From positions 1 through 64,000 of the forward strand of contig NZ_AYTW01000012.1 in assembly GCF_002752635.1 (NCBI RefSeq): a stretch of DNA of 64,000 nt, written 5' to 3'. Under the pieces are notes generated by a model. That model searched no databases. It was not told where the DNA came from and worked only from the letters and a program-made list of their open reading frames with translations. Below are positions 1 to 64,000 of this stretch, piece by piece (the first letter of the stretch is position 1; each line of letters opens with the position of its first letter). The position numbers and the translations under genes are program-made. The DNA is from Mesotoga sp. Brook.08.105.5.1. Lineage in GTDB: Bacteria; Thermotogota; Thermotogae; Petrotogales; Kosmotogaceae.

Positions 1-250
1 GACTTATCCCGGGATAGTTCCACCCCCCGGTTTAGATGACACTAAAGGTCGTTACGACACGTTCACGGTGGTTCACTTGTATTCGTCTCCTCTGGTACTC
101 ACCTGACGGGATCACTGTCCCGCCTTTTCCCGTAACGTTCACTACCATGGCTCTTTACCACAGCAGCTTACGGTGGTTTGAAGCCTCCACCTGCATGGCG
201 GCTTCGAGGGGCCCTCCCTCATCTTCGATTAAGCATGGCTTGAAGTTACC
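1..250 (-). ncRNA. Structured RNA-like segment, possibly the 5' part of a group II intron (cut by window edge)
   Basis: No convincing protein is encoded here. Read on the minus strand the segment is dense in short perfect stems: GTCG-TAA-CGAC (49-59), GGGA-N6-TCCC near 109-122, ACCAC...GTGGT near 157-178, and GAAGCC...GGCTTC near 180-206. The phrase AAGTGAACCACCGT resembles stretches in the ribozyme part of bacterial group II introns, where a reverse transcriptase gene would follow to the left, outside the window. I cannot see domain V or the reverse transcriptase, so the assignment is tentative. Another structured RNA or a mosaic element is possible. Confidence 0.25.
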
Positions 251-254
251 TTCT

Positions 255-545
255 TCGCCTTCTTGGCACACTGGAACTTGCAACTGACGGACTTCTCGGA
301 GAACGGTGGACCGTTGACGGTTGACCTGAGAGGCTTCCTGCGCAGCAGCATCACTTCCCGACGAAGTCGGCCTCGCCTCCTGCCGAAGGCAGCAATGCGT
401 CCCCGGATGCTTTCCTGGGCATTGCGACCCGGCGTGATCTTCGCTAGCCTTGCGTCAACAGACTGGCTTTTCTCTCGCCTTCTCGTGAGCGCAGCGAACG
501 TCTCGACAATGCTCTTTCACGATGAATGGCTTGCTCACCCTCAAA
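255..545. repeat. Hairpin mosaic repeat, copy A
   Basis: Non-coding mosaic. On the minus strand it reads GGGACGCATTG, stem-loop CTGCCTTCGGCAG, linker GAGGCGAGG, stem-loop CCGACTTCGTCGG, linker GAAGTGATGC, stem-loop TGCTGCGCA, then GGAAGC (about 331-404). A second block, CTCGTGAGCGCAGCGAACG followed by TCTCGACAATGCTCTTT (482-517), recurs near 17182-17218 and, inverted, near 27212-27255. Open frames across this stretch are accidental because they run through palindromes shared with three other intergenic regions. Confidence 0.8.
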
Positions 546-611
546 TAGACAGCACATGTTGCAGACTATTTATATAAAAGACAATGAAGTGTAGCATTGA
601 AGGTTTAATAT

Positions 612-631
612 TTTACCGACCGGTAAGTAAA
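612..631. promoter_or_regulatory. Predicted TetR-family operator upstream of the radical SAM gene
   Basis: A perfect inverted repeat TTACCG-AC-CGGTAA (613-626) sits 27 bases upstream of the radical SAM start. Short GC-centred palindromes of this kind are typical TetR-family operators, and the second gene of the unit encodes a TetR protein. Autoregulated control of both genes is inferred. Confidence 0.65.
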
Positions 632-652
632 CATCTATTGGGGGTGTTATTC

Positions 653-2098
653 ATGGGTATTGTAGAAAGCATGAAAGCTTCTATGCTGAGACAGGCAGGG
701 AAGTATGTGGGTTCAGTTGTCAGAAATTCTTCGACTGAAAATATTGGAAGGCTTTTTGGTACTGTCGCCACTTTGACAAAGGAACCGACGAAGAGCGGTC
801 TGAAGAAACTCACTCAGATGGCCAAGGAAGAGCATCCGATGATCGTTTCCTGGCAGAATGTCTTCAAGAGATCCAGTCCTAAGGCCGTCGAAAAGGCTAT
901 GACAAATCTCGTTGTAAATGAGTTCGCATTAGGCGAGAAGATTAGACAGGAGAAGATGCTGGAGCACGAGGTTGTTATTCCTAAGCTTCTAGTAATAAGT
1001 CCAACTTACGCTTGTAATCTCAACTGTGTCGGCTGTTATGCCGGTCTTTACGGAAGAAAGTATCAGCTCTCCAAGGAAGAGGTCAGTTCGATCATCCGGC
1101 AGGCAAACGAGCTTGGGATTTACTTCTTTATCATCACCGGAGGCGAACCATTCGTCTGGCCGCATCTTCTAGAGATTTTCGAGGAGTTCAACGACTCGTA
1201 TTTCCAGGTCTACACAAATGGAACGCTCATAACGAAGGAAGTCGCGAAGAAGCTTGGCGAACTTGGCAATGCGACCTTTGCCGTATCAGTGGAAGGTTTC
1301 GAAGGCGAAACTGACTGGAGACGCGGACGAGGTACCTTCAACAAGATCAAGCAAGCATGGGAAATCCTGCGAGAAGCAGGAGTAATCTACGGTACTTCTG
1401 TCACAGCGACAAGACTCAACCACGAAGTTATGATGAAGGACGAGTTCTGGCAGTTCCTGAAGGACGAGGGCGTTTCTTATGCCTGGGTATTCCAGTTCAT
1501 GCCAGTCGGTATGAATCCTTCTATGGACCTTGTCCCTACGCCGGAACAGAGATATGAGAGATTCTTCAAGACCGAGCAAGAGAGGCTCGGTGGAGACTTC
1601 GCATTCGTTGCAGACTTCTGGAATCACGGATTCCTTACGAATGGCTGTCTTGCCGCCGGCGCAAAGTATCTTCACGTAAATGCAAAGGGTTACGTTGAAC
1701 CTTGTGTCTTCCAGCAGTTTGCGGTTGACAGTATAAGAGAAAAGAGTCTTCTGGAGATTTTGAAGTCTCCATTCTTCACTGCATACAAGAGAATGGTGCC
1801 TTACAGCAATAATCTCTTCAGACCCTGTCCGATTATTGACAATCCGAAAGTCCTCAGAGCCATGGTGAACAAGTTCAATGCGATCCCACAGCACGATGGA
1901 AGTGAAAACGTTGTCACAGAGCTTGCCGGACAGTTGGATGAGCTTGCAGCCGGTTGGAAGGAATACGCCGACAAACTCTACTATGAGGAAGGCTTTGCCG
2001 AGACCCATCCGGCCCACAGAGGGGTTTACGATTTTGATGTTAGAATGAGAAAGTACGCTAACAACGAAGAGAAGCTTGCTATAGACAAAAAACCTTGA
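653..2098 (+). CDS. Radical SAM protein with SPASM-like C-terminal region
   Basis: Predicted 481-residue radical S-adenosylmethionine enzyme. The CxxxCxxC cluster motif is visible as YACNLNCVGCYAG at about residues 139-151, followed by the GGEPF glycine motif that contacts SAM. C-terminal cysteines (GCLAAGAKYLHVNAKGYVEPC and later CPIIDNP) resemble the SPASM/twitch region that holds an extra cluster. I chose the ATG at 653 because GGGGGTG precedes it; an in-frame ATG at 584 lies upstream of the operator and lacks a ribosome site. The TetR gene starts 7 bases after the stop, so the two form one unit. The substrate is unknown. The N-terminal 120 residues without recognisable motifs could direct membrane or partner binding. 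Confidence 0.85.
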   Translation: MGIVESMKASMLRQAGKYVGSVVRNSSTENIGRLFGTVATLTKEPTKSGLKKLTQMAKEEHPMIVSWQNVFKRSSPKAVEKAMTNLVVNEFALGEKIRQEKMLEHEVVIPKLLVISPTYACNLNCVGCYAGLYGRKYQLSKEEVSSIIRQANELGIYFFIITGGEPFVWPHLLEIFEEFNDSYFQVYTNGTLITKEVAKKLGELGNATFAVSVEGFEGETDWRRGRGTFNKIKQAWEILREAGVIYGTSVTATRLNHEVMMKDEFWQFLKDEGVSYAWVFQFMPVGMNPSMDLVPTPEQRYERFFKTEQERLGGDFAFVADFWNHGFLTNGCLAAGAKYLHVNAKGYVEPCVFQQFAVDSIREKSLLEILKSPFFTAYKRMVPYSNNLFRPCPIIDNPKVLRAMVNKFNAIPQHDGSENVVTELAGQLDELAAGWKEYADKLYYEEGFAETHPAHRGVYDFDVRMRKYANNEEKLAIDKKP

Positions 2099-2105
2099 GG
2101 GGACG

Positions 2106-2684
2106 GTGGATCCGGTGCGAGCGAATTTGTCTTCTAGAGAGAGGATTATAAAAGCCGCCCGGAAGGCCTTTGCGGAAAGAGGTCACGACGGCGTAAGCAT
2201 GTCTGAGATTGCCCAGATGGCAAGTGTGAAGAAGGCCCTGATCTACTACTACTTTCCCAGTAAAGAGGACCTGTTTTACGAAGTCTGGCAGTACTCGATC
2301 AACGAACTTGAAGATCATGTCTTTTCGGAAACAAGAAATGAGAGTATCTACGTTTCGAAGCTGAAGAGAATTCTGAGATCGTATATTGATTTCATCACAA
2401 GCAAGAATGAGATCAAGAAGATCATGGATCAGGAGAGGGCAAACCTCAGCCGAGAAGATAATGAATCCTGGAAAAGAGTGAGAGATAGGTACCAGATCTT
2501 GAAGGAAAAACTGTCTTCGGCAATAAACGATGCCAAGACCGCACATGAGATTTCCAAAGACGTAGATCCCGATAGCGCAGCAGACCTCATATTGAATGGT
2601 TTCAGTGTAACGGAAGACCCTAACGGGCTAGAAAGCATACGAGAGATAATCTGGAGGGGCTTGGTTAGCAACTCCGGTGAATGA
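2106..2684 (+). CDS. TetR/AcrR family transcriptional regulator
   Basis: A 192-residue regulator with the family's N-terminal helix-turn-helix at about residues 12-58: RERIIKAARKAFAERG, then the recognition stretch VSMSEIAQMASVKKALIYYYF and FPSKEDLFYEV. The rest is a helical ligand-binding region of ordinary length. GTG start at 2106 is preceded by GAGGGGA inside the end of the radical SAM gene, so translation is probably coupled. It most likely represses its own operon through the palindrome at 613-626; the ligand is unknown. Confidence 0.9.
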   Translation: MDPVRANLSSRERIIKAARKAFAERGHDGVSMSEIAQMASVKKALIYYYFPSKEDLFYEVWQYSINELEDHVFSETRNESIYVSKLKRILRSYIDFITSKNEIKKIMDQERANLSREDNESWKRVRDRYQILKEKLSSAINDAKTAHEISKDVDPDSAADLILNGFSVTEDPNGLESIREIIWRGLVSNSGE

Positions 2685-2691
2685 ACCCGAC

Positions 2692-2726
2692 AAAAAATGA
2701 GAGGGACAGAATCCCTCTCATTTTTT
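2692..2726. terminator. Bidirectional intrinsic terminator between convergent genes
   Basis: AAAAAATGAGAGGGA pairs perfectly with TCCCTCTCATTTTTT around a five-base loop. A-rich and T-rich flanks make it work in both directions, ending the TetR unit and the leftward RpiR unit, whose stop codon lies inside the stem. Confidence 0.9.
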
Positions 2727-3554
2727 CATCCCCCTTTTTTTGAAGTCAAGAACCTCTCTAAACTTTGAATATCTCTCCTCAAACTTTTTTCCAGAGATCT
2801 TAAGAAACTGAAGATAAAGCATGTCTACAATCATCAGCTGAACGATCCGAGTGACCAATCCGCCTTCTGGAAATACCAGTTTGGAATAGTAGCTTTCCAG
2901 GTTCACTTTGGAGTAACCACTGAGCATGGATCTAGCAGGCGTTATAGTGATCACTGATACACCGGACTTCTGCGAAAATCTCAGCGCATCAATAAGATCT
3001 GCGGAAGTCCCTGCACTCGAAATGGCAACTATTACCGAGTCACTTTCCAGCGTGTACGCAGAAATCATCTGCTCGTAGCCATTCTCAATCAACTTAACTC
3101 TCTTCCCGCTCTGAAGCATCTTGAGATAGAGATCATGACCGGCAAGCGCATCGAAACCAAAGGCGTAAATATCAACTATCTGCGCTTCCGCTAATAGTCG
3201 CGCCGCAGCTTCAACATCGTCCTCGTTCAGGCGCGAATATGCTTCGCGAATCGTCGATGACACGAGTTGATCATATGCCTCAAGATCCTCGATCATTACG
3301 GAGGATTTCTCTCTTTGAACAAGTAAGTTGAGCTCGCTTGCGATCGCCAGTCTCAGTTGCGTATAACCGGAGAATCCGAGCTTCTTCGCCGCCTTGATTA
3401 TCATTGAGGGAGCTACCTCCAGTCTTCTCGCCAGATCTTGAACGGGAAGGTCAAGAGCCTCCTCCGGATGACTTATTACGAAAGAGGCAATCCTCTCTTC
3501 GGTTTCTGTGAGATGATGAAGCGCTTCATTGTATGATTGAAGAAGGCTACTCAT
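2718..3554 (-). CDS. MurR/RpiR family transcriptional regulator
   Basis: A 278-residue regulator with an N-terminal HTH_6 domain (about residues 1-75: LTETEERIASFVISHPEEAL, then DLARRLEVAPSMIIKAAKKLGF) and a C-terminal SIS sugar-phosphate isomerase-like domain (about 120-255, with VIVAISSAGTSADLIDALR). SIS domains in this family sense phosphosugars. The ATG at 3554 overlaps the end of the upstream BMP-protein gene by 8 bases, so the two are translationally coupled. A longer frame reaching 3668 lies wholly inside the BMP gene and adds no homologous sequence. A link between sugar-phosphate sensing and a BMP-type binding protein is inferred from this coupling. Confidence 0.9.
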   Translation of the reverse strand: MSSLLQSYNEALHHLTETEERIASFVISHPEEALDLPVQDLARRLEVAPSMIIKAAKKLGFSGYTQLRLAIASELNLLVQREKSSVMIEDLEAYDQLVSSTIREAYSRLNEDDVEAAARLLAEAQIVDIYAFGFDALAGHDLYLKMLQSGKRVKLIENGYEQMISAYTLESDSVIVAISSAGTSADLIDALRFSQKSGVSVITITPARSMLSGYSKVNLESYYSKLVFPEGGLVTRIVQLMIVDMLYLQFLKISGKKFEERYSKFREVLDFKKRGMKK

Positions 3555-4539
3555 TCTTCGGTGAAGGAGCCTCGCTGTCTTTGAGTACTTCAAACCATTT
3601 CGCAAGCTCCGCGCGAATCTCAGCAGGAACATTGGATAGAAAATAAGGATCGTCGTGTGTATAATCAATCATTCCTTCTGCAATGCCGACCCTCTCGGAA
3701 CTCCCGAATAGCAGCTCCCCCGCCTTGGCCTTCGCAATAGTCTTGCTAACAAGGCGGTCGATATGCTTCAGAAAGCTTGCAAGTATTACCTTCGGGTTCA
3801 ATGGTATAAGGTTGGAGTCAACGGTGATCACGTATCTACCCCTAACCGACGCCTCTTCAATGACTCCAACACCACTGCCGCCCGCTATTGAAAGAATTAT
3901 GTCTGCTCCTGCATCAAACTGCTTAGCTGCAAGTTCTCTTCCTCTTGATGGGTCGGACCAGCTGCCTACAACACCAAAAAGAACCTTAGCCGAGGGATTC
4001 ACCGTTGCGACACCAAGTTCAAAATAGGGTCTCATTATGTTCGTCATGGCAGGATAGGTGTCTCCTGCTATCAATCCCACAACGTTCTCTTCGTTCGCAC
4101 CCGGCAAATCGCTTGATGTAACAAGTCCAGCGAAGATACCGGCAAGAAAGGTCATCTCGCTATCTCTGAAGGCTGCAGAGTAAGTGTTTGGTAGTGGCTC
4201 CTCAATGATTCCGTCCAGTAACGCAAATTTCTGATTCGGAAACATCTGGGCTACTCGCATAACACTTGCCGGCATTCCTTCGGTAAAAGTCATAAGAAGA
4301 TCGTACTTGCCGAGAGCTGCGAGGCTGACCAACATCGATTCCCATTTTGATTGATTGTAACCGCCTTCGACAATCTTGATCTCGATCTCGTCGGAAGCCA
4401 TTCCGAGGGCGCCTTTCTGAACGAGCTCATATATGGCGTTCCCGCCAATCTCGCCCGTGATCAAGATCCCAACACTGAATTTCGATGCGGCTAGTGCCGC
4501 GCTAATCAGAAGAAGCAACAACAAGAATATTCTTCTCAT
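3547..4539 (-). CDS. BMP family substrate-binding protein (PnrA-like)
   Basis: A 330-residue secreted solute-binding protein of the basic membrane protein family, whose known members bind nucleosides. An N-terminal signal peptide runs MRRIFLLLLLLISAALAA with an AxA cleavage site and no lipobox cysteine. Family features include GALGMASDEIEIK, MTFTEGMPASVMRVA, and DAGADIILSIAGGSGVGVIEEA near residue 220. I chose the ATG at 4539 because GGAG lies 9 bases upstream; two further in-frame ATGs at 4554 and 4563 are possible. No ABC permease or ATPase lies next to it, so its transporter must be encoded elsewhere, or it acts as a sensor with the coupled RpiR protein. Confidence 0.85.
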   Translation of the reverse strand: MRRIFLLLLLLISAALAASKFSVGILITGEIGGNAIYELVQKGALGMASDEIEIKIVEGGYNQSKWESMLVSLAALGKYDLLMTFTEGMPASVMRVAQMFPNQKFALLDGIIEEPLPNTYSAAFRDSEMTFLAGIFAGLVTSSDLPGANEENVVGLIAGDTYPAMTNIMRPYFELGVATVNPSAKVLFGVVGSWSDPSRGRELAAKQFDAGADIILSIAGGSGVGVIEEASVRGRYVITVDSNLIPLNPKVILASFLKHIDRLVSKTIAKAKAGELLFGSSERVGIAEGMIDYTHDDPYFLSNVPAEIRAELAKWFEVLKDSEAPSPKNE

Positions 4540-4627
4540 AATCTCACGCTCCATTTTTCCCACTCAATACGATTATAGTCGTGGTGAATGGAATTCTCAA
4601 GAGTGTGAATAATATTCTTGAATCGAA

Positions 4628-5704
4628 TTACATAGTGGAAGATGAACTTGGAGTAGGCTTCTTCATTACGAAACCTTCATACTGGTTTATATTCTGATCC
4701 AGGAGTCTGACCACTTCAGAGGAATCAACAAGCCAATGAAGCGAGAAGTCCTCTACGAGCTCAGCGACTTGAACTCTTATTTCGTCCAGATCCTGGCCTG
4801 CCATATAAGAATGGTAAGCATATGACCACACGTGAGGAGTTCTTGGACTGGACGATCTTATCTTGCCGAGATCCTCCGCAGCGAGAGCAGAGTAGACCTC
4901 TGAATACTGTCCGGGGCTGTCAACTTGCCAGCCAACTTCGCTCCAACTGAAGAAACGCTTGAAGACCGACAACTCGGTAGCTTCATGAGCCTTAACCATG
5001 TGATCATCGATGACCACAAGCTCAGCAACTCCATCACCGTCGAGGTCGACAACATTGTCTACCTTCATAGGGTCAACTGCAACTGCGAGAGAGTACACTT
5101 TGGAGTCGATGACAGTAATGTAGAAAGCTCCTAGCGGAGTAGAATAATCACCCGTCAGAAACCTGAATATCGTGGTCTTTTCACCATGGTAGGGAACATC
5201 GTTGACAATAACCGGTGTCATTATTGTCTTCCCCGCAAGAGTTCCCACTACGATCCCTTCCTTGTAGAACGTAACCACATCTGGGATACCCATAACAGGA
5301 TCGCCAGACTGGAATTCGAACGTGATTCTTCCCGGAAGGAGCCCATCGTAACATTTCTCGTATACCCATAATGCAGTACTGTCGAGAGTCTCCGTATTCA
5401 GTGAAGTCGCGCTTGCTGTAACAATGGCCGTAGGCAACTCAGTAATAGCGTCTGTGCTTACCGGAACCGAAGGGATTGGGATAGAAGGTGCAAGTTCTTC
5501 TGCAGGGTCCTCGTCAAAGAAACCATCAAGATTGAATAAGTCATCAAAAGAATCCATGGCAAGAATCTCCCTCGCCAGATCTTCGAAATAGGTAGTTACT
5601 GTAGCATCAGAAGAGTCTGTAGAATCGCTGCTCCCCGCCAGACTAGTAATCGTTATAAGGACGAACAACACAAAAAATAAATAGCGAAAAAATGGCATTC
5701 TCAT
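4628..5704 (-). CDS. Secreted protein of unknown function
   Basis: A 358-residue protein I do not recognise. The first 24 residues form a signal peptide or anchor (FFRYLFFVLFVLITITSLAG). A low-complexity Ser/Thr/Asp- and Pro-rich stretch follows (about 25-105). The folded part has one DLDGDGVAELVVID segment near residue 222, the calcium-loop-like pattern of FG-GAP/VCBS repeats, present only once. The C-terminus ends in PTPSSSSTM. It stands alone; the 88-base gap to the BMP gene holds no evident terminator. An envelope or surface role is inferred only from the signal sequence. Confidence 0.7.
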   Translation of the reverse strand: MRMPFFRYLFFVLFVLITITSLAGSSDSTDSSDATVTTYFEDLAREILAMDSFDDLFNLDGFFDEDPAEELAPSIPIPSVPVSTDAITELPTAIVTASATSLNTETLDSTALWVYEKCYDGLLPGRITFEFQSGDPVMGIPDVVTFYKEGIVVGTLAGKTIMTPVIVNDVPYHGEKTTIFRFLTGDYSTPLGAFYITVIDSKVYSLAVAVDPMKVDNVVDLDGDGVAELVVIDDHMVKAHEATELSVFKRFFSWSEVGWQVDSPGQYSEVYSALAAEDLGKIRSSSPRTPHVWSYAYHSYMAGQDLDEIRVQVAELVEDFSLHWLVDSSEVVRLLDQNINQYEGFVMKKPTPSSSSTM

Positions 5705-5845
5705 ACTGACAAATCACCCACATCGCAATTATACGCTATTTTCGGAAACACGAGGCCAGCGGTTTGAAGAGAAGGCCTGAGGGAGCAGAATTTCTTGATT
5801 AGAGTGCGTGAAGCTGTATCGGCTAGTCACTATGGATCATAGCTC

Positions 5846-5874
5846 ATTGAAAATCCGTGGCCACGTTGTATAAT
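5846..5874 (+). promoter_or_regulatory. Sigma-70-type promoter of the leader ORF/rsgA unit
   Basis: TTGAAA (5846-5851), about 16-17 bases, then TATAAT near 5869-5874. A transcript would start about 20-25 bases upstream of the leader ORF at 5903. Confidence 0.65.
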
Positions 5875-5902
5875 TGGTTGTTCCACAAAGGAGGTGGTGT
5901 AC

Positions 5903-5977
5903 ATGGTAGATAACTTTAATGATTTCTTTAACCCCACGGGCTCTTACACCGCGCTTCTTTTGGAATTCACCAGCTGA
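5903..5977 (+). CDS. 24-codon leader ORF ahead of a terminator
   Basis: ATG at 5903 is preceded by a near-perfect ribosome site, AAAGGAGGTGG. The peptide has 24 residues, with phenylalanine at positions 5, 8, 9 and 22, then TGA at 5975-5977. A terminator hairpin follows 25 bases later. A strong promoter, strong ribosome site, tiny frame and terminator together resemble an attenuation leader. Whether the peptide itself functions, or only its translation matters, cannot be told. Confidence 0.55.
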   Translation: MVDNFNDFFNPTGSYTALLLEFTS

Positions 5978-6002
5978 CAGGCTAGTTTCTTCCGATTATT
6001 CG

Positions 6003-6034
6003 ACCACGGTGGTAAAAGAACCCGTGGTTTTTTG
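6003..6034 (+). terminator. Intrinsic terminator/possible attenuator upstream of rsgA
   Basis: ACCACGG (6003-6009) pairs with CCGTGGT (6022-6028), followed by a run of T. The segment CCACGGG at 5934-5940, inside the leader ORF, is perfectly complementary to CCCGTGG at 6021-6027. It could compete with the terminator stem. Confidence 0.65.
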
Positions 6035-6071
6035 CTTTTTTTGTTCAAATTACTAGACTAATCGGAGGTAA

Positions 6072-6976
6072 ATGATTACTGGTGAAGTAACTAACGTTCA
6101 GAAAGGAATAATAGAAGTGCTCTCTGATACAGGGGATTACTTTCGGTGTCTTCTAGGGGGTAAGCTACTGAGAAAAGAGAGGACCGAGAAGAATGAAGTC
6201 ACCGTCGGAGACAAGGTCGTTTTCGGAACTCTTCAGAGAGAGCGAGGTGTCATTACAGAGGTTCTTCCAAGAAAAAAGTGTCTCGTGCGAAGAGGTGCAG
6301 GAAAAAGAGGGAGTCACTTGGATCAGGTGATCGCGGCCAACGTGGATCAGGTCTTCATGTTGTAGCAGTAAAGGATCCTCCTTACCGCAAGAGCTTGATC
6401 GAAAGATACATCACTGCGGCGAGAGGACCCGATCTAGATGTCATGATCGTCTTCAACAAAGCCGACCTTGGTATTGAAAAAGAGGCAGCCGATGATATTC
6501 AGAACTATCGCGAATTGGGTTATCAGGTCTTTCTCACGAGCACTTTGACCGGGCAAGGCCTGGAAGAAGTGAAGGAGAGCCTCAAATACAAATCCTCCGT
6601 ACTCGCTGGCAGTTCCGGTGTCGGAAAGTCTTCCCTAGTAAACGCGATTTGCAGGAGCAATGTGAAGACCGCTGAGGTAAGTGATTCTACCCATAAGGGA
6701 AAACACACGACAACCTCATATCAAGTAAACCTTCTTCAAGATGGCGGAAAATTGATCGATGTTCCCGAAATGAGAGAGTTTGCAATCAGTGGAACGGAAG
6801 GGCTTGACGAAGTCTTTGAGGATATCGCCGAACTCTTTGCCAAGTGCAGGTTCAGAGACTGCATTCACACTGTCGAGCCAGGATGTGCCGTTCGGGAGGC
6901 TGTGACAAACGGAATTCTTGATGAGAAAAGACTGCGAAACTACTCGAAGATGAAGAAGGAATCGTGTGGCTCTTGA
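6072..6976 (+). pseudogene. rsgA: Ribosome small-subunit GTPase RsgA, interrupted by a one-base frameshift
   Basis: Circularly permuted GTPase that acts in 30S ribosome maturation. The first frame (6072-6365) holds the OB-fold part through NVDQVF. It then hits TAG, and the protein continues in the -1 frame as VVAVKDPPYRKSL from about 6357. The second frame holds the NKAD guanine-specificity motif, P-loop GSSGVGKSS, DVPEMREF and the zinc-binding CRFRDC-H...EPGCAV region, ending at 6976. Adding one base near 6355-6360 restores the full 300-residue protein. No slippery heptamer is visible, so mutation or sequencing error is more likely than programmed frameshifting. The ribosome site GGAGGT lies unusually close to the ATG. 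All other catalytic motifs are intact, which suggests a recent or artefactual lesion. Confidence 0.9.
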
Positions 6977-7233
6977 TTCCGAACTAAATGGAGGAGTACA
7001 GATAGTTGTTGAATAAAGCCTAGTTATTCAAGTGATCGGGCCATAATTGCTTTTTAGCAATAGGTTCTAACGCTTGCTCCTTTTGCTCACTGCTAAATTG
7101 GCAGGCCCTGCTTGAAAAAGGCAAAGATTGAGTAAAGACATCTCAAGTCCTTCCCGGAACTCCGTTTCTTACAAGCGCATAGTGAATTGAGAATGCGGTG
7201 GTACGGCTGGCATTCTTTTCGTTTTTTCCCTTG

Positions 7234-7239
7234 TTTAGT
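7234..7239. repeat. Target-site duplication TTTAGT, left copy
   Basis: TTTAGT directly abuts the left inverted repeat of the insertion sequence and recurs directly after the right one at 9180-9185. Confidence 0.85.
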
Positions 7240-9179
7240 CTGAAGTTCCCAAACTGAACAAGCAAGAAATAGCTATCTGAAATGATTTCAGAGAAATGAA
7301 GTGGTTATTTCTGTCTACGTTTTCTGAGTTGTTTCAGTCCGACGAGTTCAAGCGCTTTCCTCTGTACCTCGTTAGGAGTTGTTATTATCGTGAATGAAGG
7401 CATCTGCGGTACCGCAGGTACGATAGCATCGTTACAGACAATCGTACTCATTTCAGATAGAAGAGTCTGAAAGCTGTGTACCGGTGTCCCGTCACTCAGC
7501 TTCTTCTTCCTCTTCTTCTCAAGAGCACTCTCGGATCTTGTAGCTTGTAGTACATGTTCTCTATCGGCATATTCGTCAGTGAAGATCATGCTCTTCCATG
7601 ACTCTCTCAAATGCCATTCAACATAATATGCGAGCATGCAGAGAAATATGTGAGCCCTTACTCTTTTCTCAAGCCAGTGGTGTATAGGCCTTATCTTCAG
7701 ATCCACTCCCTTTAGCGTCCTGAATGCCCTCTCAACTCTGGATAGACTCTTGTAACTGTGCACCACTTCTTCTGCAGTCAACTTCTCTTTCTCTACACTG
7801 GTACGGATTATATAGAACCCGTCAAGGGAAGCTTCGAGGGTTATACTCTCGTCATTTCTCCTGTAATCGAACTTTCCATCCTCTATCGTGAAGATGAAGT
7901 GTTTCGCCATCTTGTACCTGTTCTCTATCCTTCCCAGGGCCTGCCCTATCTTCCCCTCTTCTCTCAACCTTCCCGAAGCGACTCTCCTCAAGAGTTTGTT
8001 CAACTTCTCTTCAGTAGCCCTGAGTAAGTCTTCTCTCGTTCTCCTTCTCTCTTCTGCAAGAAAGGGATTCCTGCAGACTATTAACCTCTCTCCAGGATAA
8101 TCGGGGGAGTCTATCTCAAGAAGGTCTCTCTCGTCAAATAAGCTCAGCTGTAACTTCCCATTCTCGAATAGACTCTTTATTGTAGGCCCTCTGAAGGCAC
8201 TGATCCAGTCAACCCCACCTAGAGCCTTCAATCCTTCTATCTGTCCTTGCGTTAACATACCTCTGTCTCCAACCACGACGAACCTTCCTACTTTGAACTC
8301 TTCCTTTATCTTGTCTACCTGTTCCCCTATCGTCTTGGTGTCACTTGTACATCCCGGATATACCTGTATGGAAATAGGTACACCCTTCGAGTCTGTCATG
8401 AGTCCATAGACTATCTGTTTCTTCCCCTTCTTCCTGTCTCTGTTATAACCATAACTCGCAAGCTCACAATGACTCCCTTCATAGTAACTCGAAGAGACAT
8501 CGTAAAGAACAAGACCGCCTTCACTTAAATGTCTCTGCGCAAGTTTCCTTTCTATCGTCTCTTGCCTTTGTAGCAACCAGTCCAGGGCAACATATAACTC
8601 ATCTTCATCTGCATCTTCCACAGAGAACTCTTCGGGAATAGTGGTATTATCCCACCAGCGTATTGTGGAAAGCTTCGTCTGAGGGTTTATTATCCTTGCA
8701 GCTATCATAGCCTCTACTAGATCGCTTTCTCTACTCCTTCGAGAAGAAAGCAATTCGGAAATACCTAGATCCTCCATTACCTTCCTTATCACCGCAACAT
8801 TACCATGTGCCCTCGAACGAGTAATCTCTATAGCCTCTTCGGAAGGAAGAAAGACTCTTCCCTGGAGACTCTCTTTGACTAATTCTCTAGTAACTTCCGG
8901 CAATTCAGTGAGATTGGCAATGGTTTGCTGTTTCACTTTACCGTCTTCGCGATAACTTCTTCTCAGAAGATAAGTGAAGTATTCTCTGTCCTTGTACTTA
9001 CTCGCAATCTTAGCTAAATAAAGGCCTTTAGGTTTGCTATTCATAACAGAATGATAGCACAAAGAAAAGAGCAAAGTCAATTACAAATTGACTATTCACT
9101 GTCTACACTCTCACTACGTTCATGTGTCTTTTTCCTCTCTGAGAAAGTCTTTCATTCATTCTCTGTCGGGGAACTTCAG
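7240..9179 (-). mobile_element. Complete IS1634-like insertion sequence
   Basis: A 1,940-bp element bounded by the 11-bp perfect inverted repeats CTGAAGTTCCC (7240-7250) and its complement GGGAACTTCAG (9169-9179), with partial pairing further in. It is flanked by the 6-bp direct repeat TTTAGT. One transposase gene fills it. Intact ends, duplication and frame suggest a recent insertion. The site lies in the non-coding gap between rsgA and tmRNA. Confidence 0.9.
7305..9044 (-). CDS. IS1634-like DDE transposase
   Basis: A 579-residue transposase. The DDE triad is visible: YDVSSSYYEG (first Asp), VVVGDRGMLTQGQIEGL (second Asp) and SLSRVERAFRTLKGVDLKIRPI (Glu, with the YREK-like signature of the IS4/IS1634 group). 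The reading frame is uninterrupted. I prefer ATG at 9044: a promoter of TTGACT (9075-9080, minus strand), 18-base spacer and TATCAT (9051-9056) would start transcription almost at this codon, giving a nearly leaderless message. The upstream in-frame codon at 9080 lies within the -35 box. Confidence 0.9.
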   Translation of the reverse strand: MNSKPKGLYLAKIASKYKDREYFTYLLRRSYREDGKVKQQTIANLTELPEVTRELVKESLQGRVFLPSEEAIEITRSRAHGNVAVIRKVMEDLGISELLSSRRSRESDLVEAMIAARIINPQTKLSTIRWWDNTTIPEEFSVEDADEDELYVALDWLLQRQETIERKLAQRHLSEGGLVLYDVSSSYYEGSHCELASYGYNRDRKKGKKQIVYGLMTDSKGVPISIQVYPGCTSDTKTIGEQVDKIKEEFKVGRFVVVGDRGMLTQGQIEGLKALGGVDWISAFRGPTIKSLFENGKLQLSLFDERDLLEIDSPDYPGERLIVCRNPFLAEERRRTREDLLRATEEKLNKLLRRVASGRLREEGKIGQALGRIENRYKMAKHFIFTIEDGKFDYRRNDESITLEASLDGFYIIRTSVEKEKLTAEEVVHSYKSLSRVERAFRTLKGVDLKIRPIHHWLEKRVRAHIFLCMLAYYVEWHLRESWKSMIFTDEYADREHVLQATRSESALEKKRKKKLSDGTPVHSFQTLLSEMSTIVCNDAIVPAVPQMPSFTIITTPNEVQRKALELVGLKQLRKRRQK

Positions 9180-9185
9180 TTTAGT
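9180..9185. repeat. Target-site duplication TTTAGT, right copy
   Basis: Direct repeat of 7234-7239, immediately outside the right inverted repeat. Confidence 0.85.
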
Positions 9186-9252
9186 GGTCTTCTGATTCCT
9201 TCTGTAAAAGTTGAATCTAGTTCACTAGACTAGGATCGGCTTAAAAGAGAAA

Positions 9253-9276
9253 CCCCACACTCTTAAAAGTGTGGGG
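9253..9276 (-). terminator. Terminator downstream of tmRNA
   Basis: CCCCACACTCTTAAAAGTGTGGGG forms a long perfect stem. On the minus strand it is followed by TTTCTCTTTT, as expected for the end of the tmRNA transcript. Confidence 0.8.
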
Positions 9277-9342
9277 GCAAACAGTCAACTTCCATAATCG
9301 TCTCGCACCGGTGCAATGATCAAATGACGCGATGTATTGCGT

Positions 9343-9690
9343 TGGTGGAGGCGGCGAGAGTCGAACTCGCGTCCGAAACCAAATTCCTTGCAGGCTCTCC
9401 GAGCGCAGCCTGTGATCATCGTCAACAGTCAAGACTTCACAGGCAGAGTCCGACTGTCCAAGCTCCTATATGTCCCCGAGAATTCGGAGCAGATCCACGG
9501 GTAAGGTCCGATTTTCTGACGCCCTTCATAGCCCACCAGACCAAAAAGCTATTCGGACGGCTACTTATTAATTAAGCAGCAAGTGCAAATTCGTTATTGG
9601 CATTTCTGCTTGTCCGGTTTTTTGACGCGGCTCCGGGACCTCGGCTCGCTCCTTCAAGTTCATTGACCCCGTCGAAACCGTTTCGCCCCC
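9343..9690 (-). ncRNA. ssrA: Transfer-messenger RNA (tmRNA)
   Basis: The 348-base RNA begins GGGGGCGAAACGGTTTCGAC, the conserved 5' end that forms the tRNA-like half with GAGTCGAACTCTCGCCGCC...CCA at the 3' end (here encoded as GAGAGTCGAACTCGCGTC on the plus strand). The tag frame on the minus strand, near 9573-9602, reads GCC AAT AAC GAA TTT GCA CTT GCT GCT TAA, giving the degradation tag ANNEFALAA with the usual LAA end. It rescues stalled ribosomes with SmpB. CCA is encoded. Confidence 0.95.
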
Positions 9691-9697
9691 AATGATA

Positions 9698-9726
9698 AGT
9701 ATATCATCGGTCCGTTTGGTTGTCAG
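9698..9726 (-). promoter_or_regulatory. tmRNA promoter, inside the 3' end of the regulator gene
   Basis: On the minus strand: CTGACA (9721-9726), 17 bases, TATACT (9698-9703), and 7 bases to the tmRNA 5' end. The -35 box and spacer lie within the last codons of the upstream regulator gene. Confidence 0.8.
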
Positions 9727-11413
9727 CGAGACCGTGTTTTTCAAGCTTATAGTATAGACTCCTTATGCTTATCCCGAGTTCGTTTGAGGCCTTTGTTTTA
9801 TTCCAGCTGCATTTGTCAAGCACAGCCTTTATGACCTCTCTTTCATAGCCATCCATTAGCACGGAGAGTTTTCCCTCCGGGAGTTGACTACGCTTTTCGT
9901 GATTTTCAAAGACTCCCTTTATGTGAGTAACCTTTATTACCTTCTCATCCAGCTCCATACTTATCATGGCTCTGCCGATGACATTCTCCAACTCTCTAAC
10001 ATTTCCCGGCCAATCGTGCTTTTTAAAGATAGAGATAACGGCCGGATCGATGGCTGTTACCACTCTTCCATACTCCTGATTTAACCTCATTACAATCAGC
10101 CTGGCTACTTCGGGAATGTCTTCGGGGTGTTCCTTCAAGGCGGGGATTACAATAGGGACGACATTCAGGCGATAATAGAGATCGGGGAGAAAGTTGCCTT
10201 CCGCAACGAGTTTCTCAAGGCTGACATTTGTCGCCGCAATGACCCTCACATCCAGCTTGACCGTTTCGTTTCCACCAACAGGCTTTATCTCTTTGTCCTG
10301 AAGAAACTTCAGGAATTTGGACTGAACCGAAAGACTCATTTTCGCGACTTCATCTAGAAAGACGGTTCCTTTGTCTGCCTCTTGAAGCAGACCTTTCTTA
10401 CCACCACGGCGGGCACCTGTGAAAGCTCCTTCAACATAGCCAAACAGCTCGGATTCAAGAAGGCTTTCAGGTAATGCGGCACAGTTGACACTTATGAAGC
10501 TTGCGTCCTTCCTTTCACTAGAATTATGAATGGCGTGAGCAAAGAGCTCCTTTCCCGTTCCGCTCTGGCCGTTAAGCAAGACCGTCGCCCTTGTTGTCGA
10601 TACTTTTCGCGCCTGGTCTATTGCTACCTGCATTAGTTTCGAGGACCCCGCTATGTCGTCGAAGGTGTACTTGGCCTTCACGTAACGAAGAAGCCTTCGA
10701 GTGTCCTCCAGTTCCCTGGCGAGCCTTTCGATTTCAGATATGTCGTGAATCACGCCAACGCTACCCTGAAATTGTCCCTTAACAAAGAGCGGCGTCACGT
10801 TTACTACCACTTCTTTCCTGTTTGGCCCTACCTTGAGTCTTGCATTGTATATTGGTTTTCTCGTCCTGGCTACTTCAAGATGGAGAGATGAACCCTCTGC
10901 TATGTCCACGGTGGCCATCTTTCCAACTACATAGTCCGGGCTCATCCCGGTTATCCTGGTGTAAGCTTTGTTGACAAGAACAATCTTTCCCTTTTCATCC
11001 GCAACGGAAATCGCGTCATATATTGCATCTATGATCGAGGTAAGAAGCACTTCCATTTCTTTGTGGTTAATTACCTCTTCGGCCATTCTCTCTACATTCG
11101 TTATGTCGCGAAAGACGGCCATAGCAGCGTGTACTTCTCCCTTCGCATTAACGATTGGGAATCTCGATGTTACTATGGTCTTCTCTTCAAGATACTGAAT
11201 TCTGTTCAGTTCTGTTTTTCCGGTCTTCAGCACTATGTGAAGCCTGGTGTTCGGAATAGTCTCCCGTACAGGAGCTCCGACTGCTTCTTCGCCGTCTACA
11301 CCCAGAATATCGACCGCCTCATCGTTTATGAAAGCAATTGTCTCGTCTGAATCGACGACAATAATCCCCTCGATAAGTGAATTCAGTATCTTCTCGAAAA
11401 GCTCTCTTTCCAT
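9704..11413 (-). CDS. PAS-PAS-AAA+ sigma-54-type enhancer-binding regulator
   Basis: A 569-residue NtrC-class regulator. Two PAS sensor domains (about residues 5-115 and 125-235) precede an AAA+ domain (about 255-480) with Walker A GQSGTGKE, the sigma-54 contact loop GAFTGA (YVEGAFTGARRGG) and Walker B GTVFLDEV. A C-terminal Fis-type HTH follows (about 525-565, TKASNELGISIRSLYYKLEKHG). The intact GAFTGA loop implies activation of RpoN holoenzyme. The signal sensed by the PAS domains is unknown. Its ATG at 11413 overlaps the rsmA stop (TGATG), so the two are coupled. No sigma-54 promoter is evident in the window. Confidence 0.92.
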   Translation of the reverse strand: MERELFEKILNSLIEGIIVVDSDETIAFINDEAVDILGVDGEEAVGAPVRETIPNTRLHIVLKTGKTELNRIQYLEEKTIVTSRFPIVNAKGEVHAAMAVFRDITNVERMAEEVINHKEMEVLLTSIIDAIYDAISVADEKGKIVLVNKAYTRITGMSPDYVVGKMATVDIAEGSSLHLEVARTRKPIYNARLKVGPNRKEVVVNVTPLFVKGQFQGSVGVIHDISEIERLARELEDTRRLLRYVKAKYTFDDIAGSSKLMQVAIDQARKVSTTRATVLLNGQSGTGKELFAHAIHNSSERKDASFISVNCAALPESLLESELFGYVEGAFTGARRGGKKGLLQEADKGTVFLDEVAKMSLSVQSKFLKFLQDKEIKPVGGNETVKLDVRVIAATNVSLEKLVAEGNFLPDLYYRLNVVPIVIPALKEHPEDIPEVARLIVMRLNQEYGRVVTAIDPAVISIFKKHDWPGNVRELENVIGRAMISMELDEKVIKVTHIKGVFENHEKRSQLPEGKLSVLMDGYEREVIKAVLDKCSWNKTKASNELGISIRSLYYKLEKHGLADNQTDR

Positions 11414-12228
11414 CACTCGCCCACTTTCGGGTTCACGCCACCTTCGGGATATATGTTCCTGAAGAGCCTTACGAAGTCCTCAACATCCAGTTCTTCAGCC
11501 CTAACGTCAAGCCCGATTTTGGAAGCATTTAGAAGGCTCTCGGGAGAATCTACGAGGCCCTTCAGGTTGTTCTTGAGCTTCTTGCGCCTTTGAGAAAAAC
11601 ACTGCCTGACGAAGCCTCTGTAGGCATCTCTTCTTTCTCTTTCAATCGGCGGTTCATCCAAGAGCGAAAGCTCAATGACCATGGAATCGACTTCCGGCTG
11701 AGGGATAAACTCCTTTCGCGAAACCTGGAAAAGCTCGCTCACACTTGCAAATGTATTGACGTTCACCGTCAGTATACCGTATTCCTTCGTTCGCGGTGTT
11801 GCGATCAGTCTGTCTGCATATTCTTTCTGGACCATTAGCACGGCTTTGACGAAATCCGGCCCTTCAAACATGATTCTTTCTATAATCGGAGAGGTTATGT
11901 AGTACGGGATATTGGCGACATAAGCGGCCGGTTCCGGCAGCGACGATAGATCTGCCTTGAGGAAATCCTCGTATCGCAAAGTGCACTTTTCTCCTTCAAG
12001 TCTTTTGTTTCCCTCGACAAACCTCGTGTCGATCTCAAAACCGATCACGGTATACCCCAATTCCAGTAAGATTGAAGTGAGCGAGCCTGATCCAACACCA
12101 ATCTCAACTATGGTCAAAGAAGGATCCAGTGAGGCCGACTCAACGATTCTCCTGGATATCTTTGCAGATTTGAGAAAGTTCTGTCCAAGCGCCCTGTTCA
12201 GTCTTATGTTTATCGATCGTTCTCCCAT
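11413..12228 (-). CDS. rsmA: 16S rRNA dimethyladenosine transferase RsmA (KsgA)
   Basis: A 271-residue SAM-dependent methyltransferase that dimethylates two adjacent adenosines near the 3' end of 16S rRNA during 30S assembly. Motifs: LGQNFLKS at the N-terminus, SAM-binding VEIGVGSGSLT (about residue 41), and the catalytic NIPYYITSPI (about 109). The length matches the family. A GGAGG ribosome site precedes the ATG at 12228. Confidence 0.95.
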   Translation of the reverse strand: MGERSINIRLNRALGQNFLKSAKISRRIVESASLDPSLTIVEIGVGSGSLTSILLELGYTVIGFEIDTRFVEGNKRLEGEKCTLRYEDFLKADLSSLPEPAAYVANIPYYITSPIIERIMFEGPDFVKAVLMVQKEYADRLIATPRTKEYGILTVNVNTFASVSELFQVSRKEFIPQPEVDSMVIELSLLDEPPIERERRDAYRGFVRQCFSQRRKKLKNNLKGLVDSPESLLNASKIGLDVRAEELDVEDFVRLFRNIYPEGGVNPKVGE

Positions 12229-12279
12229 CTCGCCTCCATTTCAGATAGGTTCTGAAGAAAGTGCTCTACCTAAGGAAAA

Positions 12280-12303
12280 ACCCGTCGGAAAGACGGGTGT
12301 TTT
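12280..12303 (-). terminator. Terminator after tRNA-Ser(GGA)
   Basis: ACCCGTC and GACGGGT pair around a GGAAA loop, with T-runs on both sides. It lies directly downstream of the leftward tRNA gene and upstream of rsmA. Confidence 0.75.
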
Positions 12304-12305
12304 TC

Positions 12306-12396
12306 TGGCGGAGAGAGTGGGATTTGAACCCACGGACGAGTTGTGCTCGTCATACGCTCTCCAGGCGTACGCCTTCGACCGCTCGGCCATCTCTCC
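12306..12396 (-). tRNA. tRNA-Ser (anticodon GGA)
   Basis: A 91-base class II tRNA with encoded CCA. The anticodon loop CTGGAGA gives GGA, reading UCC/UCU. The long variable arm is typical of serine tRNAs. Confidence 0.95.
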
Positions 12397-12405
12397 AACA
12401 GTGCA

Positions 12406-12434
12406 ATTATATAGATCATACTTTAAGTTGTCAA
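12406..12434 (-). promoter_or_regulatory. Promoter of tRNA-Ser(GGA)
   Basis: On the minus strand: TTGACA (12429-12434), 17-base spacer and TATAAT (12406-12411), both consensus hexamers, ten bases from the tRNA 5' end. Confidence 0.9.
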
Positions 12435-12494
12435 CGAGATTCTGTGGTAAACTAAACCATAGGTATAGAAATGTTTATATTTGGGGGTGGTTTG

Positions 12495-13811
12495 ATGAAG
12501 AAGCTATTCGGAACCGATGGGATAAGGGGTGTTATTAACGAAGAGCTTACGCCCGAACTTGCCATGAAGCTTGGCAACGCAATTGGAAGATACTACCTTG
12601 GAAAGTACAACAGGTTTATCATAGCTAAAGATACGAGAAACTCCGGTGACCTTCTAGAAAGCGCAATGGCTGCCGGCGCGGCCTCAGCGGGTATGAACGT
12701 TGAATTTGCAGGGGTTATCCCTACTCCCGCGCTAGCATATATCACCAAGAAGGAACAGACGCTAGGCGCAGTTATTTCCGCTTCTCACAACCCCGCTGTA
12801 TATAATGGAATAAAGGTACTGGCCAAAGGAATGAAGATTTCGGACGAGGACGAGGTTGAGATAGAGAACCTGATTATCGATACCCCGTATCATTACACGG
12901 TCTACTCCGGAGTGGGCAAGACGAGGCAAGTAGATCATTACAAAGATGAGTACGTCGATTATGTGGTTAGTCTTTACAAGAATCAAAGACTTCCCAAGGA
13001 CGGGATAGTTGTTGACGGCGCAAATGGCTCGATTTCTACAGTAATATCTATGGTATACGAAAGCCTAGGTATAGTTGCGGAGTTACGAGGGATCGATCCA
13101 AACGGATTGAACATAAACGACCAGTGTGGTTCGCTATTTCCTGAGTTCCTAGGAAAATCGCTCAGTCTGGGGCAGGTAGGTGTTCTATTCGACGGCGATG
13201 CCGACAGATGTCTCTTCGTTCTTCCTGGCTCGAAGTTGATTGACGGCGATATGTTGATGGCTCTGAATTCGAGAAAGATGGTCGAACAGGGAAGGCTGAA
13301 AGGAAATAGAGTCGTTGCGACGGTCATGTCTAATCTGGGCTTTGAGAAGTATCTCACTTCCAGAGACATCTTGCTGGATAGAACCAGAGTAGGCGACAAG
13401 TACGTTCTGGAAAGAATGCTGAAAACCGGAGTCATCCTTGGCGGAGAGCAATCCGGACATATCATCTTCCTAGATAGAAGCACGACGGGGGACGGGCTTA
13501 TAACTTCTCTCGAAACACTGAATTCTCTTGAAGAACTTGGCGAAACACTTGATGAGTTCGTTCAGTCTTTTCCTGTTTATCCTCAGCTGCTTCGGAACGT
13601 CCCTGTTACCGACAAAAAGGCAATCATGGAAAACGCAAGGCTGAAGGACAGGCTTGAAGAACTCAAGACCAGAAACGATTTGCGGATAGTTCTAAGACCT
13701 TCGGGAACCGAATCGTACGTAAGAGTAATGGTGGAGGGTATTGAGCAGTTGGAAGTAGAACAAATCTGCCATGAGTTAGAAGAGCTTGTACAGGAGTGTA
13801 ATGATGGATAG
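12495..13811 (+). CDS. glmM: Phosphoglucosamine mutase GlmM
   Basis: A 438-residue enzyme that interconverts glucosamine-6-phosphate and glucosamine-1-phosphate for UDP-GlcNAc, cell wall and envelope synthesis. The N-terminus [12 protein letters not shown] is characteristic. The active-site serine is in SASHNP (about residue 100), the metal loop is DGDADR (about 239), and the phosphate-binding RPSGTE is near the C-terminus. ATG at 12495 has GGGGGTGG upstream; an earlier ATG at 12471 has none. The end overlaps uvrA by 11 bases. Confidence 0.95.
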
Positions 13812-16641
13812 GTATATATATGTTAGAGGCGCCAGGGTACACAATCTGAAGAATGTAAACGTAGCTATCCCCAAGAACTCTTTAACAATCATTACGGGGC
13901 TTTCCGGCTCGGGAAAATCCTCGCTGGCTCTTGACACTATCTATGCAGAGGGACAGAGAAGGTATCTTGAATCTCTTTCCACATATGCAAGACAATTTCT
14001 TGGGGAGATGAAGAAGCCGGATGTCGAGAGTATCGAAGGCCTTTCTCCGGCTATCGCTATTGAACAGAAGACCGTCAGTCATAACCCCAGATCTACAGTC
14101 GGAACGGTTACAGAGATACATGATTATCTCAGGGTGCTTTACGCAAGAGTAGGAGTTCCTCACTGCCCATCGTGCGGGCGCGAGGTTCAGAAGCAAAGTC
14201 TCGATGAGATTGTCGAGGGAGTTCTGAAGGATTACGGTGAAGAGGACAGAATAGCCATATATGCTCCCGTAGCAAACGAGAAGAAGGGAGAGTTCAAGAA
14301 GGAGCTCGAAGCTCTCAGAAAGAAAGGGTTCGTCAGGGTGGAGATTGACGGTGAGACATATGATCTTGAGGAAGAGTTGAAACTGGACAAGAATAAGAGG
14401 CACACGATAAACCTCGTCGTTGATAGACTTAGGGTAGACGCGGAAAACGCCTCAAGACTTGCTGACAGTATTGAAATGGCTCTTCATGAGGGCGATGGCT
14501 TTGTGGAAGTAGGCCTGGTTGATTCAGAAGAGAGAAAGGTCTTCAGCGAGAATTTCGCGTGCCCTGACTGCGGTATAAGCTTGCCGGAAATTTCGCCGAA
14601 GATCTTTTCGTTCAATAATCCATTCGGTGCCTGTCCAAAGTGTCACGGTTTGGGCTATACGATGGAGTTCTCGAAAGATCTTGTTGTTGATGAAAACCTC
14701 ACCGTTCTCAAGGGAGCGGTGAAGACGATGTCCAACAACAGGGACAGTTTCAACCTGAAGATGATTGTGAGAGTAATAGAGTCTCTCGGAGACGACCCGG
14801 CAAAACCTTTCAAGGATCTACGAGAGGACATCAAGGAAGCCATCCTTTTCGGAACCAGCAGAGACATCTCCATGAAGTATCATTCCGATCGCCTGACATA
14901 TGAGCTGAAGAGACCGTATGAAGGAGTTATAAACAACCTCAATAGAAGATATCAGGAAACTCAATCTGAAGACATGCGTTACTGGATGGAGAGCAACTTC
15001 ATGGTACAGCAAGGCTGCACTCAATGTAATGGCCAGCGTTTGAGACCCGAGGCTCTCGCCGTAACTCTAGGAAATCTGAACATTGCCAGTCTATCGGAAA
15101 TGACAATCCAGGAGATCTACGACTTCATGAGAGAGATCAGATTGACTGATTATCAGCGCGAGATCGTTGGGGAACTCCTCAGAGAGATAGAGAAGCGGCT
15201 CAAATTCCTTGTTGATGTGGGGCTTGATTACATCACGCTATCTAGATACGCTATGACGCTTTCCGGCGGCGAATCGCAAAGAATCAGACTCGCGACTCAA
15301 ATAGGCTCCGGGCTTACCGGCGTAACCTATGTTCTTGATGAGCCGACAATCGGCTTGCACTCTAGAGACAACGACAGGCTTATAAAGACTCTGAAGAATC
15401 TCAGAGATCTAGGAAACACTGTTATAGTTGTGGAGCACGATGAAGAAGTCATAAGGAGTTCTGACTATATTGTGGACGTAGGGCCTGGAGCGGGCGTTCA
15501 TGGGGGAGAGATAGTCTACCAGGGGACCACCCAGGCGTTGCTCGGCAATCCGCCTGATCGTTCTCTCACCGGCAAGTATCTTAATGGCGAGCTTTCCGTT
15601 CCCAGATTCGAAGTGCCCGTTAACGCAAACGGAAAGCATCTTACCGTCAAACACGCCACAAAAAACAATCTCAAGGGCATCGATGTTTCATTCCCATTAG
15701 GCAAGTTCATAACGGTAACCGGTGTTTCAGGGAGCGGCAAAAGCTCTCTGGTAATGGATACCGTTTATCCATCACTTAAGAGTGTTCTTGGAGGATCGAA
15801 CTCTACCGGTGAGAAGCTAGCGGAACTAGAGGGATGGGAAGAAGTTGACAATGTCATTGTCATAGATCAGAACCCCATCGGAAGAACTCCAAGATCGAAC
15901 CCCGCAACTTATTCCGGGCTTTTCGATCATGTTAGGGATCTCTTTGCAAAGACTCAAGAGTCAAGAGCGAGAGGCTACAGCAAGGGACGTTTTTCCTTCA
16001 ATGTGAAAGGCGGGCGATGCGAAGCCTGTCAGGGCCACGGGTTGTTGAAAATCGAAATGCAATTCCTCCCCGATGTCTATGTCGAGTGCGATGTATGTAA
16101 GGGAAGAAGATACAACAAGGAGACATTGGAGATACGCTACAGAGGGAAGACGATATCTGATGTTCTTAACATGACCGTAGAGGAAGCCTCTGATTTCTTC
16201 GAGCGAATCCCAATGTTGAACAGAATTCTCTCACTTCTGAATGATGTAGGTCTGGGATATGTACGCCTCGGACAACCGGCCACTACCCTTTCCGGAGGAG
16301 AGGCACAGAGGATTAAGCTCGCCTCTGAGTTGAAGAAGAAATCCACCGGCAAGACCTTCTACATCCTTGATGAACCTACTACCGGATTGCACTTCGATGA
16401 CGTTGCCAAGCTTGTTCGAGTACTGAAGCGACTCGTCGAAATGGGCAATACAGTGGTAGTTGTTGAGCACAACATTGACGTGGTGAAGAATGCAGATCAC
16501 ATAATAGATCTCGGACCTGAAGGCGGGGCGCACGGCGGAGAAATAGTGGTTTGCGGGACGCCAGAAGAGGTTGCGGAATATAGACAGAGTCACACCGGTT
16601 ACTATCTCAAGAAGCAGCTCTCGCAGCTTGAAACGTTTTGA
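13801..16641 (+). CDS. uvrA: Excinuclease ABC subunit UvrA
   Basis: A 946-residue damage-recognition ATPase of nucleotide excision repair. It has two ABC ATPase halves, each with Walker A ([10 protein letters not shown] near residue 32 and [10 protein letters not shown] near 640), ABC signatures [12 protein letters not shown] and [12 protein letters not shown], and zinc-binding cysteine pairs (CPSCG, CPDCG...[12 protein letters not shown]...CDVCKG). The ATG at 13801 is preceded by CAGGAG and overlaps the end of glmM, so the two are probably co-transcribed. No defect is visible. Confidence 0.97.
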
Positions 16642-16654
16642 TACTGAGCCGAAG

Positions 16655-17275
16655 AACATCGGTGGACGCAAGGCTGCCTTCGGCAGGAGGCGGGACCGAC
16701 TGCGTCGGGAAGTGAGGCTCGCTGGCGCGAGGAAGTGATGCCCGGAGAAACGTCCGGGGAAGTGATGCCGCTTTCAGCGGGAGGATTCAGAAGCTTCGCG
16801 GGGAAGCTTTTGTTGGGTTCAACGTTGTCTTTACAGCGATCAGCGGGTTCATGTTCTTAAGCGTACAGCGGCTCTTCCAGCGATCAGCGGGTTCTCCGCT
16901 CTTAAGCGCACAGCGGCTCTCTCAAGAGTACAGCGAAAAGCGGCTCTTAGATTCGAGATCCCGTGCAAAGGCATCACGGGATGACAGTCTTGGGTTATTC
17001 GGAATACACCTCATCCCGTCATCTGACATGCTTTTGGTCAGAATCTCGATTCACGCGGAAAAGGGACATAAGGAACCTGTCAGTCTCTACTTTGCTTCTT
17101 GGCTTTTCACAGCGCACAGCGGCTCTTAGCCCGCGAAGCGGAACTGGCCTCACCGAAGGTGACTTGCTTTTCTTTCGTCTTCTCGTGAGCGTAGCAAACG
17201 TCTCGACAATGCTCTTTCTCGATTGATCTTATCAGAGGACGGATCCGTGCTCTTGGACGGTCAACGGAGGCCTGT
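16655..17275. repeat. Hairpin mosaic repeat, copy B
   Basis: This fills the 826-base gap after uvrA and has no credible gene. On the plus strand five stem-loops follow one another (16671-16771): CTGCCTTCGGCAG, CCGACTGCGTCGG, CTCGCTGGCGCGAG, CCGGAGAAACGTCCGG and CCGCTTTCAGCGG. They are joined by the linkers GAGGCGGGA, GAAGTGAGG, GAAGTGATGC and GGAAGTGATG. Then come AAGCTTC-GCGGG-GAAGCTT, a 44-base tandem repeat built on AGCGATCAGCGGGTTC (16835 and 16879), a stem ATCCCGTG...CACGGGAT (16958-16982), and blocks shared with copies A and D. The rest, 17276-17460, shows nothing I recognise. Confidence 0.85.
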
Positions 17276-17467
17276 TCTCATGTGGTACGGGGTTAGTCGT
17301 CGGTGATTATTCCAACTCTTCTGAAAGGAATCGCAGACAATAGACTCCATACAATAAGATAAGGCATAATTGAATAGGGTTAGATGACCAGTCTTGTAGA
17401 CGTGTCGTGGCCCCTGCTGACAATTGATCCTGAACAGTATGGCCAAGCATTGCCTGGAGGTTGAGCG

Positions 17468-18511
17468 TTGGAGATAACGGTTGCTGAAGGAAGCGGCATC
17501 GAGCTCCTGTTGTTTTTATTCAGAGTGAATAATCATGAGAAAATGGCCCATAACGATGGTGAGTCATACGAACAGCTTTCGGAGTTGGTCTTCAATGCGC
17601 GACTTTCGATCTCTCGCAAATCTCTTGAGTGGCTCGGAAAGTTCTTCAGCTGGGAGGGGTTCCTGGGTCTCAGGATAGTCCCTTACCTGTTTATGGATGG
17701 TTCGCCCTCTCCTTCAGATCTTGTCGCGATTATCAGAAAGACTTCGCCCGAAAGACTCCTTTCTATGTTTCTTTGCGATGATTTTGAGAGTCCTGGAGAG
17801 CCCACAGATGTTTTCGTGAAATCTCTCGAGGAAGATGAAAGACGTGCTCTTGGGTACGTTTCTTCTATCTCTAATCTTCCTTCCTCAGATAGATACGAAG
17901 CGTTGGAGATGCTTCAACACCAGGCTGAAACTGCTGGGTCTTTCATCGAATTGCTTGAATATGCCAGGAGCAAGCTGGATTCTTTTCGGGGATTTGAGGA
18001 AATCATCCATAGTTCAGCAAATCTCGTCAATGAGAACCTGAATAGTCTCGGAAGCAGCTTCATTCCATTTCTACTGGGTATCGAAACCAAGTCGTTGTCA
18101 GTAGAAAAAATCAGGCTCTACATCTCGGCGTCGCTCGGAGGTTCGGTGATTACAATCGATGTTCCCGAAAGGAATGCGATTATCTCACTTGCAGGCGTCG
18201 ACAGAATAAGCAGGAGGAGTCTTCTGTTTGAGACGGGAAGCGGTGCCAGTCTGGCCGGTGCCATGGCTGAACGGAAATCGCTCGATCTTCTTCATCTTCT
18301 TCTGCAGTCAAGACAAAGTGTCTCCAGTATTCTTGAATTATGCGACCTTCATCCCCATGAGGCGATCGATATCCTTGCGGCACTTTCTAGGCAGGGATTG
18401 GTAATTCCCGAGATTCAAGATAAGAACCTTGTCTTCCGGACAGAAGAAGGAATCGTGGACGACGCTCTTGAAGAAATTCGGAGCCAGATAATCGGAAAAG
18501 CGGGCGAGTAA
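17468..18511 (+). CDS. Unknown protein with possible C-terminal winged helix-turn-helix
   Basis: A 347-residue protein. The N-terminal two thirds are helical with no clear motif. The last 80 residues (LLHLLLQSRQSVSSILELCD, then IDILAALSRQGLVIPE) have the rhythm of an ArsR-like winged helix, which matches a known layout with an N-terminal domain of unknown function and a C-terminal HTH. TTG start at 17468 is supported by TGGAGG 5-9 bases upstream. It sits alone between mosaic B and a convergent hydrolase gene. A regulatory role is plausible but unproven. Confidence 0.65.
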   Translation: MEITVAEGSGIELLLFLFRVNNHEKMAHNDGESYEQLSELVFNARLSISRKSLEWLGKFFSWEGFLGLRIVPYLFMDGSPSPSDLVAIIRKTSPERLLSMFLCDDFESPGEPTDVFVKSLEEDERRALGYVSSISNLPSSDRYEALEMLQHQAETAGSFIELLEYARSKLDSFRGFEEIIHSSANLVNENLNSLGSSFIPFLLGIETKSLSVEKIRLYISASLGGSVITIDVPERNAIISLAGVDRISRRSLLFETGSGASLAGAMAERKSLDLLHLLLQSRQSVSSILELCDLHPHEAIDILAALSRQGLVIPEIQDKNLVFRTEEGIVDDALEEIRSQIIGKAGE

Positions 18512-18519
18512 CGCCCGCT
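18499..18519. terminator. Hairpin between convergent genes
   Basis: AGCGGGCG and CGCCCGCT form an 8-bp stem around AGTAA. It overlaps the stop codon of the unknown protein and reaches the hydrolase stop. The minus-strand side carries a short T run. Confidence 0.6.
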
Positions 18520-19267
18520 ACAAAAGTGTCTTTGCTAGAAATTCAGAGGAAACTGAAAAGAGTTCTTCTATCCAATCAATTCTCTGATACTTGTGATTCG
18601 CTCCCTCAACCGTATGGAGCTTCAATCCTCTGTCAAAGGCATACTTCTTGACAGGAAGATATGGTACTGATTCATCGTCGGATCCGTGAACTATGAGAAG
18701 ATCTCCGTCATAGCTTTTCAATTCTTCCGAAGCGTCGACACTACGACCGTCGTCGAAGAAGATAGATCCGAGTTTCAATCCGAGTACGTCCTTATAATCT
18801 TCGGCAGACTCGAAAGTGTAATCTTTGCGGTTGAAGAACTCCTGGTTCATTATGACGGGAGACCAGAGAAGAAGGGCTTTTATTTCAGGGTGCCTGCCAG
18901 CAAACAGTGAGCCGACCATCCCACCTAAGCTGTAGCCTACGACACCCAGTCTGTCCGAACACCATTCCCGTGACCGGACGAATGAGTAGACCTCTTCCGC
19001 ATCCCTCAGCTCTGTGAGCGGTGACATCTCGCTGAATTCTCCTTCGCTATCTCCTGAGCCCCTGAAGTCGAATCTTACGGTAGCTATCCCCTTCTCGACC
19101 AATCTCCTCGATAATCGAGGGAATTTGAACGTTGACACGATGTGTTCGCCTGTAAATCCGTGAAACATAAGGACCGTAGGAAAGCTTTTCCCTGTTGCTG
19201 GGCACTCTACAATTCCGAATATCCTTTTTCCCTTCTCGCCGAGTGTGAAACTCTCCAAAATAGACAA
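18518..19267 (-). CDS. Alpha/beta hydrolase (esterase-like)
   Basis: A 249-residue serine hydrolase without signal peptide. HGFTGEH near residue 35 contributes the oxyanion hole. The nucleophile elbow is GYSLGG (about 111), with likely acid in VHGSDDESVP and histidine in EGANHKY near the end. The fold resembles acyl esterases and peptidase S9-like hydrolases; the substrate is unknown. TTG start at 19267 has GAGGG upstream and lies 15 bases after the PHP gene, so it is the last gene of that transcript. Confidence 0.85.
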   Translation of the reverse strand: MSILESFTLGEKGKRIFGIVECPATGKSFPTVLMFHGFTGEHIVSTFKFPRLSRRLVEKGIATVRFDFRGSGDSEGEFSEMSPLTELRDAEEVYSFVRSREWCSDRLGVVGYSLGGMVGSLFAGRHPEIKALLLWSPVIMNQEFFNRKDYTFESAEDYKDVLGLKLGSIFFDDGRSVDASEELKSYDGDLLIVHGSDDESVPYLPVKKYAFDRGLKLHTVEGANHKYQRIDWIEELFSVSSEFLAKTLL

Positions 19268-19281
19268 ATCAATCCCTCACT

Positions 19282-21072
19282 TCATCTCAGACCCAGTTTG
19301 AACTCGATGTACCCTTTTGTTCCTTCATCTATTGAGGCCTTTCCAGTCGCCTCGTCCCAAGTAAGTATTACGACTCCGCCGCCGTTCTCGATTTCCAGAT
19401 TTCCTGTACTCGTTCCAGAAACTGACCTGCCGCCATTTTCAAGTTCAACCACCCATGGCAGTTTCTCGAAAAGCAACTTGTAGCTCTCTATAGATGAGTG
19501 AGTGATCTCCTTTTTTGCAAGGACAATGACCAGCAATCCTCCGTTTTCCACGTAATCAACAATGAAATCGATCTGTTTCTCTGAGATCTCCATAAAGTCC
19601 TTCATGAAAGTATCTGAATCAGGCAAGGGAAGAATCAGCACCTGACCGCTGAAAGTAGTTTTCTCCGTCAACTCCCCAATTACCGGTCTCACTTCACCCC
19701 CGAGTTCCAGAAAGAACTGCGTCAAAGGCTTCAATTCAGTCACAAAGTAGTTCTCGTGAGAAGTATCCAGGTGCGTTAAGAAGCTTACGAAATCAACGTT
19801 GATTCTGAATGCAAGTTCACCGTCAACGAAGAAGTCTAGGGCCGCTTCTTCCGTTTCAAGAGTCTCAGTTATTTCCGCACAAGTCATAGAAGAGACTTCA
19901 TAGTCCTTATCCAAAATAGTCTTCTCTCCGCTCTTCACTTCAACGGAAATCAGTTGATCCTCTCGAAGAGAGTTGATGAGGTCGAAGCCGATTTCAAATG
20001 GAAGCCCCTTCACCGGCTTTGGACTGATTGTTCTCGCATTCAGAAGATATTTGTTAGTGCTGCTTTGAAACCAAATTGGCGAAGAGACGATTTCATTCCC
20101 ATCGATTTGGTCGATCTTTACGAAGTACCAGTTGTATGAGAGCGGGTTATCAACGTTCAGTTCTATGATCCACTCATCACCGGAAACGTCAAGTTCAACG
20201 ACTCCATTGTTGCTGTATACTGCGGCCCTTCTTACAGGTTCCCCGAGATCGCTATACTCAACACGCAGAGTTGCCTTATGAATGTCGTACAGAATGTCGC
20301 CCATCTTTGCCCCTTCAGTGACGAATGCTATGTAGGCGTTTCTATCTTCTGTGGCGTAGATGTTTCTTGTCTTGAGAGCTTCGTAAACCTTATCCGTAGT
20401 CAACTCATCAATAATGAACGCAGTTCTTGCGTCATTAACAGTAGCCCACTGCTTTTGATGATTGTCTTGATTGGCAGAGGCTCCCACGTGCCAACCCCGA
20501 TTCAGTGCTCGCTGATATCTCTCGAAATACTCTTCCTTAATCACATTGTTCGAATTGGACCCTGCCCCGTTTCCTACTTCAATAGTGTTTATATAAAGAT
20601 CAACTTCGGGAAAGTATTCGAAATCGAAGAAATCACCGTAATTCCTTCCAGGGTGGCAGAATTGAGCAGTTGCCTGTCTATCCACTATCCACTGATAAAT
20701 ATCGTAAAGGTCTGTAGTGCTTCTATCAATCCATTCCGACGTGTTGTAGATCGTTATATGACCGCGACTTGTCAACGTCCATTCAAAGCCAGATATGGCG
20801 ATGAACTCACCTTCCACGGTGTACTTCTTTGCCATCTCAATAATCCTATCCAGCTTCCACGAACCATCTGGCAATTTGTAGTTTAGATCGTGGTCATGGT
20901 CGGTTATTGCCTGTATGTCAACAACACCGGAATTTCTTGCGTGTTCGAAGGCTTCTTCTGGAGTACCTTGACCGTCAGAATACGAAGTGTGTGCGTGGAT
21001 GTTTCCAAAGAAAACTTGACCAAAGATAAGTGTGGCGGCAACGAGGAAAACAATTACCAGAAACTTCTTCAT
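19282..21072 (-). CDS. Secreted PHP-domain metal-dependent hydrolase
   Basis: A 596-residue protein with a signal peptide (MKKFLVIVFLVAATLIFG) and an N-terminal PHP domain (about residues 20-290): NIHAHTSYSDGQGTPEEA and ITDHDHDLNY supply metal ligands, with ISGFEWT and FCHPGRNYGDFF further on. The remaining 300 residues look like beta-rich accessory domains. Secreted PHP proteins are poorly characterised; phosphoesterase activity is the family expectation. ATG at 21072 follows AGAGGTGAT. The gene lies between the transporter operon terminator and the hydrolase. Confidence 0.85.
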   Translation of the reverse strand: MKKFLVIVFLVAATLIFGQVFFGNIHAHTSYSDGQGTPEEAFEHARNSGVVDIQAITDHDHDLNYKLPDGSWKLDRIIEMAKKYTVEGEFIAISGFEWTLTSRGHITIYNTSEWIDRSTTDLYDIYQWIVDRQATAQFCHPGRNYGDFFDFEYFPEVDLYINTIEVGNGAGSNSNNVIKEEYFERYQRALNRGWHVGASANQDNHQKQWATVNDARTAFIIDELTTDKVYEALKTRNIYATEDRNAYIAFVTEGAKMGDILYDIHKATLRVEYSDLGEPVRRAAVYSNNGVVELDVSGDEWIIELNVDNPLSYNWYFVKIDQIDGNEIVSSPIWFQSSTNKYLLNARTISPKPVKGLPFEIGFDLINSLREDQLISVEVKSGEKTILDKDYEVSSMTCAEITETLETEEAALDFFVDGELAFRINVDFVSFLTHLDTSHENYFVTELKPLTQFFLELGGEVRPVIGELTEKTTFSGQVLILPLPDSDTFMKDFMEISEKQIDFIVDYVENGGLLVIVLAKKEITHSSIESYKLLFEKLPWVVELENGGRSVSGTSTGNLEIENGGGVVILTWDEATGKASIDEGTKGYIEFKLGLR

Positions 21073-21092
21073 AACATCACCTCTAAAAAAGA

Positions 21093-21114
21093 GGGCAGCC
21101 AACGCTGCCCTCAG
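21093..21114 (-). terminator. Terminator after the sugar-binding protein gene
   Basis: GAGGGCAGC and GCTGCCCTC pair perfectly around CAAC. On the minus strand the stem is followed by TTTTTT. It lies between the binding-protein stop and the PHP gene start, so it may reduce read-through into the latter. Confidence 0.9.
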
Positions 21115-21129
21115 CATGTTCACAATGGA

Positions 21130-22380
21130 TCAAAAGTAGTAGTCGTCGAGTACGTACTGAGCTTCTTTATGTAGATTCTTCAGAATTGCATCAACGTCTT
21201 TTGTCGGGTTAGACATTGCATCTTCCCAGGCAGAAGTTATCATTGCATGTACTTCTGGATATGGTCCATACCAAGGTCTCCTAACAGCGCTGTCTCTCAG
21301 CTGTTGATAAGTGAGAGCAAATCTTGGATCGTCTGTCATGATCTTCTGAATCTCCGGAGACTCGAAGGCAGAGATTCTGCTGGTCATGTAACCCGTGGCC
21401 AGTGACCATCTCTTCGTATTCTCAGTAGCAGTGAGGAATTTCAGGAACTCCCAAGCTGCATCCTTCTCTGCCTGAGGTCTTGCGGAGAACATAAAGACAT
21501 TGGCTCCACCGATCGGAACAACTTCCTTAACCTGACCGGGCATCGTAGTTGCACCAAGATCGAACTTTGCGTTCTGTATAAGATAACCGAGACTACCGGT
21601 TGAACGGACTACCATCGCGATTCTTCCAGACAAGTCTAATTCATTTCCGCCGCTAACTCCGAATATGAATATTCCTTCCCTAACTCCCTTCTGGAAGAAA
21701 TTCCATGCCGCTACTGTCTCCGGAGAGTAAATAAGCATTTCTCTTCCGTCTTCCGAGATGATCTGCCCACCGAACTGCCAGATGTATGCTTCGAGAAGCC
21801 AGTCATCGATTCCAAATCTGTAACCGAAGATATTTTCGCCCAACGTCTTTATCTGCTTGGCGGCGGCATAGACTTCGGTCCAGGTCTTTGGAGGATTGTC
21901 TGGATCAAGGCCCGCCTGTCTGAAGAGATCCCTGTTGATGTACATCAACGGGGTGCTGCAGTTCAACGGGAACCCAAGCAATCCCTGTTCATAGGTATTT
22001 GCCTGGATGAATCTCGGCCAGAAATCGTCGAGTGTTGCAGCAAATTCTGGATCTCTTTCGATGAAGTAATTGAGATCCTGGAATGCACCTCCGTCAACAA
22101 ACTGACCTATCCTTGCCTGCTCAATCTGTGCAAGATTTGGAACGTCACCAGCTACCATGGCTGCAAGAAGCTTCTGCATGGTATCCTGGTAATTTCCCGT
22201 GTAAACGGCCTCAACCTCAATCTCTCCCTTATGCAGTTCATTGAACTCCGCTGCAATATCCAGGAGTGTCTGGGAGTATATGCCCGTCTGGGCATACCAC
22301 ATTGTTACCTTCACCGGTGCAGCGAATCCTATCGCAGCAACGGCTACTACTAGAAGTGCGATTAGAAATGTTCTTTTCAC
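21130..22380 (-). CDS. ABC transporter sugar-binding protein
   Basis: A 416-residue extracellular solute-binding protein of family 1 (MalE-like). The signal peptide VKRTFLIALLVVAVAAIGFAA lacks a lipobox cysteine. Typical features are KVTMWYAQTG, GDVPNLAQIEQARIGQF, LGFPLNCSTPLMYINRDLF and WEFLKFLTATENTKRWSLATGYM. The GTG start at 22380 is supported by GGGGAGG upstream; the open frame extends further but into the permease gene. It is the third gene of the leftward transporter operon. The sugar is unknown. Confidence 0.93.
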   Translation of the reverse strand: MKRTFLIALLVVAVAAIGFAAPVKVTMWYAQTGIYSQTLLDIAAEFNELHKGEIEVEAVYTGNYQDTMQKLLAAMVAGDVPNLAQIEQARIGQFVDGGAFQDLNYFIERDPEFAATLDDFWPRFIQANTYEQGLLGFPLNCSTPLMYINRDLFRQAGLDPDNPPKTWTEVYAAAKQIKTLGENIFGYRFGIDDWLLEAYIWQFGGQIISEDGREMLIYSPETVAAWNFFQKGVREGIFIFGVSGGNELDLSGRIAMVVRSTGSLGYLIQNAKFDLGATTMPGQVKEVVPIGGANVFMFSARPQAEKDAAWEFLKFLTATENTKRWSLATGYMTSRISAFESPEIQKIMTDDPRFALTYQQLRDSAVRRPWYGPYPEVHAMITSAWEDAMSNPTKDVDAILKNLHKEAQYVLDDYYF

Positions 22381-22409
22381 AAAAAAAACCTCCCCTTTCA
22401 AAATTTGGG

Positions 22410-23240
22410 TCACTCTTTCAACCCCGAAATACTGATACCTTCCACAAATTGCTTTTGAACAAAGAAGAACATGACTATAATCGGAATTACAGCCGTCGTG
22501 GAGGCCGCCATTCGCAGTGTCCACTGAGTCTCCCAACCGCTAACAAACTGGGAAATACCAACTTGAATCATCTGCTTCTTTGCATCATTAATTACTATCA
22601 ACGGCCACATATATTCATTCCAGTGTGCAAGAAATGTGTATAAAGCCATAGTATAGAGAGCCGGCTTGGATAACGGCAGTATAATCCTCACAAAAATCTT
22701 CATTCTGCTTGCTCCATCTATGATTGCTGCCTCTTCAAGTTCTCTTGGAATACCCATGAAGAATTGACGCAATAGAAATATCCCAAAGGCCGAACTCATA
22801 AACGGAACAATGAGCGCCAGGTACTTATCGATGAAACCGAATTGTTTGACTAACACATAAAGTGGAACCATGGTAACTTCAGGTGGTACCATTAGAGTTC
22901 CGATCAAGATCATGAAAACGATATTGGCTCCTCTGAACTTTATCCTGGCTAGCCCGTAAGCCGCAAGCGAGTTAAAGATCAACTGGAGGAACATTACAGT
23001 AAGAGCTACAAAGAGCGTGTTCCCAATATATCTGGCAAGTGGAATGAGTTCAAAAGCCTTCACAAAATTCCGCAAGTCGAAGATTGTCGGCAGAAAGCTT
23101 GGCGGAATCGAAAAAGCAGCATCTTCTGTTTTGAACGAGGTAACAAGCATCCAGAAGAAAGGAAGATTGATGATTACCGCTACAAAAGCGATCGCTGCGT
23201 AGACAATTAGCCTTATCGGCAGGGCAGGTTTTCTTCTCAT
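22410..23240 (-). CDS. ABC sugar transporter permease, MalG-like
   Basis: A 276-residue inner-membrane permease with about six membrane helices. The EAA loop that docks the ATPase is visible as EELEEAAIIDGASRMKIFVRIILPLSKPAL at about residues 170-200. Start ATG overlaps the stop of the partner permease (ATGA), so the two are coupled. No ATPase is encoded in this operon; a shared MsmX-like ATPase elsewhere is likely. Confidence 0.93.
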   Translation of the reverse strand: MRRKPALPIRLIVYAAIAFVAVIINLPFFWMLVTSFKTEDAAFSIPPSFLPTIFDLRNFVKAFELIPLARYIGNTLFVALTVMFLQLIFNSLAAYGLARIKFRGANIVFMILIGTLMVPPEVTMVPLYVLVKQFGFIDKYLALIVPFMSSAFGIFLLRQFFMGIPRELEEAAIIDGASRMKIFVRIILPLSKPALYTMALYTFLAHWNEYMWPLIVINDAKKQMIQVGISQFVSGWETQWTLRMAASTTAVIPIIVMFFFVQKQFVEGISISGLKE

Positions 23241-24121
23241 TGATAATGCACCCTCCTTTTGCTCAGCCTAAACTGCAACAGGGTGAGTATGATCATCATA
23301 GCAAACATAACAACAGCAATCGCCGATGCGTATCCGAATTTCAGATAACGGAATGCATTCTCATACAGATAATAGGTAATAACCTGTGTGCTCTTCGCCG
23401 GTCCTCCGCTCGTCATAACAGAAACGGAGACGAACACCCTGAACGATGCGATGAACTGCATAATGAAAACGAACAGAGTCGTCGGCGATAAAAGAGGGAG
23501 CGTGATCCTCCTGAATTTGCTCCACGCAGTAGCTCCGTCTATCTCAGCCGCTTCGTAGTAGCTTCTTGGTATAGTCTGCAACCCGGCGAGGAAGAGAACC
23601 ATGTTATAACCTATTCGCTTCCAGACACCGACGATTATCAATGCAAGAAGCGAATAATTCGGATCACTTAACCATTTGATGTTCTTTATACCAAAGAAAG
23701 ACAGGAAATAGTTAATTAACCCGAAATTCGGCTCATACAGCCAACCCCATATTACTGCAGCAGCGGCCATTGAAGTGATAACCGGAATGTAGAAGAGCGT
23801 CCTGAAGATTCCTCTTCCCTTTATCCATTCAATATTGAGAAGAGCTGCCAGTAAGAGCCCAATGATAACCGAAGGAATGACCGTACCAAGAATGTAGATG
23901 CCTGTTACACTCATGGAGTTCCAGAAGTCGGCCGACGAAAAAAGTCTTTCATAGTTCTGAAATCCTACATACCTCATTGGCCTAATCATGTTCCAGCTAA
24001 AGAAAGAGACATAGAAAGCCCACACAAGTGGCAAATAAATGAATATCACCTGAACTACCAACGCTGGTAAGACAGTTGCCCAGCCGGTAAGCGCTTCCCG
24101 AGTTCGGCGCCGCAAATACAT
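23237..24121 (-). CDS. ABC sugar transporter permease, MalF-like
   Basis: A 294-residue inner-membrane permease with six predicted helices and the EAA motif YYEAAEIDGATAWSKFRRI (about residues 200-218). It is the first gene of the operon. I placed the start at the ATG at 24121 because homologues begin close to this basic stretch (YLRRRTREAL). GGGGTG lies directly before it with short spacing, so the exact start is uncertain; the open frame reaches 24175. Confidence 0.9.
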   Translation of the reverse strand: MYLRRRTREALTGWATVLPALVVQVIFIYLPLVWAFYVSFFSWNMIRPMRYVGFQNYERLFSSADFWNSMSVTGIYILGTVIPSVIIGLLLAALLNIEWIKGRGIFRTLFYIPVITSMAAAAVIWGWLYEPNFGLINYFLSFFGIKNIKWLSDPNYSLLALIIVGVWKRIGYNMVLFLAGLQTIPRSYYEAAEIDGATAWSKFRRITLPLLSPTTLFVFIMQFIASFRVFVSVSVMTSGGPAKSTQVITYYLYENAFRYLKFGYASAIAVVMFAMMIILTLLQFRLSKRRVHYQ

Positions 24122-24261
24122 CACCCCACTGTTCCGAATATGAAAGAAACTGCTGCACGAAACTATGACTAACAAACATCAGGGAAAGATCACTCAAAAT
24201 AAAAAAAGCCGCAACCTCATAACTGGCACGACTTTCTCATCATCTCTGTCACGCTGGAATA

Positions 24262-24291
24262 AGTTTAGCATAATAACAAGAGCAAAATCAA
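24262..24291 (-). promoter_or_regulatory. Candidate promoter of the sugar ABC operon
   Basis: On the minus strand: TTGATT (24286-24291), 18 bases, TAAACT (24262-24267). It lies about 140 bases upstream of the first permease. I see no clear operator or riboswitch in the leader. Confidence 0.45.
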
Positions 24292-24296
24292 CTCTT

Positions 24297-24309
24297 CGAT
24301 ATGCATCAC
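24297..24309. repeat. 13-bp direct repeat, left copy
   Basis: CGATATGCATCAC recurs exactly at 24894-24906, near the broken end of the transposase remnant. Confidence 0.5.
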
Positions 24310-24420
24310 AAATAATCTACTTGAAAAGGGTAACGATGCATCAAAAATGAAACTACTCGAAAGGTAAGGATGAAGGGGATAATCTTCGCGAATGCCAAGT
24401 TGAAAGAGGTAGGGGCGAAG

Positions 24421-24936
24421 ATGAAGAGAATAGACATGACTGGATTGATTGAGAAATACTCAGAGAAGTACAGGAAGGCTGGAAAGAAGGAGAAGAGTAG
24501 AATCCTTGACGAATTTACTGAATTAACTGAGTACAACCGGAGCTATGCATCACTAAAACTTAGGAGAGGTTATTCTAAGAAGAACAAGAGAAGCAAGTTC
24601 ACAAAGAGGCGCGGAAGAAAGAAGAAATATGATTTGGAAGTATTGAGAAAACTAGTTGAGATATGGGAGATCCTGGACTTTCCTTGCGGCAAGAGATTCA
24701 AAGCGATTATTGAAGAGGCGATAGAGAATCTGATCAAGAATGGTCATTTGTCTTTGAAGGAAGAAGTTAAGCAGAAGCTTTTGGAAATAAGTTCCTCTAC
24801 AATCGATAGACTTCTTCGAAGTGAAAGGAAGAAGATGGAACTGAAGGGTAGGTCACATACAAAACCCGGTACTCTCTTGAAGAAACACATAAGCGATATG
24901 CATCACCTTCCGGTTCTTATACACCCAAATCCTTAA
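24421..24936 (+). pseudogene. Truncated integrase-type transposase remnant
   Basis: About 171 residues remain. The N-terminal half is lysine/arginine-rich (YSKKNKRSKFTKRRGRKKK) and ends with STIDRLLRSERKKMELKGRS, then HTKPGTLLKKHI. This matches the part of ISNCY-type transposases that precedes the rve-type catalytic core. Homologues continue with IPIRTFADWDE, but here the frame turns to unrelated sequence and stops, so the DDE core is missing. ATG at 24421 has GGGGCG upstream; an ATG at 24370 is also possible. The segment lies between the ABC operon promoter and a diguanylate cyclase gene. Confidence 0.7.
24894..24906. repeat. 13-bp direct repeat, right copy
   Basis: Exact copy of 24297-24309; it coincides with the point where similarity to full-length transposases ends. 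Confidence 0.5.
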
Positions 24937-24958
24937 AGAGGTCTATTGTGAAACACAA

Positions 24959-26884
24959 CTAGATGAGCGAGGTAACTCTGTTCTTGCCGTTCTTCTTTGA
25001 CTCGTAAAGGGCCTTATCCACCCTTCGAAGTAATCTGTCGTAATCGCTCTCGCCATCAAGAAGCGTGGAAACTCCAATGCTTATGCTCAATTTCCCGCAT
25101 TCTTTCGGTTCAAGGGAATTGAGGCCAAAGCGTAGTTTCTCCGCCACTTTCATCGCACCCTCTAGATCCGTATTTGTAACCAATACCAGAAACTCGTCGC
25201 CTCCCCATCTTCCCAGATGGTCGCAACTCCTGATATTTGACTGAACGAAAGAACACATCTCCTTTAGAGCTTCGTCGCCGGCCAGGTGACCGGAGTTATC
25301 GTTAATAGTCTTGAGATTATCGAGATCAAGCATAAGCAAAGAAAGCGGAATTCCATATCTCTTAGATCGATCCGTTTCAGTCTTCAACAGCTCATCGAGT
25401 GAGTATCTATTCATGACACCGGTAAGCATATCAGTAGTTGCAAGTTTCTTGTACTTCTCCTGGCTCTCGCGGAGAGCCTCTTCAATCTGTTTAGTGGGAG
25501 AAATATCAATGTGAGTTCCAAGAATACGGGTGGCCCTTCCGTTCTTGTCTCTCTCTGCAGCTTCTCCCCTATCGTGAACCCAGATCCACTCACCACTCTT
25601 TGAAAGCATCCTGTATTCTATTTCGAAATGATCTGTCTCTCCACTATAGCATTTGTCCATCTCCTCAAGTGAAGGCAGAAGATCTTCAGGATGAACAAGC
25701 TCCTTCCACTTCTGGAAAGCAATAACCGGTTCGCCCGTAGAATAACCCATAATCTGATAGTACCTATCGTTTATGGATAGCTCTCCTTCTTTGATTCTGA
25801 AGTCCCAGAGACCAACATTCCCACCTTTCACAGCAAGCGCAAGCCTCTCCTCACTCTGGCGCAACGCATCTTCGACTCTCTTCCTCTCCGTTATTTCGGT
25901 CAACAAAACGACGCTACCTCTTGTCTTTCCACCTTTGCTGAAGATTGTCGTCTTTCTGGAATCTACTATCTTCTCTCCCACCTCTAGATCGGACTTCGAT
26001 AGATCGGAACCAAGAAAGCTCACAATAGGCTCGATACCTTTGAAAGCGTCACTGAAATGTAGTCCGATGGAGCTTTCACTTTCCACACCAAACATCGAAC
26101 AGGCCATAGGATTTATATCGGCGACTGTTCCTCTATCGTCAGTAATAATCACACCGTCAGGCAGACTTTCGAAAACCGTCTCTTTGGCAACGGGTCGTAT
26201 GTCAAATAACCTGTACCTCATAACACCTAGCGCCATAAACACCCCGGCAAGAGTGAAGGCAATCGGAGTCATGTCGAGATATCCGAAATCGACAAATCCA
26301 AAGAGGTAATTTAGATTCACGAGTACCGGGAAAAAAGTCCCAAGCAGAATCATCTTCAGCTGACCCTTATAAGGCCCTCTCGAAAGAATATATTGCTGAG
26401 CAATTAAGATTATGCTCAAAAGAAGCAGTACATAACTGTAAGAGATTCCGAACCAGAAAAGCGGACCATGGACAAGTCTCTGTACTGGAAAGGATGCACT
26501 GAGATCCAGTTCGCTGACTGAATAATAGAGCCAGTGAACCTCATTCGTCCACATCGATACAAGCACCGCCACCGGGACAGCAAAGAGCAAAGAGATCCTT
26601 CTCCAGGTGAACCACTCTCTTTTGTCGAGAATTGCCATCGAGAAAAGAAAGAGAAAAACCGGCGTGCATACTATTCCAGGATATGAGATCTTGTTGAGAA
26701 GCCTCATTGTTTCCAGGTCATGCCCGAGCAATTCAACTGCATAAAAGAATGCCCACCATGCAATCGAGAACATCAAGAGGCTTAGAATCCCGGCTTCAAG
26801 AATCCCTCTCCGCCTTGAAAACAGTATAGCCATTACAAAGCATACACCCGCTGCAAGAAACGTCAAAAAAGCATAAGTATTCAT
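24959..26884 (-). CDS. Membrane diguanylate cyclase (7TM-PAS-PAS-GGDEF)
   Basis: A 641-residue enzyme expected to make cyclic di-GMP. About seven membrane helices (residues 1-225) resemble the 7TM region found at the N-terminus of some histidine kinases. Two PAS domains follow (about 235-330 and 345-465, with the PAC-like DRGEAAERDKNGRATRILGTHIDIS), then a GGDEF domain (about 485-640). The active motif GGDEF is intact. RSCD sits five residues upstream as a complete inhibitory I-site, so product feedback is likely. ATG at 26884 has GGAG at proper distance; a GTG three codons upstream overlaps that site. Confidence 0.93.
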   Translation of the reverse strand: MNTYAFLTFLAAGVCFVMAILFSRRRGILEAGILSLLMFSIAWWAFFYAVELLGHDLETMRLLNKISYPGIVCTPVFLFLFSMAILDKREWFTWRRISLLFAVPVAVLVSMWTNEVHWLYYSVSELDLSASFPVQRLVHGPLFWFGISYSYVLLLLSIILIAQQYILSRGPYKGQLKMILLGTFFPVLVNLNYLFGFVDFGYLDMTPIAFTLAGVFMALGVMRYRLFDIRPVAKETVFESLPDGVIITDDRGTVADINPMACSMFGVESESSIGLHFSDAFKGIEPIVSFLGSDLSKSDLEVGEKIVDSRKTTIFSKGGKTRGSVVLLTEITERKRVEDALRQSEERLALAVKGGNVGLWDFRIKEGELSINDRYYQIMGYSTGEPVIAFQKWKELVHPEDLLPSLEEMDKCYSGETDHFEIEYRMLSKSGEWIWVHDRGEAAERDKNGRATRILGTHIDISPTKQIEEALRESQEKYKKLATTDMLTGVMNRYSLDELLKTETDRSKRYGIPLSLLMLDLDNLKTINDNSGHLAGDEALKEMCSFVQSNIRSCDHLGRWGGDEFLVLVTNTDLEGAMKVAEKLRFGLNSLEPKECGKLSISIGVSTLLDGESDYDRLLRRVDKALYESKKNGKNRVTSLI

Positions 26885-26994
26885 TTCAAACACTCCATTG
26901 TGATCTCATATTGTAATTATATACTTTGCCCCTATTCATAAGCCACAGATCAGCTTCCTTGCACTTTGTGAATACTCAGTTGCAAGTTCCATGA

Positions 26995-27800
26995 TGCATG
27001 GCTGGCTTCGCCAGGAAGTGATGCTGCTGCGCAGGAAGTGATGCGCCGTAAGATCGCCGGCGGAAGTGATGCTGCTTCGCAGGAGGCGACAAAATTAGCA
27101 GAAAGAAAATGGGACCTTACTAGCCAGTCACCTTCCGTGGCCAGTCAGGCTTCGCCTGGCCAGTCTTTGCTTCGCAAAGGCCAGTTCCGACTTCGTCGGC
27201 TGAACAAAAAAACGAGAAAGAGCGTTGTCGAGAGGTTCGCTTTGCTCACGAGAGAAGAGAGAGAGCCGGACTCGCCTTTGGCGAGGCCAGTCACTGCAAG
27301 CAGTGGCGAGAAAAACTAGAAGAACATCAAACCGATTTCGTGCGGCCAGTTCCGGCTGCACCGGGCTAAGAACCATCGTTTGTGGTACGGTTGGTCAAGA
27401 ACAAAGAGCTAGAGCCCCCCATAAATCAAAGAGTATCGAAATCCAGTTTGCCCTGAACGGGAGACCCCAAACAGGTGCATATTGGGGCAAGCTTTTCAGG
27501 GCAGGTTCTATGGGATGACATGAGGGGAAAATTTCAGAGCGAAACGAATTTGGTGCTTCCTTTCTTGTATGCTCTTACCAACAACCAACAACGAACAACC
27601 AAGAACCGCTCTTGCTAGGAGCACAACGGGATGATAGCCTTTTCGTGCTTTGGATCATCCTAGCGCGCTTCCGGTAAGGATCTGCATCCTCTCACAATAT
27701 GATCTTGACCAAGAACGAGGAACAGATCCTCGCTCTGGAACGAAGAACAGATTTTTTTCTCTCTTGGACGGTCAACTAAGGACGTCTCTTCAAAGCCTAA
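26995..27800. repeat. Hairpin mosaic repeat, copy C
   Basis: Non-coding. First array (27002-27090): stem-loops TGGCTTCGCCA, TGCTGCGCA, GCCGTAAGATCGCCGGC and TGCTTCGCA, each separated by GGAAGTGATGC. Second array (27121-27200): CACCTTCCGTG, CAGGCTTCGCCTG, CTTTGCTTCGCAAAG and CCGACTTCGTCGG, separated by GCCAGT. Then an inverted copy of the block at 482-517 (27212-27255), CTCGCCTTTGGCGAG and CACTGCAAGCAGTG, and from 27699 a block shared with copy D. A simple AACAACC-type run lies at 27569-27598. I see no gene. Confidence 0.85.
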
Positions 27801-27824
27801 ATCTAGTCCCTATTTAGCAAGAAG

Positions 27825-28037
27825 CTACTCTTTTACGGGCGGTGCATCTTTCTCCTTATTTAGAGCGTCGATCAGTTCATCAACCAGTTTGGGATTAATT
27901 GTGATTCCCTTTTTCGTCGGCTTGTAGTCGCCTTCATCATCCTGATAGTAGATCCTGAGATCCAGGAATTCGTGGCCTTTAAACTCTCTCTTCGAGACTC
28001 GAACTATCTCAGTGTCATTTCTCTTTATGTCTGTCAA
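27825..28037 (-). CDS. PC4-like small DNA-binding protein
   Basis: A 70-residue protein resembling the transcriptional coactivator PC4/YdbC family, which binds single-stranded DNA as a dimer. The core SKREFKGHEFLDLRIYYQDDEGDYKPTKKGITI has the family pattern of beta strands ending in KKGI. TTG at 28037 is preceded by AGGAG at seven bases; a longer frame from 28055 starts upstream of that site. Monocistronic beside mosaic C. Confidence 0.8.
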   Translation of the reverse strand: MTDIKRNDTEIVRVSKREFKGHEFLDLRIYYQDDEGDYKPTKKGITINPKLVDELIDALNKEKDAPPVKE

Positions 28038-28157
28038 ACTCTTCACTCCTTTCAATTTTTATCTTTCCCTTTATATCACACTCGAACAACTTAGGCTATC
28101 CCGCTTTTGAAAGTCAGTGTTAGAATCAATTTACAAGTGGGAAGGTGGTAGATTTCT

Positions 28158-29390
28158 GTGGTGGATTTGATCATGATAGGTGCCGGTAACAGGGGATACT
28201 TTGCATATGGAGAGGCGCTAAGGTCTATAGATGGATCTCGGGTCGTCGCTGTGGCCGAACCCGATCAATTAAGAAGAGAGAGATTTGCAAAGAGGCATAG
28301 TATAGGCACCAAGGATTCTGTCGCAGATTGGCAGGTTCTTCTTTCGAGACCTAAATTCGCTGACGGTGTGATAATTGCTTCTCCGGAAACAGAACATGTG
28401 GAACCCGCCATACAAGCGCTTGCAAGAGGTTACTTCGTTCTTTTAGAGAAACCTATCTCTGTCGGGCTCGAAGGTATAGAATCTTTAGCAGACTTGGGTG
28501 CAGATACCTCCAGGCTATTCGTTGCTCATGTGTTGAGGTATTCCAGCTTTTTCAAGCGGCTGAAGTCTCTCCTTGATTCTGATTCAGTTGGAATGATACA
28601 GGCAGTTGAGTACACCGAGCAGGTCGCTTCCTATCACTTCGCTCACTCCTACGTAAGGGGTAACTGGAGAGACTCGACGCGTACCGGTCCCTCTATTCTC
28701 TCGAAGAGTTGTCACGATATGGATATTCTCACCTGGCTCCTTTCTTCGAAGGCTCTCTCGGTAATATCTAAAGGCGGACTCAAGTATTTCAGAAAGGAGA
28801 ACGCACCCGAGAACTCAGCTGAACGATGTTTGGACTGCCCTCTGAACGAAACCTGTCCATATTCCGCTGTTACGCAATACTTATCAGACAATGTCGACTG
28901 GCCTGTGAACACTATCGGAAACGACATGTCTTTTGAGAGTCGCAGAGAGATTCTGCGTACGAGCAGTTACGGAAGATGCGTTTTCAGAAGCGATAACAGT
29001 GTCGCAGATTACCAGAATGTGCTTATCTCGTTTGATGACGGGGTCGATGCTTTCTTCTCGATGAATGCATTCACAAGCGCGAAGACAAGGAAGATCCTTG
29101 TCAGTGGTAGCCATGGCGAGATAACCGGCGATTTTGAAAGAGACAGTATAGAAGTCAAGCTCTTTTCAGGCGACCACAAGACTTATCTTGCTACCCACGA
29201 TGGCTCGAGGCACGGAGGCGGCGATAGTGAAATAGTAAAGAGTTTTGTGAGATACCTTGAAGGGGAAGCAGGGTCCTTATCCACTACATTCGAAGACTCA
29301 CTTCAGAGCCATTTAATGTGCTGGGCCGCAGAGAAGTCCAGGCTCATGGGAGGTACACCAATTGATCCCTGGAGTCTTATAAATCTATGA
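28158..29390 (+). CDS. Gfo/Idh/MocA family oxidoreductase
   Basis: A 410-residue NAD(P)-dependent dehydrogenase acting on a sugar or cyclitol. The Rossmann motif is GAGNRGYFAYGEAL at residues 8-21, followed by VLLEKPIS, the family EKP motif near 99. The catalytic-region histidine is probably in KSCHDMDILTWLL. A four-cysteine cluster (CLDCPLNETCPY, about 230-241, and a later Cys) occurs in a subgroup and may bind metal. GTG start at 28158, GGAAGGTGG upstream. The last 6 bases overlap the convergent ABC gene. Confidence 0.9.
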   Translation: MVDLIMIGAGNRGYFAYGEALRSIDGSRVVAVAEPDQLRRERFAKRHSIGTKDSVADWQVLLSRPKFADGVIIASPETEHVEPAIQALARGYFVLLEKPISVGLEGIESLADLGADTSRLFVAHVLRYSSFFKRLKSLLDSDSVGMIQAVEYTEQVASYHFAHSYVRGNWRDSTRTGPSILSKSCHDMDILTWLLSSKALSVISKGGLKYFRKENAPENSAERCLDCPLNETCPYSAVTQYLSDNVDWPVNTIGNDMSFESRREILRTSSYGRCVFRSDNSVADYQNVLISFDDGVDAFFSMNAFTSAKTRKILVSGSHGEITGDFERDSIEVKLFSGDHKTYLATHDGSRHGGGDSEIVKSFVRYLEGEAGSLSTTFEDSLQSHLMCWAAEKSRLMGGTPIDPWSLINL

Positions 29391-30299
29391 ATTCTCACCG
29401 GTAAGCTCTACAAAGACGTCTTCCAAAGAGGGTCTTTTATGTTCGATATCTATAACTTCAAGCTTCATTTGCAGGATCCTGGGAAGAATATCCTCAATAG
29501 TGCATCCCTGCTGGAAGTTGATCTTCACAACTCCATTCAATCTACTTTCACTAAGATAGCCATCAATTCCTTTCAGCGAAATCGAAGGCGTGCCATTTAT
29601 AGTAACGATAACTTGATCCTTGTTGAGAGAGGATCGGATGTCTTCAATTCTTCCGCTAGAGACAAGTTTGCCTTTATGCATGATGCCTACTGACTTCGCG
29701 ATGTGCTCTGCTTCACTCATAATGTGTGTTGTAAGCACGATAGTTACCCCTGATTCGTTAAGCTCTTTCACCATATTCCTGATTGTTCTTGTTGACTGTG
29801 GATCTAAACCGAGAGTGGGCTCGTCCATGAAGAGTATCGACGGCTCGTGAAGCAGTGCCCTCACGAAGTTCACTCTTTGCTTCATCCCCGTCGAAAAGAT
29901 TCTTACGGGCTTGTCTTTCCAGTCAGACATTCCCACCTTCTCGAGAAGAAGATGGATTCGCTCAACGGCCGACTTTCTATCCATTCTCAGCATTGAAGCA
30001 AAGAAGAGCAGATTCTCAAATGGAGAGAGACGGTCGTAAAGAATCACTCTCTCAGAAATGAGACCGACCTTCTCTCTTACCTGTTTGGCTTCGGTCTTGA
30101 GATCCATTCCCGAGACGTTTACATCGCCGGAAGTGGGTTTGATCAATCCTGTTAGAATTCTAATGAGAGTCGACTTCCCAGCCCCATTTGGTCCAAGAAG
30201 ACAGAAAAGGTCGCCTTGATCTATCGAAAGCGCCACGTCATCAAGCGCTCTGAACGAACCATACTCTTTCACCAGATTCGATGTAACAATTGCAGCCAC
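29385..30299 (-). CDS. ABC transporter ATP-binding protein (CcmA type)
   Basis: A 304-residue ATPase with Walker A GPNGAGKST, signature FSTGMKQRVNFVRALL, Walker B ILFMDEPT and the H-loop TTHIMSE. The C-terminal 80 residues resemble those of drug, bacteriocin or Na+ exporters of the ABC-2 class. No permease gene is adjacent, so the membrane partner is elsewhere. I chose GTG at 30299 because GAGGTGG precedes it; the open frame reaches 30374. Confidence 0.9.
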   Translation of the reverse strand: MAAIVTSNLVKEYGSFRALDDVALSIDQGDLFCLLGPNGAGKSTLIRILTGLIKPTSGDVNVSGMDLKTEAKQVREKVGLISERVILYDRLSPFENLLFFASMLRMDRKSAVERIHLLLEKVGMSDWKDKPVRIFSTGMKQRVNFVRALLHEPSILFMDEPTLGLDPQSTRTIRNMVKELNESGVTIVLTTHIMSEAEHIAKSVGIMHKGKLVSSGRIEDIRSSLNKDQVIVTINGTPSISLKGIDGYLSESRLNGVVKINFQQGCTIEDILPRILQMKLEVIDIEHKRPSLEDVFVELTGENS

Positions 30300-30476
30300 G
30301 AATAACCACCTCATCAAGTATTCTACTACATTTCCTGTATATGGCTCTTGAAGTTGTGCTGTGTTGAACCACATAATACCACTGCAGTCTAAATGTTAGC
30401 CTAGATCTTTGACAAGTTACTGGGAGTGAATTATTTTGATGCGATCCTCCGTTCGCGCTACTTCGACTCTGTACTA

Positions 30477-30505
30477 TTGACGGCATCCTTAAAATCTGAT
30501 ATATT
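30477..30505 (+). promoter_or_regulatory. Promoter of the five-tRNA cluster
   Basis: TTGACG (30477-30482), 17-base spacer, TATATT (30500-30505), 12 bases before the first tRNA. Confidence 0.85.
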
Positions 30506-30517
30506 TAGATTCGTGAA

Positions 30518-30593
30518 CGGGGAGTAGCGCAGTTGGAAGCGCGCCTGTCTTGGGCACAGGAGGTCGCAGGTTCAAATCCTGTCTTCCCGACCA
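30518..30593 (+). tRNA. tRNA-Pro (anticodon TGG)
   Basis: Complete cloverleaf with encoded CCA; the anticodon loop CTTGGGC gives TGG. Confidence 0.97.
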
Positions 30594-30605
30594 ATGGTCA
30601 TTAGT

Positions 30606-30681
30606 GCGGCTGTAGCTCAATTGGTAGAGTATCGCCCTTCCAAGGCGAATGTTGCGGGTTCGACTCCCGTCGGCCGCTCCA
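30606..30681 (+). tRNA. tRNA-Gly (anticodon TCC)
   Basis: Complete cloverleaf with encoded CCA; the anticodon loop CTTCCAA gives TCC. The next tRNA starts at the following base. Confidence 0.97.
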
Positions 30682-30757
30682 GCGCCCGTGGCTCAATGGA
30701 TAGAGCACTGGACTTCTAATCCGGGGGTTGCAGGTTCGAGTCCTGCCGGGCGCGCCA
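30682..30757 (+). tRNA. tRNA-Arg (anticodon TCT)
   Basis: Complete cloverleaf with encoded CCA; the anticodon loop CTTCTAA gives TCT. It shares the acceptor stem GCGCCCG with the tRNA-Arg at 30864. Confidence 0.97.
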
Positions 30758-30769
30758 TGCAATGTTCGT

Positions 30770-30846
30770 GGTGGTTGTAGCTCAGTTGGAAGAGCGCCTG
30801 ACTGTGGATCAGGCGGTCGCGGGTTCGAACCCCGCCAGCCACCCCA
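30770..30846 (+). tRNA. tRNA-His (anticodon GTG)
   Basis: The anticodon loop CTGTGGA gives GTG. The extra G at position -1 (30770) faces discriminator C (30843), as in histidine tRNAs; CCA is encoded. Confidence 0.97.
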
Positions 30847-30863
30847 CTCCTTCTTTATTTCAT

Positions 30864-30939
30864 GCGCCCGTGGCTCAACGGATAGAGCATCGGATTTCGG
30901 CTCCGATGGTTGCGGGTTCAAATCCTGCCGGGCGCACCA
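30864..30939 (+). tRNA. tRNA-Arg (anticodon TCG)
   Basis: Complete cloverleaf with encoded CCA; the anticodon loop TTTCGGC gives TCG, reading CGA-type codons without an inosine tRNA. Confidence 0.96.
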
Positions 30940-30988
30940 TCCTAAATCTCTCCCAGTAGCATGACAGGTCTCAAAGGAGGTAGCAGTC

Positions 30989-31252
30989 ATGGAAGTCCTT
31001 AAGGTAGCAACCCACTCAAAACCAAATGCAGTCGCTGGTGCACTTGCCGGAGTACTCAGAGAGAAGGGCTTTGCGGAGATTCAGGCAATTGGAGCAGGAG
31101 CGGTGAATCAGGCAATAAAAGCGATTGCAATTGCAAGAGGGTATGTAGCTCCTAGCGGGATGGATCTCGTATGTGTTCCAATGTTTTCTGACGTTGAAAT
31201 CGATGGTGAAGTGAGAACGGCAGTAAGGTTTTATGTAGAACCGAAGAAGTAA
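30989..31252 (+). CDS. spoVS: Stage V sporulation protein S family (SpoVS)
   Basis: An 87-residue Alba-like small protein matching SpoVS over its full length (EVLKVATHSKPNAVAGALAG, AIGAGAVNQAIKAIAIARGY, DVEIDGEVRTAVRFYVEP). In Bacillus it acts in sporulation; Thermotogota do not sporulate, so a nucleic-acid-binding or regulatory role is likelier. Strong ribosome site AAAGGAGG. It follows the tRNA cluster by 49 bases and may be read from the tRNA promoter. Confidence 0.95.
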   Translation: MEVLKVATHSKPNAVAGALAGVLREKGFAEIQAIGAGAVNQAIKAIAIARGYVAPSGMDLVCVPMFSDVEIDGEVRTAVRFYVEPKK

Positions 31253-31262
31253 CCTATAGACA

Positions 31263-31286
31263 AAAAGGGCCCCTTAGGGGCCCTTT
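31263..31286 (+). terminator. Terminator after spoVS
   Basis: AAAGGGCCCC and GGGGCCCTTT pair perfectly around TTA, near the end of the convergent GH13 gene. Confidence 0.85.
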
Positions 31287-31288
31287 AT

Positions 31289-33289
31289 TCATTTGATCTC
31301 TGCTACCGCTACTTCGCCCGGACCCAATGACAAATGGAAACCTCCACCAACATTCCATTCAGAGTGAGCGTCGAACCCTTTGAGTCTCCAGGAGACCTTG
31401 TGTTCACTCTTCCATGTATGATAGCCAAGATCTATGTGGAAATCCTTCATGCTAGAAAAATCTCCGTTTGCTACCGTAAGCAGCCCTTTGGTGCCGTTCC
31501 AATAGAACAATCCGGCCGACTTCAAGTCATTTTCCCACATTAGTTTGAGATTGCCAGCGCTCAACAAATCGAAATTACTTTTTCTCAATGAAGAAAGGAG
31601 AGAAATGAGGTCTATCATATCTTCTTCGGCATTCCAGTGGAGCACATAAGGATCGAAGAACGCGAGCTTTCCGTAAAAGGGATCGTTGGGTGGAAGAACG
31701 TAACGGCCTTCTTCGTCGTTATCCAGGCCTAGATTCATCGGCTGAATCTCGAAAACCTCCTGTCCCGAATTTATGTAGGTGATTCCATTAGGCAGGAAGT
31801 AGTTGAGAATTGTGGCGAACCTGGAGAATTTCCTTCCATTAGGCCTGGAAGCTGCCCTCGGCGTGTCGGGAGTCTCTATTCCTGCCAAAGTGGGCAGCCT
31901 GAGACTTGGCAGCACTTTATACACAAGCTCTTTGAACTTTCCTTCATCTATTCTCGGTTCCATCCACCATGTGTTTCCCAGAATACAGTCGTAGCCTGAC
32001 TGCCTGGCCTTTTCATCGTTACCCATAACAAGCTCTTCGGCAATGATTGCAAAGGATGGGTCTCTCTCCTTTGCCTTGCGAATAATCCTGAGCTCAAGCT
32101 CCCTAGGAAGTGCGTGCCCCATATCTAGTCGAGCTCCATCTACACCGAATCTTTCGTTATAGAAGGGCATGATGTTTTCTATACTCTCCCATAGATCGGC
32201 CATCGGCTCGCTTCCGGGAAAGAAAGACGACTTGACAACATCGAATAGGACATAAGGCGGTTGATCCTCACTAACAAACTTGCGGGATTCAGTTGGATGA
32301 TCCTTGTAGAGTCTTAGAAAAGTTATATCGTCCCAAGTGGGCTGGTTGTCATTTATCCAGTCGGAAAAGCCCGGCGGGGTTATGAGGCCGAACTCAGAGA
32401 CTAGTTCATCGAGAAAGCTTTCAGTGCCGTCGTGGCTAGCTACGAAGTCTCTCCATTTCTCGGGGTAGAGCTTCGCTGGCGAGTGGCTGAAAAGCGATAG
32501 ATGCTTCTTTACGTTTTCATTGGAATATATGATGGGCAAAGTCTCAACCTTTGCCTGATCGAATCCAAGCGGTTCGATCTTCGGCGGCCTGTACTCGTCG
32601 AGTCTAGATGCGTCTATCCAATAAAACCACTCCGGGTGTTTGAGAATGAGTGCAGAATCACGGGCCGAGGTCCTGGGTATGAAATCTAGGACAACCCTCA
32701 TTCCCATGACGTGAGCCGCTTCAACAAACGCCGTGAACTCTTCTTCAACATCCATATCCTCCAGCAACACATCGTGATACCGCTTGTCTATTGAAAAGAA
32801 GTCCTTCACCGAATAGGGCGAACCTAGCTCACCCTTCTTGAATTTATCACTGTAGCTCGTAACCGGCAGAAAGTAAAGAGTATCGAAGCCCATCTTCGAG
32901 AGAAAAGGCAGCATGAAGATCATCTTGAGAAACGTTCCAGATTCGGAATACTCCTGTGAATCCAGATCAGAGAAGAACTCAGGGTCGTGGTGCGAGTAAG
33001 CGGTTGTAGTTCTGACAAATGAGCCGTATATGATTGCCGAATTGATCCAGGAGTTGCCGCTCTCATTTCTGATTCTTCCGAGAGGTCTCGAGTAGTCTGT
33101 ATCCTTTTCAGCCAACGCAGTAATTCTCTCAACTATACTTGAGCCATATTCATACGGATCAACGAATATGTATCGGTCTCTTAGCTTGACAGTCCCTGAA
33201 TATCCTTCAGGCAGCCACTCTTTAGGAATAGAGTAATTCAGGTTACCCTTCTTGCTCTTCAGAAGCTGTTCGATCCTGTCGAGGATCAC
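31289..33289 (-). CDS. GH13-like glycoside hydrolase/transferase
   Basis: A 666-residue protein of the alpha-amylase fold, without signal peptide, so cytoplasmic. Region II is GARLDMGHALP (nucleophile Asp), region III AIIAEELV (acid/base Glu), and region IV ETPDTPRA (third Asp), where most amylases have HD. Region I, VVLDFIPRTSARDS, lacks the usual Asn-His. It therefore belongs to a divergent GH13 subgroup; maltodextrin, trehalose or maltose-1-phosphate chemistry are possible. GTG at 33289 has GGAGGTGG upstream; the longer frame runs into the tRNA-Ser gene. It lies 37 bases after that tRNA and its terminator. Confidence 0.85.
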   Translation of the reverse strand: MILDRIEQLLKSKKGNLNYSIPKEWLPEGYSGTVKLRDRYIFVDPYEYGSSIVERITALAEKDTDYSRPLGRIRNESGNSWINSAIIYGSFVRTTTAYSHHDPEFFSDLDSQEYSESGTFLKMIFMLPFLSKMGFDTLYFLPVTSYSDKFKKGELGSPYSVKDFFSIDKRYHDVLLEDMDVEEEFTAFVEAAHVMGMRVVLDFIPRTSARDSALILKHPEWFYWIDASRLDEYRPPKIEPLGFDQAKVETLPIIYSNENVKKHLSLFSHSPAKLYPEKWRDFVASHDGTESFLDELVSEFGLITPPGFSDWINDNQPTWDDITFLRLYKDHPTESRKFVSEDQPPYVLFDVVKSSFFPGSEPMADLWESIENIMPFYNERFGVDGARLDMGHALPRELELRIIRKAKERDPSFAIIAEELVMGNDEKARQSGYDCILGNTWWMEPRIDEGKFKELVYKVLPSLRLPTLAGIETPDTPRAASRPNGRKFSRFATILNYFLPNGITYINSGQEVFEIQPMNLGLDNDEEGRYVLPPNDPFYGKLAFFDPYVLHWNAEEDMIDLISLLSSLRKSNFDLLSAGNLKLMWENDLKSAGLFYWNGTKGLLTVANGDFSSMKDFHIDLGYHTWKSEHKVSWRLKGFDAHSEWNVGGGFHLSLGPGEVAVAEIK

Positions 33290-33307
33290 ATTACCACCTC
33301 CAAAAAA

Positions 33308-33326
33308 TAAGGGCACGACCGCCCTC
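33308..33326 (-). terminator. Terminator after tRNA-Ser(CGA)
   Basis: AGGGC and GCCCT stem; on the minus strand it is followed by TTATTTTTT. Confidence 0.65.
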
Positions 33327-33415
33327 TGGCGGAGGCGGTGGGACTCGAACCCACAAGGGGCGTCAACCCCACCGATTTTCGAGACCGGCTCCTTAGCCAA
33401 TTAGGATACGCCTCC
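33327..33415 (-). tRNA. tRNA-Ser (anticodon CGA)
   Basis: An 89-base class II tRNA with long variable arm and encoded CCA; the anticodon loop CTCGAAA gives CGA. Confidence 0.95.
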
Positions 33416-33426
33416 GTTCTGAATCG

Positions 33427-33454
33427 ATTATATCACGGGCTGTAGCGCTGTCAA
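33427..33454 (-). promoter_or_regulatory. Promoter of tRNA-Ser(CGA)
   Basis: On the minus strand: TTGACA (33449-33454), 16 bases, TATAAT (33427-33432), both consensus. Confidence 0.9.
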
Positions 33455-33491
33455 TATGGTAAACTTGCACCACAGAAGGATCTCAACCAGT

Positions 33492-33521
33492 TTGAAACTC
33501 TTTCTCGTTCGTAATGATAAT
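33492..33521 (+). promoter_or_regulatory. Candidate promoter of the rplU operon
   Basis: TTGAAA (33492-33497), 18 bases, GATAAT (33516-33521). This leaves a leader of about 130 bases before rplU, long enough for autoregulation; I see no decisive structure in it. Confidence 0.6.
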
Positions 33522-33660
33522 GTTACTCAGACACTCTCCTCACCCTACTACATATGATAGAATTTTGATCGCGAGCGGTTTTTTCGTGCGTGAAGCAGGT
33601 CTTAAATCCGAAAGGTACCTCGTTTCAGCACATTTTTATTGCATGAGGAGGTGGCTCTTA

Positions 33661-33984
33661 GTGTACGCCATCATTGAAGCCTCGGGAAGACAGTACAAAG
33701 TCGAGGAAGGTATGACTCTCTTCACCGAAAGGCAGAACGGGAAGGAAAGCGGAGACGAAATTGTCTTCGACAGAGTAATTCTCGTCCACAACGGACAGGA
33801 ACCGATTGTAGGCAAGCCTTATGTGGACGGCGCAAAAGTTGTAGGCAAGGTTGTTTCTCACGGTAGAGACAAGAAGGTGCTGGTCGTAAAGTTTAGTCCC
33901 CGAAAGAACTTCGACAGAGTAAACGGTCACAGGCAGTGGTTCACAGAAGTCTCTATTGAGAAGATCGATACGGGGGTGAAATGA
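33661..33984 (+). CDS. rplU: 50S ribosomal protein L21
   Basis: A 107-residue primary rRNA-binding protein ([37 protein letters not shown]). The GTG at 33661 is preceded by GAGGAGGTGG; the longer open frame from 33514 runs through the promoter and leader. First gene of the rplU-rpmA-rplM-rpsI-dnaG-rpoD run. Confidence 0.97.
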
Positions 33985-33985
33985 A

Positions 33986-34231
33986 ATGGCCCGGAAAGGC
34001 ACCGGTAGGTCGAACGGAAGAGACAGTAATCCCAACTATCTGGGGGTTAAGAGAGGTGAATCTTCAGCCGTTAGGGCAGGCTCGATAATCGTAAGGCAGA
34101 GGGGAACAAAGATACACCCGGGAAACAACGTTGGACTGGGCAGAGACCACACCCTCTTCGCACTTATAGACGGCAAGGTTCACTTCGAAGAAAAAAACAA
34201 CCGCAAGTACGTCAGTGTCTACAGCGAGTAA
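33986..34231 (+). CDS. rpmA: 50S ribosomal protein L27
   Basis: An 81-residue protein whose N-terminal tail reaches the peptidyl transferase centre ([20 protein letters not shown], then [17 protein letters not shown]). It lacks the cleaved N-terminal extension seen in some Firmicutes. It starts one base after the rplU stop. Confidence 0.97.
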
Positions 34232-34258
34232 GCTGTTCTGTTAAGGAGGATTGCATCT

Positions 34259-34783
34259 ATGAAAACTCAGAAGACACCTTTGTGCAGATGGGCAGTTACC
34301 CATTCCAAGGTGCAGACGAAAAGAAAGGGAGAAATCGAGAAGACTCTCGGTTACCTCGTTGATCACAATGGCAACAAAATAGAGAAGAAATGGTACGTCG
34401 TCGACGCAACTGACGTTCCACTCGGTAGACTTGCTGGGCAGATCGCTATGGTTCTTATGGGAAAGAACAAGCCTTACTACACTCCTCATCTCGACACCGG
34501 CGATTTTGTCATTGTAGTAAATGCCGACAAAGTCAAGCTTACCGGCAAGAAACTCGACCAGAAGATATATTACAGATACTCGGGCTATCCGGGAGGCATA
34601 AAGGAACGAACGGCAAGACAGATGATGGACAAGTTCCCGGAAAGAGTCGTTAGGCTCGCAGTCAAGAGAATGCTCCCAAAGAAGGCTTTGGGCGAGAAAA
34701 TGCTAAAGAAGCTGAAAGTATATGCTGGCCCGGAGCATGACCACGCTGCGCAGAAACCCGAATTGATTGAACTGGTTAAATGA
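34259..34783 (+). CDS. rplM: 50S ribosomal protein L13 with N-terminal extension
   Basis: A 174-residue protein. The conserved L13 body starts at [16 protein letters not shown] near residue 45 and runs to [12 protein letters not shown]. The usual length is about 142-150, so about 30 extra basic residues ([20 protein letters not shown]) precede it. The start at 34259 is backed by AAGGAGG, and no internal start with a ribosome site is evident, so the extension appears real. Confidence 0.95.
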
Positions 34784-34795
34784 GGAGGTTGAGGC

Positions 34796-35200
34796 ATGGC
34801 TGACTTTGTGAATTATTACGGAACAGGTAGAAGAAAGACCTCTGTCGCCAGAGTACATCTGCGACCTGGTACCGGTAAACTTCTGATAAACGGAAAGGAA
34901 TTCAAAGACCTCAAGGAATACCTTGCAAATGACGCATGGGTAAGAAGCGCTTTGAAACCTTCCGTGGTGACGAACACGATTGGTAGATTTGATATGCTCA
35001 TAAGAGTCAATGGCGGAGGACTCGGAGGTCAGGCTGGAGCGATAAGTCTTGGAATTGCCAGAGCACTTGTCAAATTCAACCCTGATCTCAAGAAGCTTCT
35101 CAGGCAGAACGGTCTCTTAACGAGAGACTCGAGGGAAGTCGAAAGAAAGAAATACGGTCTCAAGAAAGCAAGAAGAGCACCTCAGTTCTCTAAGCGTTAA
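34796..35200 (+). CDS. rpsI: 30S ribosomal protein S9
   Basis: A 134-residue protein ([21 protein letters not shown]-terminal [12 protein letters not shown] that reaches the P-site tRNA). Ribosome site GAGGAGG. The rplM-rpsI pair is the usual one. Confidence 0.97.
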
Positions 35201-35216
35201 CACATTTTAAAGAATA

Positions 35217-35249
35217 CGGCCCGTACATAGAACGTATGGGCCTTTTTTT
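35217..35249 (+). terminator. Intrinsic terminator between rpsI and dnaG
   Basis: GGCCCGTAC and GTATGGGCC pair (one G-T) around a short loop, then TTTTTTT. It would attenuate ribosomal protein transcripts before dnaG-rpoD. Confidence 0.85.
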
Positions 35250-35264
35250 GCCGGTGGTGGTTCA

Positions 35265-36998
35265 GTGTTCACCAAAGAGGAACTCGACGAGATAAAAAAG
35301 TCCATAAACATCGTCGAATTCATCGGTCGCTATGTGAACCTGCAGAAGGCCGGAAGCTCTTACAGGGGATTATGCCCATTTCACAGTGACAACGATCCTT
35401 CGTTCTATGTTCACCCTCAAAGGGGCTTCTTTCATTGCTTCGGCTGTGGAGAGAAGGGTGATGTAATATCTTTCTACCAGAAGATTGAGAGTCTATCCTT
35501 CTCGGAAGCCGTGAAGCGGCTTGCAGATCATGCAGGGATTGTCGTCGAAATCGATTCGACGGAATCGGAATACGACAAATACACATCCATAATGTCTCGT
35601 CTAGCAGATGTTTACAGTCGTGAGTTGAAAGAAGGCAACTCAGCCGTAATGGAGTATCTTGTTGATAGACGCAAGATTTCGCTCGCCACAATAGACGAGT
35701 TTAAGCTGGGTTACTCCCCAGATGAAAGAACTTTTCAGCAATCGTTGCCGTCAAAATGTAGGGTCGATGAAAAGACCCTTGTTCAGTTTGGCATATTGAT
35801 TGGAAGAGGGTCTTCTTTGAGGGATAGGTTTTCGGGCAGACTACTGATTCCTATTGACAACGAATCGGGCAGAGTAGTTGGATTCGGGGGAAGAATCATG
35901 GTTTCCGAACAAGGACCGAAATACACGAATTCTCCTGAATCGAAATACTTCCAGAAGAACAGACTTTTGTTCAACCTTTCACGCTCAAAAGGGGCAATCA
36001 AGCAGCTGAATTACGCGGTGATAGCAGAAGGGTATTTTGACGTCATCTCGCTCTTTGAGGCAGGCATTACCAATGCCGTCGGTTTGCTAGGAACGGCTTT
36101 AACGGAGCGACATCTACGGATTCTGGGCAATTACACGCGGAATTTGCTGTTCTTTCTTGACTCGGATGATGCCGGCCAGGCAGCAACACTAAGATCGATA
36201 GATATTGCTGAGAAGATCGATTTTTCGACGGCTGTAGTTGTCTCACGAAATCACAAAGACCCGGCAGACCTATTTGTCTCTGAAGGTGCAAAGGCGATTC
36301 AAGAAGTTCTTGCGGCAGCTATACCTGGACCTGCTTTTAGAGTGGAGTTTTTTGCGAGGAAACTAGATTTGTCGGTCCCTCAGGGGCGAAAACATCTCAT
36401 TGAGTATCTGAAACCATATGTGATCAATTTCAGAAACTCTGGCAATCTGGCGACCGTTCAATCAACTATCGCTGCGCTTTCTCAGAAGACAGGATACTCT
36501 GAGCGCGAACTCGAGTTGGCCCTTAAGGGAGGTCTTGGCGGACAGTCAAGAAGTGAAATCGGAAGAGGACTGGTTCTTAAACTGAAAGATCATGTAAGAA
36601 TCTACCTGCAACACCCTTCACTCAGGTCAAAGGTTGTGAAGCAGCTGGAGCTGATTGCAGAGAGCAGAGATTTGAAGGAGATTCTGAAAGGAATGAAAAG
36701 AGGTCTGGAGCTTGAGGAGTTGCTGGACCTGGTTGACGAGATTGTAGGGAGAGAGTTGATCGATTTGGCATCCAGTTGCATAGATTTTGAAACGGCTCAG
36801 AGAATACTCGAAAAGACAGGTGAGTATGCAAACAGGAAACTAGTGGAAGAAGAGATGGCCGAGATCGACAGGAAGATGCCGAATGTAAAGGACGAGGGGG
36901 CGAGAAGAGCTTTGTTGGTCAGGAGGATCGAGCTCAGTAGATTGCTCGATAGAAAGATGAAGGGTGGCGATCAATTTGGAAAAGCAGAAAAAGAGTAA
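35265..36998 (+). CDS. dnaG: DNA primase DnaG
   Basis: A 577-residue primase that makes RNA primers at the replication fork. N-terminal CHC2 zinc finger (C37, H40, C58, C61 in CPFH...CFGC), catalytic core, then Toprim domain with [16 protein letters not shown] and [12 protein letters not shown]. The C-terminal part would contact the helicase. GTG start at 35265 after GGTGGTGG. The end overlaps rpoD by about 35 bases. Confidence 0.96.
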
Positions 36999-38229
36999 GA
37001 AGACGAGTGCAAAGGTGATTGAAGAGAATATCAAATCGCTTGCCGCAAAGATTGCAGTTGAAGATGAAGATTCGGAAGAAAATGGCGAAAACAATGCTCC
37101 TATTACAAAGGAAGAGATAGACAAGCGAATAGCGAAGCTTCTAAGGCAAGGAAAGAAGAAGGGATTTATAACTTACGAAGATATAGATAGCGCTTTTCCT
37201 CCTGATTACGAGGGATTTGACTCAACTCTTGTTGAATCGATATATGAGGAATTCGAGAAGAACAAAATCAATATCGTTGAAAAGGAACCAGTAGAGGAAG
37301 ACGGTGACATAGAGAGTGAAGGCACAGACGAGTTAGTATCTATCCTGGAAACGACACCTGAAATGTACGACAACATCTCGCTCAAAGACCCGATAAAAAT
37401 GTACTTGAAGGAGATAGGCAAGATATCTCTTCTTACGCCAAGCAGGGAACGAGAACTTGCACGCCGTGCTCAAAAGGGTGAGCCGAAGGCAAAGGAAGAA
37501 CTAATAACCGCAAACTTGAGACTTGTTGTCTCTATTGCTAAGAGATACATAGGGCGGGGCCTTACTTTCCTGGATCTAATTCAGGAGGGAAACATAGGGC
37601 TCATAAAAGCCGTAGAGAAATTCGACTGGAAGAAGGGATACAAGTTCAGCACATATGCAACCTGGTGGATAAGGCAGGCGATTACCAGGGCCATCGCCGA
37701 TCAGGCAAGGACTATTAGAGTTCCAGTCCATATGGTTGAGACAATCAACAAACTGAACAAGGTCATTCGAGAACACCTGCAGGACTACGGGGAGTATCCA
37801 ACTATCGAGGAACTGGGGAAACTCACCGGGAAAACGCCGGAGAAGATCGAAGAGATCTTGGCTGCATCGAAGGAGACGGTTTCGCTTGAGTCACCAATTA
37901 GTGGTGACGAAGAATCGACAATGGGCGACTTCATTCACGACGACTCCATGGAGCAGCCGGAGGAAGCGGCAATGAAGATGCTTCTCAGGGAACAGATAGA
38001 TCAGATTCTCGACACGCTTTCACCTAGAGAGGCGATGGTACTGAAGATGAGATATGGTCTTCTGGATGGAAAGACAAAAACGCTTGAGGAGGTAGGTCAG
38101 TTCTTCAACGTCACCAGAGAGAGAATTCGACAGATCGAAGTAAAGGCTCTCAGAAAGCTAAGGCACCCTTCAAGGAGTAAACAGCTCAAGGCGCTGTTGG
38201 GAATGCTTAATACGTCTAAGCGCGACTAA
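36964..38229 (+). CDS. rpoD: Primary sigma factor RpoD (SigA)
   Basis: A 421-residue housekeeping sigma factor. Region 1.1 is acidic/lysine-rich. Region 1.2 is near [17 protein letters not shown], regions 2.1-2.4 run through [27 protein letters not shown] and [15 protein letters not shown], region 3 near [11 protein letters not shown], and region 4.2 ends [22 protein letters not shown] at 36964 opens the frame; a TTG at 36976 with AGGGTGG at proper distance is an equally good start. It overlaps dnaG, so the two are coupled. Confidence 0.97.
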
Positions 38230-38268
38230 TTTAGCCATTTAATAACAGTGTCTTAATTTATGTATCAC

Positions 38269-38295
38269 TTGAGAGAAAAGTCTAGTGTATATAAT
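38269..38295 (+). promoter_or_regulatory. Candidate promoter downstream of rpoD
   Basis: TTGAGA (38269-38274), 15-base spacer, TATAAT (38290-38295). It would start a transcript at the 59-codon ORF. The spacer is shorter than usual. Confidence 0.5.
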
Positions 38296-38306
38296 GGAAA
38301 ACACGT

Positions 38307-38486
38307 ATGAAGGGACGTGAAAACTTGGCCGAAAAAAAGAAAGCAAGACCGGTTGAAACAAGTCCCAGAATTCTTTCTCAGATCGAACTATTAAAGAAGG
38401 CTAAGAGTGGCGACTTGCTCGCCAACAGGGAGATTCTTAGTCGATTGAACGATAGGAACGCTAAAGAGGAGCAGTCTCGTGATTGA
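38307..38486 (+). CDS. Small basic protein of unknown function
   Basis: A 59-residue frame, highly charged (LAEKKKARPVETSPRILSQI, then EILSRLNDRNAKEEQSRD). Its last 8 bases overlap the GTG start of the ABC ATPase gene, which supports translation. AAGGGACG lies inside the first codons and would better serve a TTG at 38325. No homologue comes to mind. Confidence 0.5.
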   Translation: MKGRENLAEKKKARPVETSPRILSQIELLKKAKSGDLLANREILSRLNDRNAKEEQSRD

Positions 38487-39195
38487 GACTGCTCTTTCTT
38501 TGGAAGGCTTCTCTCTTATCGTCGACGGCAAGAAGATGCTCGACAATGTTTCGCTAGAAGTTCCGAAGGGAAATATCGCTCTTCTACAGGGAGCAAGGGG
38601 ATCGGGTAAGTCGGCAATTCTGAGAAGCTTCATTCATCTCAACGAAGAGCTCTTCGATGATGTCCAATATACGGGATCAATAAAGCTCTTTGGATCGGAT
38701 ATCGACCAACTTGACAGAAAGAGCGTAAGGAATAGAGTAGCTTACGTGGATACGACATTCCTCGAAGCTATGTCAAACTTCACTTTGATTGAATTCTTCA
38801 GATTCCTGAAAGGAAAGCGATTCGAATTCGAGGATTTTGAAGAGAGCGAACTCGATCTTTTCAACGAGTTGGATCTTCTTGATCTTCTGGCCGTCAAAGC
38901 AGAGACCTCTCTCAAGACGATACCACTTTTCAAAAGGCTCTCGCTGCTGGTCTTTTCTACACTCATACGTCACCCCGAGGTGATCATTTTAGACAACATT
39001 CTTGATCACCTTGATGACGATGCCTGCTCAGAGGTGAAGAACGTCCTTATAGATACCAGAAACAACACGACTCTGATTATCTCTTCCAGGTTTGTTCTGA
39101 GGCTTCTAGACATTTCTGATTTGTTGATTGTCCTGAAAAATGGTAAAATTTCATATGTAGGAAGTCCCGAGATTTTCGTTCTGAACAACCGATAA
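38479..39195 (+). CDS. Degenerate ABC ATPase, PstB-like
   Basis: A 238-residue ABC domain. Walker A GARGSGKS (residues 38-45) is intact. The signature is not LSGGQ but LFKRLSLL, and Walker B reads VIILDN, so the catalytic glutamate is replaced by Asn. Overall order resembles phosphate transporter PstB. No permease is near. GTG at 38479 has GAGGAG eight bases upstream. It may bind nucleotide without turnover and act as a regulator. Confidence 0.75.
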   Translation: MIETALSLEGFSLIVDGKKMLDNVSLEVPKGNIALLQGARGSGKSAILRSFIHLNEELFDDVQYTGSIKLFGSDIDQLDRKSVRNRVAYVDTTFLEAMSNFTLIEFFRFLKGKRFEFEDFEESELDLFNELDLLDLLAVKAETSLKTIPLFKRLSLLVFSTLIRHPEVIILDNILDHLDDDACSEVKNVLIDTRNNTTLIISSRFVLRLLDISDLLIVLKNGKISYVGSPEIFVLNNR

Positions 39196-39218
39196 GTACT
39201 CGCCGTTGGAGGTGAACC

Positions 39219-40178
39219 ATGAACGTCCTTACCGTTACGCTTAACCCTGCTCTCGACAGGGAAATAGTTGTTGAGAATTTCAAGATCAATGAGTTTCACA
39301 GGGTGAAGAATCCCAGTTATTCGGTTATGGATCCAGGAGGTAAGGGCATAAACGTTTCCGTAATTCTCTCCGGCCTTGGAGTTAGAAATATCGCCATGGG
39401 TTTTCTTGGCGGGTATATCGGAAAGGTTGTCGAAGAGAGAATGCGTCTGATGAGCGACCTCATCACTACCGCATTTATTCACGTTGAGGAAGAGACAAGA
39501 GAGAATATCGCTATTGTTGACCCCGTAGGCGAGACGATAACCGAGATCAATTCTTCGGGTCCTATCGTTAAGCCCGATGACTTGAGAATGTTTGTTCGTA
39601 GATTTGATGTGGCACTCTCCAGGGTCAGACATGTTGTGATCTCCGGGAGCATCCCGAGAGGTGTGGACAACGAGATCTGCAGGTCCTTATGCAAGAAGGT
39701 AAGTAACTCGGGAAAAGTATCGTTCGTGGAGGGGATCGGTCCCGCCTTTGAAATGGCCGTAGAAGCAGGAGTTGTGACTGTGGCTCGCCCGGATTTGAGA
39801 AGCAGGAAGCTGCTTTTCGGAGAAACGATGGTAGATCTGAAGGATTATGTGAAAGCTGCAAAAAGGATGCTAGAACGCGGAGCCAGGCTTGCGATTCTCT
39901 CTTATGCAGTTGAAGGAGACGTAATTGCAACAAATGACGGTGTGTGGCTGTTCAAAACTAAGAGCCATATTGATAGATCTCATCTTTTGGGGACTGGAGA
40001 CGCCTTCATGGGTGGAGTTGTCAACTCTATGATAGAAAACGAAAAGGATTACTTCCTGGCTGCAAAAAGAGGAATGGCTGCAGCCGTTGCGGAAGCAGAG
40101 TATATAAGCAAGGAACGTATCTCTCTTGAGGATATTGATGAACACATGGACTCATTCGATATACGAGAGCTGGAGTGA
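39219..40178 (+). CDS. PfkB family sugar kinase (1-phosphofructokinase-like)
   Basis: A 319-residue ribokinase-fold kinase. NPALDREIVVENFK at the N-terminus and GGKGINVS (about residue 40) are typical of FruK/LacC. The catalytic base lies in LLGTGDAFMGG (about residue 257). Expected to phosphorylate fructose-1-phosphate or tagatose-6-phosphate. No PTS genes are adjacent. Ribosome site GGAGGTG. Confidence 0.88.
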   Translation: MNVLTVTLNPALDREIVVENFKINEFHRVKNPSYSVMDPGGKGINVSVILSGLGVRNIAMGFLGGYIGKVVEERMRLMSDLITTAFIHVEEETRENIAIVDPVGETITEINSSGPIVKPDDLRMFVRRFDVALSRVRHVVISGSIPRGVDNEICRSLCKKVSNSGKVSFVEGIGPAFEMAVEAGVVTVARPDLRSRKLLFGETMVDLKDYVKAAKRMLERGARLAILSYAVEGDVIATNDGVWLFKTKSHIDRSHLLGTGDAFMGGVVNSMIENEKDYFLAAKRGMAAAVAEAEYISKERISLEDIDEHMDSFDIRELE

Positions 40179-40183
40179 TCTAG

Positions 40184-40636
40184 ATGAAGGTTAGAGAAGC
40201 GATGATAAGAGACGTTTCGGCGATGTTCGAAGATGAAACCATAGAGGATTTCATTGTCTTATGCCTGAGGCAGAATAGGTCGGGGCTGCCGGTTGTTGAT
40301 GAGGAATTCAAGGTTGTAGGATTCTTGAGTGAAAGTGATGTAATCAAGAGCGCACTGCCCAGTTACTTCAGTCTTCTTCAGTCTGCATCTTTCATTCCCG
40401 ACACCCATCAGTTCGTCATTCGACTCGGCAAGATAAAGGACGATCACGTTTCGCAACATATGGTCAAACCGCCTGTACTTATAAAACCAGATGACACAGT
40501 GATATATGCGGCAGATCTTCTGATCAAGAACGGTCTCAAAGTGATGCCGGTTGTAGATGAATACGGTAAGTTGATGGGCATAGTAAACAGGATTCATTTG
40601 ATTCACGCAGCAACGCAAGGCAAGATAGATAGATGA
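40184..40636 (+). CDS. CBS-pair domain protein
   Basis: A 150-residue protein made only of two CBS motifs (residues 1-60 and 85-150: SGLPVVDEEFKVVGFLSESDV and LKVMPVVDEYGKLMGIVNRIHL). Such pairs bind adenosyl nucleotides. It lies 5 bases after the kinase, and its stop overlaps mtaB (ATGA). Confidence 0.9.
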   Translation: MKVREAMIRDVSAMFEDETIEDFIVLCLRQNRSGLPVVDEEFKVVGFLSESDVIKSALPSYFSLLQSASFIPDTHQFVIRLGKIKDDHVSQHMVKPPVLIKPDDTVIYAADLLIKNGLKVMPVVDEYGKLMGIVNRIHLIHAATQGKIDR

Positions 40637-41910
40637 AAAAAACAGTTTCAATCTACACTTTCGGCTGTAAGATGAACCAGTATGAGTCACAGGCAATGGC
40701 CGAAAGACTAAAGGACTTTGAAGTCAGTTTTTCTCAGGAACAGGCAGATCTCTTCATATTGAACTCGTGCACTGTGACCTCCGAAGCAGAGAGAAAGCTC
40801 AGACAGCTTTTCAGGAGGCTGAAGGTACTCAATCCGGACTCTAAAATCATAATCGTAGGCTGTTACTCCGAGCTTTCACCCGAGGAGCTGACGGTTCTTG
40901 GTGCAGATGAAGTTGTAGGAGTTAAAGAGAAGAGGGCCATTCACAAGTACGTTGCGAGGCAGCTAGATAGACCCGACGGAGTTCCTCAAGAAGGCTTTTT
41001 CACCGTTACTTCGAGTATTGAAGGAAGAACGAGGGCTTTTCTCGGCATAGAAGACGGCTGTCTGAATAACTGCTCGTATTGCAGAATCAGGCTGGCAAGA
41101 GGAAGCAACGTAATCAGCAAACCAATAGATATGGTTAGGAAGGAATTCGAAGGATTGGTCCGAAGAGGCTACAAAGAAATCGTCCTGACCGGGATCAACA
41201 TCGGATACTACGGGGTCGACTTAGATTCGTCTTTGACGGAGCTTCTTAACGAGCTTGACGGTTTAGACGGGAATTGGAGAATAAGACTCGGTTCACTCGA
41301 CCCCGATACCATTGATAAGAGCTTCCTCGATCTACTGGCCGGTTCATCGCGAATTGCAAGACATATGCACCTGTCGTTGCAGAGTGGTTCTGATAACGTC
41401 CTGAAATACATGAAAAGGAAGTACACAATAAGCGAGTACCTTAGAGCTGTTGAGAGCGCCAGAATGGTAGACCCTAGATTCGCGTTCACAACGGATCTAA
41501 TAGCGGGATTCCCTGGAGAACTTGACGAGGATCATATGCAGACGCTTCGAATAATTGAAGAAGTGAATTTCCTGAAGGTTCATGTGTTTAGGTTCTCAAA
41601 GAGACCGGGAACAGAGGCTGCAGAGATGAAAGATCAGATAGAGTCTGGAGTGAAGAAGGTAAGAGCGCAGCAGCTAATTGAGGCTGGAGCGAAGTCGAGA
41701 GAGAGGTATCTCGAGACGCATATCGGCCAGACAAGCAAAGTCCTGATAGAGAAAACCGACTCTTCTACGAGTCGTGGTTTCGATGAATACTATGTGCCTC
41801 ACATCGTCAACGGAAGACAAAGCGGCTTTGTGGATGCGACGGTAACGAATTTCGAGAGTCACAAGGAGGGTTCCGATGCTGAACTATATTGCCGATCGGT
41901 GGTGCGATGA
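40633..41910 (+). CDS. mtaB: tRNA t6A37 methylthiotransferase MtaB
   Basis: A 425-residue radical SAM enzyme that converts t6A37 to ms2t6A37 in ANN-decoding tRNAs. The N-terminal UPF0004 domain (TFGCKMNQYESQ, ILNSCTVT, VGCYSE) holds three cluster cysteines. The radical SAM motif is GCLNNCSYC (about residue 143), followed by ARGSNVISKP and a TRAM-like end. The MNQYES and CTVT pattern favours MtaB over MiaB. The end overlaps the aminotransferase by 35 bases. Confidence 0.9.
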   Translation: MKKTVSIYTFGCKMNQYESQAMAERLKDFEVSFSQEQADLFILNSCTVTSEAERKLRQLFRRLKVLNPDSKIIIVGCYSELSPEELTVLGADEVVGVKEKRAIHKYVARQLDRPDGVPQEGFFTVTSSIEGRTRAFLGIEDGCLNNCSYCRIRLARGSNVISKPIDMVRKEFEGLVRRGYKEIVLTGINIGYYGVDLDSSLTELLNELDGLDGNWRIRLGSLDPDTIDKSFLDLLAGSSRIARHMHLSLQSGSDNVLKYMKRKYTISEYLRAVESARMVDPRFAFTTDLIAGFPGELDEDHMQTLRIIEEVNFLKVHVFRFSKRPGTEAAEMKDQIESGVKKVRAQQLIEAGAKSRERYLETHIGQTSKVLIEKTDSSTSRGFDEYYVPHIVNGRQSGFVDATVTNFESHKEGSDAELYCRSVVR

Positions 41911-42760
41911 AGATTCTTCCCTGGTCAGTATTCTTGTTCCGGGAGTAATGAACAGTGAATCGGTCTACGAAGTAGTTCGAACGTACAACGGATTGCCTTT
42001 TGCATTCAGAAAGCACTTTGAGAGGCTCAAGCAGTCGGCAAAACTTTTGGGCCTGGAAGTCCCTTTCAGCTGCAAAGAGCTTAACTCTATAATCATGGAA
42101 GGGCTTGAAAGAAACAAGGCAGTACAGACAGAGGATTTCAGAATCAGAATATCGCTACTCAGTTACGGAAAGGAAAGCAGGGCAGCGGTCATCTTCAGCA
42201 AGCTTCCCTCCGTGTCGAAGGATATCTATGAACTCGGAGTGAAGGTGTGCATTTCGCCGTTTACAAAGCCCTCGGGCGATATCCTGAATCCTCAGCTGAA
42301 AATGCCGGGCTCTAGCTGGAATATCAGAACGAGAAAGTTGCTCGGAGACAATTACGACATGATTATACTGAATGAAAAGGGAAACGTCTGTGAAGGATCG
42401 TTCTCGAATGTCTTCCTGGTCATCGATGGTTCGGTAGCTACTCCGGATATCCGCTCGGGAGTCCTTCCAGGAATAACGCGTGATAACGTAATCGGTCTAT
42501 GTGAATCTCTGGAGATCACAGTTGAAAAGAGACCTATCCCGTCGTGGGAGTTGTTCTGTGCCGATGAGATATTCATGAGTCATACGAGCGTAGGGATCGT
42601 TCCAGTAAGGAGACTGGAAGAGAAAGTGCTTATTGAGGACTTTACAGATGGAATGACGAGACTGCTGCTCGACAATTTTGAGGGATACATAATGACAGAA
42701 GACAGCAATTGGAGCGGATTAGATGAAGTGGAGCCATCGAACTATAGGGCAGATATTTGA
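41876..42760 (+). CDS. Class IV aminotransferase
   Basis: A 294-residue PLP-dependent enzyme of fold type IV (IlvE/D-amino acid aminotransferase/PabC group). Family features: VYEVVRTYNGLPFAFRKHFERL, LNEKGNVCEGSFSNVFLV and SGVLPGITRDNVI. The region of the PLP lysine reads LKMPGSSWN, somewhat unusual. Substrate cannot be assigned. ATG at 41876 follows AAGGAGG within mtaB. Confidence 0.85.
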   Translation: MLNYIADRWCDEDSSLVSILVPGVMNSESVYEVVRTYNGLPFAFRKHFERLKQSAKLLGLEVPFSCKELNSIIMEGLERNKAVQTEDFRIRISLLSYGKESRAAVIFSKLPSVSKDIYELGVKVCISPFTKPSGDILNPQLKMPGSSWNIRTRKLLGDNYDMIILNEKGNVCEGSFSNVFLVIDGSVATPDIRSGVLPGITRDNVIGLCESLEITVEKRPIPSWELFCADEIFMSHTSVGIVPVRRLEEKVLIEDFTDGMTRLLLDNFEGYIMTEDSNWSGLDEVEPSNYRADI

Positions 42761-43019
42761 TGAACTGGTGAAAAGCTCGGGGCTGTTCAGAAAGATAAAA
42801 GTCTTTGAGTTGAATAAAGACTGGGAAGAGATCGTTGGTCAGCCAATAGCAAATCACTCGTCAATTACGGATTTTACTGACGGGACTCTCATTGTAAGTG
42901 TTGATGATGGAATGTGGCTCAATGAAATGAGACTAAGGGAAAAGGCTCTTCTTACTAAGCTGAACTCTGCATTAGGAGTAGAAGCAATCAGAAGAATTAA
43001 ATTTAGAATTAGGCGATAG
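42723..43019 (+). CDS. DUF721 protein, DciA-like helicase loader candidate
   Basis: A 98-residue protein of the DUF721 (DciA) family: WEEIVGQPIANHSS then GTLIVSVDDGMWLNEMRLREKALLTKLN. DciA is the ancestral loader of replicative helicase in bacteria lacking DnaC/DnaI, and is often next to gyrB, as here (15 bases upstream). Overlaps the aminotransferase end by 38 bases. Confidence 0.8.
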   Translation: MKWSHRTIGQIFDELVKSSGLFRKIKVFELNKDWEEIVGQPIANHSSITDFTDGTLIVSVDDGMWLNEMRLREKALLTKLNSALGVEAIRRIKFRIRR

Positions 43020-43034
43020 ACATGGAGGTGTTAA

Positions 43035-44930
43035 ATGTCTGATTTATACAATGCTCAGAACATAAAGATACTTAAAGGATTAGATCCGGTTAGGAAGAGA
43101 CCGGGCATGTATATTGGGTCAACCGGAAAGTCGGGTCTTCATCACCTCATTTACGAGATAGTCGACAACAGTATTGACGAGGCAATGGGAGGATACTGCG
43201 ATAAAATAGACATCGTTATCATGGAAGACGGCTCCGTGGTAGTGAGAGATAACGGAAGAGGAATTCCAATAGATATCCATCCAGATACCGGGACAAGTGC
43301 ACTGGAAGTTGTCATGACAACTCTCCACGCCGGAGGTAAGTTTTCAAAGGACTCATACAAAATCAGTGGGGGACTGCACGGAGTGGGGGCTTCTGTTGTT
43401 AATGCTCTGTCTGAATGGATGATCGTAGAAGTAATGGTTGACGGAAAGGTATACAGACAGAAGTACGAAAGAGGAAAGGCTTTGTCGCCCGTTGAGATGG
43501 TTGGCGAAGCAAAGGAAAATGGTACAGTAACCAGCTTCAAACCCGATCCTATGGTTTTCGCAGTCACTGACTTCGACTTTGACATACTTGAGGCACGATT
43601 CAAGGAATTGGCCTATCTGAACGGGGGAATAAGGATCTCCTTCGAAGATAGAAGAATCGGCGAAAAGAGAAGCTATCACTTCGAAGGCGGAATCGTTGAA
43701 TTTGTGAAGGCAATCACCAAGAACAAGAAGTCAGTTCACAAGGATCCCATCTACCTGGAGGGGTCCTATAACGATGTCAAGATACAGCTCGCGATGCAAT
43801 ATACCACGTCGTATGATGAGGATGTTCTCACATTTGTAAACAACATCAAGACAATTGAGGGCGGCACTCACCTGACTGGATTCAAGACGGTGCTCACAAA
43901 GACGATGAACGATCTCGGCAGGAAGCACAATATACTGAAAGACAAGGATCAGAATCTGCAGGGCGAAGATCTGAGAGAAGGTCTTTCGGCAATACTGAGT
44001 GTCTTTGTGAAAGAGCCGCAGTTCGAAGGGCAAACTAAGGCAAAACTTGGAAACGATGAGGTATTCGAAGCAGTTATGAAAGTCGTTAAAGAAAAGCTGG
44101 AGGAGCACTTCGACTACAATCAGAAGGATCTGAAAGCAATACTTACAAAGGCTCTCGAAGCTGCACGTGCGAGATTGGCGGCGAAGAAAGCACGAGAGAT
44201 GGTTCGAAGAAAGAATGCTCTTGAAAACACTACTCTGCCAGGCAAGCTGGCAGATTGCATCTCGGAAGATCTAGAGGAGACAGAGATCTTCATAGTTGAA
44301 GGGGACTCGGCCGGAGGCTCTGCCAAGATGGCCCGTTCGAGAGAGACTCAGGCGATCCTTCCGCTTAGGGGAAAGATCCTGAACGTTGAAAAGGCCGGAC
44401 TCGACAGAATGTTGAAGAGCGAGACTATAAGCAATATCATAGTCGCTCTTGGTACAGGAATGGGCGAAGACTTCGAGATTAAGAATCTAAGGTATGGAAG
44501 GATTATAATAATGACGGATGCCGATGTCGACGGTGCACATATCACGACGCTTCTTCTTACTCTCTTCTATCGATATATGACACCACTAATAACCAACGGC
44601 AAGGTCTATGTCGCTCAGGCACCGCTCTACAAGATAGAACTGAACAGGCAGAAACACTATTTCTATAGTGATGAGGAATTGACTACGTTCATTAAGGAGC
44701 ATTCCGATAGAAAACTCAATTACTCGAGATTCAAAGGGCTTGGCGAAATGAATCCCGAACAGCTGTGGGAGACGACAATGAACCCCAGCGACAGAAAACT
44801 CGTACAGATAAACATAGAAGATGCTCAGGAAGCGGACAGAGTCTTCACAATACTAATGGGTAGCGAGGTGGAGGAAAGAAGATCGTTCATTGAACGGCAT
44901 GCATTGAGTATTTCCAATCTTGACGTATGA
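43035..44930 (+). CDS. gyrB: DNA gyrase subunit B
   Basis: A 631-residue ATPase subunit of gyrase. GHKL ATPase (VDNSIDEAMGGY, DNGRGIPIDIHP, GGLHGVGASVVN), transducer, and Toprim (EGDSAGGSAKMAR, DADVDGAHI), ending with the conserved RSFIERHAL. It lacks the insertion found in Gram-negative GyrB. Ribosome site GGAGGTG. The stop overlaps the next start (ATGA). Confidence 0.97.
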   Translation: MSDLYNAQNIKILKGLDPVRKRPGMYIGSTGKSGLHHLIYEIVDNSIDEAMGGYCDKIDIVIMEDGSVVVRDNGRGIPIDIHPDTGTSALEVVMTTLHAGGKFSKDSYKISGGLHGVGASVVNALSEWMIVEVMVDGKVYRQKYERGKALSPVEMVGEAKENGTVTSFKPDPMVFAVTDFDFDILEARFKELAYLNGGIRISFEDRRIGEKRSYHFEGGIVEFVKAITKNKKSVHKDPIYLEGSYNDVKIQLAMQYTTSYDEDVLTFVNNIKTIEGGTHLTGFKTVLTKTMNDLGRKHNILKDKDQNLQGEDLREGLSAILSVFVKEPQFEGQTKAKLGNDEVFEAVMKVVKEKLEEHFDYNQKDLKAILTKALEAARARLAAKKAREMVRRKNALENTTLPGKLADCISEDLEETEIFIVEGDSAGGSAKMARSRETQAILPLRGKILNVEKAGLDRMLKSETISNIIVALGTGMGEDFEIKNLRYGRIIIMTDADVDGAHITTLLLTLFYRYMTPLITNGKVYVAQAPLYKIELNRQKHYFYSDEELTTFIKEHSDRKLNYSRFKGLGEMNPEQLWETTMNPSDRKLVQINIEDAQEADRVFTILMGSEVEERRSFIERHALSISNLDV

Positions 44931-45565
44931 GCCTTTCACTTAGAGCCGGTATTTGTGTGGTAATTCTCTTTGCCATTTGGATGGTTTCTATTGCGAATTT
45001 CGTACTGGAGTCATTCTTCACGGCACCGGTACAGCAGTTGACCAGGATCGTTAATTTCGGTGAGATTCTGGTTGAATTTCCTTTGGCCTTTAGAAGAACC
45101 TGGAAAACTGATATAATTTACCCACCGGGAAGCATTGACGTTTCCGGCGGAAGAGTCTTTTTGAAACCGGGAAAGTTTTTGGTGAGTTATAGAGACAAAT
45201 ATTACTGGGTCTCCGATGATTTTGTTATAGTTGATTATGCCGATCTTTCGGAGGTTGTTAGTAATCCGATTATCGGCGGCGTTAGTTTTCTTCAAGAAAA
45301 TGGAGTTTATATAGCCACCGAAAGAGACATAGAGATTTTTGCCGGAGCGGTAGAGGGCATTCTTGCTGACAGAAGAGTACTGGCACTGGTATCTTACTTT
45401 GATTTTGAAAACAATGTGTTGTTACTCAGAAGAGGGATCAGAGTGAAGGTACTTGACTGGGAAAGCTTGGAAGCAAATAAGGACCTTCTTCTTCAGTTAG
45501 AAAACGCCTCCGACAGAAGCGAGTATATTTTCTTGAGTGATGGTAAACTGTTGAGAGCGAGGTGA
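44927..45565 (+). CDS. Membrane-anchored protein in the FtsQ position
   Basis: A 212-residue protein with one N-terminal helix (ICVVILFAIWMVSIANFVL, about residues 9-27) and a 180-residue outside domain. The topology, size and position directly before ftsA-ftsZ match FtsQ/DivIB, but I see no diagnostic POTRA sequence. Overlaps gyrB by 4 bases and ftsA's frame at its end. A division role is inferred from position only. Confidence 0.6.
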   Translation: MSLSLRAGICVVILFAIWMVSIANFVLESFFTAPVQQLTRIVNFGEILVEFPLAFRRTWKTDIIYPPGSIDVSGGRVFLKPGKFLVSYRDKYYWVSDDFVIVDYADLSEVVSNPIIGGVSFLQENGVYIATERDIEIFAGAVEGILADRRVLALVSYFDFENNVLLLRRGIRVKVLDWESLEANKDLLLQLENASDRSEYIFLSDGKLLRAR

Positions 45566-45570
45566 CATTG

Positions 45571-46863
45571 ATGGCCAGGGGGAAGGATTATACAGTTTCT
45601 CTCGATGTTGGCACGAACACCCTTAAGGGTGTGGTGGTAAGCAGAGAACAGACAGGTCAGATGACTCTTGAGGCTTATGGGAGTGTCAAGACTGTTGGGC
45701 TCGACAAGGGCGAGGTTAAAGATGCGGTTGCTCTTAAGCAGTCCATTCAGAAGCTGATTGAGGATCTAACAGGTCAGATGGGCAAGAAGGACGTTGAGGC
45801 AGACTTCAAGATCAGTTTCACAGATGGGGACTATTCAGTATTCTCGGAGAACATAGAAGAAATTCTCTCCGAAGAGAAACAGGTAATGGTGAAAGAGCAA
45901 ACGATTTTGAGCATTATGAGTCGTCTCAAGGCGGAGAAGATGAAGACGGGCAACACTAATATACACAGAAGCTATATCCGCAAGTATATTCTCGATGATG
46001 ATAAAGTCGTCTTCAATCCCGTTGAGATGTACGCGAAGAAACTGAATGTCGAGATGGTTTTTGTTTCAAGCGAAGGCAAGTCGGTCGAGATCTTCAGAAG
46101 GCTCTTCGAAGAACTCTTCGGCAGAGGTGACTTCTTCATCTCTCCAGCGCTTATTTCTGCATCTGAAGCTGTATTGACGGATACTGAGAAGCAGCACGGT
46201 GTGGTTAGCGTTGTCCTCGGACACAGTTTCTCCGAAACCGTAATCTACAGGGAGAATCTTCCCGTTTACATCTCGAGAATTCCTCTTGGAATAAGACACA
46301 TAGTGCTGGATGTAGCGAGGGTTCTCGGTACATCGGTAGATGAAGCCGAGAGATTGCTTGTCAATTACGGCCATTGCAGTATGTTCCCGCCTGATGCTGA
46401 AGACGTTGTGGAGTACTTTGGACTTGATGAAAGAACTAGAAAGAATGTCTCGGTAAGAAGACTCTCCACAGTTATCTATGCGAGGGTGAAAGAGCTTCTG
46501 AACAAGATCAGAAAAGAGATCCAGCTCTTCATAATAAACAATCCGGAATACTCCGAAGAAAGGATTCCCGGAGGAGTCGTTTTCACTGGTGGGGGCTCCA
46601 AGCTGAGAGGTCTTACGGATGTAGGCGTTGAGTCTCTAAAGATGCCGGTAAGAATTGGTACATATGAAACTAGTTTCAACAAAAGAATTGAGAACAGTCA
46701 TGATGTTGCTAATGACCCAGTATTCAGCTCCTGTTTAGGCAATCTTGTTTCCCCCGAGGAAGTCCAGGGAGAAGCCGTAGAAAGCGTGGTTGAAAGACCC
46801 AAGAAAGATTTTGGATCGTTTATAAAATCCCTCTTCTTTGGAGGTGAAGATGATGAGCTTTGA
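45571..46863 (+). CDS. ftsA: Cell division protein FtsA
   Basis: A 430-residue actin-like protein that tethers FtsZ to the membrane. Phosphate 1 motif SLDVGTNTLKGVVV (about residue 10), SHS2-region strands, and VVFTGGGSKLRGL (about 336), the adenosine motif. The C-terminus (DFGSFIKSLFFGG) can form the amphipathic membrane helix. ATG at 45571 follows GAGGTGAC. Confidence 0.92.
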   Translation: MARGKDYTVSLDVGTNTLKGVVVSREQTGQMTLEAYGSVKTVGLDKGEVKDAVALKQSIQKLIEDLTGQMGKKDVEADFKISFTDGDYSVFSENIEEILSEEKQVMVKEQTILSIMSRLKAEKMKTGNTNIHRSYIRKYILDDDKVVFNPVEMYAKKLNVEMVFVSSEGKSVEIFRRLFEELFGRGDFFISPALISASEAVLTDTEKQHGVVSVVLGHSFSETVIYRENLPVYISRIPLGIRHIVLDVARVLGTSVDEAERLLVNYGHCSMFPPDAEDVVEYFGLDERTRKNVSVRRLSTVIYARVKELLNKIRKEIQLFIINNPEYSEERIPGGVVFTGGGSKLRGLTDVGVESLKMPVRIGTYETSFNKRIENSHDVANDPVFSSCLGNLVSPEEVQGEAVESVVERPKKDFGSFIKSLFFGGEDDEL

Positions 46864-47899
46864 GATTGACACAGGAAAGAAGAATGCTGAAATCAGATTG
46901 CCATCCATAAAAGTCATTGGTGTTGGTGGAGCAGGCGGTAACGCCGTAAACAGAATGATATCCGAAGGAATCCACGGCGTCACCTTCATCGCGGCAAATA
47001 CAGATATTCAGGTTCTTGAAAGCAATAAGGCCGATCTTAAGATTCAGCTTGGAACTGAACTGACTAGAGGCCTGGGAGCCGGCGGTAACCCAAATGTCGG
47101 TGAGAGAGCGGCAGAGGAATCGGTTGACGAAATCGGGACCTTTCTTGAAGACACCGATCTGCTGTTTATCACTGCAGGAATGGGCGGTGGCACCGGAACG
47201 GGCGCAGCACCAATAGTAGCTTCGATTGCAAGGGAAATGGGAATCCTTACCGTTGCAGTGGTCACAACCCCCTTCTTCTTCGAAGGTAATACGAGATTAA
47301 AGACTGCCAACGAAGGCTTGAGAAGGCTTAAGAACTCAGTGGATACTCTCATCAGAATCTCGAACAACAAGCTTCTTCAAGAACTGCCGCCGAACACCTC
47401 AATAGTCGATGCCTTCGCCAAGGCCGACGAGACGCTCCATCATGGAATAAAGGGAATCTCGGAACTGATTACGAAACGGGGATACATTAACCTGGACTTT
47501 GCCGATGTCGAGTCGGTTTTGAGAAATGCCGGAACGGCGATGCTGGGAATTGGCGTGGGCTCAGGCGAAAGGCGTGCAGAAGAAGCAGCTCGAAGAGCTC
47601 TTGAAAGCCGACTGTTGGAAAAGCCCATCGACAACGCGACGGGGATAATTCTAAATGTTTCGGCGAAGAACATAACCTTGAGAGAGATGAATATTGCGGC
47701 TGCAATTGTGAGACAGAACTGCAGCGAAGACGCAGACGTGAAGCTTGGGCTCATTGTCGACCCGGATATGAACGATGATGAACTTGACATAACTTTGATT
47801 GCAGCGGGTCTTGAACTAGACGAGGGCGAACTCATGGGTGATGCTTCCGACATCCCCGCGATTTACCGATTCGGACTGGATATAAACGAGGAGGAGTGA
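46850..47899 (+). CDS. ftsZ: Cell division protein FtsZ
   Basis: A 349-residue tubulin homologue forming the division ring. IKVIGVGGAGGNAVNRM, the GTP signature GGGTGTGAAP (about residue 108), and the T7 loop NLDFADVESVL. The C-terminal DIPAIYRFGLDINEEE includes the tail that binds FtsA. Two adjacent ATGs (46850, 46853) follow GGAGGTG inside ftsA; either may start. Confidence 0.97.
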   Translation: MMSFEIDTGKKNAEIRLPSIKVIGVGGAGGNAVNRMISEGIHGVTFIAANTDIQVLESNKADLKIQLGTELTRGLGAGGNPNVGERAAEESVDEIGTFLEDTDLLFITAGMGGGTGTGAAPIVASIAREMGILTVAVVTTPFFFEGNTRLKTANEGLRRLKNSVDTLIRISNNKLLQELPPNTSIVDAFAKADETLHHGIKGISELITKRGYINLDFADVESVLRNAGTAMLGIGVGSGERRAEEAARRALESRLLEKPIDNATGIILNVSAKNITLREMNIAAAIVRQNCSEDADVKLGLIVDPDMNDDELDITLIAAGLELDEGELMGDASDIPAIYRFGLDINEEE

Positions 47900-47902
47900 T
47901 CG

Positions 47903-49597
47903 TTGAGAGTCTATAAAAGACTCGGAGAGCTTCTCATAGATCAGGGACTCCTAAGTGAAGATGCTCTCCAGCAGGCCGTAACTCTACAGAAAAAAGTCGG
48001 GAAGCCGCTCGGTGAAGTTCTTGTTGGTATGGGCGTAATCTCCTGGGACGACATATACGATTCACTCTCAAAGCAATACGGGCTTAAGGTGCTCGAAGAT
48101 TTGCCTAATATCGTTACTCCCGATGTCCTAAGAATGATTCCTAAGCCTGTTGCAGACAGGCTTAGTGTAATCCCTATAGAGTTTGATCACGAAAAAGGGA
48201 TCCTTAAGGTGGTAACTACTGAAGTTCTTAGGGTTCCTCAGATAGACAGAGAGCTCTCCTTCCTCACAGGAAACAAGATTAGTACGCTCCTTGTACCTCC
48301 ACCAATGTTCGATGCTCTCTACAAATCTTCGTATGACGAGTCTGCCTCCAGCGAGATAATAGACAATACTTTCAGCATAGAACAGCACACGGAAATTGAT
48401 CTTGAAGATGACAGACAGGACGAAACCGATGATACTCCCGTCGCGAAGTTCATAAACTCACTTCTGGACAACGGCATAAGAAGCGATGCCAGTGACGTCC
48501 ATCTGGAGCCCTACGAGAAAATGGCCGTTGCCAGACTGAGAGTCGACGGCGTTCTGAGAAAGGTCCTGAGCTATCCGCGCAAAGCTCATAATTCTGTAGT
48601 GTCGAGAATCAAAGTCATGTGTAAGCTGGATATTTCAGAGAAGAGAATGCCTCAGGATGGAAAGTTCTATATTAGGAGAGGCAATGAGCAGTTCGACATG
48701 AGAGTTTCGACAATGCCAACGATTTTCGGCGAGAAAGTTGTTATGAGAATCCTCAGGGTATCAAATGCGAAGAAGAAGCTTGAAGATCTCGGTCTTTCAG
48801 ACCACAACAGAGAGCGTTTCGAAAGCATAATCAACGCTCCGTACGGTATCATACTGGTATCTGGTCCTACGGGAAGCGGAAAGTCCACTACTCTGGTAGC
48901 GGTCCTAAACCAAGTAACCTCGGAGAAGGTTAACGTGCTTACGGCAGAAGACCCTGTTGAATATACTATTGAAGGTATTTCTCAGTGCCAGGTGAACACG
49001 GACATCGGATTGACTTTTGCGAGATACCTGCGATCTTTCCTGCGTCAGGACCCTGACATAATAATGGTCGGCGAGATCAGAGACAGAGAGACTGCACAGC
49101 TGGCGATTGAGGCATCGCTAACTGGACATCTTGTTTTCTCGACAATCCATACCAACAGTGCTGCAGGCGCGGTTGCTCGACTTGTCAACATGGGGGTTGA
49201 TCCCTTCCTACTTGGCACTTCATTGATCGGAGTTATGGGGCAGCGATTGGTAAGAAAGCTCTGTAACAACTGTAAGGTCAAAATACCAGTGAGAGAAGAA
49301 CTAAGAAAGATGGCCTCAACCTTTTACCCCGATAGAAATGACTTCAGCGAGTACATTCCTGGAAATGGCTGCCCCGAGTGCCGGGGAATGGGTTATAGGG
49401 GTAGAACCAGTATTAGCGAAATCCTAGTTGTTGACAACAATCTTCGTCAGATGATTGGTCAGAACGCTTCAGAGAGAGAGCTTGCTCAAGCTGCCGTGAA
49501 GGCTGGAATGCGAACGCTTTACAACGATGGGGTGCAGAAGGTGATCGACGGAGTCACTTCCCTTGAGGAGATAAAAAGAGTTGCCATAGAGTACTAG
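47903..49597 (+). CDS. Type IV pilus/type II secretion assembly ATPase (PilB/GspE)
   Basis: A 564-residue motor ATPase. N-terminal MshEN-like domain (RLGELLIDQGLLSEDALQQA). Core with SGPTGSGKSTT Walker A (about residue 317), Asp-box AEDPVEYTIEGI, Walker B QDPDIIMVGEIRD, and C-terminal zinc-type CNNCKV...GNGCPECRGMGY. Powers pilus or pseudopilus assembly; PilB and GspE cannot be told apart here. TTG start at 47903 after AGGAGG, 4 bases after ftsZ. Confidence 0.93.
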   Translation: MRVYKRLGELLIDQGLLSEDALQQAVTLQKKVGKPLGEVLVGMGVISWDDIYDSLSKQYGLKVLEDLPNIVTPDVLRMIPKPVADRLSVIPIEFDHEKGILKVVTTEVLRVPQIDRELSFLTGNKISTLLVPPPMFDALYKSSYDESASSEIIDNTFSIEQHTEIDLEDDRQDETDDTPVAKFINSLLDNGIRSDASDVHLEPYEKMAVARLRVDGVLRKVLSYPRKAHNSVVSRIKVMCKLDISEKRMPQDGKFYIRRGNEQFDMRVSTMPTIFGEKVVMRILRVSNAKKKLEDLGLSDHNRERFESIINAPYGIILVSGPTGSGKSTTLVAVLNQVTSEKVNVLTAEDPVEYTIEGISQCQVNTDIGLTFARYLRSFLRQDPDIIMVGEIRDRETAQLAIEASLTGHLVFSTIHTNSAAGAVARLVNMGVDPFLLGTSLIGVMGQRLVRKLCNNCKVKIPVREELRKMASTFYPDRNDFSEYIPGNGCPECRGMGYRGRTSISEILVVDNNLRQMIGQNASERELAQAAVKAGMRTLYNDGVQKVIDGVTSLEEIKRVAIEY

Positions 49598-49618
49598 CCA
49601 GACTTCCTCTTCTCGATC

Positions 49619-49685
49619 CATACTTACGCATACTCAAACATACTCACAGAAGTCGTGAATAGTCGTCTTTTATCGCGAATAGTCG
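49619..49685. repeat. Phased direct repeats upstream of the ornithine operon
   Basis: Three tandem 10-bp units, CATACTTACG, CATACTCAAA and CATACTCACA (49619-49648), are followed by TCGTGAATAGTCG (49653-49665) and TCGCGAATAGTCG (49673-49685), whose starts are exactly 20 bp apart. Spacing in whole helical turns suggests cooperative regulator binding. The first gene starts 81 bases downstream. GATAAT at 49735-49740 is a possible -10 box. Confidence 0.55.
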
Positions 49686-49766
49686 CATAATGCGCAAATA
49701 GCCTCCCCATCTCGCCGATGATAGTATTGAATCGGATAATTACAAATTCGGATAGGAGGTTTCTTT

Positions 49767-50792
49767 ATGGCGTACAGAGTATTAGTTTGGGGCCTTGGCT
49801 CAATGGGAAGCGGAGTGGCCCGTAATGTTGCCAAGAAAGAAGAACTAAGACTGGTTGGAGCCGTTGAAAAGGATTCAGAAAAGATCGGAAAGGATCTTGG
49901 AGAATATCTCGACGGCAAGAAGACAGGTAGGTTGATCTATTCGGATGTGGGCGAGGCAATTGCCGAAACGAGACCAGACATAGTTGTAATAGCTACGAAC
50001 TCCTTTGTAGAAGAAGTACTTCCCAAAATAGAGATGGCTGCAAAACACCACGTGGATATTCTTACGATAGCCGAAGAGATGGCCTTCCCATTCGCTTCGC
50101 ATCCAGAGGAATCCGAAGTCCTCGAGAACATCGCCTGGCGTTATGGAGTATCTATTCTTGGTACGGGAATAAATCCAGGGTTCGTGCTTGACCTATTGAT
50201 AATCGCTATGACAGGTGCATGTCTAAAGGTCGAGAGGATAGAAGCAAGAAGGATCAACGATCTTTCTCCCTTCGGAAAGACTGTGATGAAAACCCAAGGA
50301 GTAGGCACTTCACCTGAGGAATTCAAGAAGGGAATTGAGTCGGGAGAGATAGTAGGACACATAGGCTTCCAGCAGTCAATCGCAATGATTGGAAATGCTT
50401 TAGGGTGGAACATCGATAGAGTTGAAGAGACTCGTGAGCCAATCATATCAAGAACAGAGAGGAAGACTGATGTTGCACACGTAATGCCCGGTATGGTGGC
50501 CGGCTGCAGACATATAGGCCGGGGTTATTGTGGTGACAGACTAGTGATAGAGCTTATTCATCCCCAGCAGATCCTTCCGGAAATCGAAGGGGTCGACACT
50601 GGCGACTACATAGATATTTTCGGCGACCCGGAGATTCACCTTTCAGTAAAACCCGAGATTCCCGGCGGAAAGGGGACTATAGCCCTTGCTACAAACATGA
50701 TTCCCGCAGTAATTGAGGCGACTCCCGGACTGATTGAAATGAGTGAGTTGCCTGTACCGAGGTGCTTGATCGACGAGATCAGGGAGATGTAA
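49767..50792 (+). CDS. ord: 2,4-diaminopentanoate dehydrogenase
   Basis: A 341-residue NAD(P)-dependent enzyme that oxidatively deaminates (2R,4S)-2,4-diaminopentanoate to 2-amino-4-oxopentanoate, the second step after D-ornithine aminomutase. N-terminal Rossmann motif VWGLGSMGSGVARNV; DapB-like fold with TGINPGFVLDLL. Identity is supported by the operon ortA-ortB-oraS-oraE behind it. Ribosome site AGGAGG. Confidence 0.93.
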   Translation: MAYRVLVWGLGSMGSGVARNVAKKEELRLVGAVEKDSEKIGKDLGEYLDGKKTGRLIYSDVGEAIAETRPDIVVIATNSFVEEVLPKIEMAAKHHVDILTIAEEMAFPFASHPEESEVLENIAWRYGVSILGTGINPGFVLDLLIIAMTGACLKVERIEARRINDLSPFGKTVMKTQGVGTSPEEFKKGIESGEIVGHIGFQQSIAMIGNALGWNIDRVEETREPIISRTERKTDVAHVMPGMVAGCRHIGRGYCGDRLVIELIHPQQILPEIEGVDTGDYIDIFGDPEIHLSVKPEIPGGKGTIALATNMIPAVIEATPGLIEMSELPVPRCLIDEIREM

Positions 50793-50794
50793 CT

Positions 50795-51109
50795 ATGAGT
50801 GCAATCAAGGGGCAGTGGGTCCAGATACACCAGATCCTCCTCGATATTGGCGAGAGAGCTCCCTCCGTTCCCGAGGACACGAAGAACGTCCCTCTTGAAC
50901 TGAGAATCAGGGGCTTTCTCATTGAAGAGAAGGCCGAAGTCGGCGAAATGGTCACTGTAGAAACCGCCTCGGGGAGAAGAGTTCACGGAAAACTTGAATG
51001 CGTCGAGCCCACGCATGAACACAACTTCGGAGACAATATTCCCGAACTCTCTGAGGCCGGAATTGAACTAACTCGATGGCTTACTGGTGGCGATAGCGAT
51101 GCAGAATAG
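50795..51109 (+). CDS. ortA: 2-amino-4-oxopentanoate thiolase, OrtA subunit
   Basis: A 104-residue small subunit of the thiolase that splits 2-amino-4-oxopentanoate with CoA into acetyl-CoA and alanine. KGQWVQIHQILLDIGERAPSVPEDT and CVEPTHEHNFG are characteristic. ATG at 50795, two bases after the ord stop, with AGGGAG upstream. Overlaps ortB. Confidence 0.92.
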   Translation: MSAIKGQWVQIHQILLDIGERAPSVPEDTKNVPLELRIRGFLIEEKAEVGEMVTVETASGRRVHGKLECVEPTHEHNFGDNIPELSEAGIELTRWLTGGDSDAE

Positions 51110-52523
51110 ATCATACGAATCAGTAATGGCGAGAAGAAAAGAGATAATGAAGGCATCTGTTGGAGTTGATTACGACAAATACGAACTCGAAGGGATTGCC
51201 TTTGACTACGAAGCGCTCATGAGAGATACTTCGTACCCTATTGAGGAGATCAGAAAAATTCAGTCAGAAACCGGAGTTGGGGATACCCCTCTGATTGAGC
51301 TCAAGAATATCACGAGACTCGTAAGAACAATCAGTGAACCGGGCAAGGGCGCCAGAATTTTCCTGAAAGACGAGGCGACTAACCCTTCAGGAAGCTTCAA
51401 GGACAGGCGTGCATCAGTGAGTGTTGCAAGGGCAAAGGAGCTCGGTTACAAAGGCGTAATCGCCGCGACCAGTGGAAACTACGGAGCTGCCGTTGCCTCT
51501 CAATCTATGAAAAGGGCTTTGAAGTGCATCGTTGTTCAGGAGTGTTATGACAGCAAAGGGAAAGGTCAACCTGAGATTCTGGAGAAGGCTCGCGCCTGTG
51601 AAGCTTACGGAGCAGAAGTAGCCCAGCTTACGGTCGGTCCGGAGCTCTTCTACTACTTCCTCCTTCTTCTTGAGGAAACTGGGTTCTTCAATGCATCCCT
51701 CTATACACCTTATGCGATTGCGGGCATCGAGTCTTTGGGATATGAGATTGTGGAACAGTCAAATAGAATGATCGGAATGAATCCTGATTACGTCCTCGCT
51801 ACACACGCCGGGGGAGGCAATCTCACGGGAACGGCCAGAGGTCTTAGAAAGGCAGGCGCAAAGGAAACACAAGTCATTGGAGTCAGCGTCGATCTTTCCG
51901 GTCTTCACATGGCGAGCAATAGAGACTTCAACAGGAAATCCTTTACCACCGGTCATACTGGATTTGGAATACCATTTGCTGTTCTCCCGGATAGATCAGA
52001 TGTTCCAAGGAATGCTGCAAGAGCCTTGAGATACATGGACAGGTATCTTCTCGTTACGCAAGGAGAAGTATTTTATGTTACTGAAATGCTTGCGAGACTT
52101 GAGGGCCTTCAGCGAGGTCCGGCAGGTAACACGAGTCTGACAGCAGCTATAGCTCTTGCCAGAGAACTACCCGAAGACAAAACAATAGTAGTCCAGGAAA
52201 CCGAATATACAGGTGCAGGTAAGCTACCCAGCGCACAATTGACCTTTGCTAGAGAAAACGGGATAGAGATTGTGAGGGGAGACCCTTTAGCCCTGGATGC
52301 TCCGGGCAAGACAATATCTATCCCTGAGAGCCACTCTCAGATTGCATACAAAGAAGTGAACATGACAGACTTAAGGAGATCCTATATAAAACAACTGATT
52401 AGACGGGAGGTTACATTGATCGAGAGCGATTACGAATACTTATCCGAAGAGCTCAAGACTGATGTAGCTAAAGTCAAGGAATTGGTTAAGGAGGTAAGTG
52501 CTAATGTCGATTCAGAGAACTGA
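51099..52523 (+). CDS. ortB: 2-amino-4-oxopentanoate thiolase, OrtB subunit
   Basis: A 474-residue PLP-dependent large subunit of fold type II. The PLP lysine is in NPSGSFKDRRAS (about residue 105); the serine-rich TSGNYGAAVAS and phosphate loop AGGGNLTG follow. Works with OrtA. ATG at 51099 overlaps the ortA end by 11 bases. Confidence 0.93.
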   Translation: MQNRSYESVMARRKEIMKASVGVDYDKYELEGIAFDYEALMRDTSYPIEEIRKIQSETGVGDTPLIELKNITRLVRTISEPGKGARIFLKDEATNPSGSFKDRRASVSVARAKELGYKGVIAATSGNYGAAVASQSMKRALKCIVVQECYDSKGKGQPEILEKARACEAYGAEVAQLTVGPELFYYFLLLLEETGFFNASLYTPYAIAGIESLGYEIVEQSNRMIGMNPDYVLATHAGGGNLTGTARGLRKAGAKETQVIGVSVDLSGLHMASNRDFNRKSFTTGHTGFGIPFAVLPDRSDVPRNAARALRYMDRYLLVTQGEVFYVTEMLARLEGLQRGPAGNTSLTAAIALARELPEDKTIVVQETEYTGAGKLPSAQLTFARENGIEIVRGDPLALDAPGKTISIPESHSQIAYKEVNMTDLRRSYIKQLIRREVTLIESDYEYLSEELKTDVAKVKELVKEVSANVDSEN

Positions 52524-52887
52524 TGATTTTGAAAAGCGAAGCCTGCACCTGCAGAACCTTTCAGACGAGGATCTAGACAGTAGGTTCTGGGAGCTTGCGG
52601 ACAAGATCGTCGAGCCGCTGATAGAACTAGCAGAAGGAAACACGAGTCCTTCGATCGAGCGTTCAGTACTTTTGCGGATGGGGCTGGACAGTTTTCAGGC
52701 CGGGGCTATCGTCGCTAAGGCCGTTGAATTCGGTCTCCTTGGCAAGGGTGCCGGGAATCTTGTCCTTTCATACGCCAAGAAGACATCACAACCTTTAGAG
52801 AAAGCTGTGGAAGATCTTGCAACAGGAAAGGGCTGGGAAGAACTTGTCACCTTCTTCAGAGGAGGTGGGGAAAGTGCTGCCCGTTAA
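52504..52887 (+). CDS. oraS: D-ornithine 4,5-aminomutase, S subunit
   Basis: A 127-residue small subunit (DLDSRFWELADKIVEPLIEL; RSVLLRMGLDSFQAGAIV) of the adenosylcobalamin- and PLP-dependent mutase that moves the terminal amino group of D-ornithine. ATG at 52504 follows AAGGAGG. Overlaps ortB by 20 and oraE by 14 bases. Confidence 0.93.
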   Translation: MSIQRTDDFEKRSLHLQNLSDEDLDSRFWELADKIVEPLIELAEGNTSPSIERSVLLRMGLDSFQAGAIVAKAVEFGLLGKGAGNLVLSYAKKTSQPLEKAVEDLATGKGWEELVTFFRGGGESAAR

Positions 52888-55063
52888 CGAAAAGCTGAAG
52901 GTCGAGGAGATTCTTAAGGATCTGCAGCATTATGCTCCGAGAAGAAAGGGCTGGACATGGAGAAAGAAACTGCCCAAAGGAACGAGAGTCGATGGTTTCC
53001 AATATGATCAGATTTCCGAACCGTTGAAGAACAGCATAGGACTACCGGCCTCGCACTATTTTGAGAACATTGATCCGCAACCCGATCCGGTCATTACCTC
53101 CGAGATTGCCTCCGGCAGATTTGAAGATGACATCAGAAGAATGAGAATGGCTGCCTGGCATGGTGCCGACCATATCATGGTTATAAGGACACTAGGCCAG
53201 AGTCATATTGACGGTCTGATCGAAGGAACACCCGAAGGGATAGGAGGCATTCCTATCACACGAAAACAGCTTAGAGCTACTCGAAAAGCTTTGGACGCCA
53301 TTGAAGAAGAAGTTGCAAGACCGATAAACTTCCATTCTTATATTAGTGGAGTGGCAGGACCTGAAATCGCTGTTCTCTTCGCAGAGGAAGGTGTCAACGG
53401 CGCTCATCAGGACCCTCAGTACAACGTTCTTTACAGAGGAATCAATCCTGTGAGATCCTTTGTCGATGCGGCAGCTGCCAAGAAAATCATGGCAAGCGTT
53501 GATATGCTTCAAATAGATGGCGCCCACAACGCGAATGCCTCTGCCAAGAGAGCATGGAAAGTCATGCCCGAACTCCTCGTACAGCATGCAATTAACTGCG
53601 CTTTCTCTGTAAAGGTGGGGATGAAGAAAGATTTGATCGCTCTCTCAACGGTTCCCCCTGTTGTCTCTCCCGCCCCGGAGTTCAAACTCAACTTTATCTA
53701 CGCAATAACTCTGAGAGAACTATTCAAAGATTACAGATTTAGGGCTCAGATGAATACCAGATACATCGAATCAGACTTGATGGATGCAACAAGAATTCAT
53801 GTCCTAGACACTCTGGTTTCGAGACTAACCAAAGCAGACATCCAGTCCACCATAACTCCCGATGAAGGTCGAAATGTTCCGTGGCATGTCAACTCCATAA
53901 GGGGCATCGAAACCGCAAAACATGCTCTCTTGGCTCTGGATGGAATCAAAGACCTACTCCAGATCAACGAAGAGGTTGTGAGGCCAAAGATTAGAGAGCT
54001 GAAGATGCGCGCCATCCTAATGATGGAAGAGATACTGGAAGCAGGCGGATACTTTGAAGCTGCCGAGAGGGGCTTTTTTGTTGATAACGGACAGTACCCC
54101 GAGCGCAATGGCGACGGCATTGCGAGACCGAAAGACGGTGGGATCGGTGCCGGCACCGTTGTTCCTAGGGATGCTGAATACTTTGCCCCCGTATGTGAGC
54201 ACTTCGGATACAACAATCTCCCTGAGGGAATCAAATCGCCCGATGAACTCATAGGTGGTTGCACCCTGCATGACAGATCAAAGATAAAGTACATAGACGA
54301 ACTCGATGAATCCGATAACGTTAATCTTAGAATCGCTCAGCAACTGGAAGACAGGGAGAAAGGTCTGATATCTCCCGAGGTTGAATGGTGGGGCGACGGT
54401 TGGGTTCAGCTAGATTTGACCATCCCCGATGACCCCGATCATGCCGAGGCCGCAGCTCTTGAGATTGCGAAGAGGATGGGCTTTGTAGAAGCAGCAGTCA
54501 TAAGCAAGACCATCCTCCATCCGATTGAGGGGACTTATCTTGAGCTAAAAGCAAAGGTCCCGTTCAAGATAGAGAGAGACTCACTAAAACTACCTGAGAA
54601 GCCTGATCTATTAACCGAAGAAGAGATCGTTTCCTTCGTCGAAGGACATCCAATGAGGGTGGTGGCCGGGACGGTCGGCAACGACGAACATTCGGTTGGA
54701 ATAAGGGAGATCCTAGATATTAAGCACGGAGGAATTGAGAAGTTCGGCTTCAAGTACACCTACCTCGGTACAAGTGTTCCTCCGGAGAAGTTCATTGATG
54801 CGGCCATAGAAACCGGTGCCGAAGCAGTTCTTATCTCCACGATTATCACTCACAACGAAGTCCACGTAAGCAATTTGACGAAGATTTCTCAGCTCGCTAT
54901 AGAAAAGGGCGTACGAGACAGATTGATCTTCATTTCGGGTGGAACCCAGATTACAAATGATCTGGCCGTTTCCTGTGGAATGGATGCCGGATTCGGACGC
55001 GGAACAAAAGGCATTCACGTAGCATCCTTCCTTGTGAAGAAGAAAAGAGAGCTCCTGAGATAG
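52874..55063 (+). CDS. oraE: D-ornithine 4,5-aminomutase, E subunit
   Basis: A 729-residue catalytic subunit. A TIM-barrel part (about residues 1-450) is followed by a Rossmann-like cobalamin domain near the C-terminus, with DEHSVG (the DxHxxG histidine ligand, about residue 605) and TYLGTSVPPEKFIDAAI, then SGGTQITN. GTG at 52874 has GGAGGTGG upstream. A strong terminator follows, so this closes the operon. Ornithine racemase is not encoded nearby. Confidence 0.95.
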   Translation: MLPVNEKLKVEEILKDLQHYAPRRKGWTWRKKLPKGTRVDGFQYDQISEPLKNSIGLPASHYFENIDPQPDPVITSEIASGRFEDDIRRMRMAAWHGADHIMVIRTLGQSHIDGLIEGTPEGIGGIPITRKQLRATRKALDAIEEEVARPINFHSYISGVAGPEIAVLFAEEGVNGAHQDPQYNVLYRGINPVRSFVDAAAAKKIMASVDMLQIDGAHNANASAKRAWKVMPELLVQHAINCAFSVKVGMKKDLIALSTVPPVVSPAPEFKLNFIYAITLRELFKDYRFRAQMNTRYIESDLMDATRIHVLDTLVSRLTKADIQSTITPDEGRNVPWHVNSIRGIETAKHALLALDGIKDLLQINEEVVRPKIRELKMRAILMMEEILEAGGYFEAAERGFFVDNGQYPERNGDGIARPKDGGIGAGTVVPRDAEYFAPVCEHFGYNNLPEGIKSPDELIGGCTLHDRSKIKYIDELDESDNVNLRIAQQLEDREKGLISPEVEWWGDGWVQLDLTIPDDPDHAEAAALEIAKRMGFVEAAVISKTILHPIEGTYLELKAKVPFKIERDSLKLPEKPDLLTEEEIVSFVEGHPMRVVAGTVGNDEHSVGIREILDIKHGGIEKFGFKYTYLGTSVPPEKFIDAAIETGAEAVLISTIITHNEVHVSNLTKISQLAIEKGVRDRLIFISGGTQITNDLAVSCGMDAGFGRGTKGIHVASFLVKKKRELLR

Positions 55064-55075
55064 CTTCTGGTTAAC

Positions 55076-55106
55076 AAGAAGGCGGCACTTGCCGCCTTCT
55101 TTGCGT
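55076..55106 (+). terminator. Terminator of the ornithine operon
   Basis: GAAGGCGGCA and TGCCGCCTTC form a perfect 10-bp stem, then TTTGCG. Confidence 0.85.
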
Positions 55107-55119
55107 TATACTTGAACAG

Positions 55120-56103
55120 ATGAGTGAGCAAATCGAATTACTAGTAAACAAGACTATAGACGAAATAAGAGATCTCACTGAAAGCGGCAGGCTTACAGTT
55201 GCGTTTTCAGGGGGTTTGGATTCTACTCTTGTGGCTGTGCTGGCTTCGAGGGCTCTTGGACGGGAAAGGGTGAAGCTTGTAAACGTATGTTTTGGACCAT
55301 ATTCATATAGCAGAGGTCTTGAAATAGTAGCTTCCCTTGCAGACAAAATGAGGCTCAGACTGGAATTCACGCCGGGATACGAAGCTCAAGAAAGGGTCTG
55401 GAAGGACGGTCCTTCGTGCAATAGATGCACTAGACTTGCGAAGCTACCGGCGATAAGATCCGGAGTTTTGGGTCTTGTAGCGACGGGTGCCAACCAATCA
55501 GACACCTGGGGAAAGACAGGGATCGTCATCAAGGATGGATTCTACGCTCCCTTGAGGAAATGGACAAAGAAACAGATAGAGAATGCGCTGAGCTACCTTG
55601 GTATCGAAGTGCCAAAGATTGGAGAAGCGCCCGTTAGGGAAGGCTGCAAGCTGAAGCATCTCCTGAAGATTATGGCGAACCCGGCTTATCACGGATACTC
55701 GGTTGCTATTGCGAATGAAGTTCTACTTGATCAGCTCGAGGATTTCACTCACTCTCTTGCTAACGTAAAAGTGATCGGTCCCCTGTCAAGAAACATCGCT
55801 TTAATTAACGTCTGTCCACTTCCCCCAATAGAAATAAGGGAGAGAATCAAGAGCTCACTTCTGGAGATAGACGTGATTGATGAAGTAAGATGGGTAGAAG
55901 GACCTTCAGTCCTCAAGATTTCGGCCAATCCAGGGCTCTATAATAGCAGAGAGGCAAGAAGATGGGTATTAAACGGGAGACTGGCTCCGGAGTTTGCTTT
56001 CCCCATAGAAGTTGAGTGGGTGAAGTCCAGAAACAACAGATTAGAGACATTTCAGGTAGTAGATTGTTGGAGGTTGAAAGATGATTCGGCTCATTGTGAT
56101 TGA
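55120..56103 (+). CDS. PP-loop ATPase (LarE/GuaA/QueC-like), function unknown
   Basis: A 327-residue adenine nucleotide alpha-hydrolase-fold protein. The PP-loop is AFSGGLDSTLVAVLAS at residues 29-44. A CNRC pair (about residue 105) and ATGANQSDTWG follow; the C-terminal 100 residues are unassigned. Known relatives activate substrates by adenylation in amidation or sulfur transfer. Overlaps the next gene by 23 bases. The exact reaction cannot be read from the sequence. Confidence 0.75.
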   Translation: MSEQIELLVNKTIDEIRDLTESGRLTVAFSGGLDSTLVAVLASRALGRERVKLVNVCFGPYSYSRGLEIVASLADKMRLRLEFTPGYEAQERVWKDGPSCNRCTRLAKLPAIRSGVLGLVATGANQSDTWGKTGIVIKDGFYAPLRKWTKKQIENALSYLGIEVPKIGEAPVREGCKLKHLLKIMANPAYHGYSVAIANEVLLDQLEDFTHSLANVKVIGPLSRNIALINVCPLPPIEIRERIKSSLLEIDVIDEVRWVEGPSVLKISANPGLYNSREARRWVLNGRLAPEFAFPIEVEWVKSRNNRLETFQVVDCWRLKDDSAHCD

Positions 56104-56923
56104 TCTGGATGGTACTCTCCTCGACAGCGAGAAGAAGATCCCACTTGAAAACGAGTATGCGATAAGACGAGCTCTGGATATGGGTGTAGCAGTCTCCATA
56201 TCCACCGGAAGAAGCTATGTTTCGGGCCACAAATACGCCGAGCAACTTGGCATAGACGTACCCATTTCTTATCAGAATGGCGCTCTAGTGACGTACGGTC
56301 ACGGAGAGAATACTGAAGTAATTTCAAAATCACTTCTTGAAGCGGACAAAGCAAGATTCCTGTTCAAAAAGGCTTTGGAGAAATCCCTTAACGCTCTTGT
56401 CTTCTTCGATTTCTTCAGACTTCCGGATATTTCCACCACCAAACCTTCAGATTCTCCATACAGAGGATACTACAGTAACAACAGATATAGGATGATGTTT
56501 GAAGATAATCCGCTAATGCGGATCAAGGATGAAGGTATTCCTGAAATCGCTCTTGAAGGCAAAGAAGACAGAATTCAGGAGCTTCTCAATGAATCGAATT
56601 CTCACCTCGAGAACGTAACCGTTATCAAGAACGACAATGTTGAAGAGCACGCCTTCTACGAGTTTTTCGGACCAGGTGTGGGAAAGGAAAATGGCCTGAT
56701 ACATATACTGGAATATCTTGGGCTGAGCTGGAGAAGCGTCGCATATATTGGCGACAATTTCAATGATGTTGAGATACTGAAGAAGGCCGAATTACCCGTG
56801 GTAATGGCAAATGGACCGGACGAGGTGAAGCGGTACGCAAAACTGGTGACTGAAAGAGATAACGATAACGGTGGTGTGGCAGAGGCAATAGAGAGAATCC
56901 TGGCAACCAGGGGTGAGCGATAG
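56081..56923 (+). CDS. HAD-superfamily phosphatase, Cof type
   Basis: A 280-residue phosphatase: motif I IDLDGTLLDS (nucleophile Asp), motif II STGRS, motif IV GDNFNDVEIL. A C2 cap lies between. Likely a broad sugar phosphate or flavin phosphatase. Overlaps the PP-loop gene, and its stop overlaps the lnt start. Confidence 0.92.
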   Translation: MIRLIVIDLDGTLLDSEKKIPLENEYAIRRALDMGVAVSISTGRSYVSGHKYAEQLGIDVPISYQNGALVTYGHGENTEVISKSLLEADKARFLFKKALEKSLNALVFFDFFRLPDISTTKPSDSPYRGYYSNNRYRMMFEDNPLMRIKDEGIPEIALEGKEDRIQELLNESNSHLENVTVIKNDNVEEHAFYEFFGPGVGKENGLIHILEYLGLSWRSVAYIGDNFNDVEILKKAELPVVMANGPDEVKRYAKLVTERDNDNGGVAEAIERILATRGER

Positions 56924-58422
56924 TGGCCTTAGTTCTCCTTTCAGCAGTCCTTACTGCGCTTTCGATGCCCGGCATGCTTTGGGGTTACTTGATTTGGGTT
57001 GCACTTATCCCGTTCTTCATCTCCATGAAGGAAGTAACTCCGCTGAAGGGAGCTTTGAAGGCCTTTGTCTGGGGTTTCGTCTATCTGCTCATAACCCACT
57101 ACTGGGAACTACCTGTCCTAACCGTGAATGTTCCGGAAGTCTTGAACTCATTCCCGAACTTCATCGGAATAGTAGTATATTTCCTGATGGGTGTAGTAAT
57201 CGCAGTTCCCTTCCTTGCTTTCGGTTTCATCTACGGGTTGTATCAAAGGTTCTTCGAAAGGTATCCTGTACTTCTCAGCCTATTTGCCGCATCGTTTTTC
57301 ACAGTCACAGAGCATCTCAGGGAGATAGGCCCACTCGGATTCACGAACGGAAGGCTATCTGACGCTCTTCTAAACGAACAGCTGGGAATAGCTCAGCTTC
57401 TTGCGGTTGGTGGACCGCTACTCCTTGTCTTCATAATAGTCTTTGTCAACCACTACTTGTCTCATCTCTTCATGGAACGCACAAGAGACAGAGCCTTATT
57501 GATTGTCATTTCTGTCGCTTTCGTGGCTCTTGCGAATGCCGCGATGAGTAGTTTTGTGCCTATTCCGCATTCTTCCGATAAATATGAAAGCACACTTTAC
57601 GCGCTTCAAACAAATATCTCCATGCACATGAAGTATTACCAGCCTCCCGACGAGACCTTGAGAGTGGTCTCGAGAGCGCTGAGAGAAATTCCCGAAGGTT
57701 CCGTAGTAATCTTGCCGGAAGCAACTTTCATGAGCGATATAAGAAGTAATTCAACCGGCTCGCAGCTTCAACAGATTGCAAGCGAACGCAACTTAAGGAT
57801 TTTGGTGGGATTTCCCACATACAACGATAACAACTACAATCAGGTTAGGTTTGTAGATGGAGAGGGCTTCTCAGATGAATTCTACGCTAAAGTCCAGCTC
57901 ACTCCCTTTGTTGAGTTTCTCCCATGGCCAAGAGTATTTGGACTCTTCAGTTTTCTCAAGTTCCTCGACTACTTCGATCCAGGCCAACAATTCACAATCT
58001 TTTCCGTAGATGAGCACAGGATAGGAGCACAAATCTGTTTCGACTCTCTATACAGCAATGTCTCGCGAAATCTCACTCGCAACGGTGCAACAGTGATCGT
58101 CATTGCCACAAACGACGGTTGGTTCAATATATCGACGGCTCTTCAACAACATCTATCAAAAAGCATCGCCAGAGCAATAGAAAACAGAAGATATGTGATT
58201 CAGGTATCCAACACCGGGATTTCAGCGGTAATCGATCCCTATGGCAGGATTGTAAAGCGACTGCCCACTTCGAAGGAACTGACGGCCGAGTATGTTGTTG
58301 GCGAATTCCAGTATCTTCCGAGGGTAACGACCACCCTATATACTAGGTTTGGGAACTGGTTCTTCTGGTTCTCTCTTCTTCTAGGAATAGCTTTAATAAT
58401 ACTTGGAGGTGTTGTTCTTTGA
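56923..58422 (+). CDS. lnt: Apolipoprotein N-acyltransferase Lnt
   Basis: A 499-residue membrane enzyme that N-acylates lipoproteins. About six N-terminal helices, a nitrilase-like domain (about 205-460) and a final helix. The catalytic triad is visible: Glu in LPEATFM, Lys in AKVQLTPFVEFLP, and Cys in QICFDSLY. GTG start at 56923. Fits a diderm envelope such as the toga. Confidence 0.92.
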   Translation: MALVLLSAVLTALSMPGMLWGYLIWVALIPFFISMKEVTPLKGALKAFVWGFVYLLITHYWELPVLTVNVPEVLNSFPNFIGIVVYFLMGVVIAVPFLAFGFIYGLYQRFFERYPVLLSLFAASFFTVTEHLREIGPLGFTNGRLSDALLNEQLGIAQLLAVGGPLLLVFIIVFVNHYLSHLFMERTRDRALLIVISVAFVALANAAMSSFVPIPHSSDKYESTLYALQTNISMHMKYYQPPDETLRVVSRALREIPEGSVVILPEATFMSDIRSNSTGSQLQQIASERNLRILVGFPTYNDNNYNQVRFVDGEGFSDEFYAKVQLTPFVEFLPWPRVFGLFSFLKFLDYFDPGQQFTIFSVDEHRIGAQICFDSLYSNVSRNLTRNGATVIVIATNDGWFNISTALQQHLSKSIARAIENRRYVIQVSNTGISAVIDPYGRIVKRLPTSKELTAEYVVGEFQYLPRVTTTLYTRFGNWFFWFSLLLGIALIILGGVVL

Positions 58423-58832
58423 ATTACCGTGAGAGAGCAAAAAAAATCCTCGAGACCCTCAACAGAGTTATTGTTGTGGGTTTCTCAAAGAATCCGGAAA
58501 AGGCGGCTAACTACGTTCCTACATATCTTATTGAAAAGGGGTATCGCGTGATACCTGTTAATCCGAGCATGGAAGAATACAGCGGCCTAAAAGTATACCC
58601 GGATCTTGAATCAGTCGTGGCCGACGGAATAGAGCTTGAAGTAGTTGACATCTTTAGACCCTCTGAGGAGGCGGAATCAGTCGCCTTGAAGGCCATAGAG
58701 CTGGGAGCAAAGGCTGTTTGGCTGCAGAAGGGTATAACGAGTGAAAAGGCTGCAAAGGCTGCCGCAGAAAAGGGAGTTCTTTACGTAGAAGACCTGTGCA
58801 TGTTCGAGGAACATAGGAGAATATCGCTGTGA
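58419..58832 (+). CDS. CoA-binding protein (YccU-like)
   Basis: A 137-residue Rossmann-fold protein of the CoA_binding_2 family: VIVVGFSKNPEKAANYVP, GYRVIPVNPSMEEYSGLKVYP, AVWLQKGI. TTG at 58419 overlaps the lnt stop. Family proteins bind CoA, but their role is unclear. Confidence 0.9.
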   Translation: MNYRERAKKILETLNRVIVVGFSKNPEKAANYVPTYLIEKGYRVIPVNPSMEEYSGLKVYPDLESVVADGIELEVVDIFRPSEEAESVALKAIELGAKAVWLQKGITSEKAAKAAAEKGVLYVEDLCMFEEHRRISL

Positions 58833-60202
58833 CGCAAGTTCCGTACTTGGTAGCGGGCGCGGCCCAGGGCGTCGGAAAGAGCTCTTAAACGTCGTACGAG
58901 TTAGCTGGTGCGGGGTAGGGGTAGATGATGGTGGTTGGCCTGAAGCAAGAGCGAGAGCTAGAACTTGGTCATTCAGAAAACAAATGAAAGTTATGCAATC
59001 AGACGCAACGGACTTTGTCGATGATGCCTTGGCACACCCTGGCAAGAATCCGGCATTTGAAAGTCCATGATAGAGATCATTGGTTCTCGTTTGAGGGATG
59101 AACTCTGGAAACATAGACCGTGATGCTGAAACAATTTCGCATGCGGCAATAGCGGGTATAGGGTATTAGGTCTGGGCGGTTCGGTGAACAGAAGCGGTCA
59201 ACCCCTTGAGCGATTCTTGAGAAACCGCGGTTGGTGGTTGCAGCGGTAGGAAAGAGCAAAGTGAAACAGGCTGACCGTTGAATGGTTCTCCGTTTGCCAA
59301 GAAAAGCATCAGTTGGAAGTTCCAAGTTGCAAGTTGTAAGAAAAAGCAAGAGACCGGGGTTGGGGGTAGGAAAGAACGAGAGAACCTGGTTGACCGTTGA
59401 ACGGTTCTCCGAGGAGAACCCGTTGTTCGTTCCAGAGCGAGTATCTGTTCTTCGTTCTTGGTGAAGATCATAATGCAGGAGCAAGAAGATCATAACCAGG
59501 AACCTCAAGCAGAAGCATTTTGGGGCAGGCTCTGCAGGTTGATTGCTTTTTTGAATCCTTCCCTGTGAAGCATGCATTACGACCTGGCGTGATCTTCGCC
59601 ACCCTTGCGTCCGCCGATGTTCTTTGGCCCATTGCTTCTCGCGATGTTCTTCCCGGAGAACGGCTCTTACAGCGTTAAGCGGTTCTTCCAGCGACCAGCG
59701 GTTTTTTTCTTAAGCGTGCAGCTGCTCTTTCGAAGGACAGGTCCTCGCTCCTGGACGGCGAACGGACAACGTCTCTTTCGCTCTTCTTCTGAACCAAGAA
59801 CAAAGCTCCTAGCTCTGGAACGAAGAACTTGGGCGCAACGCGCCGGAACCGATCTTCCGATACTATCGGAGAACGGCGAACCGCTGACGGTCAACGTGGT
59901 TTTTCATCAGCGCTCAGCGTTCAGCGGTTCTTAGCCCGCGAAGCGGAATTGGCCTTTGCTAAGCAAAGACTGGCCAGGCGGAGCCGGACTGGCCACTGAA
60001 GGTGACTGGCTCTTTCTTTTGCCTCCTGGCGCGGAAGCGCCAGCACCACTTCCCCGGACGTTTCTCCGGGCATCGCTTCCTGCGCAGCAGCATCACTTCT
60101 CGACGAAGTCGGACTCGCCTCCTGCCGAAGGCAGCCTTGCGTCCGCCGATGTTTTCGGCGCATTGCGTACCCGGGGCAGCGCGCAGTAGGCGTCTGCCTC
60201 AC
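58833..60202. repeat. Long non-coding gap; hairpin mosaic repeat, copy D
   Basis: 1,370 bases without a credible gene. 58833-59100 shows nothing I recognise. From about 59100 the mosaic begins: GACCGTTGAACGGTTCTC-type stems (59270-59410), a block inverted relative to copy C (59421-59473), AGCGACCAGCG (59690) like the copy B tandem, and another CCAAGAAC...CTGGAACGAAGAAC block (59793-59828). On the minus strand 60165-60023 gives stem-loops CTGCCTTCGGCAG, CGACTTCGTCG, TGCTGCGCA, CCGGAGAAACGTCCGG and TGGCGCTTCCGCGCCA with GGAAGTGRTGC-type linkers. 60012-59940 has the GCCAGT-linked class. Confidence 0.85.
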
Positions 60203-60988
60203 TTAATCATACAAGACTCTCTCCCTGAACTCTTCAACCAGCTCCGGAGAGTTGTTGGCAACGAGAACATTGGGATCTAGAAGGTCAAGAGGTTCCTTAA
60301 GACAGCTTCCAACGAAGCCACCGGCTTCCTTCACCAGCAGGACTCCGCTGGCAACATCCCATGCCTTGAGTTTCTCTTCCCAGAATATATCTGCTCTGCC
60401 GGCTGCAACGTAGGCAAAGTCAAGACACGCGCTTCCCGTTATACGAACGCCTCTACATATCTTTATCGCTCGATTAATTCTCCTCGTAATTCTCTCAAAA
60501 GACGTCTCGGATGAGTACTGAAGGCCAACATGACTTGTAGCTTCTCGAAGCTCTTTTGTTTTGCTAACCCAAATCCGTTTATTGTTTAAGTAGGCACCCT
60601 GACCCTCAATTGCATGGAATGTCTCCTTCCGGTTGTGATCATAGGTAACTGCCAATACGACACGATTTTCTGTGTACAGAGCAATCTGTGTCGAATAGTG
60701 AGGATTTGACTTCGAGAAGTTTGTCGTGCCGTCCACAGGATCAACTATCCACATTGTTGAGGATCTAACATCTGGTCCCGACTCTTCTCCGAGATACGCA
60801 GCATCCGGGAAGAGATTGTGAAGAAACGACTTGAGATTTTCTTCTATCTCGAGATCAACCGAGGTAACAATGTCCTTGTACCCGGACTTTCGTTCAACCG
60901 AAAACTCTTCCTTCGAGACCTTCCTCCATAGTTCAGGAAGATAAGCTCTGATTTTCCTGCTGAAGGTATTGAGAAGCAGATTATCCAC
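60203..60988 (-). CDS. Inositol monophosphatase family protein
   Basis: A 261-residue Mg-dependent phosphatase. Motifs GEESG (about residue 67), WIVDPVDGTTNF (about 79) and LKAWDVASG (metal ligand, about 208) are intact. Substrate may be inositol phosphate, fructose-1,6-bisphosphate or NADP. GTG start overlaps the pheT stop by 8 bases, so it is in the pheST transcript. It ends directly at mosaic D. Confidence 0.9.
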   Translation of the reverse strand: MDNLLLNTFSRKIRAYLPELWRKVSKEEFSVERKSGYKDIVTSVDLEIEENLKSFLHNLFPDAAYLGEESGPDVRSSTMWIVDPVDGTTNFSKSNPHYSTQIALYTENRVVLAVTYDHNRKETFHAIEGQGAYLNNKRIWVSKTKELREATSHVGLQYSSETSFERITRRINRAIKICRGVRITGSACLDFAYVAAGRADIFWEEKLKAWDVASGVLLVKEAGGFVGSCLKEPLDLLDPNVLVANNSPELVEEFRERVLYD

Positions 60989-63350
60989 GCAGCTTCACAC
61001 CAATCTCTTCAGTCTCTTTTAAAACCAACTCGATTAGAGAGTTTATCTCTTCGTCGGTAAGGGTCTTTTCGAAAGATTCAAAAGCTAGAGTAACTGTTAT
61101 GCTCCTGTATCCATGTTCAATGCCTTTTCCTTCATACAGGTCGGAAACCCTTACTTCGTTGAAAAAGGTTCCTTCTAGAGTATTGGTTATCAGCTTTTCA
61201 AGCTGCCCATAGTCTATAGAGTAAGGAACAAGGAACGAGAGATCTCTGAAGACTCTTGGGAATGGAGAGATTTTCTTTACTCCGGAAAACTCTTTCATCA
61301 TGCTTTCAATTAAGGTTACGTTGAGTTCTGCAATAAACACTTCACCGCTTTTGATTTCGTAAAGAGAATCGGCTATTGCTGGATCTACAGCACCAAGGAA
61401 GCCCGCTCTTGCACCCTCAATCTCTACAGAGACTGCTTTCCCTCTTTCGAGCCAAGGGGCTGATGAAGGCTTGTACGCAGGAGTTAAACCGTAAAGTGAG
61501 AAGAACTCGTCGATTATTCCCTTGATAGTGAAGAAGTCGATTACCCTCTTGTCGGAATAATCCTGTGGATTCTCTCTTCCTGTAGCCACAAAACCTAACG
61601 CAGTTGTTTCGCACTGCTTCTCAAGTGGATTGAAAACCGAAGCTATCTCGAAAAGCTTGATATCTCTGTTCTGTCTTCTGAAATTGTAGGATGCCGCAGC
61701 TAAGAGATTATAGACTAGCGATGGCCTCAAGACAGCCATATCCATCGACAGCGGGTTCCTCAAAGCGATGCAATCGACTCCTTTGTTTACTTTTGCAATC
61801 TCTTCGGGATTTACGAAACTGTATGTGACAACCTCGTCGAAACCATTTGCGACCATCAGATCCTTAAGTCTCTTCTGCCTCTTCAAAGACTCCGGTACGC
61901 CAGCCGAGATGGGGAAAATCCTGGGCAGTTCGTTTACTATCCTGTCGTAGCCGTAGATTCTGCCGATCTCTTCAACAAGATCAATTTCCAGTTTTGTGTC
62001 GTATGCTCGAAAAGCAGGTGGTTTTACCTTCCAGCCATCATCTGTGCGCTCGACTGAAAACTCCAGGCTTTCAAGTATTCTGCCGATCTTCTCTGGCGGA
62101 ACTGCTCCTCCAAGTCTCTCACTTACGTACGACTCTCTTAGCTTTATATGCTGAAGCTCGGGCACCCTTCCGGCATCGACGATGTTCGAACCTACGTTTG
62201 CGCTACAGAGCTGCTTCATTAGATCGGCCAGTCGTCTTATCACGTAAATCGAATCTTCGTAGTCTATACCTCTCTCAAATCTGTACGAACTGTCTGTAGA
62301 GATCCCAAGCTTCCTTGCAGTCTTTCGGATTCTCACGGGATCAAACACGGCAACCTCTAGCAGAACTCTTTTCGTAGTTGAATAGACTCCCGATTCCTCA
62401 CCACCCATAACTCCCGCAAGGGCTAGAGGGGTTTCGCCATTTGTGATCAGCATATCATTGTTATCAAGCTCCACGGTTTTTCCGTCGAGGAGTTCCAGCT
62501 TTTCTCCGTTTCTTGCCTTGCGAACAACTATTTCGGTTGATCCAATCTTCTCCACGTCGAATGCGTGAACAGGATGACCGGTCTCAAGCATCACGTAATT
62601 CGTTATATCCACTACGTTGTTTATCGGCCTGAGACCTGCCGCAACCAGTCTCTTCTTCATCCAGAGAGGAGACTCGCCGATTTTCACATGGTCCACCAGA
62701 AGGGCCGTGTATCTGATACAGCCATTGTCGTTCAGCTTCACCTTCAGAAAAGGATCATCTCCGGTCTGAATCGACTCATCCACTTCAGGTCTCGTGATCT
62801 TCTTTTCAAAGATCGCACCTAGTTCTCTCGCCAATCCAACGACAGAGAGACAGTCTCCCCGGTTGGCCGTCAATTCCACTTCGACCACCGGCGAGTCGAG
62901 CCCAAGCAGTTCAACCACGGAATCCCCCGGTCGACCTTCTTCAAGTCTCAATATAGTAAGTGATTTGTCCTCCAGACCTAACTCCTCAAGAGAAAGAAAC
63001 ATTCCTTCCGATTCAACTCCAAGGAACTCCTTTTTCTCGATCTTCATTCCTGAAAGAGAGGAGCCTTCAGGCAACACGGCGACTGTTTCGCCTTTCTTGA
63101 CAGTCAAGTCTGCTGTAACCACAGTTATCTTACGAGCACCGATGTCAATCTCGGTTATTTGAAGCCTTTCACTCTCAGGGTGAATACCTGTTGAAACAAT
63201 CCTTCCCACCAATGCTCCCTCGACATAACTCCAGGGATACTCAACACCTGCAACTTCAGTACCGCTCAGCGATAAGCTATTGCCGAGTTCCTCAGGGGAT
63301 TTGTCGCTTATATCAATGAAGTCACCAAGCCATTCGAGATACAGTCTCAT
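60981..63350 (-). CDS. pheT: Phenylalanine-tRNA ligase beta subunit
   Basis: A 789-residue beta chain. N-terminal OB-fold tRNA-binding domain (about 39-150), B3/B4 editing region, B5 domain (about 400-470), catalytic-like core ([15 protein letters not shown]), and C-terminal anticodon-binding FDX-ACB domain ([16 protein letters not shown]). Start overlaps the pheS stop. Length is normal. Confidence 0.96.
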
Positions 63351-64000
63351 ATTACAGCCCTCCTGTAACCCCTAAGGAAGCGTCTATCGTTCCGAAGAAG
63401 GTCCCTGATGTCTTCAAGATCGTACTTCAGCATCGCAATTCTCTCAAGACCCGTTCCGGCAGCAAAACCACTCCAGACTTCAGGATCGTATCCTACGCTC
63501 TTAAATACGTTCGGATGTACCATGCCTGCTCCAAGGATCTCTAGCCATCCACTGCCTCCACAACTTCTGCAGCCTTCTCCGTTGCAGATCCCGCAACTCA
63601 CATCGACTTCAAAGCTCGGCTCCGTAAACGGGAAGAAGCTGGGACGTAATCTGATCTTCCTGTTATCGCCAAAGAGCCTCTTGACAAAATGGTCTAGCGA
63701 GCCCTTCAAATGGCTGACCGATACTCCCTTATCCACGAACAGGATCTCAAACTGATGGAACATAGGAAGATGAGTAGCGTCGGGAGTGTCCTTTCTATAG
63801 CAGGTCCCAGGCGCGAATATCGCGAGAGGCGGGTTTCTTGACTCCATTGTCCTTATCTGAACGGGAGAAGTATGCGTTCTGAGGAGTCTGCCGTCTTCAA
63901 GATAGAAAGTATCCTGCATGTCTCTTGCGGGGTGCCACTCAGGAGTGTTCAAAGCCTCGAAGTTGTAGTAGGTTGTCTCAATCTCCGGACCCGTCGTTAC
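63347..64000 (-). CDS. pheS: Phenylalanine-tRNA ligase alpha subunit (partial)
   Basis: The C-terminal 217 residues of the catalytic chain; the start lies beyond the right edge, and the frame stays open to base 64000. Motif 2 region [12 protein letters not shown] and motif 3 [12 protein letters not shown] are visible. The four cysteines in [13 protein letters not shown] are unusual for bacterial PheS but known in some. Stop overlaps pheT. Confidence 0.96.

Follow-up and report, generated by a model that had tools for sequence, protein, structure and literature searches.

A string of short palindromes directly downstream of a uvrA-like gene in Mesotoga sp. Brook.08.105.5.1 probably (at a probability of about 0.6) belongs to a family of REP-like DNA that is specific to Mesotoga, non-autonomous and mobile or selfish, in which hairpins are strung on 9-nt linkers. 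This reading is based on the observations that blocks are dispersed, nearly identical across species and strictly oriented, that linkers and loops are conserved while stems are exchangeable, and that CRISPR repeats contain insertions flanked by a direct duplication of 16 nt; any step of the mechanism other than dispersal and insertion is our inference.

Layout of the arrays and their units

The array (copy B) comprises seven hairpins and six joins at positions 16649–16809 on the forward strand of the window, the 64,000-nt stretch of contig NZ_AYTW01000012.1 analyzed here. Its first hairpin lies 7 nt past the stop codon (16639–16641) of the 3' part of a co-directional ABC ATPase gene (15502–16641, +; PF00005, E=1.2e-10), for which the name uvrA is taken from sequence motifs, without a family-specific match. 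In order, the hairpins are CCGA-AGAACA-TCGG (16649–16662, long-loop class with a truncated stem), CTGCC-TTC-GGCAG (16674–16686, TNC triloop class), CCGAC-TGC-GTCGG (16696–16708), CTCGC-TGGC-GCGAG (16718–16731), CCCGGA-GAAACG-TCCGGG (16741–16758, RRANCR hexaloop class), CCGCT-TTC-AGCGG (16768–16780) and, at the array end, the atypical AAGCTTC-GCGGG-GAAGCTT (16791–16809); five of the seven are perfect stems of 5–6 bp. The 9-nt joins are, successively, GACGCAAGG (16665–16673), the variant GAGGCGGGA (16687–16695), GAAGTGAGG (16709–16717), GAAGTGATG (16732–16740), GAAGTGATG again (16759–16767) and GAGGATTCAG. The original prediction of six palindromes at 16661–16801 was correct as to their presence but one short in number, and the array begins 12 nt earlier. 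The linker that it described as nearly constant does recur, as GAAGTGATG twice and GAAGTGAGG once, but the other three joins depart from it, and a search of the window for the linker with two mismatches gave 30 matches vs 18.3 in shuffles, a barely higher count. A protein-coding repeat was ruled out since the unit lengths (20, 22, 23, 27 and 28 nt) break the reading frame. The motif TTTGTGGTACGG, found close to copies B and C, was dismissed as an element end because it does not recur.

Further arrays in the window are copy A (approximately 341–457, −), copy C (27002–27086, +; CTGGC-TTC-GCCAG, CTGC-TGC-GCAG, CGCCG-TAAGATCGC-CGGCG and CTGC-TTC-GCAG) and a fourth copy (60019–60160, −) about 42 nt beyond a co-directional reading frame. 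A sister array with similar hairpins on a GCCAGT linker lies at approximately 27120–27200 (+). At 1–287 (−) lies a group II intron (RF01999) of which only the 5' part is present, the contig start cutting it.

Array statistics were drawn from 444–464 kb of the source genome (G000) and 560–640 kb of its congener G001, picked mostly around copies. The unit is a hairpin with C...G ends and a 4–6 bp stem, followed by a 9-nt linker (GAAGTGATG, GACGCAAGG and relatives), of which GAAGTGATG is the most used; the 11-mer GGAAGTGATGC is the linker plus a flanking G and C, which are terminal stem bases. We parsed 307 linker-bounded inserts, all but seven of them exactly 11, 13, 14, 18 or 19 nt long (300/307). 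Triloops are TNC in 65 of 68 cases, which is GNA on the opposite strand, and GNA triloops form unusually stable DNA mini-hairpins. A second loop class is the 6-nt RRANCA closed by GA...TC, with A3, C5, A6 and the closing GA/TC conserved. Units are arranged head-to-tail, about ten at most being parsed in one string, with 302 adjacent pairs in the same orientation and none in the opposite one. The sister type combines the GCCAGT linker with similar TNC hairpins. Seven open reading frames overlap arrays, all without a Pfam match, and the arrays can therefore be considered extragenic.

Stem pairing and folding as DNA or RNA

Pairing is retained across hairpin types while sequence varies. Among the 74 unique 18-mers, 92.2% of the outer five positions were paired, compared with 63.0% (maximum 69.5%) when the 3' halves were shuffled; the corresponding values were 91.9% vs 65.4% for 19-mers and 90.9% vs 63.7% for 13-mers. 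One stem position can hold CG, GC, TA or AT pairs across units, the first pair being C-G in 69 of the 74 18-mers. The prediction that pairing is kept as sequence changes therefore stands at the level of hairpin types, but the pair originally quoted for it (TGC vs TTC) is a loop change and uninformative on stem covariation; genuine two-sided stem differences were seen only between different hairpins. The further claim of selection on structure fared less well within a single stem type, where one-sided, pair-breaking changes numbered 28 and two-sided changes five, the five including related cases. This excess indicates that individual resident copies decay, and pairing could be needed only while a copy is made or moved. 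The pairing shuffles disregard the relatedness of copies, so the covariation is evidence that paired variants came into being but not of constraint on every single copy.

Passive repeat growth without a transposase would also keep stems paired in the absence of selection, by replication slippage and template switching in quasi-palindromes in which one arm is copied onto the other, with blocks being moved by ordinary recombination between similar modules. Two-sided stem changes that occur even though pairing is loosely kept are in accord with such growth, as is the first-order grammar of the modules, which is expected from duplication and deletion: the linker correlates with the hairpin that follows it, and the series CTCG hairpin-GAAGTGATG-CCCG hairpin occurs 17 times. 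The stem vocabulary, however, is about ten types and does not resemble free drift. Together with the dispersal and insertion data below, this leads us to regard passive growth as a tentative and rather unlikely explanation.

The best folds (MFE) of 25 arrays kept 92–94% of the intended stems with DNA parameters vs 65–73% with RNA parameters, and DNA is accordingly the better-fitting reading. Against shuffles, copy B gave z-scores of −2.1 and −2.9 when folded as DNA, compared with −1.2 and −1.8 for RNA. The arrays thus probably act as DNA hairpins, an RNA role being less likely. Were they transcribed, for example within 3' UTRs or as sRNAs, they could serve as multi-hairpin RNAs in protein sequestration or mRNA stability, for which their GC-rich hairpins and conserved loops would be suited and the positions of copy B and of the 60019–60160 copy, both co-directional and shortly past a stop codon, would be appropriate. 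We consider this quite improbable, because whole-array RNA folds break about one-third of the intended hairpins, copy B as plus-strand RNA (z=−1.2) folds little better than its shuffles, and no Rfam family matched above its gathering score over the array. Moreover, the sense strand of the upstream gene is not favored (20/32 sites in G000 and 11/27 in G001), and by these crude gene calls no clear gene-orientation preference was found in either genome. A CsrA sponge of the known CsrB-like form was ruled out, CsrA being found in none of ten Mesotoga genomes while the control genomes were positive.

Dispersal, insertion and the search for a mobilizing enzyme

The 11-mer GGAAGTGATGC has 116 exact matches in the 2.99-Mb source genome, compared with two for the reversed string. 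The further copies that were predicted in relatives were found in four near-complete Mesotoga congeners (89 in G001, 39 in G002, 44 in G004 and 133 in G009), and the incomplete G005 and G008 hold 12 and 14. Three other members of the genus (G003, G006 and G007) have only 0–2 matches, indicating that arrays are essentially missing there, and counts are at background (0–3) in the other genera searched. Named records with true arrays belong to Mesotoga or Kosmotogaceae, with the addition of two contigs filed elsewhere. One of these, filed as Acidobacteriota, was rejected as a non-Mesotoga carrier as it is 98% identical to G001 and hence Mesotoga DNA; the other, a 4-kb contig filed as Bacteroidales (L140), bears a genuine-looking array. 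Spread into other phyla was rejected, double-linker matches outside Mesotoga being mostly coding or simple repeats, and a viral contig search found no arrays. In a Treponema MAG (L147, ~3000–3100), the pattern search caught a different palindromic string, tandem GAGGAAGTGGCGCTTCCTARCAC repeats.

A four-hairpin block with fixed linkers recurs in almost identical form at numerous unrelated sites with differing flanks in G000, G001 and Mesotoga WOFB36, genomes with a gene identity of only 74–80%. Near-identical blocks in species 20–26% apart in their genes are not readily explained by passive growth. In the G001 chromosome, array positions at ~1.822–1.847 Mb recur at ~1.899–1.923 Mb, each shifted by 76,303 bases, which suggests a large segmental duplication.

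Evidence for insertion comes from the CRISPR loci of G001, in which five repeats (GTTGCGTRAGAACCATAGTGGTATGGAAAC) hold array-bearing inserts of ~271 nt and 128 nearby repeats are intact. Filled repeats have the order GTTGCGTRA - core - insert - core - (insert - core) - GAAAC, in which the 16-nt core GAACCATAGTGGTATG stands on both sides of the insert, as opposed to singly in the intact repeats. The target duplication characteristic of a DNA transposon or insertion element is thus found in these repeats, but site-specific integration at the core would give the same picture. The five filled repeats may represent independent insertions, one insertion spread via recombination, or site-specific integration. 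Passive growth again does not readily account for inserts that enter five repeats at one and the same base and duplicate 16 nt. More filled and empty pairs occur in related intergenic DNA (L108, L122/L126). Only the CRISPR inserts have clear element ends, the flanks elsewhere being mosaics of other repeats. A further partial match to the CRISPR-insert element lies in the window at 59605–59656 (−; 83% over 52 nt). Position 16811–17300 of the window and many intergenic regions are mosaics of other short repeats besides the hairpin arrays, including CAGCGATCAGCGG, GGACGGTCAACGGAGG, GATCCCG...CGGGATGACA and GGTTGGGGGTCGG. Passive growth does gain some support from intergenic regions composed of many unrelated short repeats.

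The site after uvrA carries GCCAGT-type strings in G009 and G001 and the GAAGTGATG type in G000; such different modules between species imply fast turnover. They also speak against arrays being DNA sites used by the host for nucleoid protein or gyrase binding or for chromosome marking, as suggested for BIMEs, as do the patchy distribution in the genus and the copies in CRISPR repeats, which resemble damage more than service. The conserved linkers would suit such a use, as would a strand bias of G001 arrays relative to dnaA at 1.1 kb (26/37 sites, p=0.02), which is weak, and we hold host use to be highly unlikely.

We found genes for Y1_Tnp (PF01797), RAYT-like proteins of about 290 aa, in G000, G004 and G009, but none in the complete, array-rich G001, while array-free G007 has one or more. 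No array lies within 9–11 kb of either of the two intact genes in G000, and only two Y1 loci are near an array, a degenerate copy at C16 and a G009 gene (L088). A RAYT was dismissed as the obvious mobilizer because its presence does not track the arrays; as a past agent it is an unsupported possibility. No transposase linked to arrays was found among the Y1_Tnp loci searched, which counts against the mobile-element reading. Around the Y1_Tnp genes at G000 sites C19 (L080, 3841–5387 and 8550–10351) and C32 (L079, 6970–8512) are two-gene units whose proteins, judged by eye, resemble AbiEi/AbiEii-type pairs. Group II introns were rejected as users of the hairpins; RF01999 introns adjoin several arrays, but with their 5' ends in the AGTTGCAAGTTCCA repeat module and none at a hairpin. 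In G001, which has about 20 reverse-transcriptase matches, related introns begin after a AGTTGCAAGTTCCA-like intergenic repeat and are often one module from a hairpin array.

Relation to known repeats and proposed mechanism

The view that no named repeat family has this layout holds within the literature searched, the published REPs of M. prima being of another kind. These CGTC-tagged REPs (CGTC-3; Di Nocera et al. 2013, PMC3733652) have an unpaired CGTC (TGTC/CCTC) tag at one end, 8–9 bp stems opening with AT pairs, CCA tails and mostly head-head dimers, and are rarely clustered. They resemble the arrays in being short extragenic palindromes of Mesotoga without an associated transposase, and GACGCAANG linkers read on the minus strand put CGTC at the hairpin foot, but the commonest linker, GAAGTGATG, lacks CGTC. 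Array stems of 4–6 bp with C-G ends differ from the 8–9 bp with AT in the first two positions, array loops are mostly 3 nt or 6–7 nt instead of 4–5 nt, and the exclusively head-to-tail order differs from head-head dimers. A separate module of Mesotoga genomes, GTCATCCCGAACTTGTTTCGGGATCTG, resembles the published CGTC-3 REP.

BIMEs and GTAG REPs with RAYTs (for example PMC2817692) are likewise mosaic extragenic palindromic DNA with >100 copies per genome, for which mobilization by a Y1 transposase is suspected. BIME units alternate in orientation (PMC2817692) and share one stem, in contrast to array neighbors (302/302 in the same orientation) with exchangeable stems. Common array linkers also lack GTAG, and instead of a repeat-flanked RAYT gene the arrays have only the degenerate C16 copy and the one G009 gene near them. 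The repetitive hairpin elements of sponge mtDNA and double-hairpin elements of fungal mtDNA (PMC2800124) are tandem short intergenic hairpins seen as selfish mobile DNA, but they are organellar and conserve stems while loops vary, the reverse of the conserved loops and linkers and differing stems of the arrays. Mesotoga prima appears in a palindrome/REP count table in excerpts of the RepRanger paper (PMC12306157), according to which Thermotogota motifs match no other taxon; arrays, linkers and mobility are not described in those excerpts. The arrays are short, intergenic, high-copy palindromes and hence REP-like in the broad sense, a new variant that no narrower family fits.

Integron attC sites are recombination sites recognized by their folded single-strand shape and are variable in sequence. 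They offer a working analogy only; the arrays have no cassette genes between units and no attC boxes were noted. Under the mobile-element reading, the folded DNA of the element would be recognized via its loops and linkers and not its stem sequence, and any paired stem would be tolerated in copying. Recombination or slippage between the recurring linkers and stems may then let arrays grow, shrink and exchange modules, while copies already in place would slowly decay. A more specific version, which we put forward as a speculative and less probable alternative, is a distinct miniature mobile DNA whose enzyme would read the folded-hairpin string by loops and linkers, leaving stems free, and integrate at the 16-nt core that lies in the G001 CRISPR repeats.

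How the common REP-type repeats diversify in sequence yet stay palindromic is an open question in the field. Mesotoga offers many stems with fixed loops and linkers inside one genome, and its filled CRISPR repeats provide natural sites of insertion for which the empty repeats serve as controls. Should an enzyme recognize shape over stem sequence, the arrays would be a simple natural system for studying such recognition; if not, they would be a clear case of palindromes produced by copying errors.
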